NCBI GenBank assembly: GCA_022702045.1 | Contig: JAKONH010000267.1 | Coordinates: forward strand, 1-33,009 | Reading direction: 5' to 3' | From: Spirosomataceae bacterium | Lineage (GTDB): Bacteria; Bacteroidota; Bacteroidia; Cytophagales; Spirosomataceae | Length of the DNA stretch: 33,009 nt | In this document: positions 1 to 33,009 of the stretch, piece after piece | Layout of the letters: every line of letters begins with the position of its first letter | How positions within the stretch are numbered: position 1 is the stretch's first letter | Position numbers and translations under genes: made by a program | The notes under the pieces: generated by a model | The model's database searches: none | What the model was told of the DNA's origin: nothing | Seen by the model: only the letters and a program-made list of their open reading frames with translations

Positions 1-54
1 CTGTTCGTGATGCTCCTGAAACTAACCATCTTCGGCAACGTGCTGGAGGATTGA
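1..54 (+). CDS. C-terminal tail of an unidentified protein (5' end outside window)
   Basis: Frame 1 is open from the first base and reads [17 protein letters not shown] before a TGA at 52-54. The segment is hydrophobic and then ends in an acidic tail, which would suit the end of a membrane or membrane-associated protein. Seventeen residues are too few to name a family. The next gene lies downstream on the same strand after a repeat-containing spacer, so co-transcription is possible but not shown. Confidence 0.4.
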
Positions 55-63
55 GGCTTTGCG

Positions 64-156
64 TTATTCGGTTTACGGTGGCCCGTGTAACCCGTGCCGG
101 CGGACCGGTCCAGGCGACACGGACCACCGTAAACCGTAAACCGAATACCGTAAACT
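64..156. repeat. Imperfect inverted repeat made of 7-nt words, upstream of rnhB
   Basis: The left arm ATTCGGTTTACGGTGG (66-81) pairs with the right arm at 125-146. The right arm carries one extra 7-nt unit, TAAACCG, which is present twice in tandem, and a further ACCGTAAAC follows at 148-155. Inside the loop CCGTGT (83-88) can pair with ACACGG (117-122). The element ends about 12 bp before the preferred rnhB start. The same word family recurs near 762, 8921 and 9466. Confidence 0.7.
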
Positions 157-167
157 ACGACCCTAAC

Positions 168-755
168 ATGCTCAAACCCCACTATAATGCGACGCTAATC
201 GAAGCCGGGCTCGACGAGGCCGGGCGGGGCTGTCTGGCCGGGCCGGTCGTGGCGGCTGCGGTTATTCTGCCCCCCGACTATCAACATCCAATACTGACCG
301 ATTCCAAACTACTCTCCCGGCGACAACGTGACCGAGTCCGGCTCGACATTGAACGCGACGCGCTGAACTGGGCTATTGCGGCAGTGTCGCCCGCTGAGAT
401 TGACCGGATCAATATTCTGAAAGCGTCGTTTCTGGCCATGCACCATGCCGTCGATCAACTCGTCAGCCGACCAGACTTGCCGCATCCCCAGCATCTGCTG
501 GTCGACGGAAATCGCTTCGTGCCGTACCCGCTGCTGCCCCATACCTGTATCGTGAAAGGTGATAGTCTCTACCTGTCAATCGCTGCGGCTTCCGTGCTGG
601 CCAAAACCTGCCGTGATGAGTTGATGACCCAATTGGGGACCGAGTATCCGGCCTATGGCTGGGCGCAGAACGCGGGCTATCCAACACCCTTTCACCGCGA
701 CGCCATCCGGCAATTCGGCCCGACACCGCATCATCGGCTAACTTTCAAATTTTAG
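168..755 (+). CDS. rnhB: Ribonuclease HII
   Basis: This is a 195-residue type 2 ribonuclease H, which cleaves the RNA strand of RNA-DNA hybrids and removes ribonucleotides misincorporated into DNA. The motif GLDEAGRG near the N-terminus supplies Asp16 and Glu17. Asp113 lies in LLVDGNRF and Asp132 in [17 protein letters not shown], which completes the expected acidic quartet. The C-terminal HHRLTFKF is also family-typical. I chose the ATG at 168 because the frame upstream, back to a TTG at 51, translates the repeat element and resembles no RNase HII. Length is normal for the family. It is a stand-alone housekeeping gene with repeat elements on both sides. Confidence 0.96.
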
Positions 756-761
756 TTCAAG

Positions 762-820
762 GTTTAACGTCTAACGTTTAATGTTGCAAACGCATTGGTA
801 GATGACATTAAACGTTAAAC
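762..820. repeat. Inverted repeat made of 7-nt words, between rnhB and the deaminase gene
   Basis: The right arm ACATTAAACGTTAAAC (805-820) pairs with the left arm at 762-784. The left arm carries a 7-nt insertion (TCTAACG), so it reads as stacked heptads of the form TTTAACG, TCTAACG, TTTAATG. The loop is about 20 nt. The design, with one arm longer by a single heptad, matches the element at 64-156, although the word is different. Confidence 0.65.
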
Positions 821-829
821 TCAATAACT

Positions 830-1264
830 ATGGACGAATTTATGGAAGAGGCTATCCGGCAAGCCCGGAAAAGCTTAAGCGAGGGCGGGATACCCATTGG
901 GTCGGTGCTGGTGAAGAAGGGCGAACTCGTAGCCGCAGGACATAACAAACGGGTGCAGGAAGATAATCCCATTCTGCACGGTGAAATGGACTGTCTGAAC
1001 AATGCCGGCCGGGTCGGGTCATTTCGCGATACGGTTATTTATTCCACGCTAATGCCCTGCTACATGTGCGCAGGAACTATCGTGCAGTTCAAAATTCCGA
1101 AAGTGATCGTTGGCGAGTCGCGGACGTTTGCCGGGGCGCGGGCATTCATGGAGCAGCACGGCGTTGAAGTCATCGACCTCGATCTGCCGGAATGTGTCGA
1201 GATGATGGAGCAATTCATTGCCGACAAACCGACGCTCTGGAACGAAGACATCGGCGAGCTATGA
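830..1264 (+). CDS. Cytosine deaminase-like nucleobase deaminase (Fcy1 type)
   Basis: This 144-residue protein belongs to the zinc-dependent cytidine deaminase fold. The zinc-binding and catalytic motifs are His50-Gly-Glu52 and Pro76-Cys77-x-x-Cys80. Several stretches resemble the fungal cytosine deaminase Fcy1 more than bacterial tRNA adenosine deaminase: the early EGGIPIG, the HGEMDCLNNAGR block, and the C-terminal KPTLWNEDIGEL, which recalls the yeast ending. The likely reaction is hydrolytic deamination of cytosine to uracil in pyrimidine salvage, in the cytoplasm. Guanine deaminase or a broader nucleoside deaminase remains possible. The ATG at 830 gives the normal family length. A repeat hairpin ends 9 bp before the start. 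Confidence 0.8.
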   Translation: MDEFMEEAIRQARKSLSEGGIPIGSVLVKKGELVAAGHNKRVQEDNPILHGEMDCLNNAGRVGSFRDTVIYSTLMPCYMCAGTIVQFKIPKVIVGESRTFAGARAFMEQHGVEVIDLDLPECVEMMEQFIADKPTLWNEDIGEL

Positions 1265-1444
1265 GATGCTCGTATATACGCCTGGGGCCTATTGGTGAAT
1301 TAGCGCGTAAATAATTGTAATGTTTACTCTTTTTTGTTGGTTAGTACGCTTTTTGTACGGGGCTTTCTGATCAATACGGCGAGGCTGGCGTGCTGTTATT
1401 CGCAAATGACAGTCGGCCCCTCTATCAACGTTACCTTCCGACTA

Positions 1445-3067
1445 ATGCAAAAAGCGCCTATTCCTACTGACGAAGTACAACGCCTGGCATCGCTTTATCA
1501 GTACAAACTGCTTGATACGCCCCGAGAAGTCGAATATGACCGCGTATCGCACATTGCCTCGCAGCTTTGCCTGACCCCCTTTGCGATGGTGAGCCTGATT
1601 GATCAGGAAAGGCAATGGGTGAAGTCGAGTCACGGTATCGATATCGACTATGTTCCGCGTGATTTGTCGTTTTGTGCGCACACAATCAATCAGTCGGGGC
1701 CGCTGATCATTGAGAATATGCGGACGGATACCCGGTTCTGGGACCACCCGTCGGTCATTGGTAATCCAAACGTTAGCTTCTATGCGGGTGTACCCCTGCG
1801 CTCGTCGGAGGGCTACGCGATCGGCTCACTGTGCGTGATCGATCAGAAGCCGCGTCAGCTGACACCTGAGCAACACACGGCCTTGAAAGCGTTGGCCGAT
1901 CAGGTTGCGCTGCTGATGGAACTGCACCGGACAAACAATAATCTGCGCGTAGCCCGGGCGGAAGCGGAAGCACTGGCGCATCAGAAAGCGCATCTGCTGG
2001 CCACGCTGAGCCACGAGATTCGGACACCCCTGCACGCGCTGGAAGGCTACACCCAATTACTGCTTGAGCAGCCCACGCATCCCGATCAGCAAAGTAGTCT
2101 GCAACGTATCCAGACAACGGGCCGAACGCTGGTTAGTCTGGTCAACAATATTCTGGATTACAGTAAACTACAGGCGGGGAAGCTGCTGCTGGAAGCCATT
2201 CCATTCTCGGTTGCCGACCTGATTTATCAGGCTGTCGACATGCAGGCGTGGCAGGCCCGCCAGAAAAACCTGCAACTCACGACCAAACTCGACGCGACGA
2301 TTCCGCATCAGTTGCGGGGTGATGCCACCCGACTCTTGCAGGTACTCATTAACCTAATCAGCAACGCGCTTAAGTTCACCAAAGAAGGGGGCGTCAGCGT
2401 GGAAGCCACCGTAGTTGACCAAACCGCCGATGCAGTGACGGTATTGATCAACGTGATTGACACCGGCATCGGCATCCCGGCTGAGTCGCTGGCAACGCTA
2501 TTCAACGAATATACGCAGGTATCGGCCGCGACGACCCGGCAATACGGTGGCACGGGGCTGGGGCTGGCCATCACCCGGCAACTGATCGACCTTATGGACA
2601 GCCGGATGGAGGTAACGAGCGAAGTCGGTAAAGGCTCCTGCTTCGGTTTCCGGCTTACGTTGCCAACGGTCGACCAGACACCTCCGGCCGTGGACTGGCG
2701 GACGGCGGGTAAGCTACTGGCCGTCGATGACAGTCCATTCAACACCAAGATGCTGGTGCACGCCATCTTGCAACAGGGTGGGCAGATCGACGCGTTCAAC
2801 GACCCGGTGACGGCCCTCGACGCAGCCCGGCAGACGCCCTACCTAAGTATGCTGCTGGATCTGCACATGCCCGAATTAGACGGCTATGAACTGGCCGGGA
2901 AACTGCGGGCTATTCAACCCGACGCTCCCATCATCGCGCTCTCCGCCGACGACAGTATTGAGACGCTGGAAAAGGTACAAATGTCTGGTTTTGACGGATT
3001 TTTACGGAAGCCGTTTTTGCCCCAGCAGCTCATGCACCTGCTCGATGAGTTAATAAAATCAACGTAA
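1445..3067 (+). CDS. Soluble hybrid histidine kinase (GAF-HisKA-HATPase-REC)
   Basis: This 540-residue hybrid kinase shows no signal peptide or membrane segment, so it probably senses a cytoplasmic cue. A GAF-like sensor spans about residues 20-165 and includes FCAHTINQSGPLIIENM. The phospho-acceptor His190 lies in LSHEIRTPLHALEGY. The ATPase domain has an N box (NLISNALKFT), DTGIGIP and GGTGLGLAI. A C-terminal receiver has LAVDDS, phospho-acceptor Asp472 in LLDLHMPELDG, and a conserved Lys in LRKPF. There is no output domain, so the phosphate probably passes to a partner encoded elsewhere. I chose the ATG at 1445 because MQKAPIPTDEVQRLASL matches the usual start of GAF-type kinases. The open frame extends back to a TTG at 1334, and an ATG at 1406 is an alternative. 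Confidence 0.9.
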   Translation: MQKAPIPTDEVQRLASLYQYKLLDTPREVEYDRVSHIASQLCLTPFAMVSLIDQERQWVKSSHGIDIDYVPRDLSFCAHTINQSGPLIIENMRTDTRFWDHPSVIGNPNVSFYAGVPLRSSEGYAIGSLCVIDQKPRQLTPEQHTALKALADQVALLMELHRTNNNLRVARAEAEALAHQKAHLLATLSHEIRTPLHALEGYTQLLLEQPTHPDQQSSLQRIQTTGRTLVSLVNNILDYSKLQAGKLLLEAIPFSVADLIYQAVDMQAWQARQKNLQLTTKLDATIPHQLRGDATRLLQVLINLISNALKFTKEGGVSVEATVVDQTADAVTVLINVIDTGIGIPAESLATLFNEYTQVSAATTRQYGGTGLGLAITRQLIDLMDSRMEVTSEVGKGSCFGFRLTLPTVDQTPPAVDWRTAGKLLAVDDSPFNTKMLVHAILQQGGQIDAFNDPVTALDAARQTPYLSMLLDLHMPELDGYELAGKLRAIQPDAPIIALSADDSIETLEKVQMSGFDGFLRKPFLPQQLMHLLDELIKST

Positions 3068-3152
3068 GGCATCGCTAACGAAAGCGTCTGGTACGATTGT
3101 GGACTGTACCCGTTAAACCGTCGGGCTGGCCGGCCGTATCAATGGCATATTC

Positions 3153-3980
3153 TTGAGTTCACTACGACTAAAAACCGGGCTGATTGCTGTGTGCTGTCTG
3201 CTGGGATCGGCTGCACGGGGCCAGCGCTCGGCGATCTGGAAAGAAGGCCCCGGTACCTTATCAGTAACGGTCGGTATGGGCACGACGTACTATACCGGTG
3301 ATCTGGCCGTTATCGGCAATTACAATCACCTGGCGCTGGGAGCCGCCCTGAATCTGGGGCTGACGTACCGGTACTCGAACCGGCTTAGCCTGCGGGCCGA
3401 AGCGCAAGGCTATTACCTTCGGGGCAGTCAGGTCAGGACGCGCAACTTCGTCAAAAACCTGTCGTTCGCCAGCCTCAATCCCGACCTGTGGGCGGGTGTG
3501 CAGTGGGACATTCGTAACCCTACCGACCCGAACCGTTTGTTTTTTCCGTACCTGCTGGCCGGGGCCGGTCTAACCTACATGACGCCCAAAGCGACCTATC
3601 ATGGGCAAACGATTAGCTTGGCTCCATTGCATACGGAAGGGGTAGCCTACAGTCGCATTGCCGGAATCATCCGTTACGGCGCGGGCGCACCGATCGTGAC
3701 GGGCTACCGGTTCAAACTGGCGCTGGAGGTGTCGTACACTCATGTGCTGAGTGATTACCTGGACGACGTTAGCACGGTGTATCCCAACTTCGAGACGATG
3801 ACGCCATTGGCCGCTGCACTCAGCGACCGTAAAGGCGAATTGTTGTTACTGCCCAACAAACCGGGTGACAATCGGGGTAACCCCGGAAAAAACGACGGTT
3901 ACTTTGTTCTGTCGGGCCGGCTGATCTATACAATCGATACGCCGGTGCACCGCTGGCATCGACTCCGTAGCCGGGGTTAG
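3153..3980 (+). CDS. Outer-membrane beta-barrel protein, DUF6089-like
   Basis: This 275-residue protein starts with a probable signal peptide (residues 1-23, ending near AARGQ). It continues with alternating amphipathic strands rich in Gly, Tyr and Leu, consistent with an outer-membrane barrel. The early TVGMGTTYYTGDLAV and the late RGNPGKNDGYFVLSGRL resemble the DUF6089 family of Bacteroidota. Its function is unknown. The best start is a TTG at 3153, because the nearest ATG (3142) is out of frame and stops at once. Start choice is therefore less certain than usual. It lies 85 bp after the kinase gene on the same strand. Confidence 0.75.
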   Translation: MSSLRLKTGLIAVCCLLGSAARGQRSAIWKEGPGTLSVTVGMGTTYYTGDLAVIGNYNHLALGAALNLGLTYRYSNRLSLRAEAQGYYLRGSQVRTRNFVKNLSFASLNPDLWAGVQWDIRNPTDPNRLFFPYLLAGAGLTYMTPKATYHGQTISLAPLHTEGVAYSRIAGIIRYGAGAPIVTGYRFKLALEVSYTHVLSDYLDDVSTVYPNFETMTPLAAALSDRKGELLLLPNKPGDNRGNPGKNDGYFVLSGRLIYTIDTPVHRWHRLRSRG

Positions 3981-3982
3981 GG

Positions 3983-4009
3983 TTTTCGGCGGTATTTGCC
4001 TTATTTTTG
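3983..4009 (+). promoter_or_regulatory. Candidate Bacteroidota-type promoter for the prenyl synthase gene
   Basis: TATTTTTG at 4002-4009 matches the TAnnTTTG -7 consensus. A weak TTTTC at 3983-3987 sits at about the right distance for the TTTG -33 element. Transcription would start near 4016, giving a leader of about 26 nt. The -33 match is poor. Confidence 0.3.
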
Positions 4010-4041
4010 AGCCACAACCTGCGTGGCTGCTAGCCCTATCT

Positions 4042-5013
4042 ATGCGTATAGACTCCTTTGTCGACGTCCTTCAAACTGAACTGACTACCACCCAATACGG
4101 GCAGCATCCGCCCGAACTCTACGATCCCATTCGGTACATTATGAGTCTGGGTGGGAAGCGACTAAGGCCGCTACTGACGCTGATGGGTACGTATCTATTT
4201 ACCGACGACTGGGAAAAAGCGGTACGCCCGGCGCTGGCTGTCGAGGTGTTTCATAATTTCACGCTCATGCACGACGACATCATGGATCAGGCTCCGCTGC
4301 GTCGGGGGCATCTGACCGTGCATGAGAAGTGGAACGCCAACACGGCCATCCTGTCGGGCGACGTGATGCTGGTCAACGCGTTTGAACTGATGCTGCACGT
4401 GGAGGCTACCGCGCTGAAAACGGTGATGACGCGTTTTAGTCGGACGGCCGCCGAAGTATGCGAAGGGCAGCAACTGGACATGAATTTCGAAACCCGCTGG
4501 GACGTTACCGAGACGGAGTATATCGACATGATTCGGCTGAAAACGTCGGTACTGTTGGGCTTTGCGCTCGAACTGGGTGGTCTGATTGCCGGTGCCGACG
4601 CAGAAACGACCCAACTCCTGTACGATGCGGGTGTCAACGTTGGGATCGGCTTTCAGCTGAAAGACGACCTGCTCGACGTCTACGGCGATCCGGCCAAGTT
4701 CGGCAAGCAGGTGGGGGGCGATATTATCGCCAATAAAAAGACGTTTCTGCTGATCGAAGCGCTGGAAAAAGGCGAAGGATCGTTGCGCGACGAGCTGGGC
4801 GACTGGCTTCGGCGCACCGATTTCGATAAGGCAGAAAAAGTACGGGCTGTCACGTCGATTTATGATCAGTTGAATATTCGTCAGTTGACCGAACAGCGCA
4901 TTGACGACTACTTCGCCCGTGGGTTCGACTGCTTCGCCCGCATCGACGCCGATCCTGCCCGCAAGGCAGTACTGCTCGATTTCGTGCAGCAACTGATTGG
5001 GCGCGAAAGCTAA
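4042..5013 (+). CDS. Trans-isoprenyl diphosphate synthase (polyprenyl synthetase family)
   Basis: This 323-residue cytoplasmic enzyme condenses allylic diphosphates with isopentenyl diphosphate. The first aspartate-rich motif is DDIMD (Asp78, Asp79, Asp82) followed by LRRG. The second is KDDLLDVYGD (Asp208, Asp209, Asp212). GGKRLRP near residue 38 is the conserved diphosphate-binding stretch. The first motif lacks the two-residue insertion typical of bacterial farnesyl diphosphate synthases, and a Phe sits five residues before it. I therefore favour a C20 or longer product, for example for menaquinone side chains or carotenoids. Product length cannot be decided from sequence. The ATG at 4042 fits the family length. 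Confidence 0.92.
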   Translation: MRIDSFVDVLQTELTTTQYGQHPPELYDPIRYIMSLGGKRLRPLLTLMGTYLFTDDWEKAVRPALAVEVFHNFTLMHDDIMDQAPLRRGHLTVHEKWNANTAILSGDVMLVNAFELMLHVEATALKTVMTRFSRTAAEVCEGQQLDMNFETRWDVTETEYIDMIRLKTSVLLGFALELGGLIAGADAETTQLLYDAGVNVGIGFQLKDDLLDVYGDPAKFGKQVGGDIIANKKTFLLIEALEKGEGSLRDELGDWLRRTDFDKAEKVRAVTSIYDQLNIRQLTEQRIDDYFARGFDCFARIDADPARKAVLLDFVQQLIGRES

Positions 5014-5092
5014 CTAATACCAGCAATGATGGGTTATCGGTCTGTGACACCGACTACCGGCGCACAACCGCAGTAAACAACAAATTGCCTGC

Positions 5093-5716
5093 ATGACCAC
5101 TATTCTGCTTATCATCACTGTTACGGCCCTGACCAGTTTTCTGGCCTGGCGCAGCCCATCGCTACTGGATAACTGGCTCATGAACCCCTACCGAATCTAC
5201 AGCCGGGGGGAGTATCACCGGTTTCTGACATCCGGTTTTATCCACGCTGATGTTGGGCATCTACTGTTCAACATGCTTAGCCTGTATTTCTTCGGCGGAA
5301 TAATCGAGCAGATATTTTCTGCCCTGTTCGGTGGTCTCGGGCCGATCTACCTGATCGGTTTCTATCTGGCGGGCATTCTGGTGTCCGATATTCCCAGTTA
5401 CCTGAAGCACCGCTTTGATCCGGCTTACAACTCGCTGGGGGCGTCGGGGGGCGTATCGTCGGTCTTGTTTGCGGCCATTCTGTTTAGCCCGCTGTCGAAG
5501 ATTTACATTTATTTCATTCCCATCGGTATTCCGGGATTCATCTTTGGTGCGCTCTATCTGGCGTATTCATATTATGAATCGAAGCAGAACCGGGGTAACG
5601 TCAACCACGACGCACATTTGTACGGGGCTATTTTCGGGATCGTGTTCATGATCGCTATTTACCCGCAGGTGCTGCCCCAGTTTATCGAGCAAATTGCCAG
5701 CTGGCGTATTTTCTAA
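5093..5716 (+). CDS. Rhomboid-family intramembrane serine protease
   Basis: This 207-residue integral membrane protease has about six hydrophobic segments. The nucleophile is Ser118 in GASGG, and the catalytic partner is His175 in NHDAHLYGA. The helix-2 motif GHLLFN (His56 to Asn60) fits the oxyanion region of rhomboids. Rhomboids cut single-pass membrane proteins inside or near the bilayer; the substrate here is unknown. The LytTR regulator starts 6 bp after the stop codon, so the two are very probably co-transcribed. That pairing could mean shared regulation or proteolytic control of a membrane signal, which is inference only. Confidence 0.93.
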   Translation: MTTILLIITVTALTSFLAWRSPSLLDNWLMNPYRIYSRGEYHRFLTSGFIHADVGHLLFNMLSLYFFGGIIEQIFSALFGGLGPIYLIGFYLAGILVSDIPSYLKHRFDPAYNSLGASGGVSSVLFAAILFSPLSKIYIYFIPIGIPGFIFGALYLAYSYYESKQNRGNVNHDAHLYGAIFGIVFMIAIYPQVLPQFIEQIASWRIF

Positions 5717-5722
5717 CCGTTT

Positions 5723-6601
5723 ATGTTTCGGCTGCTTCGTCAACCTTATCCGATTGAAGAGCCTGCTGGCGTGGCCTTGCGTCGCGCGGTGCTGATCGGT
5801 GTGTTCGTCGGCTCATTTCTGCTGGTATTTCAACCGTTCGGTATTACTGACTGGGTAACGCCGTACAAGACGCTGAAAATTCTGGGCTACGGCGTCGTCA
5901 GTTTCGTTGTAACAGCGATTCACTTTCTGTTGTGGCCCCGGCTGTTTCCGGCTGCTTTCTCGGACCGTGTCTGGACGGTGGGAAAAGCGATCCTGCTCAT
6001 CGGCACCAATATCCTGCTGGTCACCATCGTCAACCGACTTTACCTCATCGCATTGACTGGCGATAAGCCCAACGTGAGCGGTTGGCTGAACATGCTGGCG
6101 ATCACATTTCTGATCGGTATCTTCCCCGCTGTCGGTGCCGTCGTGGCTGGTTATGTGGTTCGCCTGCGACGCTACGTTCGGCAGGCGGCCGAGTTACCCG
6201 TACATGCATCTACGCCGGCTGTTGCCGAACCGGGGCATGCGGAGCTGACCGGGGCTATGTTGCTAACGCTGGTTGCCGACAATGAGAAAGATACGATTAC
6301 GCTACAGCCAGACGAGCTGCTGTACATCGAATCGAGCGATAACTACTGCACGGTGGTGTACCTGAAAAAAGGGCAGCCTGTAAAGCCGCTTCTACGCAGC
6401 AGCCTGAGCCGGCTGGAAGGGCAGATCGCCCGGGCCGATGTGGTACGTTGCCACCGGTCGTTTGTCGTCAACCTCGACCGGGTCGAGAAAGTGACCGGTA
6501 ATGCACAGGGGTACAAGCTGCATTTGTCCGACGGGATGTTTCAGATCCCGGTTGCCCGCAAGTACAATGACAGCCTAGTGGCGCAGTTGAAAGCTTTGTA
6601 A
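5723..6601 (+). CDS. Membrane-anchored LytTR-domain transcription regulator
   Basis: This 292-residue protein has four hydrophobic helices in roughly residues 20-150 and a C-terminal LytTR DNA-binding domain at about 190-292. Recognisable LytTR features are LLYIESSDNYCTVVYL, RCHRSFVVNLDRV and the end of the domain around IPVARKYNDSL. There is no receiver domain, so signalling probably comes through the membrane part rather than by phosphorylation. It follows the rhomboid gene by 6 bp. Tethered LytTR proteins are common in Bacteroidota. Its targets are not evident from the sequence. Confidence 0.9.
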   Translation: MFRLLRQPYPIEEPAGVALRRAVLIGVFVGSFLLVFQPFGITDWVTPYKTLKILGYGVVSFVVTAIHFLLWPRLFPAAFSDRVWTVGKAILLIGTNILLVTIVNRLYLIALTGDKPNVSGWLNMLAITFLIGIFPAVGAVVAGYVVRLRRYVRQAAELPVHASTPAVAEPGHAELTGAMLLTLVADNEKDTITLQPDELLYIESSDNYCTVVYLKKGQPVKPLLRSSLSRLEGQIARADVVRCHRSFVVNLDRVEKVTGNAQGYKLHLSDGMFQIPVARKYNDSLVAQLKAL

Positions 6602-6611
6602 ATCGCCCTTC

Positions 6612-6668
6612 CCGTTTATCCCAACAGCTATTTTGGGTTACCAAACGGCCCAAACGCTGTCAGACAGC
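6612..6668 (+). terminator. Nested hairpins after the LytTR gene
   Basis: CCGTTT (6612-6617) pairs with AAACGG (6643-6648) around an inner CCCAA/TTGGG stem (6620-6624 with 6633-6637). A second hairpin, GCTGT-CAG-ACAGC, follows at 6656-6668. They lie 11 bp past the stop codon and could end the rhomboid-LytTR transcript. There is no clear U tract, so this is a structural inference. Confidence 0.4.
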
Positions 6669-6700
6669 CCTTTGCCCGGTCGTTATCTACGGTGTTGCGC

Positions 6701-6708
6701 TACGTTTG
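6701..6708 (+). promoter_or_regulatory. Candidate -7 promoter element
   Basis: TACGTTTG matches TAnnTTTG exactly and lies 28 bp before the preferred start of the next gene. The nearest TTTG upstream (6671-6674) is too far away for an ordinary -33 element, so the promoter call is weak. Confidence 0.3.
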
Positions 6709-6736
6709 TCTCCACGAATCGCAAACACAAACGGTC

Positions 6737-7429
6737 ATGCACACCCTTATTATCGCCATCACCATCATTCACGTTCTCGCCGGTACAGGTGCCCTGCTAG
6801 TTGGCCTGGTTGCCATGTTTTCCAGGAAAGGCGGGAAAGTCCATAATCGTAGCGGGCTGGTCTATGTCTGGGCCATGATTGTCGTCGCCGTGACTGCGTT
6901 ACCGATGTGTTTGCTGCAATCGTTCAACCTGTTCCGCCTGTTCCTGACGGGCATCGCCGTACTGAGTTTCTACCTTTGCATCACCGGCTGGCGGGCTACC
7001 AAACAAAAGAAATCCGGCCCCACGCAGGCCGACCGGCTGCTGACCTACGGAACACTGGTTGTCAGTATCGGGATGATGGGTTTTGGCGCCTACCTGCTGA
7101 CAGATGGTGTGTCGATGTTTGCCGTGCTGTTTTCGTTCTTCGGCCTCCTGACGTTCCGGAACGCGCAACATGACGCCAAATCGTTTGGTCATACGCCCGA
7201 AAAAATGCACTGGTTTTATCACCACATCGCCCGCATGGGCGGATCATACATCGCCACGTTCACCGCCTTTCTGGTCAACAATATGTACCGGATGATGCCG
7301 GTGGGAACGCCCGCCTGGGTCGGAACGATTGGCTGGGTGGCACCGACGCTGGTGGGTGGCCTGCTTATCGCCCGCACAATACGGCACTATAAACAGAAAT
7401 TCGACCGCCCGAAGACAACCTTGGCGTAG
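6737..7429 (+). CDS. Multi-pass membrane protein, DUF2306-like
   Basis: This protein of about 230 residues has six to seven hydrophobic helices and no catalytic motif I can name. The opening ITIIHVLAGTGALLVGLVAM, the KVHNRSGLVYVWAM segment and HHIARMGGSYIATFTAF resemble DUF2306-type membrane proteins, which keep conserved His residues near helix ends. The role is unknown. I chose the ATG at 6737 because the hydrophobic first helix starts directly after it. The frame also extends to a TTG at 6692 across the putative -7 element. Confidence 0.75.
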   Translation: MHTLIIAITIIHVLAGTGALLVGLVAMFSRKGGKVHNRSGLVYVWAMIVVAVTALPMCLLQSFNLFRLFLTGIAVLSFYLCITGWRATKQKKSGPTQADRLLTYGTLVVSIGMMGFGAYLLTDGVSMFAVLFSFFGLLTFRNAQHDAKSFGHTPEKMHWFYHHIARMGGSYIATFTAFLVNNMYRMMPVGTPAWVGTIGWVAPTLVGGLLIARTIRHYKQKFDRPKTTLA

Positions 7430-7490
7430 ACAGTTTAGGGTGTAGCCCTGGCCTCCCGGTCTGGCGAGCGCGATAACGACCAATTAGCTG

Positions 7491-7511
7491 CTACCTGATA
7501 GAATCAGGTAG
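7491..7511. terminator. Hairpin between convergent genes
   Basis: CTACCTGAT (7491-7499) and ATCAGGTAG (7503-7511) form a perfect 9-bp stem with a 3-nt loop. It lies between the converging stop codons at 7429 and 7514, so it may serve both transcripts. It lacks a U tract on either side. Confidence 0.5.
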
Positions 7512-7513
7512 AC

Positions 7514-8248
7514 CTATCGTTTCAGCAGCGCTTCTACCGTCGGGCGGGCTTTTTCGGCCCACTGCTTCATCTGCCTGCCGGAGTAATGAAGCCCGTCGTT
7601 GGCAAACTGACTGGCGTCGCCCGCAGCCTGCCGGGTCAGGGGCGTAATGTCGATAAACGTGATACCTGCTTTATCACATTCTTCTTGAGCAGTGGTATTG
7701 AAAGCGTCGATTTCGTTGGCAACCTGTTCCTGATTCCGTCCGTTCGCATACGGCGACTTTCCCCAGTCGGGAATTGACAGCACGACGACGCGGGCGGGCC
7801 GGTTCCCTGCAAACCGAATGGCCGTTTGCAACAGGTTGCGGAACTCCGTTCGGTAGCGATCGACTGATTGCCCTCGGTATTGATTGTTGACCCCGATCAG
7901 CAGCGATACCAGTTCGTACGTTTTCGTATTGTTGGTGGCTTTGATCGCATCCTGCAACTCCGCCGTCGTCCAGCCAGTTCGGGCGATGATATCGGGGTTC
8001 GCAACGTTGATGTTGTCCTGACGAAGCATACCCGCCAATTGAACAGACCACCGGTCGTCCGCGTCGACGCTTTCCCCGATCGTGTAGGAGTCGCCGAGCG
8101 ATAAAAAGGAGTAAGTTGCTGTCGTTGTAATGGGCGTTGTGACGATGGGTGATGTCGCTGCAGCGGGCGTTGTGGGGGTAGTCGATAATTGAGTGCAGGC
8201 GAACATCAGCGTCAGTGCAACAAACTGGGTGATAAACTGAAATAGCAT
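7514..8248 (-). CDS. SGNH/GDSL-family hydrolase, probable lipoprotein
   Basis: This is a 244-residue esterase/lipase-type hydrolase. The catalytic blocks are visible: GDSY with Ser54, a block II Gly in RTGWT, GVNNQ with Asn121, and the C-terminal Asp218 and His221 in NDGLHYS. The first 18 residues are hydrophobic and end in LMFAC, a loose lipobox with Cys18 as candidate lipid anchor. A Thr/Pro-rich linker then leads to the catalytic domain. This suggests an envelope-attached enzyme, possibly acting on lysophospholipids or acetyl esters; the substrate is unknown. It converges on the DUF2306-like gene and diverges from dps. Confidence 0.88.
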   Translation of the reverse strand: MLFQFITQFVALTLMFACTQLSTTPTTPAAATSPIVTTPITTTATYSFLSLGDSYTIGESVDADDRWSVQLAGMLRQDNINVANPDIIARTGWTTAELQDAIKATNNTKTYELVSLLIGVNNQYRGQSVDRYRTEFRNLLQTAIRFAGNRPARVVVLSIPDWGKSPYANGRNQEQVANEIDAFNTTAQEECDKAGITFIDITPLTRQAAGDASQFANDGLHYSGRQMKQWAEKARPTVEALLKR

Positions 8249-8411
8249 TGAATCGGGTGAATTAAACTGATAATGATATACGGACCGGAACCAGTTTCGG
8301 ACTGACTTTAAACAGCCATTAAATCTAATTCATAGGATAAACAAACCCGCATGGGTGTGGTTCTCTCTACTAAACGGATCTGAACACAAACCGGTAAATT
8401 ACCCATAGATC

Positions 8412-8918
8412 ATGGCTGATATCAATCAGGTAAAAGAACTCGATACGCCGAACGATTTGGCGGAAAAAGGTCGGGAGAAAGTGGTCGATGCACTCAACAA
8501 ACTCGTTGCTGACGCATTCGCACTTTATATCAAAACGAAGAATTACCACTGGCACATGTCGGGACGGCATTTCCGCGACTACCATCTGCTGCTTGATGAG
8601 CAGGGCGATCAGATTTTCGCAACCATCGACCCACTGGCCGAGCGTGCCCGGAAAATTGGCGGTAATACCATCCGGTCGGTGGCGCACATTGCTCAGCTAC
8701 AGCGGGTGAAAGACAACGACGAAGACTTTGTGGCTCCAAAAGACATGCTGCTCGACCTGCTGAACGAAAATCGGAAGATGGCGAAAAACATGCGGGATAC
8801 GCACAAAATCGCCGATGATGCCGAGGACGTAGCGACGGCCAGTTTGCTCGAAAACTACATCGACGAAACCGAGCGTCGCAGCTGGTTCCTCTTCGAAACC
8901 ACGCGGGACATCAACTAA
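8412..8918 (+). CDS. dps: Dps/ferritin-like DNA-protection protein
   Basis: This 168-residue protein keeps the ferroxidase residues of Dps at the right spacing: His46 and Trp47 in KNYHWHM, His58, Asp62, Asp73 and Glu77. Dps dodecamers oxidise Fe(II) with peroxide, store iron and protect DNA in stress. Lysines are scattered through the N-terminus but there is no long basic tail, so DNA binding may be weak. The stop codon is followed within a few bases by a large repeat element that fills the spacer to the Nudix gene. Confidence 0.94.
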   Translation: MADINQVKELDTPNDLAEKGREKVVDALNKLVADAFALYIKTKNYHWHMSGRHFRDYHLLLDEQGDQIFATIDPLAERARKIGGNTIRSVAHIAQLQRVKDNDEDFVAPKDMLLDLLNENRKMAKNMRDTHKIADDAEDVATASLLENYIDETERRSWFLFETTRDIN

Positions 8919-8920
8919 AG

Positions 8921-9003
8921 TATTCAGTTTACGGTATTCAGTTTACGGTGTATCGGTCGTATCATAGTGCCTCCGAAAACTGTAAACTGAATACCGTAAA
9001 CTG
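8921..9003. repeat. 22-bp perfect inverted repeat containing tandem 14-mers
   Basis: TATTCAGTTTACGG occurs twice in perfect tandem at 8921-8934 and 8935-8948. The segment 8925-8946 is the exact reverse complement of 8982-9003, 22 bp, with a 35-nt loop. Each 14-mer is two heptads, TATTCAG and TTTACGG. The element fills nearly all of the space between the dps stop (8918) and the Nudix start (9011). It is the cleanest member of the family seen at 64-156, 762-820 and 9466-9576. Confidence 0.9.
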
Positions 9004-9010
9004 TTTTTAT

Positions 9011-9463
9011 ATGAAAGTACGGCCTTCTGCGCTGATCTGGCGCGTACAGAGTAGCCAGACCGAAGTGCTGCTGATGCGTTACTGCTATGGCGGTCAGGAT
9101 GTGTTTGCATTGCCCGGTGGTAACCCCGACCGGGGCGAGATCTTACCCGAAACGATCGTCCGCGAACTACAGGAAGAACTCGGCGTGCGCGTCGACGTCG
9201 GGGAGATGATTCTGGCCGGCGAAATGCTGCTGACCGAACGAAACGACGACGTCCTGCATGTCGTTTTTGCCGCCCGCAATCTTCAGGGAACCCCCGCACT
9301 GAACCCCGCTGAAACGTCGGCCCTCGAACTGGTCTGGAAACCTATTGCGGATTTATCACAACTCAATCTTTACCCCAACGTCGGTACCCGGCTTCTGCCG
9401 TGGTTCAGCAGTGCCACGTACCTAGGATACATCGGCCGTATCGAACAGCGGTACTTCGGTTAA
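9011..9463 (+). CDS. Nudix hydrolase
   Basis: This is a 150-residue Nudix protein with an intact box: Gly37, Glu43, then Arg51-Glu52-Leu-Gln-Glu55-Glu56-Leu-Gly58. The family hydrolyses nucleoside diphosphates linked to another group, with Mg bound by the box glutamates. The substrate cannot be read from the sequence. I chose the ATG at 9011 because the upstream in-frame sequence back to 8948 is translated repeat. The gene is bracketed by heptad-type inverted repeats on both sides. Confidence 0.9.
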   Translation: MKVRPSALIWRVQSSQTEVLLMRYCYGGQDVFALPGGNPDRGEILPETIVRELQEELGVRVDVGEMILAGEMLLTERNDDVLHVVFAARNLQGTPALNPAETSALELVWKPIADLSQLNLYPNVGTRLLPWFSSATYLGYIGRIEQRYFG

Positions 9464-9465
9464 GT

Positions 9466-9576
9466 GTTTTCGGTATTCGGTATACAGTTTACGGTTTCTC
9501 TAAGAATAAACCGGTTTTGACTCACTAACCTACTGAAAACTAAAGACTGTAAACCGAATACAGAAAACTGAATACC
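9466..9576. repeat. Imperfect inverted repeat made of 7-nt words, downstream of the Nudix gene
   Basis: The left part (about 9466-9497) contains stacked words CGGTATT, CGGTATA, CAGTTTA, CGGTTTC. The right part (about 9534-9576) contains GACTGTA, AACCGAA, TACAGAA, AACTGAA. Matching blocks include TATTCGGT (9474-9481) with ACCGAATA (9553-9560), and a TACAGT block with ACTGTA (9546-9551). The arms have drifted, unlike the perfect copy at 8921-9003. Confidence 0.65.
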
Positions 9577-9577
9577 A

Positions 9578-10765
9578 TCAATTGACCTCCAGCTCATCGC
9601 GACTGGGCAACTGCGGGAAGGGGGCATGGGGCTCGGTCTGGTACCAGAACACCGTACTGGCAACGTCGGAGCGTTGGGGGAGATAACGGCCTCCGTTGCG
9701 CCAGCCTAGGTCCTGAATCGTAACCCCTAGGTCTTTATCGAAGCGGATCGGGTCCATAATGTGCCAGCGATACATGCCAAACCGCTGCTGTGATTTATAG
9801 CTGCCGTCGGGTTTGACGACCTGATGCAAACCTGCGTAGGGTGTCGAAAACGGAACGTACTGACCACCCCGGTCGAAGTTGTAGGAGCCGCAAAAATAGT
9901 CTTCTGTACCGGTGCCGTTGATCGTCGGGAAGTTGGTGTCGCCGTCTATAAAGAACTTGATTTCACCTTCGCCCCACCAGCCCGTATTCGTGACACCCCA
10001 CGCCAGAAACGTCCCGACGTATTGGCCCTTGCCTTTGATACCGTCGACCAGCAGAATATCCTTTTTGTAGGTGTTCGGATTCGTTCGGCGGAATTGGGCG
10101 TGGAAATAGGCCATATCGTCGGGAACGTCGGTCAGCGTGTAGTCGACCTGGTAGTACAGATTCATCGGATCTTTATCGTTGATGTTCTGCATCGTGATAC
10201 GGCAGTGCTTGCGAAACGGCATCTGCCAGTAACAGTTGAACGCACTGCCCGGGTTGACGCTGACGGGTAGCGAATTTAGGGGCGCGTATTCACCCCAGCC
10301 CATCCCGAAAAAATCACCGACTGGCACTTCCACCGATGGCTGCTTTTCGTCGTCCCAGTAGATGCGCAGAATCGAGTAGCGCCAGTTACCGGTGGGTGTC
10401 ATCCAGATATGCTGAATAGCACCCGGCCCATCTACGTCGGCAAGCGTAAACGTTTCGCCCGGCTTGATACGAATAAATGGATTGACCTTCCAGCCCCGGC
10501 CCAGTTCACGGGCGGCATCTTTGGCGTTAGCGTGGTTCGGGCGCGTATCGGTCAACTCGTCCATACCACCTTTGCCTTTCTCTCCCGTAAAATTCTCCGG
10601 GCTGATCGACCGCGTCCGGGCGTTCGACAGCCGCGACAAATTGCCCAGATTCATGTCCAGCCCATTAAACGGACTGGACCGTTGCGCCCACGCGGAGCCA
10701 GCAAACGCCAGAAACAACAGTAAACCATACAGCGCTGTACGCATACAAGGAGTAGTTTGCTGCAT
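9578..10765 (-). CDS. Secreted GH172-family glycoside hydrolase (DUF2961)
   Basis: This 395-residue protein has a signal peptide at about residues 8-28 ending in AWAQ. It then carries the DUF2961 fold, now classed as GH172. Family landmarks are GAIQHIWMTP, the VEVPVGDFFGMGWGEY block, and NGTGTEDYFCGSYNF, which holds conserved acidic residues. GH172 members act on fructofuranose or arabinofuranose linkages, so the enzyme probably trims a furanose-containing glycan outside the inner membrane. The exact substrate is not deducible. The ATG at 10765 is preceded by a strong Shine-Dalgarno; a second ATG at 10744 would also leave a signal peptide. The gene is separated from the upstream peptidase by a terminator. 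Confidence 0.88.
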   Translation of the reverse strand: MQQTTPCMRTALYGLLLFLAFAGSAWAQRSSPFNGLDMNLGNLSRLSNARTRSISPENFTGEKGKGGMDELTDTRPNHANAKDAARELGRGWKVNPFIRIKPGETFTLADVDGPGAIQHIWMTPTGNWRYSILRIYWDDEKQPSVEVPVGDFFGMGWGEYAPLNSLPVSVNPGSAFNCYWQMPFRKHCRITMQNINDKDPMNLYYQVDYTLTDVPDDMAYFHAQFRRTNPNTYKKDILLVDGIKGKGQYVGTFLAWGVTNTGWWGEGEIKFFIDGDTNFPTINGTGTEDYFCGSYNFDRGGQYVPFSTPYAGLHQVVKPDGSYKSQQRFGMYRWHIMDPIRFDKDLGVTIQDLGWRNGGRYLPQRSDVASTVFWYQTEPHAPFPQLPSRDELEVN

Positions 10766-10769
10766 AAAG

Positions 10770-10777
10770 TCACCTCC
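10770..10777 (-). promoter_or_regulatory. Strong Shine-Dalgarno for the GH172 gene
   Basis: On the minus strand GGAGGTGA lies about 5-6 nt before the ATG at 10765. Such a long match to the anti-Shine-Dalgarno is uncommon in Bacteroidota. It supports the 10765 start over the internal ATG at 10744. Confidence 0.6.
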
Positions 10778-10801
10778 GTCAGTGAGTTACCGTCGGCTAG
10801 T

Positions 10802-10832
10802 AAAAAAGCCGGCCAGTCGAAGACCAGCCGGC
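10802..10832 (-). terminator. Rho-independent terminator of the M28 peptidase gene
   Basis: On the minus strand an 11-bp GC-rich stem (GCCGGCTGGTC with GACTGGCCGGC, two G-U pairs) closes a TTC loop and is followed by six T. It lies about 27 bp past the peptidase stop codon. This is the best canonical terminator in the window. Confidence 0.85.
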
Positions 10833-10838
10833 ATAGCA

Positions 10839-10861
10839 GAATACTGTAAGCCGTAAACTTA
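10839..10861. repeat. Short heptad run at the end of the M28 gene
   Basis: The run AATACTG, TAAGCCG, TAAACTT uses the same 7-nt vocabulary as the large inverted repeats and overlaps the TAA stop of the peptidase gene. No complementary arm is visible nearby, so it may be a half element. Confidence 0.4.
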
Positions 10862-12241
10862 GCGCAGGTTCGGTACCGGCAGCACGGGAAGGCTTTCGTT
10901 ACCGTCTTCACTGACGGCCTGGACAGCGAAGTAGTAGTTATCTTTCGAATACGGCAGGGTCATGCCGAGTTTGGTGGTGAAGAACTTCTTCTGCCAGAAC
11001 GGCCAGTATGTTTCGCGCATCAGCACATAGTAGCCTTTCACCTTGCCAACCTGTGGTGCCTGCCAGTACAGGGCCGTCGAATTGGTCAGGTTCCGCACAT
11101 CGACGGTCACTTTCTGCGGTACGGTGGGGGCTTTCGCCAGATTGGCCAGCGTTGCCAGGTTCACGGCCGTGTTCTTCCGCAGGTAGTCGAAATCCATGAA
11201 TTTCGGGTAGTCGCCGTATTCGGTAGGAGTCGGCGTACCAGCGTTTTCCGTTCGCAGGTCCTGATGCTGATGGTTGTAGTTTTCATTCATCTCCGTTAGC
11301 CGCACGGCGGCAAATCCCCGTTGCACGTAGGGTGTATGATCGCCACCGCGCAGGTAGCGGTCGTTGCGGTATACCATCACCACTTCCAGATTGTCGACAT
11401 AGCGCTCGCCGACTTCTTTCAGGTAACGCGCCAGGGAGCGGGCTTTGCCGTCGTTTTCGTTGCCGAACTGACGAATCTGACTGATGCGGTTGGTGGTGTC
11501 TTTGAGCAGATTGCCGGGTAGCCCTTCGCTGAACACCCGCAGCCGTGTGTTGTCGATGATGTTGGTCTCGTTGCTGTTGTTGCTGCCCATGATGTCATTG
11601 TTCAGTACGGCTTCGAGATTCCACTTTTCGGCTACGGCGCGTTCACTCAGGTGCTCGGCGCCGAGTAGACCCTGCTCTTCACCCGTCAGCGCAACGAAAA
11701 CAATCGTCGCCGGAAACTGACTCTTGCTCATAACCCGGCACAGTTCGATGACCGCGGCTGTTCCCGATCCGTCGTCGTTAGCGCCGGGCGCGTCAGCATC
11801 GCGGTTCATGACGTTAGTCACCCGACTGTCCATATGACCTTGCACAATAAACACACGCGTGTCGGCTGGGTCTGTACCTTTCAGTGTCGCCATGACATTA
11901 CCCATATCGGCGGGTTTGTCAATTCGGCGACCGTCAGCGGGCAGCGTCCATTTGTCGATGGTGGCCGTCAGCCGACCACCCGACTGTTTGGCATATTGAT
12001 TGAACTTGCCGAGTATCCACTGCCGGGCGGCACCGATGCCTTTTTTGGGGTCGCTCGTCGTGCTGAGGGTATGACGCGTACCAAAGCTGACAAGCCCGTT
12101 GATATGCGACCGCAGGCTATCGGCCGAAAGCTGACCGACGAGGTCGGTGATTTGTGGGTCGCGATTGACGATAGTGGTTTGTGCCACTGACGGAAGCGCA
12201 GCCGTCAGCAAGGCGAAAAGAAAAGCGTATCGTTTGTTCAT
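10859..12241 (-). CDS. Secreted M28-family zinc metallopeptidase
   Basis: This 460-residue protein has a signal peptide (residues 1-20, ending ALPSVAQ). The M28 di-zinc site is visible: His136 in QGHMDS, the bridging Asp156 in GANDDGSG, the catalytic Glu pair in TGEEQG, the Asp in NNDIMGS, and a late His in NYNHQHQDLR. These peptidases remove N-terminal residues from peptides or proteins in the periplasm or outside the cell. The last 90 residues form a fibronectin type III-like domain (VTVDVRNLTNSTALYW onward). There is no T9SS sorting tail. Length and domain order are normal. Confidence 0.92.
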   Translation of the reverse strand: MNKRYAFLFALLTAALPSVAQTTIVNRDPQITDLVGQLSADSLRSHINGLVSFGTRHTLSTTSDPKKGIGAARQWILGKFNQYAKQSGGRLTATIDKWTLPADGRRIDKPADMGNVMATLKGTDPADTRVFIVQGHMDSRVTNVMNRDADAPGANDDGSGTAAVIELCRVMSKSQFPATIVFVALTGEEQGLLGAEHLSERAVAEKWNLEAVLNNDIMGSNNSNETNIIDNTRLRVFSEGLPGNLLKDTTNRISQIRQFGNENDGKARSLARYLKEVGERYVDNLEVVMVYRNDRYLRGGDHTPYVQRGFAAVRLTEMNENYNHQHQDLRTENAGTPTPTEYGDYPKFMDFDYLRKNTAVNLATLANLAKAPTVPQKVTVDVRNLTNSTALYWQAPQVGKVKGYYVLMRETYWPFWQKKFFTTKLGMTLPYSKDNYYFAVQAVSEDGNESLPVLPVPNLR

Positions 12242-12301
12242 GAGTCGATAATTGGGTCCCGAATCTACCCAAAAACACGCAGGAATGCACGACGAGTCCC
12301 A

Positions 12302-12470
12302 GACAGTATCCCGCTGTCGTATAAGTAACTCGTGGTGTCAGGTCTAAAATACCGGTTCGGCCACCACGGCTAACCCGACACGCGAAGCAGCTAGCTGGCG
12401 CAAGCGTGTCGGGTTACGCACCCGACATCACTGAATTTAGGTCCTTGCATTGCGACAGCAGGATGCTGTC
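12302..12470. repeat. Compound palindromic intergenic element
   Basis: A central hairpin has a 13-bp perfect stem, TAACCCGACACGC (12371-12383) with GCGTGTCGGGTTA (12404-12416). Its 20-nt loop holds a second palindrome, CAGCTAGCTG (12388-12397). It is flanked by two small hairpins, GACAGTATCCCGCTGTC (12302-12318) and GACAGCAGGATGCTGTC (12454-12470), which are near-reverse complements of each other. The element fills the 242-bp spacer between the M28 gene start and the end of the next minus-strand gene. Confidence 0.75.
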
Positions 12471-12483
12471 AGCAACGAAACGA

Positions 12484-13002
12484 CTAAAACGACCAGGCAA
12501 CGCCCGCGCCGATGGCTGGCTGACCAGTAAGTGGTACGATGGGCGTTGCCAGACCGATGCGGGTTTGTAAAAGTAATTCGTTGTACCGCGTAACCGCCTT
12601 ATTGACCTGTCGATTGCCGATGACCGACATGGTCAGCGATGCCGCGATCGACGAACCGTAGACAATCCAGTAGGCACCATCACGACCTCGGCCAGGCGAA
12701 AAAATCAGGTACGCCAACGTGGCCACCGATGTCAGCTGACTGAGCGTGCGCAGGGTACGGAACGTGCGGAAGTGGTGCGTTACGGTTGGGTCGTTAAGTT
12801 CGTAAAACGGGACTTCGAGCGAATAGGGCGACGAAAGTCGTTTGCCACCGTAGAAGTAAATCGTGCCACCGGCCCGTTCGATGGGGAGCAGGTGCCGGGG
12901 GATGGGCGCTGAACGGTAGTAAACGGTGTCTTCGCCCGCACGCTGCTGCGCGACGATGAGATGGGTACTGACCAGTAATACGAACAGAAAAAAGTAGCGC
13001 AT
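12484..13002 (-). CDS. Small secreted or membrane protein of unknown function
   Basis: This 172-residue protein begins with a signal peptide (residues 1-18, ending LIVAQQ). A polar segment with YFYGGKRLSSPYSLEVPFYELND follows, then two hydrophobic stretches at about 92-103 and 112-128, and a Gly-rich C-terminus. I recognise no family. The mature protein probably sits in the envelope. It lies 57 bp downstream of csaA on the same strand and may be co-transcribed with it. Confidence 0.65.
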   Translation of the reverse strand: MRYFFLFVLLVSTHLIVAQQRAGEDTVYYRSAPIPRHLLPIERAGGTIYFYGGKRLSSPYSLEVPFYELNDPTVTHHFRTFRTLRTLSQLTSVATLAYLIFSPGRGRDGAYWIVYGSSIAASLTMSVIGNRQVNKAVTRYNELLLQTRIGLATPIVPLTGQPAIGAGVAWSF

Positions 13003-13059
13003 AGAGACAAGGAATGGCAGTAGAGGTTTGCCTTCATAAACGTACGGGACGGTTGGATG

Positions 13060-13413
13060 TTATCCAATCCGAAGGCCGTTAGGCGTAACCCGTTCCGGCT
13101 GTAGCAGGGTGACTGTACCATCGGCAGCAACAGATCCCAGCACCAGGCATTCACTGTGAAACGTGGCAATCTGCTTTGGCGGGAAATTCACCACTGCAAT
13201 AACCTGTTGACCCACTAATGTATCGGGGCTGTAGAGCGTAGTAATCTGAGCCGAACTGCGCTTCAGCCCCAGTTCGCCGAAATCGATGGTCAGTTTGTAG
13301 GCAGGCTTACGAGCCTGCGGAAACGGCTCGACGGCGACGATGGTGCCGGTCCGCATGTCAACTTTCTCGAAATCGGCCCAACTGATTGGGGCAGGTTGCT
13401 CAGGGATGTTCAT
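13060..13413 (-). CDS. csaA: CsaA-type tRNA-binding domain protein
   Basis: This 117-residue protein consists of one tRNA-binding (EMAP II-like) OB fold. FEKVDMRTGTIVAVEPFPQ, ARKPAYKLTIDFGE, KRSSAQIT and VVNFPPKQI match the CsaA signature closely. CsaA has been described as a secretion-associated chaperone with tRNA-binding ability; its exact role is still uncertain. The start at 13413 gives the standard length. It diverges from the sugar dehydrogenase gene. Confidence 0.93.
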   Translation of the reverse strand: MNIPEQPAPISWADFEKVDMRTGTIVAVEPFPQARKPAYKLTIDFGELGLKRSSAQITTLYSPDTLVGQQVIAVVNFPPKQIATFHSECLVLGSVAADGTVTLLQPERVTPNGLRIG

Positions 13414-13553
13414 ACAGCAGTGATCAATAGATGAGTAACTTTGGTAAAAAAGGGTACTTTGTCAATGTATGCGAAAGCCCTCCCGGAAGAAACCTTCGCC
13501 CATACCGGATGGTTACTCTCGCGTCACAAACGTACACGCATCGACTCACCTCT

Positions 13554-14918
13554 ATGAAATCAACTGTATGGCTGCTTACGGCCGCAACGACCCTAACCCT
13601 GACGGCGAAGGCCGGAATACCTCCGACGAAGGGAAGTAAGACGCCTAACCCGGTGACCCGCATTGCACCCGACCCGGACAACGGCGGTATCAAACTGGCC
13701 AAAGGCTTTCAGGCGCTGGTATTCGCCGACAATCTGGGTCGGGCCCGCCACGCCGTAGCCGACCCCGTAACCGGCACCCTCTACGTCAAACTCGACCGGC
13801 TGAAAGACGGGAAAGGCATTGTCGAACTGCTCGATACAAACGGCGACGGACGGGCCGACCAAACCATCACGTTCGGTACCTATCCTGGTACGGGAATGGG
13901 TATCTACAACGGTTATCTGTATGCTTCATCGGATACGTCGGTGTATCGGTACAAGATGACCAATGGTAAAGTGATGGCTACCACGCAGGCCGAACCGATC
14001 GTGGTGGGCCTGACCCTGCAACGGCAACATGCCAGCAAGTCGCTGGCCCTCTCGCCCGATGGTAAGCTGTTTGTCAACTTCGGTGCGCCGTCGAATGCCT
14101 GTCAGGAAAAAGACCGGCAGAAAGGGTCGAAAGGAATGGACCCCTGCCCGATTCTGGAAAACTATGGCGGTATCTGGGTATTCGACGCTAACAAACCGAA
14201 CCAGAAACAGGCGGACGGAAAACGGTATGCCACTGGTATCCGTAATGCCGTATCCCTCGACTGGAACACATCGACGAATAAGCTGTATGCGCTGCAACAC
14301 GGCCGTGATAACCTCAACAACTGGGGTGGCGTGTTCACCGATACTGTCAGTGCCGAATTGCCGTCGGAAGAGTTTTTACAAGTCAACAATGGATCTGACT
14401 TTGGCTGGCCTTATTGCTACAACGACCATTTTCAAAACAAGAAGGTGCTGGCACCTGAGTACGGTGGTGACGGCAAAACGCAGGACCGCTGCGCCGGTAA
14501 AGACAAGCCAATCATGGCGTTTCCGGCGCACTGGGCACCTAACGATCTGCTGTTTTACAAAGGCGGTTCGGGAACAAACGCCTTTCCGGCCCGCTACCGT
14601 AACGGCGCATTCGTCTGCTTCCACGGCTCCTGGAACCGTGCGCCACTCAATCAGGGCGGTTATTTCGTCGCCTTTATTCCATTCGGAAAAAATGGGCTGC
14701 CATCTGACAAATATGAGGTCTTTGCCGAAAATTTTGCGGGCGTCGACGAGCAGGGAGCGCCGGGCGAAAATGCGAACGCTGGTAAACTGGCGCTGGCAAG
14801 TCCCGGCGATGCCAAGGCTCGGCCAGTCGGTCTGGCCGAAGGTCCCGACGGATCGCTCTACGTGACAGATTCTGTCAAAGGAAAAGTCTGGCGCATCATG
14901 TACACTGCAAAGAAATAA
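13554..14918 (+). CDS. Secreted glucose/sorbosone dehydrogenase-type beta-propeller (PQQ-type)
   Basis: This 454-residue protein has an N-terminal signal peptide (about 1-20). Its beta-propeller matches the soluble aldose sugar/L-sorbosone dehydrogenase family. Signs are KGFQALVFADNLGRARHAV, DTNGDGRADQTITF, the TGIRNAVSLDW blade, a propeller stretch ending in NNGSDFGWPYCYND, FHGSWNRAP, and the final GPDGSLYVTDSVKGKVWRI. The family oxidises sugars in the periplasm using pyrroloquinoline quinone. I cannot confirm that this cell has the cofactor. I chose the ATG at 13554 because a signal peptide follows at once; the frame extends back to 13431 without a plausible N-terminus. Confidence 0.85.
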   Translation: MKSTVWLLTAATTLTLTAKAGIPPTKGSKTPNPVTRIAPDPDNGGIKLAKGFQALVFADNLGRARHAVADPVTGTLYVKLDRLKDGKGIVELLDTNGDGRADQTITFGTYPGTGMGIYNGYLYASSDTSVYRYKMTNGKVMATTQAEPIVVGLTLQRQHASKSLALSPDGKLFVNFGAPSNACQEKDRQKGSKGMDPCPILENYGGIWVFDANKPNQKQADGKRYATGIRNAVSLDWNTSTNKLYALQHGRDNLNNWGGVFTDTVSAELPSEEFLQVNNGSDFGWPYCYNDHFQNKKVLAPEYGGDGKTQDRCAGKDKPIMAFPAHWAPNDLLFYKGGSGTNAFPARYRNGAFVCFHGSWNRAPLNQGGYFVAFIPFGKNGLPSDKYEVFAENFAGVDEQGAPGENANAGKLALASPGDAKARPVGLAEGPDGSLYVTDSVKGKVWRIMYTAKK

Positions 14919-14924
14919 TGTAGC

Positions 14925-14942
14925 CCAGACGTCCACGTCTGG
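14925..14942. terminator. Hairpin between convergent genes
   Basis: CCAGACG (14925-14931) and CGTCTGG (14936-14942) form a 7-bp stem with a TCCA loop. It starts 7 bp past the sugar dehydrogenase stop. Further short dyads follow, CGGAC/GTCCG (14955-14971) and the palindrome CCAGGCCTGG (14997-15006), before the patatin gene end at 15038. There is no U tract. Confidence 0.5.
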
Positions 14943-15037
14943 CAGACGCAGTAGCGGACAACTATCGTCCGTATCTATCCATCGGCCTTACGGCTACCAG
15001 GCCTGGAGTCGCGCCGGCGGACCGGCCTGAGTTACAC

Positions 15038-17086
15038 CTACCGTACCCCCGCTCGCCGGAACGCTGACTGAAGCTGTCGGAGGGCGGGGTTTTTTAAACT
15101 GATTGAGTCGCGGGCCTGATCGCTAAGCCGGTTGGCGACGCGTTCCGATAGATACCAGCCCAGCGGATATCGATCGTTGTAAGCTAGTCGAAGCGTCAGG
15201 CAATTGGTGCGCGGATTGGCGAATCGATCGACAAACGAGTTAAACATGTTATCTCGGGTGATCGAGCCATTGTCCCAGGCGTTGAAAAAGCCCAGCAGCG
15301 GAATCCGGATGATCTGCATGATCGATTTCGCGCGCGTCGTTCGACCCATAGTGTTGCTGTTCTGGATAAACAGAATGTAGGGTACAACCGTAGCCTGCCC
15401 CGTTGAATCCAGTCGACGAATCGATGGGACGAGATTGTTCAGCAACTGAAAGCAGGTTTCAACGCCTGAATTGTCAAAATACCCCCCGTCGACGACATGG
15501 CCACCGTAAGGCTGCGTAATCCCGTTTGTCGGCGTATTGACGCGTATCAGCGCGCCGTTGGTCACTACCGGAAAGCGACTACAGAGTGAAGCCGCTGTTT
15601 TCAAGGGTACATCATGACCCAGTAGGTCAACTGTTGATACGACGTCCCGAAAATAACGGCTATCCAGCTTCAGGTTCGACGTGATGACTTTTTGTCCTGA
15701 CTCGGCCAGCGTACCGTTCAGCAGCAGCGACGGCAGGTTGTAGTCGTAACCATCGGGACGTTGATACAGACTCGTCACAGCACTGTCGAGCGTCGATAGC
15801 CCCAGGTTGCGCTGGTACGAATCGGCCCATGAGTCTTCCAGCCACTTGCCCCGTTCCAGCAACGGTATGGCTACGGGGGATAGGCGCTGAATAGATTCCG
15901 GGAACAGTAAGGCCGCCGATACCGCCGACAGATAATCATCCCGGATAACCTGCCGAAACTGCGCAAAACGGCTGATGCGCCGGGCTTCGGCTACGTCGCG
16001 CAGGAAGGCCGTATAAAACACCGTTCCAACACCCCCGCCCGATACGCCACTTAGCGCGTAAACATGGCGGCTGAAGCCCGGAATGATGGAGTCGAGCCGT
16101 ATGAGCGTTTCGGCTGTCCAGTTTAGCGCCCGAATACCACCCCCTTCAGCCGCGACGAGTATCAACGGAATGGTATCGTGGGAAGGAGGGTGTCCCGCGA
16201 CTTCACGCCGAGCGATTTCACGCCTTGCTTGCACCCAGCGGGCGAAATGAGCGTCGACGGTCGGGCGGCTATTGATCGGTGTGATCGATGAGTCGGTAGC
16301 GGTCCGAACTGTTGTGTTGTCGTTGAATGCGCTGACCGCTACAAAATAAAGGCCGACGGCCAGCAACAAAGGCCGATAGCGATAATCGTTAAAATATACC
16401 AGCAGGCTTCCCCAAAACGTGTATACAGAAATGCCAAACAGAATAACGGCCGTTGGGCGAAAGTACCGGGCTATGCCCCACTGAACGGGCAGGCTGAACA
16501 GAATCAGCAGCACGGCTGTCAGGACGAGGCCAATCGAAACGACAAGCCGCCCCAGTGGATGTCGCCACAATACTCGAAAGTCCTGCACAATACTGGTGTA
16601 GCGATTTCGAAATTTCCAGCGGGTAGGTAAGGCGAAAACGGGAATGTGCCGCTCGACCAGCCGAAACGACCATAGCATCAGACAACTCATCGTCATCAGT
16701 AGAAAGGGCTGCGGATGAGTCGGTTCCCAGAACGCAAAGGCAAGAATCAGGCTTGGTAGCATACCGCCCAGCCGGGGAAGCCAACGCAGTAGCATGTCCA
16801 TAGCCGGACTAAGCCGCAACCCAACCGGCGACACATGCAGAATAAGTCTTGTGCTGCTGTAGACTGTCCAGCTCCAGAGAAAGGCACCAATCAGAATAAA
16901 CAGAAAGAGCGGACTCCCGATGCCGGAGCTGATAACCGCTTCGATCATATCCCCCGCCTGATCGGTGCCCGTCAGGATATACAGGGCGATCAGTAGGGTG
17001 ATAATGACGATCAGGGCGTTGCGCTGCGTCTGGTAAAACGCAACCACGTAGTCGCGGGCGGTGCTGGCAAACGGAGTAAACGGCAT
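15038..17086 (-). CDS. Patatin-like phospholipase with multi-helix membrane N-terminus
   Basis: This 682-residue protein combines two halves. Residues 1-260 contain about seven hydrophobic segments. Residues 305-650 form a patatin-like lipase with a Ser-Asp dyad: an oxyanion loop EGGGIR (314-319), the nucleophile elbow GVSGG with Ser349, and the catalytic Asp533 in VVDGGYFDNSG. It probably hydrolyses acyl chains of membrane lipids at the membrane surface. It differs from outer-membrane patatins because it has no signal peptide plus barrel. It lies 71 bp downstream of the OPT transporter on the same strand and may share its transcript. Confidence 0.85.
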   Translation of the reverse strand: MPFTPFASTARDYVVAFYQTQRNALIVIITLLIALYILTGTDQAGDMIEAVISSGIGSPLFLFILIGAFLWSWTVYSSTRLILHVSPVGLRLSPAMDMLLRWLPRLGGMLPSLILAFAFWEPTHPQPFLLMTMSCLMLWSFRLVERHIPVFALPTRWKFRNRYTSIVQDFRVLWRHPLGRLVVSIGLVLTAVLLILFSLPVQWGIARYFRPTAVILFGISVYTFWGSLLVYFNDYRYRPLLLAVGLYFVAVSAFNDNTTVRTATDSSITPINSRPTVDAHFARWVQARREIARREVAGHPPSHDTIPLILVAAEGGGIRALNWTAETLIRLDSIIPGFSRHVYALSGVSGGGVGTVFYTAFLRDVAEARRISRFAQFRQVIRDDYLSAVSAALLFPESIQRLSPVAIPLLERGKWLEDSWADSYQRNLGLSTLDSAVTSLYQRPDGYDYNLPSLLLNGTLAESGQKVITSNLKLDSRYFRDVVSTVDLLGHDVPLKTAASLCSRFPVVTNGALIRVNTPTNGITQPYGGHVVDGGYFDNSGVETCFQLLNNLVPSIRRLDSTGQATVVPYILFIQNSNTMGRTTRAKSIMQIIRIPLLGFFNAWDNGSITRDNMFNSFVDRFANPRTNCLTLRLAYNDRYPLGWYLSERVANRLSDQARDSISLKNPALRQLQSAFRRAGVR

Positions 17087-17157
17087 GAGCGCAGTAGCTA
17101 GGAAACTGGCGTTGACAAACGGCTATCCTGTAAACGTCAGTCGGTAAACGACACGAC

Positions 17158-19212
17158 TTACGCCCGTGTTACGCCAACTTTAGCCAGCAGCACGGCCAGC
17201 CCGACGAAAGCCAGCGCGCCCAGCGTCATATAGCCGCCCTCTCCCAGTGTCCCCGCCAGCGCCGGTTCCAACGTTAACGACGTAAGCGTGTTGTAGATCG
17301 ACTCATTGACCGACAGTAGGGCGACGGCAACACCCGCCAGCGCGCCACCGGCGACTAGTCCCGTTGCAAACAGACTGCCCCGACCCAGATCCGCATCCTC
17401 TTCGACCGCCCCCTTACGCTTCGCATTCCAGTCGACAATTGACTTTACCAGACCACCCGCAAAAATGGGAAGTGTTGTCGACAGGGGCAGGTAGAGCCCA
17501 ACGGCGAACGCCAGTGCACTGACGCCACAGAGTTCAAACACAAACGCAATGAACGCGCCGACCAGCACGAACTGCCAGTCGAGGTTGAAGGAAAGTAGCC
17601 CTTTGATCAGCGTCGCCATCAGCGTACCTTGTGGCGCGGGAAATTTATCGGAACCGATCGCGTGCGTGATGCCCTGTGCCAGTAAGTCGGGCGTGGGCGT
17701 ATCAAGAATTTTGACCGTAGCGCCCACCACCAGCGACGAAACGATAACGCCGATAAACAACGCCATCTGCTGGTACTTTGGCGTAGCTCCAACGAGGTAA
17801 CCCGTTTTTAAATCCTGCGAGGTAGCTCCGGCATTGGCGGCTGCTACGCAGATCATACTGCCCACCACTAGTACCGCCGGTTCGTAGACGCGTCCCGTCA
17901 GTCCGAAGCCGATGAATACGAGCGCCGTACCCATGATTGTGGCAATGGTCATCCCCGACACGGGAGACGAACTCGACCCGATCAGCCCGACAATCCGGCT
18001 GGCAACGGTGACGAAGAAGAAGCCGAAAACAATGACCAGCAGGGCGATCAATGCTTTAGTCAGCAGCGAGTCGCCGGGTATCTGGGGCAGGACAATCATC
18101 AACGCGATCAGCACGACGCTACCGATCAGTACGATTCGTACGCTGAGGTCTTGCTCGGTGCGCGCCGTCCGTTGACTTTCGCTAAGCTGTTCTTCGGTTT
18201 CCATCGCTACTACCGACGACCGACTGAAGCTTTGTTTGAACGAAGAGACGATGGTCGGAATGGTTTTGAGCAGCGTCATAAAGCCCCCCGCTGTTACGGC
18301 CCCCGCTCCGATTTGGCGAATGTATGCCCGGTAAATAGCCGCTGCGCTGTCTGCGAAGGTATGCGTCTGTGGATTCCAGCCGCCCGGCCCGCCCGCTGTT
18401 TGCAGGTTTGTCAGATAGCCCAGCTTTTGCAGTTGCAGCGCAATTGTATCGCCCGGCACTACCGACGCCAGCAGCGGAATTAGCCCCAGCCAGGCCAGGA
18501 TACCGCCACCGACCAATACCGCCGAGATACGAAAGCCGATGATATAGCCCACGCCCAGGTACTCCGGCGTAATCTCGCCCGCTACCTGCGCCGACGGGAA
18601 GTACCGATCAGTTTGCTTCGTCGCCCATACTGGTACTTCGGCGATCACGTGTAGCACCTTTTGCAGAAACGCATAGAGCAACGCCATCCCAAGGCCCTGA
18701 TAAGCTGTTTTGGCAAAGTTACCCCCGCGTTCGCCCGCGATCAGCACCGACGCACAGGCCGTTCCTTCGGGATAAGGTAGCGTACCATGCTCCTGCACGA
18801 TCAGTGACCGGCGCAACGGAATCATCATCAGTGTGCCGACCAGCCCACCCAGAATAGACAGCGTTAGAATGGTCCAGTAATTAAAAAAATCGGTACCGAT
18901 GCCGTCGGTCAGGAACAGGAAGCCCGGCATGGTAAACACGACGCCCGATGCAATACTTTCGCCTGCTGAGCCGGTCGTCTGAATGATGTTGTTTTCGAGA
19001 ATCGTCGTGTTCAAAAAGCGTCGGCCCAGTGAAATAGCCAGCACGGCAATGGGAATTGAGGCTGATACCGAAAGTCCCGCTTTCAATGACAGGTAGACTG
19101 TAGCCGCCCCAAACAGGACCCCAAAGACGGCGCCGGTGATAATGGCTTTGAGCGTGAATTCGGCGGGCGATTCAGTAGCGGGAATGAATGGTTTGTGTTC
19201 AGACGACGTCAT
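17158..19212 (-). CDS. OPT-family oligopeptide transporter
   Basis: This 684-residue inner-membrane protein has around 15 hydrophobic segments. GAVFGVLFGAATVYLSLKAG, the ENNIIQTTGSAGESIASGV stretch and LPYPEGTACA are OPT landmarks. OPT proteins import peptides or metal-chelate conjugates driven by protons. The substrate is unknown here. The length is normal for bacterial members. The start at 19212 is supported by the charged N-terminus before the first helix. The tRNA gene lies 118 bp away on the other strand. Confidence 0.93.
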   Translation of the reverse strand: MTSSEHKPFIPATESPAEFTLKAIITGAVFGVLFGAATVYLSLKAGLSVSASIPIAVLAISLGRRFLNTTILENNIIQTTGSAGESIASGVVFTMPGFLFLTDGIGTDFFNYWTILTLSILGGLVGTLMMIPLRRSLIVQEHGTLPYPEGTACASVLIAGERGGNFAKTAYQGLGMALLYAFLQKVLHVIAEVPVWATKQTDRYFPSAQVAGEITPEYLGVGYIIGFRISAVLVGGGILAWLGLIPLLASVVPGDTIALQLQKLGYLTNLQTAGGPGGWNPQTHTFADSAAAIYRAYIRQIGAGAVTAGGFMTLLKTIPTIVSSFKQSFSRSSVVAMETEEQLSESQRTARTEQDLSVRIVLIGSVVLIALMIVLPQIPGDSLLTKALIALLVIVFGFFFVTVASRIVGLIGSSSSPVSGMTIATIMGTALVFIGFGLTGRVYEPAVLVVGSMICVAAANAGATSQDLKTGYLVGATPKYQQMALFIGVIVSSLVVGATVKILDTPTPDLLAQGITHAIGSDKFPAPQGTLMATLIKGLLSFNLDWQFVLVGAFIAFVFELCGVSALAFAVGLYLPLSTTLPIFAGGLVKSIVDWNAKRKGAVEEDADLGRGSLFATGLVAGGALAGVAVALLSVNESIYNTLTSLTLEPALAGTLGEGGYMTLGALAFVGLAVLLAKVGVTRA

Positions 19213-19288
19213 GAGCGGACTAAAAGAGTAGTCGAGTGAGGTAAGCTACGAAGCCCGGCGCACAATGCATAAAGTTTGCCGGACGAGC

Positions 19289-19319
19289 TTGCAATTTACG
19301 GGCCTTTGCGCCACATTTG
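19289..19319 (+). promoter_or_regulatory. Candidate promoter for the tRNA-Gly gene
   Basis: CACATTTG (19312-19319) resembles the TAnnTTTG -7 element with one mismatch. A TTG at 19289-19291 lies 20 bp upstream, the right spacing for -33. Transcription would start about 5 nt before the mature tRNA. Confidence 0.35.
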
Positions 19320-19330
19320 TCTTCCTCAAA

Positions 19331-19403
19331 GCGGGAGTAGCTCAGTTGGTAGAGCGGCAGCTTCCCAAGCTGCAGGCCGTGGGTTCGAGACCCATTTCCC
19401 GCT
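19331..19403 (+). tRNA. tRNA-Gly (anticodon CCC)
   Basis: All arms fold. The acceptor GCGGGAG pairs with TTCCCGC (19396-19402, one G-U). The D arm is GCTC/GAGC. The anticodon stem GCAGC/GCTGC closes the loop TTCCCAA, giving anticodon CCC. The T arm GTGGG/CCCAT has the loop TTCGAGA. The discriminator is U, and CCA is not encoded. This tRNA reads GGG codons. It is a possible integration target for the phage-like gene immediately downstream. Confidence 0.95.
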
Positions 19404-19413
19404 CATAGATAGT

Positions 19414-19453
19414 CAGCCGATTAACGTTTAGGTTAATCGGCTGTTCTCGTTTT
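19414..19453 (+). terminator. Terminator of the tRNA-Gly gene
   Basis: CAGCCGATTAAC (19414-19425) and GTTAATCGGCTG (19432-19443) form a perfect 12-bp stem with a 6-nt loop. A T-rich tail, TTCTCGTTTT, follows. It lies 10 bp after the tRNA. Confidence 0.8.
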
Positions 19454-19564
19454 AAAGCAGTAGCCCGTGCTGATGGTTCGGTTACTACTTACAAAGTACT
19501 GGCAGCGGGCAACAAAAACGGGAAAATGGCCAACATTTAGCCATATCCGGGGCTTTACGCTTAT

Positions 19565-20173
19565 ATGGCTACTCCTTCTAAGACTACCACTGCGCTCTCT
19601 TTGACCGAATCGCCGGGTCGGCAACTACTGGAAAGCTCCCTCAATGATTACGTCGCCTTCCTGCGTCGCCAACCCGCCTTCTGTGGTACACCCGAGCAGC
19701 ATCAGGCGCTCGTCAAGCACGTCGCGCAGGGGAACGAACTGATTAAGCTGGTAAGTGCGGAGCGGCTCAAAATTACCCGACAGCTCGATCAGCAGAAGCA
19801 CGATTGGATGACGATCGAAAAACAACTGACAGACCCTATCATGCAGGCCATGCAGCCGCTGAAGGATGCGGTTGACCATTACAATCGAGAGATGCTACGC
19901 GTGCAGGAGCATCAACAAGCTGAACTGGCACCCATCACGCCAGCCGATGGAAGCAAAGAGCCGACCGACTGGCTGAGCCCGCAGGTTGACGCCGTCAGTT
20001 TACCTAAAAATGTTAAGCTCGACTGGCGATTCGAAGTGGTCGACATCAACCGGTTACCGAACGGCTACTGGAAAATCGACGAAGCGGCTATTAAAGCGGC
20101 TATCGCTGATGGCGCCCGCGATATTCCCGGATTACGTATTTATGCTGAACCGGTAACGACGTTCAGGAAATGA
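19565..20173 (+). CDS. Phage-like protein with coiled coil and WxFEVVD...IPG C-terminal domain
   Basis: This 202-residue protein has a long helical, probably coiled-coil region at about 45-125 rich in Gln, Lys and Glu. A compact C-terminal module follows, with DWRFEVVDINRLPNGYWKID and GARDIPGLRIY. The same arrangement is familiar from proteins in phage recombination modules, often near RecT-like or exonuclease genes. Here it stands alone: no recombinase, integrase or structural gene is seen nearby. It begins 112 bp after the tRNA terminator, so it may be a relic of a tRNA-integrated element or a domesticated phage gene. The phage assignment is from motif memory; the function is unknown. Confidence 0.65.
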   Translation: MATPSKTTTALSLTESPGRQLLESSLNDYVAFLRRQPAFCGTPEQHQALVKHVAQGNELIKLVSAERLKITRQLDQQKHDWMTIEKQLTDPIMQAMQPLKDAVDHYNREMLRVQEHQQAELAPITPADGSKEPTDWLSPQVDAVSLPKNVKLDWRFEVVDINRLPNGYWKIDEAAIKAAIADGARDIPGLRIYAEPVTTFRK

Positions 20174-20536
20174 GTGCTGTGCAAACTGGCTCCTATAGGG
20201 TTTGCCAGGGCTACCGTGCATGACCAGATCGATTGACCCTGAATTGATAGTATTACTGATGCGATTCCCGACACGGGGCAATGAGCCTCGCGCTAAAACG
20301 GCTGGTTTTGTAACGAAGGTGCTATCTGGCGTACAAAGTCAGCAAGTGAAATCCGTGTGAATGGAAGGGTTGACCCGGTTGGGGCAGTCCTTTTTGTTGA
20401 GAAAAGGGTAGGGAAGGTGTACTGCGCACACCACTGGAGTAGGCTACATGCCCAATTTTCAACGTTGGCTAACTAATTGCTCAAGGACGATGTAGGTTAC
20501 GTATACCCTGTACGCATACATGTGCTTATAGGGCAG
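20174..20536. other. Stretch without a convincing gene
   Basis: No long open frame is present. A 16-codon frame starting MPNFQRWLTNCSR begins near 20450 and ends quickly. The sequence has many stop codons in all frames and looks less GC-rich than its neighbours by eye. It separates the phage-like gene from a small minus-strand ORF, and may be decayed mobile DNA. Confidence 0.4.
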
Positions 20537-20809
20537 TTATGGGTAACGAAACGCGGGCCCTTCACTTGTCGCATCGGCGAGCCGAATGTCGAATGTAGTG
20601 GAAATCGTCACGCCATCGCTGGGTGCGTATACCAGTTCTATATGTTGACCTGTCTTGTCAGCCTGTTCCAGCAGGTCAACTAGTTTTTGGACACCCACCA
20701 GGTAGAACGCTTCAGTTAAGAATTGGCCATACTGCCAGGCAAAACTGCCGCGTTTGGCGACCTGACTCGCTGATAGATAGTGTTTGTATAAAGAGAAGCC
20801 ATTTTTCAT
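20537..20809 (-). CDS. Small hypothetical protein
   Basis: This 90-residue frame starts MKNGFSLYKHYLSASQVAKR and contains a mixed charged and aromatic sequence with EAFYLVGVQKLVDLLEQ, probably a helix. I recognise no family. The ATG at 20809 is preferred; the frame also extends to 20944, where the extra residues look non-coding (Thr/Asn-rich and irregular). It lies in a region of low coding density, so expression is uncertain. Confidence 0.4.
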   Translation of the reverse strand: MKNGFSLYKHYLSASQVAKRGSFAWQYGQFLTEAFYLVGVQKLVDLLEQADKTGQHIELVYAPSDGVTISTTFDIRLADATSEGPAFRYP

Positions 20810-21013
20810 GACAAAAAAGTAACTAGTTGTTTGAGTATACGGCAATATAGGAGTACTGGCTGTATTATTGTTACATATGAACACATTAATGAAAAGCTTA
20901 GTGAATGAATTGATGTCTGGTGATTCCTTTAGAAAAGTAAGCACAGACGGTTGTAGAAGCTAGTATAACTTCCCTGGAATGACTATGACACGATCAATCT
21001 CCTTCTCAAAAAA

Positions 21014-21280
21014 ATGGTACTAGCTAATCAAACAGGGCCCGGTTCGGACCAGTCTACTTTTCGGGAAGCTGCGCTGATGCAGACGTTGCTTAATCTAGCC
21101 ATTCCCCGTACGGTCCGGTATAAAGGTCATGCCCGGCGCGCAGATAGTACCTATGGCGTGGTGGTTCACACAGCCACCGGGTTTCGTACACTCACAATCA
21201 CATCGCCGATGCTGGCATTAGCACAGGAAGGCATAGTAGTAGAGAAAGATCGGGTATCGATTTTACAGCAACTCGATTGA
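21014..21280 (+). CDS. Small hypothetical protein
   Basis: This 88-residue frame reads MVLANQTGPGSDQSTFREA and continues with TVRYKGHARRADSTYGVVV and a final VEKDRVSILQQLD. The central part alternates hydrophobic and polar residues like a small beta-rich domain. I cannot assign a family. It sits in the gene-poor region between the tRNA and the beta-helix gene, and no second gene is close enough to suggest an operon. Confidence 0.4.
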   Translation: MVLANQTGPGSDQSTFREAALMQTLLNLAIPRTVRYKGHARRADSTYGVVVHTATGFRTLTITSPMLALAQEGIVVEKDRVSILQQLD

Positions 21281-21535
21281 CTGGCCAAACCTACGTACTG
21301 TAACTTCTAGTACTACCTTGCATAAGCAGGAAAGTGAGTGTCGGACTTATGTTGCCTGCCAGATATCGTCGGTGTGCCATGCGATTCAGGGTATTGGCGA
21401 CTAGAAATAAGTATACGATTGGGCTGCCCCACACCTTTACTATCCATGGCAAGCTCGTTTATATCCGTTAGTCAGCGTACAGGTATTGGACTGACCGGAT
21501 AGGTGGTTATCAGGGATCCCGTCGACAGCTATGAA

Positions 21536-21610
21536 ATGAAAGTCGCACATGTGGCCTATACGCTGATTCCGGTTCCGCCCCATCAGTTTTCGCCGTTCAC
21601 CATAACATGA
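21536..21610 (+). pseudogene. Possible N-terminal remnant of a family 4-type glycosyltransferase
   Basis: The 24-codon frame MKVAHVAYTLIPVPPHQ followed by a few residues and TGA resembles the opening of GT4-type glycosyltransferases, where a first beta strand and a VPP motif precede a Gly-rich loop. The Gly-Gly-Thr-Glu that normally follows is absent. It could be a truncated remnant or chance similarity. Confidence 0.3.
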
Positions 21611-21682
21611 TCAGACACAGACGTTGCTCCCCGGCTGTACGCTACAGAGGAAACGTTTGACAGTCAGATGGTTCTTAACAAA

Positions 21683-21718
21683 TAGCCGTACAAACGGCTA
21701 GCGTTCCTGAATAGCCGT
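21683..21718. repeat. TAGCCGT hairpin plus direct copy
   Basis: TAGCCGT (21683-21689) pairs with ACGGCTA (21694-21700) over a 4-nt loop, and TAGCCGT recurs at 21712-21718. It may be a protein-binding site or a remnant of a repeat. Confidence 0.4.
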
Positions 21719-22023
21719 TGTGCATACATACAATCCTGTCAGCGGCTTATTTTAATGAGTTGATTTAGTGCGATTGGCAAAACTATTGAACCGGAGGGCG
21801 CTGGTCCGACAAATATGTGCCTACCAGCGATACATAACCAAATCCGCTTCAATTTGTACCACAGGGAGTATAGGCAAGTGATTAAAGTTTGCGTAAACGG
21901 TGTGGTTTCGATAAAGTATAGTGAGTTTATGGAAAGACTGGCCTAAAGAAGGTCGTCGGTATAGTTTTTGGCAAACGGAGGAATGGTCGGCGCGATGCTG
22001 ACCTACGTAACTACTTCGTCAAA

Positions 22024-24768
22024 ATGCCAATTTATACCAACCGTACCTATCTGCTGGCGTCTCTATCTGCTGGCCTGCTTCATCTTGGACTGATCGCCAG
22101 TCCACAGCTTGGCTTTGGGCAAACTACCTACTACGTCGCCAGTTCGGGACGTGATACAAACGACGGTAAGTCGGAAAGCCAACCCTTTCAAACGATAGCA
22201 CGTGTTAATCAGCTGACGCTTAAACCCGGCGATGCTGTTCTGCTAAAGCGAAGCGATACCTTCTCGGGAGCGCTGACAATCAGGCAGTCGGGAGCGGCTG
22301 GGAAGCCGATTGTCGTGGACGCGTTCGGTAGTGGGAACAAGCCTATACTGACCGGAGCCGTACCCGTCACGAACTGGACCAATATTGGTAATAATACCTG
22401 GCAGGCGAGTTGCGCCAGTTGCGGAAGCAGCGTTGCTGGTCTGTACAACAACGCCGTTTCGTTGCCGTTGGGCCGCTATCCGAACCTGACCGATGCCAAT
22501 AAAGGCTATCTGACGGTACAATCGCACAACGGTAAAGCGCAGATCACCAGTCAGCAGGCATTACCCAAAAACTGGACGGGGGGCGAAGCCGTTATCCGAC
22601 CGGCTCAGTGGATACTCGACCGGGCGGCCATCACGGGGCAGAACGGAAATACCCTGCAGCTCAACTATACCAGCAATTATACGCCAGCCGACGGCTGGGG
22701 CTTTTTTATTCAGAATCACCCCGGCACCCTCGATCAGACAGGGGAATGGTATTATAATTCGTCGACAAAAACGATTCAGCTGTTCGATAGTCAGAGTAAT
22801 CCGAACAGCCGACTCATAACGGCAACGGTAAGTGATGGCATTAACCTGACGAATGCCTCGTACGTTACGGTTCGTAATCTACAGATCACGCAGACCCAAA
22901 CGACCGGCATTCGGGCTACGAATAGTGCAAACCTGACGTTTTCCGGTAATGACATTACCAACGCCGGTACGGATGGCATGGTGCTGACCGGATCAGGTAG
23001 TGATGTGCTAATTGAAAACGGCCAGATTCAGGATGTGAACAACAACGGTCTGTCGGTAAGCTGGTACGCCACTGTTACCTGCCGGGGCAACACAATTCAG
23101 CGAATCGGTATGGTGGCTGGCCGGGGTGGTAGTGGCGACGGGCAATACGTCGGCTTTCAGACGAACGGACCGTCCAACACGCTGATCGAGAACAATATCA
23201 TTGATAACATCGGGTACAATGCCCTTACGTTCACCAACAGTACGGTCGTCCAGAAAAACCTGATCTCGAACTTCTGCATGACCAAGAGCGACGGCAGTGG
23301 TATTTACACCTGGAATGGTAACCGGCAGGCGCAGAGCAACATTCGTATTCTGTCGAACATCGTTTACGGGGGAAATGGCCCGTTCGAGGGAACGTCGTAC
23401 AAAAGCAATACGGCCGCGCACGGTATCTACCTCGACGATTGTTCGACCAACGCCGAAGTGACGGGTAATACGGTTTTCAACTGTTACGGCTACGGTTTCT
23501 ACCTGCACGGTACGTCGAGTATACAGATGACGGGCAATACGGCATTCAATAACAACGAGTCGCAACTGGCGCTCATGCACACAGGCGGTGCTTGTCCGAT
23601 GCGGAACAACACGGTACAGAATAACACGTTCGTCAGCCGTACGGCGAGTCAGCTTGTCGCCAAGTTCGAGTCGAACGCCAATGATCTGTCGAGCTACGGA
23701 GCTATCGACCGCAATATCTATGCACGACCAGCCAGCGACGGCGGGAAAATTCTGGCGGTTTATAATACCACCACAGGAGCGTTGCTGCAACTGGAGCAGT
23801 GGCAAAGTCAGTTCAGCAAAGATGCCGCATCGCTCAACAGCCCGGCTACGTATGTGAAATCGGGCAATGCCACCGACTACATTCGATTCTACTACAACAC
23901 GTCGGTAAGTCCGACTGCTGTGCCGCTGGATGGTAACTACGTCGATGGCCGGAACAAAGCCTTTTCCGGAAAGATGCAACTGGCTCCCTTTAGCTCGCTG
24001 GTGCTGTTCAAAGCTAACGACGGTACAACGAATCCTATTTATCTGTCCGACCTGAACTGGGTTAGCGCAACCAATGGCTATGGACCCGTGGAGCTTGACA
24101 TGAGCAATGGCAATGCAGCAGCGGGCGATGGCCGGACCATGAAGCTGAATGGCACAACCTACGCGAAAGGGCTGGGTTGCCACGCTAACTCGGAAATTGT
24201 TTATAACCTGGCCGGCCGCTACAAAACGTTCCTGACGGACATTGGCGTCGACGATGAAATGGGCGATCGGGACTGCGGCTCCGTAATCTTCCGGGTATAT
24301 GCCGACAATACGCTGTTGTACGAAAGCAACCTGATGCTACCGACGTCACCAACCAAATCGCTGAATCTGGATGTGCGGGGCAAGCAGACGCTGCGCCTGG
24401 TGGTCGCCAGCAACGGCGACGGCTGTGGTGATCACGGCGACTGGGCGGGTGCCCGGCTCGTCTCGACGGGGAGCGCCCGCATTGGTGCGGAGGTACAGCC
24501 GGAACGGGTTGAGATTGATCCGGTACAGGTATATCCCATACCGGCGAAAGACGAGATCTGGCTGCGGTATCAGGCTGAGCAGGCAGGTGACGCTCAGGTC
24601 GAACTACTGAATATGAGTGGCCGCCCGGTGTTAAAAACAACGCATCAGGCAACTGTTGGCGAAAACGTCGTTCGGGTGCCGGTCGGTGATGTACAGCGCG
24701 GGTCGTATCTGCTTATGTTGCAGCAGGGCCTACAGCGCGTTACCAAACGAGTCTTGCTGACGGAGTAA
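22024..24768 (+). CDS. T9SS-secreted right-handed beta-helix protein with NPCBM domain
   Basis: This 914-residue protein has a signal peptide (about 1-32). The opening TTYYVASSGRDTNDGKS and PFQTIARVNQL is typical of parallel beta-helix, pectate-lyase-like proteins. Repeated Asn-rich coils fill roughly 260-560. An NPCBM-type carbohydrate-binding domain spans about 669-822, with TYAKGLGCHANSEIVYNL and IGVDDEMGDRDCGSVIFRV. The C-terminal 80 residues form a type A T9SS sorting domain (VQVYPIPAKDEIWLRY to the end), so it should cross the outer membrane and be anchored or released. A role in polysaccharide binding or cleavage is likely, but catalytic residues are not evident. It converges on the hybrid regulator gene. 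Confidence 0.88.
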   Translation: MPIYTNRTYLLASLSAGLLHLGLIASPQLGFGQTTYYVASSGRDTNDGKSESQPFQTIARVNQLTLKPGDAVLLKRSDTFSGALTIRQSGAAGKPIVVDAFGSGNKPILTGAVPVTNWTNIGNNTWQASCASCGSSVAGLYNNAVSLPLGRYPNLTDANKGYLTVQSHNGKAQITSQQALPKNWTGGEAVIRPAQWILDRAAITGQNGNTLQLNYTSNYTPADGWGFFIQNHPGTLDQTGEWYYNSSTKTIQLFDSQSNPNSRLITATVSDGINLTNASYVTVRNLQITQTQTTGIRATNSANLTFSGNDITNAGTDGMVLTGSGSDVLIENGQIQDVNNNGLSVSWYATVTCRGNTIQRIGMVAGRGGSGDGQYVGFQTNGPSNTLIENNIIDNIGYNALTFTNSTVVQKNLISNFCMTKSDGSGIYTWNGNRQAQSNIRILSNIVYGGNGPFEGTSYKSNTAAHGIYLDDCSTNAEVTGNTVFNCYGYGFYLHGTSSIQMTGNTAFNNNESQLALMHTGGACPMRNNTVQNNTFVSRTASQLVAKFESNANDLSSYGAIDRNIYARPASDGGKILAVYNTTTGALLQLEQWQSQFSKDAASLNSPATYVKSGNATDYIRFYYNTSVSPTAVPLDGNYVDGRNKAFSGKMQLAPFSSLVLFKANDGTTNPIYLSDLNWVSATNGYGPVELDMSNGNAAAGDGRTMKLNGTTYAKGLGCHANSEIVYNLAGRYKTFLTDIGVDDEMGDRDCGSVIFRVYADNTLLYESNLMLPTSPTKSLNLDVRGKQTLRLVVASNGDGCGDHGDWAGARLVSTGSARIGAEVQPERVEIDPVQVYPIPAKDEIWLRYQAEQAGDAQVELLNMSGRPVLKTTHQATVGENVVRVPVGDVQRGSYLLMLQQGLQRVTKRVLLTE

Positions 24769-24783
24769 GATCGAGTGGATTTC

Positions 24784-24817
24784 TTCTGTCATTCCTTCTA
24801 TGGTTGGGATGACAGAA
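24784..24817. terminator. Hairpin between the beta-helix and hybrid regulator genes
   Basis: TTCTGTCAT (24784-24792) and ATGACAGAA (24809-24817) form a 9-bp perfect stem over a 16-nt loop. It is the only structure in the 66-bp gap between two converging genes and probably serves both. Confidence 0.55.
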
Positions 24818-24834
24818 AATACTGGTATTCAGGC

Positions 24835-27800
24835 TTAGGGCATCGATTCCTCACCCCGTTGGTAGGCGATGGGTGTCAGGCCGTATTGTTCGCGGAAGCA
24901 GCGGGTGAAATAACTGGTGTTCTCGAAGCCTACCGCTTCGGATACGTCGGCCACCGACGCAGTAGTGCGGAGTTGCTGACGGGCCTGCCCCAACCGGTAA
25001 TTACGCAGCAACTCCGTGACGGTAAAGCCGGTAAGAGCTTTCACCTTCCGGTAAAGTTGTACTCGGCTTAACTGCAGCGCGCTGGCCAGTTCTTCTACCC
25101 TAAAGCGAGGATCACGCATATGCTGGGCTAATACGGCCTGAAGCTGCTCTGTAAAAGCCGGGTCGGAACTGAGAGAAAGGATCACAAACGGCGACTCGTC
25201 GGTAGCGAAGGAGGTAGCCGGAGTTTCATCGGGATGCAGGAATTGCCTCTGTAGCCAGGCGCGCTGTCGCTGCTGCCGGGCCAGCAAGTTACGCACCTGT
25301 AGCTGGAGTTCGGCTGGATGGAAGGGTTTGGTCAGATACGCATCAGCGCTACCTGCCAAACCCTGTATCCGGTCGTTGAATGTCGTTTTGGCGGTTAATA
25401 GTAAAACAGGAGTGTGGCTGGTGCGCAGGTCTTCTTTTAGGGCGCGACATAAGGCCAGCCCATCCATGCGGGGCATCAGTACATCGCTGATGATCAGGTC
25501 GGGGCCTAGGGCCAGCGCAGTTTCCCAGCCCGCCTGTCCATCCTCGGCCAGTTGTACGCGACCAATTTCTGCTACCGTCTGACCGATGAAAGCCCGCAGG
25601 TCGGCCTGGTCTTCGATCACCAGTAGTAGTGGCTTTGCATCGGAGGGCGGGTCGCTAGGCGCTGCCGGTGACTGAGCGCGGGTAACCGGCAGCGGTACTG
25701 AACCGGCCTGGGGGCTGTCTGCCAGTTTGGCAACCGGCTGGTAGGGTAAGCGAACAACGAACCGTGTACCAGTATGGGCGTCAGTCCAGGGGCTGGTAAC
25801 TTGCACTGTACCCTCCTGTAGCATCACCAGTTCTTTCACCAGTGCCAGGCCAATACCCGACCCCGGGGCCGATGCTGAGCTGGGTTTGGCCTGGTAATAA
25901 CGATCAAAAACCCGCGCCTGCTCGCTGTCCGTCAGTCCCGGCCCGGTATCATCAACCACTAATTCGACTGCCCCCCTCAGTGTCACCTGCACACTTCCCT
26001 GCCGGGTAAACTTGATGGCGTTAGTTAGCAGATTCAGCGTAATGCGCTCAAGCTTCTCTGCGTCGAACCGATACAGCGAGCGGGTCAGTTCATTGGTTAA
26101 GCCAAGGATCAGTCCTTTCCGGTCGGCTTCGGGCCGAACTGATTCGATAAGCTGTGCCACAAACGCGACCAGGTCGCCGGGTTGCGCGTGTACCTGCACC
26201 ACGCCCGCTTCGAGCCGTGACAGATCCAGCAACTGGTTGGTCAGGGCGAGCAGCTGCTGCGCCTGCCGGTCGATGAGGGCCAGCCACTGCTGATTTTCGG
26301 GTCCGTGCAGCCGTGCTTTCAACTGTTGGGTCGGCCCCAGAATCAGCGTAAGTGGTGTTCTGAGTTCGTGCGTTACGTTGGCGAAGAAGCGCGTTTTCAG
26401 TTCATCGAGTCGCCGTAGCTGGTCGGCTTCGCGCTGCTGGTTGAGTTGTTCCTGTCGTTGCTGAAGTTGCCGGTTTCGAAACCGGGTATACGTTAACAAT
26501 AAGCCAGTAATCAGCAGGCTGTAGCCAGCATAGGCCCAGCCGGTCTGCCACCAGGGTAACCTGATGGCGATATGCAGTTGCCGAACATGCCGACTCCACT
26601 GACCGCTTGTGTTAGCCGCCTGTATCCGAAGATCATACTGACCGGGGGGCAACGCCGTAAAAATGGCTTCCGGGCGGCTGGTTGTCACCCAGTCGGGCGA
26701 AAGTCCACCCAACTGATAACGGTATGTGGCCTGTCCCAGCCGGTTATACTGCATGGCCGCAAACCGAACTGTCACAAAATTCTGGTTGTAGGGTAAGGTG
26801 AGTGTTGTTAGTTGGCCGTTCCCGCTTGGTTTCACGAGCGAATCGAGCGGCCAGGCCCGGTTGTTAACCAACAGAGCTGCTATCTGGACCCGTGGCTGAA
26901 ACGTGTCCCGCCGAATGGCGCTGGGCCGGAAGCCAACTAACCCGGTGATCGAACCTAAAATAATACGCTCGTCAGTGGTCCTGTAATCGGGCATCGATAC
27001 AGCGTGAAACCGGTTGAATTCGTCGGCGCCCAGGCCATCTTCCTGCCGATACACCCGGATGGTATTCGTACGCGTGGACAGTTGTCCCAGACCCTGATTG
27101 GTCGCCAGCCAGACCGAGCCTGACTGATCGGGAATGGCTGCGTAGACAACATTGTTGGGCAAACCCTGCCGGGTAGTGATGCGCTGACAACGGCCAGTCT
27201 GCTTGTCGAAACGACACAAACCGTTACCAAACGTGCCGATCCAGAGCGTACCGGCGTTTTTCGGGTCGGCCGTAAGCCAGTAGAGGTTATTGCTACTGAG
27301 CGAGGTCGAATCGCCCTTGCGGGGCCGGTACTGACGAACCCGCCCGCTGTTTCGGTCGATACGATATAGCCCGGTGCTGGCCGTCGCTATCCAGATCGCC
27401 TGCCGATCGACAACCGTTTGGAGCATCGCCGAGCGGATAAGCGGATAAAACAGGTAGGGGAAGCGGACCCAGCGATGCTGATCCGCCACGTAATAGCCGC
27501 TCCAGTCGGGATGAATGACCCATACCTGTCCGTCGGGATCGGCCGATAGTAGGGTAGGACGCTCCAGTTTATAATCACGCAGCACCCTTGGACCGTGTAC
27601 TACGGATAACTGTTTGGTGGCCGGATCGAGTCGGTACAGGGGCGTGCCGCCTACGGCAAACCAGAGCTTGCCCTGGATGTCGACGGTCGAGCGGAAGTTA
27701 TAGGCTGTTGTGCCGATCAAGGTCGCCGGTAGCTGACTGGGTGCGATACCCACGTAATCGGTCAGCCAGTCGGCTACGAATGAACGTTGGTACGGCTGAC

Positions 27801-28896
27801 TGTGGAACGCTGCAGAGCGCAGGTTGAATTTCTGTACCCCAGCCAGGTCGGTACCTGCCCACAGTACCTCAGACTGATCGATGAACAGCGACACGTATAC
27901 AATGTTGGGAGTTGCTGTGGTAAGTACCTGTAGACCATCAGTTTCCGAGTAACGAAATAACTGCCGACTGGCGCTCATGTAGTCATTGCCCTGGCGATCG
28001 GAAGCAAGCTGATTGGGCCAGCTTGCTTGCTCGTTGGGGCGTGGTAACGGGTATATCCGCGTCTGATGGGTGCGCGGGTTCCACAGGACCAGATAATGGG
28101 TGGTGAATAGCCAGAGTTCGCCCGTCGGTCGTCGATAGAGTTGCTGGATGGGCTCGGCCGGATAACCAGCTGCCGCGAGCGGATTACCGACATGCACGAA
28201 TCGGTTTGCCGCCAACTCGTAGCGATCCAGCCCCCGATTTGTAGCGACCCACAGTTGGCCCTGTCCATCTTCCACGACGGCCGCAGCGATGCGGTCAGCC
28301 GGGTAATTTCGGTAGGAAAAGAGTGTCAGTCGCCGGGTCGTCAGGTCGTAGCGCGCCAGTCCCTGCCGCCGGAAGGTGAGCCAGACAGTGCGATGACTGT
28401 CGGGATAGACTTTCAGCAGTGTGTCGCGGCCAAACAACTGCCGGTACTGCGGTTGGGCCGACAGATTGACAAATGTTTCGCGCAGCGGATCGAAGCCGTC
28501 GAGTCCAAACTGGTCGTTCTGAATCCAGAGATAGCCATCTGACGCCAGCGTCAGGTTGGTCAGACCCGGCGACGAGAGCGATGGTTGAATGCCCGTCGTG
28601 GGTTGAAATACGCGAAACGTGTAGCCGTCGTACCGGGCCAGCCCATCGCGGGTAGCCATCCAGACAAAGCCGCGCTTGTCCTGCGTAATAGCAGGAACGA
28701 ATGCCTGCGGTAGTCCCTGTCGGGCGGTAATCGTTTCGGGGACAGGTAGTTGCACAGGCTGCGCCCTCAGATTGGCGATGATCGTAAGCAACAGCACCAG
28801 AACCGACCATTCCTTCGCCAACCAGCCCGCCCCGTACCGTTGCCCTTGTTGTTGACGCTGGTATGCCATGGTACTCCTGATCAGGTACATGAACAT
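24835..28896 (-). CDS. Hybrid two-component sensor-regulator (Reg_prop/Y_Y_Y/HisKA/HATPase/REC/AraC)
   Basis: This 1353-residue one-protein signalling system has a signal anchor at about 30-46. A periplasmic sensor built from two-component-propeller repeats follows, with many W/D-type blades such as GFVWMATRDGLARYDGYTF. A Y_Y_Y domain spans about 709-770, and a transmembrane helix lies near 780-800. The kinase has phospho-acceptor His843 in VTHELRTPLTLIL, NLLTNAIKFT, DDTGPGL and GSGIGLAL. The receiver has Asp1138 in IISDVLMPRMDG. An AraC-type helix-turn-helix occupies about 1263-1353. Such proteins sense glycan fragments and usually control polysaccharide-use genes. The ATG at 28869 is preceded by AGGAG and is an alternative start. 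Only the beta-helix gene is nearby. Confidence 0.93.
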   Translation of the reverse strand: MFMYLIRSTMAYQRQQQGQRYGAGWLAKEWSVLVLLLTIIANLRAQPVQLPVPETITARQGLPQAFVPAITQDKRGFVWMATRDGLARYDGYTFRVFQPTTGIQPSLSSPGLTNLTLASDGYLWIQNDQFGLDGFDPLRETFVNLSAQPQYRQLFGRDTLLKVYPDSHRTVWLTFRRQGLARYDLTTRRLTLFSYRNYPADRIAAAVVEDGQGQLWVATNRGLDRYELAANRFVHVGNPLAAAGYPAEPIQQLYRRPTGELWLFTTHYLVLWNPRTHQTRIYPLPRPNEQASWPNQLASDRQGNDYMSASRQLFRYSETDGLQVLTTATPNIVYVSLFIDQSEVLWAGTDLAGVQKFNLRSAAFHSQPYQRSFVADWLTDYVGIAPSQLPATLIGTTAYNFRSTVDIQGKLWFAVGGTPLYRLDPATKQLSVVHGPRVLRDYKLERPTLLSADPDGQVWVIHPDWSGYYVADQHRWVRFPYLFYPLIRSAMLQTVVDRQAIWIATASTGLYRIDRNSGRVRQYRPRKGDSTSLSSNNLYWLTADPKNAGTLWIGTFGNGLCRFDKQTGRCQRITTRQGLPNNVVYAAIPDQSGSVWLATNQGLGQLSTRTNTIRVYRQEDGLGADEFNRFHAVSMPDYRTTDERIILGSITGLVGFRPSAIRRDTFQPRVQIAALLVNNRAWPLDSLVKPSGNGQLTTLTLPYNQNFVTVRFAAMQYNRLGQATYRYQLGGLSPDWVTTSRPEAIFTALPPGQYDLRIQAANTSGQWSRHVRQLHIAIRLPWWQTGWAYAGYSLLITGLLLTYTRFRNRQLQQRQEQLNQQREADQLRRLDELKTRFFANVTHELRTPLTLILGPTQQLKARLHGPENQQWLALIDRQAQQLLALTNQLLDLSRLEAGVVQVHAQPGDLVAFVAQLIESVRPEADRKGLILGLTNELTRSLYRFDAEKLERITLNLLTNAIKFTRQGSVQVTLRGAVELVVDDTGPGLTDSEQARVFDRYYQAKPSSASAPGSGIGLALVKELVMLQEGTVQVTSPWTDAHTGTRFVVRLPYQPVAKLADSPQAGSVPLPVTRAQSPAAPSDPPSDAKPLLLVIEDQADLRAFIGQTVAEIGRVQLAEDGQAGWETALALGPDLIISDVLMPRMDGLALCRALKEDLRTSHTPVLLLTAKTTFNDRIQGLAGSADAYLTKPFHPAELQLQVRNLLARQQRQRAWLQRQFLHPDETPATSFATDESPFVILSLSSDPAFTEQLQAVLAQHMRDPRFRVEELASALQLSRVQLYRKVKALTGFTVTELLRNYRLGQARQQLRTTASVADVSEAVGFENTSYFTRCFREQYGLTPIAYQRGEESMP

Positions 28897-28940
28897 ACGG
28901 CAGAATAGTACTGGTCAGATGAGTAAGCGGGGTGTTTATT

Positions 28941-28968
28941 GCTGAACGGGTCGTAGTGCGCTGAACGG
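28941..28968. promoter_or_regulatory. Direct repeat upstream of the hybrid regulator gene
   Basis: GCTGAACGG occurs at 28941-28949 and 28960-28968, a 19-bp spacing or about two helical turns. It lies 45-72 bp before the 28896 start. AraC-type regulators bind paired direct sites, so autoregulation is possible. No copy was found upstream of the beta-helix gene. Confidence 0.35.
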
Positions 28969-29138
28969 TGCATGTATAGTAAATGCCGATGTATTCCGGT
29001 AGGTAAAGGTACAATGTCTGCCTACTGGCTTGTCGTTTCGCCGTTTTCAACTGTTGCACCTGTCTGTTTCGTGGGCGTAAAAGGTACGAATAGTAGGACT
29101 ACAGCAGATAGCAAAACTTGTTGGTAATTAGGTAATGG

Positions 29139-29174
29139 CAGACGGGCCACTTCCAGAAAGAAGTGGCCCGTCTG
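29139..29174. terminator. Long hairpin after the DUF2158-like gene
   Basis: CAGACGGGCCACTT (29139-29152) and AAGTGGCCCGTCTG (29161-29174) form a perfect 14-bp stem with an 8-nt loop. It starts 17 bp past the minus-strand stop codon at 29192. A U tract is absent. The rest of the 295-bp gap to the hybrid regulator holds only the direct repeat at 28941. Confidence 0.6.
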
Positions 29175-29191
29175 TTGTCAGGAGTAGCTGA

Positions 29192-29377
29192 TTAGTTTTC
29201 TTCCAGCTTTGTCAGCTTCGTAGCGTCGAACTCTTCTTCTTTTGCCTCCGAGTCATTATTCGGGACGCAGACGACGGTCATGCCGTCATTCTTAACCGAC
29301 TTCACCGTCATGGGTGCTTTCCCACCCTCCAGCAGCGTAACCACGTCGCCGGGCTGATAGCCTGATTTGTTCTCCAT
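29192..29377 (-). CDS. Small DUF2158/YodC-like protein
   Basis: This 61-residue protein reads MENKSGYQPGDVVTLLEGG followed by KAPMTVKSV. The GDVV-x-L-x-GGxxMTV pattern and an acidic loop before a final FDATKLTKLEEN resemble the small DUF2158/YodC family. Its function is unknown. I prefer the ATG at 29377 because the extension to 29410 adds residues outside the domain. It is monocistronic and followed by a long hairpin. Confidence 0.7.
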   Translation of the reverse strand: MENKSGYQPGDVVTLLEGGKAPMTVKSVKNDGMTVVCVPNNDSEAKEEEFDATKLTKLEEN

Positions 29378-29481
29378 AGTATGATGTCCTGCTGATAGGT
29401 AGTTGATCAATTACCTAGTACAACTGGAAAACTGCCATTCTGTTGATTACGTATATAGGCAAAAGCGAATGACATAGGCTG

Positions 29482-29526
29482 TTCAGCATGTACGACGCTG
29501 AATAAATAATATTTTAGTTACTAAAA
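29482..29526. promoter_or_regulatory. AT-rich control region with two dyads upstream of the CAP gene
   Basis: TTCAGC (29482-29487) pairs with GCTGAA (29497-29502). TTTTAGT and ACTAAAA (29512-29526) form a near-continuous palindrome. The region up to 29560 is the most AT-rich of the window. It probably carries the promoter of the CAP-domain gene, though I see no clear consensus match. Confidence 0.35.
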
Positions 29527-29645
29527 AACAATTAAGGTAACTTATTGTATATATTTATAGAACTGAGTGGGTTTTCTACTCGGTCAACCGGATTGTCTGT
29601 TCCCGCATTACTACAGCGCTTTATATCCTGTATCCGTGCCCGATT

Positions 29646-30653
29646 ATGAAAAATAATCTACGCGCCTTTATCCGCATGTGTACAGGTTCCCTGTTGTGTG
29701 CTGTCGCCCTGAATGGTTGCCAACCTGTTGGTACGGTCGATCCGCAGCCCGATCCGCAACCGGTGGTACTGGTAAAAGGGACTTCATCGACCGTATTCGA
29801 TGTGACAAGCCGCTGGATAGTCGCAGATGCTTACACGAAAGAATTCGCCAGTACACCCCTCATGAACTGGTCGGGAAACGTCAACGACTGCAACGAAGGA
29901 ACGGTATCAGCCGCATACGTTGCTGCACAAGCAAGCCGGCTCAATTTCTACCGGGCTATGGCAGGCGTCGATGGTAAAGTCGTCTTTGCCGATTCGCTAA
30001 ACCGGAAAGCGCAAAAAGGCGTGTTGATGCTGGGCGAAGCGGGCGTATTGACCCATGCCGTGAAGAAAAGCTGGAAATGTCACTCGACCGAAGGCGAATG
30101 GGCCATTGTCAATTCAAATCTGGCGCAGACGGGCGGCTCGAATCCGGACTTTATTACCCAATATATCGCCGACAAAGGTGATAACAACGCGGATGTTGGC
30201 CACCGGCGCTGGTTGCTGTCGCCGGCCGTTACTGTGATGGGTACGGGTAACCTACTGCATCCGAAATCGAAAATCGCTTACAACGCGCTGCCGATGAATC
30301 TGAGCGCGTTTTCAGCCAACCGGATGGCGACGCGTAGCGAATACGTCTGCTGGCCCGTAGCCGGGTACAACCCCTATCAACTGGTATTTCCCCGGTGGTC
30401 GTTTCATCTGCCCGGCGCTGATTTTTCGAAAAGTACGGTTAGCGTGATGAAACAGGGAAAGGTGGTATCAGCCACTATCGTCAGCAACACGGATACGGAC
30501 TACGGTGACAATGCCCTGATCTGGGAAGTAGAAGCCGTCTCCAAACCTACAGCCGATCAGTCATACGAAGTAACGATTCAGAACGTCAGACAAGGTGGGC
30601 AGACCCGCTCGTACACGTACACCGTGCGGGTAATCGATCCGGCATCGAAATGA
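29646..30653 (+). CDS. CAP-domain (SCP/PR-1-like) lipoprotein
   Basis: This 335-residue protein has a lipobox LNGC with Cys25 as the lipidated residue, then a Pro-rich spacer (DPQPDPQP). The CAP domain shows ASRLNFYRAMAGVDGKV, RKAQKGVLMLGEAG, an L-x-H motif (VLTHAV) and DVGHRRWLLSP. The C-terminal 100 residues look like a separate beta domain. CAP proteins have varied roles, from lipid binding to toxicity. I cannot specify one. Its TGA abuts the stop codon of the convergent next gene. Confidence 0.82.
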   Translation: MKNNLRAFIRMCTGSLLCAVALNGCQPVGTVDPQPDPQPVVLVKGTSSTVFDVTSRWIVADAYTKEFASTPLMNWSGNVNDCNEGTVSAAYVAAQASRLNFYRAMAGVDGKVVFADSLNRKAQKGVLMLGEAGVLTHAVKKSWKCHSTEGEWAIVNSNLAQTGGSNPDFITQYIADKGDNNADVGHRRWLLSPAVTVMGTGNLLHPKSKIAYNALPMNLSAFSANRMATRSEYVCWPVAGYNPYQLVFPRWSFHLPGADFSKSTVSVMKQGKVVSATIVSNTDTDYGDNALIWEVEAVSKPTADQSYEVTIQNVRQGGQTRSYTYTVRVIDPASK

Positions 30654-31343
30654 TCAGCTATCGGTAAACGGGTCGTAGTGTAACTCGTTGAGCGTTTCGG
30701 TTGCCAGTCGGTGTACGGTATCCCAGGCGAAGGGCAACCACTGGTGCGTACCCGCATCGAACACCGCTGTTGCCGCCTGACAGGGGAACAGCTTGTAATC
30801 GAACTTAGGGTAATTACTGACGAGGTAGCCGGGATAGTAGTACTGTTTACGATGCTCCTGCGCATACTGTATTTTTTCCAGCATCAGGTACTTTCCCAGG
30901 CTGTAACGCGCGTAATCGGGATGATAGAAATTCATGATCCCGGCAATACTTCGGTTACCCTGATCGAAAATACCCATTGCAATCAGCCGCCCGTTGTCAC
31001 GAATCTCAATGGCCCTGGTGTCAAACAGCGTGTATGCGTTACCGCTTTTGAGCCAGTACTCCACTGATTCGGGCGCGTCGAACGTGACATTCGCCCGGTA
31101 CTGCGCGTACAAACGTTCGATTTCATCGGTTAGTACGAACGGAACGACGGTGCGCTGAAACCCACTGTTGATACGCACTAGCCGCCGTTGCTTCTCGCCC
31201 AAAACGACGGCTGGAATCGTGAGCCGGAGCCAGTGAACCGGACAGGCCCTGTTGTCGTGCATGATGTACTGGCACGTAAACATGTCCTGATGCATCCGGA
31301 AGAAGCCGATGTTCAGATACCAGTCCAGTTCATGTCCTTTCAT
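30654..31343 (-). CDS. Arginyl-tRNA-protein transferase-like protein (ATE/BPT family)
   Basis: This 229-residue protein resembles aminoacyl-tRNA-protein transferases of the N-degron pathway. The N-terminal part has MFTCQY and GEKQRRLVRINSGF. The C-terminal GNAT-like part has SIAGIMNFYHPDYARYSLG and YYYPGYLVSNYPKFDYKLFP, which match the conserved family core. The family normally has a Cys cluster in the N-terminus; here only Cys24 and Cys34 are visible, so metal or heme binding may be altered. Predicted activity is transfer of an amino acid from tRNA to a protein N-terminus. It is convergent with the CAP gene, with stops touching. Confidence 0.75.
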   Translation of the reverse strand: MKGHELDWYLNIGFFRMHQDMFTCQYIMHDNRACPVHWLRLTIPAVVLGEKQRRLVRINSGFQRTVVPFVLTDEIERLYAQYRANVTFDAPESVEYWLKSGNAYTLFDTRAIEIRDNGRLIAMGIFDQGNRSIAGIMNFYHPDYARYSLGKYLMLEKIQYAQEHRKQYYYPGYLVSNYPKFDYKLFPCQAATAVFDAGTHQWLPFAWDTVHRLATETLNELHYDPFTDS

Positions 31344-31417
31344 GGGCGAGGGGGTAATTTGCGTAGGTACGTACTAAGTTGCGAGAACAACCGGATCGAT
31401 TACGGTATCTTTATCCG

Positions 31418-31846
31418 GTGAAATATGTACTAATCCTGAGTTGCCTGCTGTGGCTACTGATTCTGCGGGGCGGGTATGCCCAGTCAATTCCTGCCGGCGC
31501 GACTGGCGTTGATCTGGTTACGACCCAGCCCGACTCGGCGCTGTTCAGGGCGGTATCGGGTTTCCTGGAAACGCAGGAATTCGTAATCGAACAGACGGAC
31601 GAACAAACGTATACGCTGTCGACTGAATTAAATGAAAGCCTTACGCCATCGATGCGGGTGCTGGTTAGCGTGGATGGAGGAACAGCCCATTTCACCGCCG
31701 AAGGACGCCCCTCAGACTGGGCCGACACCGACCAGCCGTTCACGCACGAAGGCGAAACCAAAACGGGTTTTCTAGTACTCAACCGCCTGATCGATCAGTT
31801 CGCCCGTTCGTTTGCCAACGCCACCGTCGAGTACGTTGTGCCTTAA
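31418..31846 (+). CDS. Small secreted protein of unknown function
   Basis: This protein of about 142 residues has a signal peptide (VLILSCLLWLLILRGGYAQS). An alpha/beta domain follows with FRAVSGFLETQEFVIEQTD and LSTELNESLTPSMRVLVSV. I recognise no family. I chose the GTG at 31418 because the signal peptide begins there; the frame extends back to a TTG at 31379. Its TAA overlaps the stop of the convergent gene within TTAA. Confidence 0.65.
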   Translation: MKYVLILSCLLWLLILRGGYAQSIPAGATGVDLVTTQPDSALFRAVSGFLETQEFVIEQTDEQTYTLSTELNESLTPSMRVLVSVDGGTAHFTAEGRPSDWADTDQPFTHEGETKTGFLVLNRLIDQFARSFANATVEYVVP

Positions 31847-33009
31847 CTTGGTGTGACGTCGGCAACCCCTTGCTCCTGCTGCTGCCGTACCTGCTGCCCA
31901 ATGGGTATGTATTCTACTTCACAGGGGTATCCAAACAGGCAGTTGCTTTTGATCTGCTCGGCCACGCGCGCCGGTACCAGGCTTTCCCAGCCGTCGCGCC
32001 CCTCCTGAATCATTTCCAGTACGGCATCGGTCGAAATATGCAGGTTCTCTTCGTTGTAATTGCGGATAGCCTCAATCTTGTCGTTCCGAATCAGGTACTG
32101 ATACAGCGGTTCCAGCGTAGGCGGTAGCTTGAAATCTTCGCAACTGTAAATGGCACCATCGCGCAGCGTAGGATAGACAAACAGCTTGATCTTACGGCTG
32201 AACAGCATAGCGAACGATTCCAGAATACCGCCCGGCAGAAATTCGTAATGCCCCTCATCAAAGATATATTCCAGGTTGGGAATCCCGACGACCAGCCCGC
32301 ACTTGAGCCGGGTGAGTCGGGCTAGATACGCCACCAGTTTGTAGTACTCTAAATAGTTGGAGATCATTACCGCCAGCCCCATCGAACACAGGATGTCAAC
32401 GCGGTCGAGGAAGTCTTTTTCGTCAATCCCCTGCTCGTTGGCTTTAAGATTGTGCAGCGTCAGCTCGGCCATCGAGATCACCCGGTTTTCGTCGACGTCG
32501 TCTTCAGCCATAAACTGTTTCTGACTGTTTTCGATCATGTCGAGCTGTACGTTGGTCAGGGGCCGCAGGCGGCCACGCATCACCAGAATGTGCTTCTTGT
32601 ACAGCGCTTCCGACGGTTGCAGGGCCTGCCCGTCAGGGCCGAACAGAGCGGCATCGGTGAAGCCGTTCTTGACCAAATGTAGCGTCATCAACCGATTGTC
32701 GACAGTCGCGAAATCGGGACCGTTGAACCGGATCATATCGATCTGTATGCGCTCCGGCGACAGGTCGTCCATGAGCGACAGCACCAGCGTTTCGGGCGTT
32801 TTGGCGTAGTAGTAGCAACCGTAAATCAGGTTGACGCCGATTACGCCTAGCGCCTGCTGTTGTAAAATGTTCTCGTTGTCGAGCATCCGGACGTGAATGA
32901 TCACGTCGTTGTAGCCCGACTGGGGTGTGAGCTGAAACCGGCAACCAATCCAGCCGTGTGCTTCATTGGTTTTTTGGTAGTTAAGCGCGACAACGGTGTT
33001 TGCGAATGA
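31843..33009 (-). CDS. Conserved protein of unknown function, 5' end outside window
   Basis: At least 388 residues are visible and the frame is open to the window edge; the GTG at 32904 is internal, so the true start lies outside. Sequence such as HGWIGCRFQLTPQSGYND, VIIHVRMLDNENILQQQALG, IGVNLIYGCYYY and FLPGGILESFAMLFSRK is regular and well coded. I do not recognise a catalytic motif. The C-terminus ends in a Gln-rich tail. It is cytoplasmic by composition, with no signal peptide in the visible part. Confidence 0.7.
   Translation of the reverse strand, partial: SFANTVVALNYQKTNEAHGWIGCRFQLTPQSGYNDVIIHVRMLDNENILQQQALGVIGVNLIYGCYYYAKTPETLVLSLMDDLSPERIQIDMIRFNGPDFATVDNRLMTLHLVKNGFTDAALFGPDGQALQPSEALYKKHILVMRGRLRPLTNVQLDMIENSQKQFMAEDDVDENRVISMAELTLHNLKANEQGIDEKDFLDRVDILCSMGLAVMISNYLEYYKLVAYLARLTRLKCGLVVGIPNLEYIFDEGHYEFLPGGILESFAMLFSRKIKLFVYPTLRDGAIYSCEDFKLPPTLEPLYQYLIRNDKIEAIRNYNEENLHISTDAVLEMIQEGRDGWESLVPARVAEQIKSNCLFGYPCEVEYIPIGQQVRQQQEQGVADVTPS

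Follow-up and report, generated by a model that had tools for sequence, protein, structure and literature searches.

The window, the 33,009-nt stretch of DNA analysed here, carries two forward-strand genes separated by a 92-nt spacer: a dps-like gene (8412–8918; Ferritin domain match, PF00210; stop codon at 8916–8918) and, downstream of it, a NUDIX gene (9011–9463; PF00293; ATG at 9011). All but a few bases of this spacer belong to one repeat element. Exact string search found TATTCAGTTTACGG twice in tandem on the + strand, beginning at 8921 and at 8935; the pair forms the 5′ side of the element (8921–8948), which reads as the 7-nt words CAGTTTA CGGTATT CAGTTTA (CGGT..). Within this stretch, a script identified CAGTTTACGGTATTCAGTTTAC (8925–8946, +) as the exact reverse complement of a 3′ arm (8982–9003, +) that ends 7 nt before the NUDIX ATG. 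The arms enclose a 35-nt loop (8947–8981), which closely resembles that of the close relatives G055 and G158 and is predicted to form a small inner hairpin. A run of five Ts (9004–9008, +) abuts the stem and is absent from most copies tested in a T-run count across the family. The initial annotation had described the tandem pair, the perfect 22-bp inverted repeat and the nearly filled spacer, all of which our searches reproduced, and had argued that such a repeat is no accident; by simple arithmetic, the chance of a 22-bp perfect match within ~100 nt is indeed about 1e-9. It had also envisaged an RNA hairpin. Folded as single-strand RNA, 8916–9013 reaches a predicted −48.2 kcal/mol, compared with −15.7 ± 2.8 for shuffles (z −11.5; 0 of 200 as good), which supports the fold; RNA may be the working form of the element, although the wobble test described below detected no selection on an RNA strand.

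Two other heptamer hairpins and a relative of theirs lie in the window. One, with imperfect arms at 9466–9497 and 9537–9568, was recognized by string search and reading of the locus in the convergent spacer between NUDIX and a DUF2961 gene (9578–10765). Another (62–155, with arms at about 62–81 and 124–155) emerged from string search and comparison with G055; by eye, with G055 as guide, it falls between a stop codon at 52–54 and an ATG at 168, and it was counted as genic, the gene caller having set the gene start at 78. A related hairpin of other heptamers, GTTTAAC words, occupies 756–829 (locus reading and G055 comparison), in a spacer that in G055 holds a CRGTWTW hairpin instead. The DUF2961 gene lies 3′ of NUDIX in the window, and the flanks behind NUDIX in G055 and G158 do not match it; the apparent edge of this rearrangement coincides with the 9466–9568 hairpin. 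The sole Rfam match in the window is a tRNA gene (19331–19403, + strand); Rfam 15 gave no match above gathering score on the elements in the window or in loci L124, L130, L131 and L143.

Searches of the window's genome, a 5.34-Mb draft (83% complete), revealed that the dps element has many siblings. The exact 14-mer occurs 14 times and its reversed control 0 times, and the family is also present in relatives, contrary to the outcome that the initial annotation had named as fatal to its proposal, a 14-mer confined to this spacer and missing from relatives. The proposed family of intergenic repeats made of 7-nt words was borne out as a genome-wide and mostly intergenic one; its unit is a degenerate heptamer, C-N-G-T-W-T-H, free at positions 2, 5 and 7, and not a fixed 14-mer. 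Two such heptamers in tandem match 308 times in this genome (23 for the reversed control) and three in tandem match 96 times (control 0). Eight CRGTWTW words account for 717 of the 797 array words collected from the window's genome (220), G055 (390) and G100 (187), the last taken as Larkinella humicola. An element consists of (word)n, a loop and (reverse-complement word)m in this order; forward words come first in all 45 two-sided clusters examined. Perfect runs of at least 22 bp, as in the dps copy, are uncommon among heptamer hairpins of the window's genome (2 of 30); G055 has them in 9 of 64 and G100 in 17 of 25.

The arms obey a grammar that pairing does not fully explain. When arms with exact words were scored against their partner arms, mismatches fell at positions 2, 5 and 7 in 116, 86 and 115 of 439 cases (26, 20 and 26%), and at positions 1, 3, 4 and 6 in 27, 4, 7 and 25 (6, 1, 2 and 6%). 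With mismatches concentrated at the free positions, the word frame persists where the arms no longer pair, an outcome for which neither neutral decay nor pairing alone accounts. In each of the three genomes, arms on average fit their own partners better than foreign arms (permutation p at most 0.0002; mean fit 25.1 versus 19.0 in Larkinella, 16.2 versus 13.8 in the window's genome and 16.4 versus 14.7 in G055, with array pairs that overlap or lie >140 nt apart excluded). In the window's genome, 36% of foreign arms fit equally well as the partner, and the fit is just modestly above the between-locus level, so that shared words account for much of the pairing. Two identical words stand side by side in 30 of 508 adjacent pairs, where shuffles predict 69 (z −5.3), a shortage at odds with the likeness to cyanobacterial heptamer tandem arrays that the initial annotation had drawn. 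The same shortage opposes microsatellite slippage as the sole source of words, with the proviso that perfect tandems may be lost faster. Orthologous arms differ by word-sized indels (7, 7 and 21 nt) alongside indels of other sizes.

The elements occupy a characteristic place relative to genes. Among 33 clusters on the first-fetched contigs of the window's genome, 30 were in spacers, 2 in called genes and 1 at a contig end; the corresponding count inside called genes was 6 of 37 in G100. In spacers of 35–320 nt, delimited with a simple home-made codon-usage gene caller, heptamer tags were present in 101 of 542 tandem spacers and 23 of 120 convergent ones but in only 8 of 127 divergent ones, and are thus rarer in the last group than in the other two combined (124 of 662; p 0.00025). 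Of 92 heptamer hairpins in tandem spacers, 79 lie nearer the stop codon and 12 nearer the next start, at a median of 3.5 nt from the stop (IQR 1–7 nt). The location recurs in roomy spacers: where at least 40 nt of the spacer was free, 21 of 21 were nearer the stop and 17 of 21 lay within 10 nt of it. Inverted repeats were found in 92 of 120 convergent spacers sampled. The heptamer class makes up 116 of 345 hairpin spacers sampled, a share that is inflated, since most stretches from the window's genome, G055 and G100 were picked for heptamer matches; only the G055 contig C20 (97 kb) and a G158 stretch (220 kb) were picked for synteny with the window, and these analyses leave out L244–L249 (G154) and many 3-kb loci.

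Comparison of relatives separated the history of the sites from that of their words. The NUDIX gene was found in 35 of 36 genomes of the genus, and 30 dps–NUDIX loci were read, including that of the window. A heptamer hairpin follows dps in three (the window's genome, G055 and G158); the remaining spacers differ, and at least a dozen of the 30 loci, read by eye, hold a GC-rich hairpin with a T-tract. Conservation is higher in the dps spacer than in its flanking genes (96 versus 91% between G055 and the window's genome; 92 versus 85% between G055 and G158). Since the loop of the dps copy is nearly identical in all three genomes, this copy would most simply have been inherited vertically. One pair of its stem reads G-C in G158, A.C in G055 and A-U in the window's genome; covariation was discarded as proof of an RNA, with one compensated pair in three species and no excess over shuffles (335/500). 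Other long intergenic hairpin repeats recur in the genus at the dps–NUDIX loci L144–L173, for example GTCATGCTGACGAAGGAAGCATCTT and AACACAGAGGCAC..., and look like further dispersed gene-end families.

Away from dps, orthologous sites often carry different words, sorted here into classes D1–D12 by string rules made for the analysis. Thirteen heptamer-hairpin spacers of G055 have a counterpart in the window's genome; this counterpart contains a hairpin of the same class in 5 cases, one of a different class in 4 and none by score cut in 4, some of the last resembling decayed hairpins under that cut (orthologs of L221 and L223). Six CRGTWTW spacers of G055 had an ortholog in G158, where four hold GTTTAAN words, one CACAGAG and one, at dps, the same words; all five non-dps sites compared there thus hold hairpins of other words. 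The presence of a hairpin is itself conserved. Orthologous spacers were found in the window's genome for 62 of 368 queried, and in G158 for 50. Between G055 and G158, hairpins were present in both for 14 spacers, in G055 only for 3, in G158 only for 0 and in neither for 33 (p 7e-10); between G055 and the window's genome the counts were 19, 12, 2 (the latter only) and 29 (p 7e-6). When only tandem and convergent spacers of 50 nt or more were counted, p was still 6e-8 (G158) and 6e-4 (window's genome). Hairpin sites thus persist between relatives while their words are often replaced, as seen in small numbers of sites, and the persistence may in part reflect spacer type.

Further short-word hairpins in the sampled spacers are spelled with TGAATGA, AAGAAGA, GTTGTAR, ACAGGATT, CACAGAG and other words. 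In G055 and the window's genome, the first word of some TGAATGA-type hairpins supplies the stop codon of the preceding gene (L223 at 13566; L107 at 3783). In Larkinella, heptamer stems are topped by a cap, GGCTGACGC...GCGTCAGCC, and in other Spirosomataceae the same cap tops stems of other words, several species having stems of their own words. TGACGC/GCGTCA marks the apex of 19 of 24 heptamer hairpins in G100 (0.9 expected), and the exact two-sided cap is present in 10 of 25, for example ...CGGTGGCTGACGCA – loop – TGCGTCAGCCACCG... Across the order, 10 of 192 genomes contain the exact two-sided cap (control 0 in all); eight of them belong to the family and have up to 65 copies, and the other two, from another family, have one copy each. 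Eighteen capped hairpins were read; the 17 that could be placed lie in convergent (10) or tandem (7) spacers, none farther than 22 nt from a stop codon. Exact search did not find the cap in the window's genome, and an apical TGACGC/GCGTCA was rejected as a feature of its copies (3 of 29, 1.3 expected; 6 of 58 in G055, 3.2 expected). An ACGGTGG stem end is common to 9 of 30 heptamer hairpins of the window's genome, 22 of 64 in G055 and 14 of 25 in G100; judging from this end and the shared words, the hairpins of the window's genome may be cap-less relatives of the capped ones.

The presence in relatives that the initial annotation had anticipated is real and patchy. Three words in tandem match in 60 of 150 Spirosomataceae genomes and 16 of 36 genera, very unevenly, compared with 17 of 150 genomes, at most 11 matches each, for the reversed control; within one genus the number ranges from 0 to 308. 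Across the phylum, 49 of 296 genomes contain three-word matches, mostly few, with G420 (67) and G168 (32) standing out, and many of the matches listed are arrays of one word. Four-word same-frame arrays occur in Desulfobacterales, Planctomycetales, Acidobacteria, Microcystis and others. That search returned at least 118 stretches, of which 80 listed ones were analysed; among the matches listed, 23 of 84 four-word clusters lie under an inverted repeat and 61 do not. Locus L314, from the Desulfobacterales bacterium HSG2 in an unrelated phylum, holds a giant inverted heptamer array of CGGTTTA/CGGTTGC words, with 129-nt arms and a 7-nt loop.

Together, these data indicate that the dps element is one copy of a large dispersed family of hairpin-forming intergenic repeats of Spirosomataceae, and our best reading is that such repeats serve, or are tolerated, as gene 3′-end stem-loops. 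We hold the functional version tentatively, as the leading possibility: the repeats would act as REP/BIME-like stem-loops of flexible sequence rather than as classical terminators. A role at gene 3′ ends is suggested by the place of the elements and the conservation of their sites. The stem-loop would belong functionally to the end of the preceding gene, with its spelling free to vary, and, much as has been proposed for REP/BIME elements, might shield the mRNA end and damp read-through or supercoiling between genes; new copies and spellings could spread by a copying or template-switching process. The stop-proximal location would also arise if harmful insertions elsewhere had been purged.

That last point leads to an alternative that we consider unlikely, yet worth serious weight, in which neither hairpin nor position has a function: as palindromic repeats that are selfish or arise purely by mutation, the elements would multiply by some DNA process and survive behind stop codons because an insertion does little damage there. 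The lack of RNA-strand bias, the uneven copy number within a genus and the near-identical loops with which capped hairpins recur in G068 all sit comfortably with it, and both the word frame and the number of copies point to copying. Selfish repeats would not be expected to keep their sites while their words change, or to begin so tightly behind stop codons even in roomy spacers, and no mobile gene was found. Y1_Tnp (PF01797) was the one protein candidate considered; among the 10 genomes searched it had 0 matches in the window's genome, 1 in G055 and 9 in G150, whose three-word matches (1) equal its control. In 20 loci read from 22 Y1 matches, a heptamer array lay on one side in 1 and on both sides in 0, and single cap-motif halves were seen in 4, the nearest about 770 nt away. 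An origin as a REP/RAYT system is without support, given no Y1_Tnp in the window's genome (83% complete) and no two-sided heptamer flanking elsewhere. The Y1 transposase genes at L385, L391, L394, L395 and L398 adjoin palindromes of their own that are unlike heptamer hairpins, and look like ordinary REP/RAYT pairs.

It is improbable that the elements are bidirectional factor-independent terminators whose stems are merely spelled in heptamers. The gene-end location, the rarity in divergent spacers, the GC-rich hairpins with T-tracts in the same dps spacer of other species and the TTTTT behind the dps stem would all suit terminators. So would a partial exclusion with tight-loop hairpins, which we took for ordinary terminators: these accompany a heptamer hairpin in 3 of 92 tandem spacers versus 46 of 450 spacers without one (p 0.043), with no significant exclusion in convergent spacers (4 of 21 versus 29 of 99, p 0.43). 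However, a T-tail (at least 5 Ts in the 8 nt behind the stem) follows just 4 of 86 heptamer copies, to be read against a weak control of 6 of 36 tight-loop hairpins, low partly because A/T tails of two-way terminators were counted into the stem. Mismatches in tandem spacers bear no RNA-strand signature, with sense-strand G.U wobble and A.C at 80 and 86; other long-loop hairpins gave 115:127, whereas in tight-loop hairpins wobble prevails at 33:13 (p 0.0045; 9:1, 16:6 and 8:6 in the individual genomes). In stems of at least 25 pairs, single pairs may matter little, so that this test is compatible with an RNA role. Heptamer stems also begin 3.5 nt past the stop versus 16 nt for tight-loop hairpins (n = 37), and in the copy at L122 (1553–1703) an entire tight terminator-like hairpin is nested inside the loop. 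A terminator scan of 8880–9620, which allows loops of 3–8 nt and to which long loops are invisible, found none. Few T-tracts, the absent wobble bias and the short stop distance thus disfavour a classical intrinsic terminator for the family; that terminators keep some weight, and the gene-end reading is held no more firmly, reflects the weak T-tract control and a scan blind to long loops.

A more radical idea, which we also rate as improbable, is that some machinery writes or rewrites stems at fixed post-stop places in a lineage-specific word alphabet under the shared cap, the place being inherited and the spelling replaced; if true, such a hairpin, fixed in position but with stems of exchangeable short words, would represent a new type of genome element. 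Least probable, and doubtful, is that the two arms array a 7-bp double-stranded-DNA protein site (CRGTWTW, for an insulator, gyrase or a nucleoid protein) in inverted orientation, with arm pairing left over from their origin: the frame kept where pairing is not, the strand symmetry of the mismatches and the binding of gyrase and IHF by E. coli BIMEs speak for it, but orthologous sites often carry other words, which is incompatible with a fixed site, and arms fit their own partners better than others.

Of the known systems, intrinsic terminators share with the gene-end stem-loops favoured here a hairpin behind the stop codon and differ in that heptamer hairpins have few T-tracts, a long loop, A/T-rich stem words and no wobble bias. 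The heptanucleotide STRR sequences of filamentous cyanobacteria have the same 7-nt period and consist of head-to-tail copies of one identical unit, whereas identical neighbours are under-represented in heptamer hairpins (by genome, 7/135, 15/247 and 8/126, versus 16.2, 31.9 and 21.4 in shuffles). REP and BIME elements are palindromes scattered through gene 3′ spacers and scarcer in divergent ones, the REP unit being a 20–40-nt palindrome with a conserved GTAG tetranucleotide. Heptamer hairpins differ from them in having no fixed stem sequence, a word grammar, locus-specific loops and no RAYT link that we could find. Dispersed stem-loop repeat families are known in bacteria (Cozzuto 2008, PMC2267715), and they and REP/BIME elements resemble heptamer hairpins as dispersed palindromes of gene 3′ spacers that are rarer in divergent spacers. 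The spacers of one genome hold many similar stem-loops, and we file the heptamer hairpins as a variant of such dispersed repeats, itself undescribed in the literature searched: searches for intergenic heptamer repeats, extragenic palindromes, Bacteroidetes terminators and cap or CACAGAG strings turned up no description of heptamer-word hairpins. As relatives use other spellings at the same sites, the family offers a way to test whether the end of a bacterial gene requires a hairpin irrespective of spelling, and which process spells it. The nearest relative in form may be the TAACTGA direct repeats of marine Beggiatoaceae, some Cyanobacteria and five Bacteroidetes (MacGregor 2015, PMC4679880). 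They are likewise short intergenic arrays of a 7-nt word, in many copies and patchy across phyla; they use one fixed word, mostly just upstream of start codons in the main genome and with no predicted fold, whereas heptamer hairpins have variable words and inverted arms and follow stop codons (79 of 92 nearer the stop, 12 the start). Through the same-frame arrays of other phyla, heptamer hairpins may also tie together separate accounts of heptamer arrays between the genes of unrelated bacteria.
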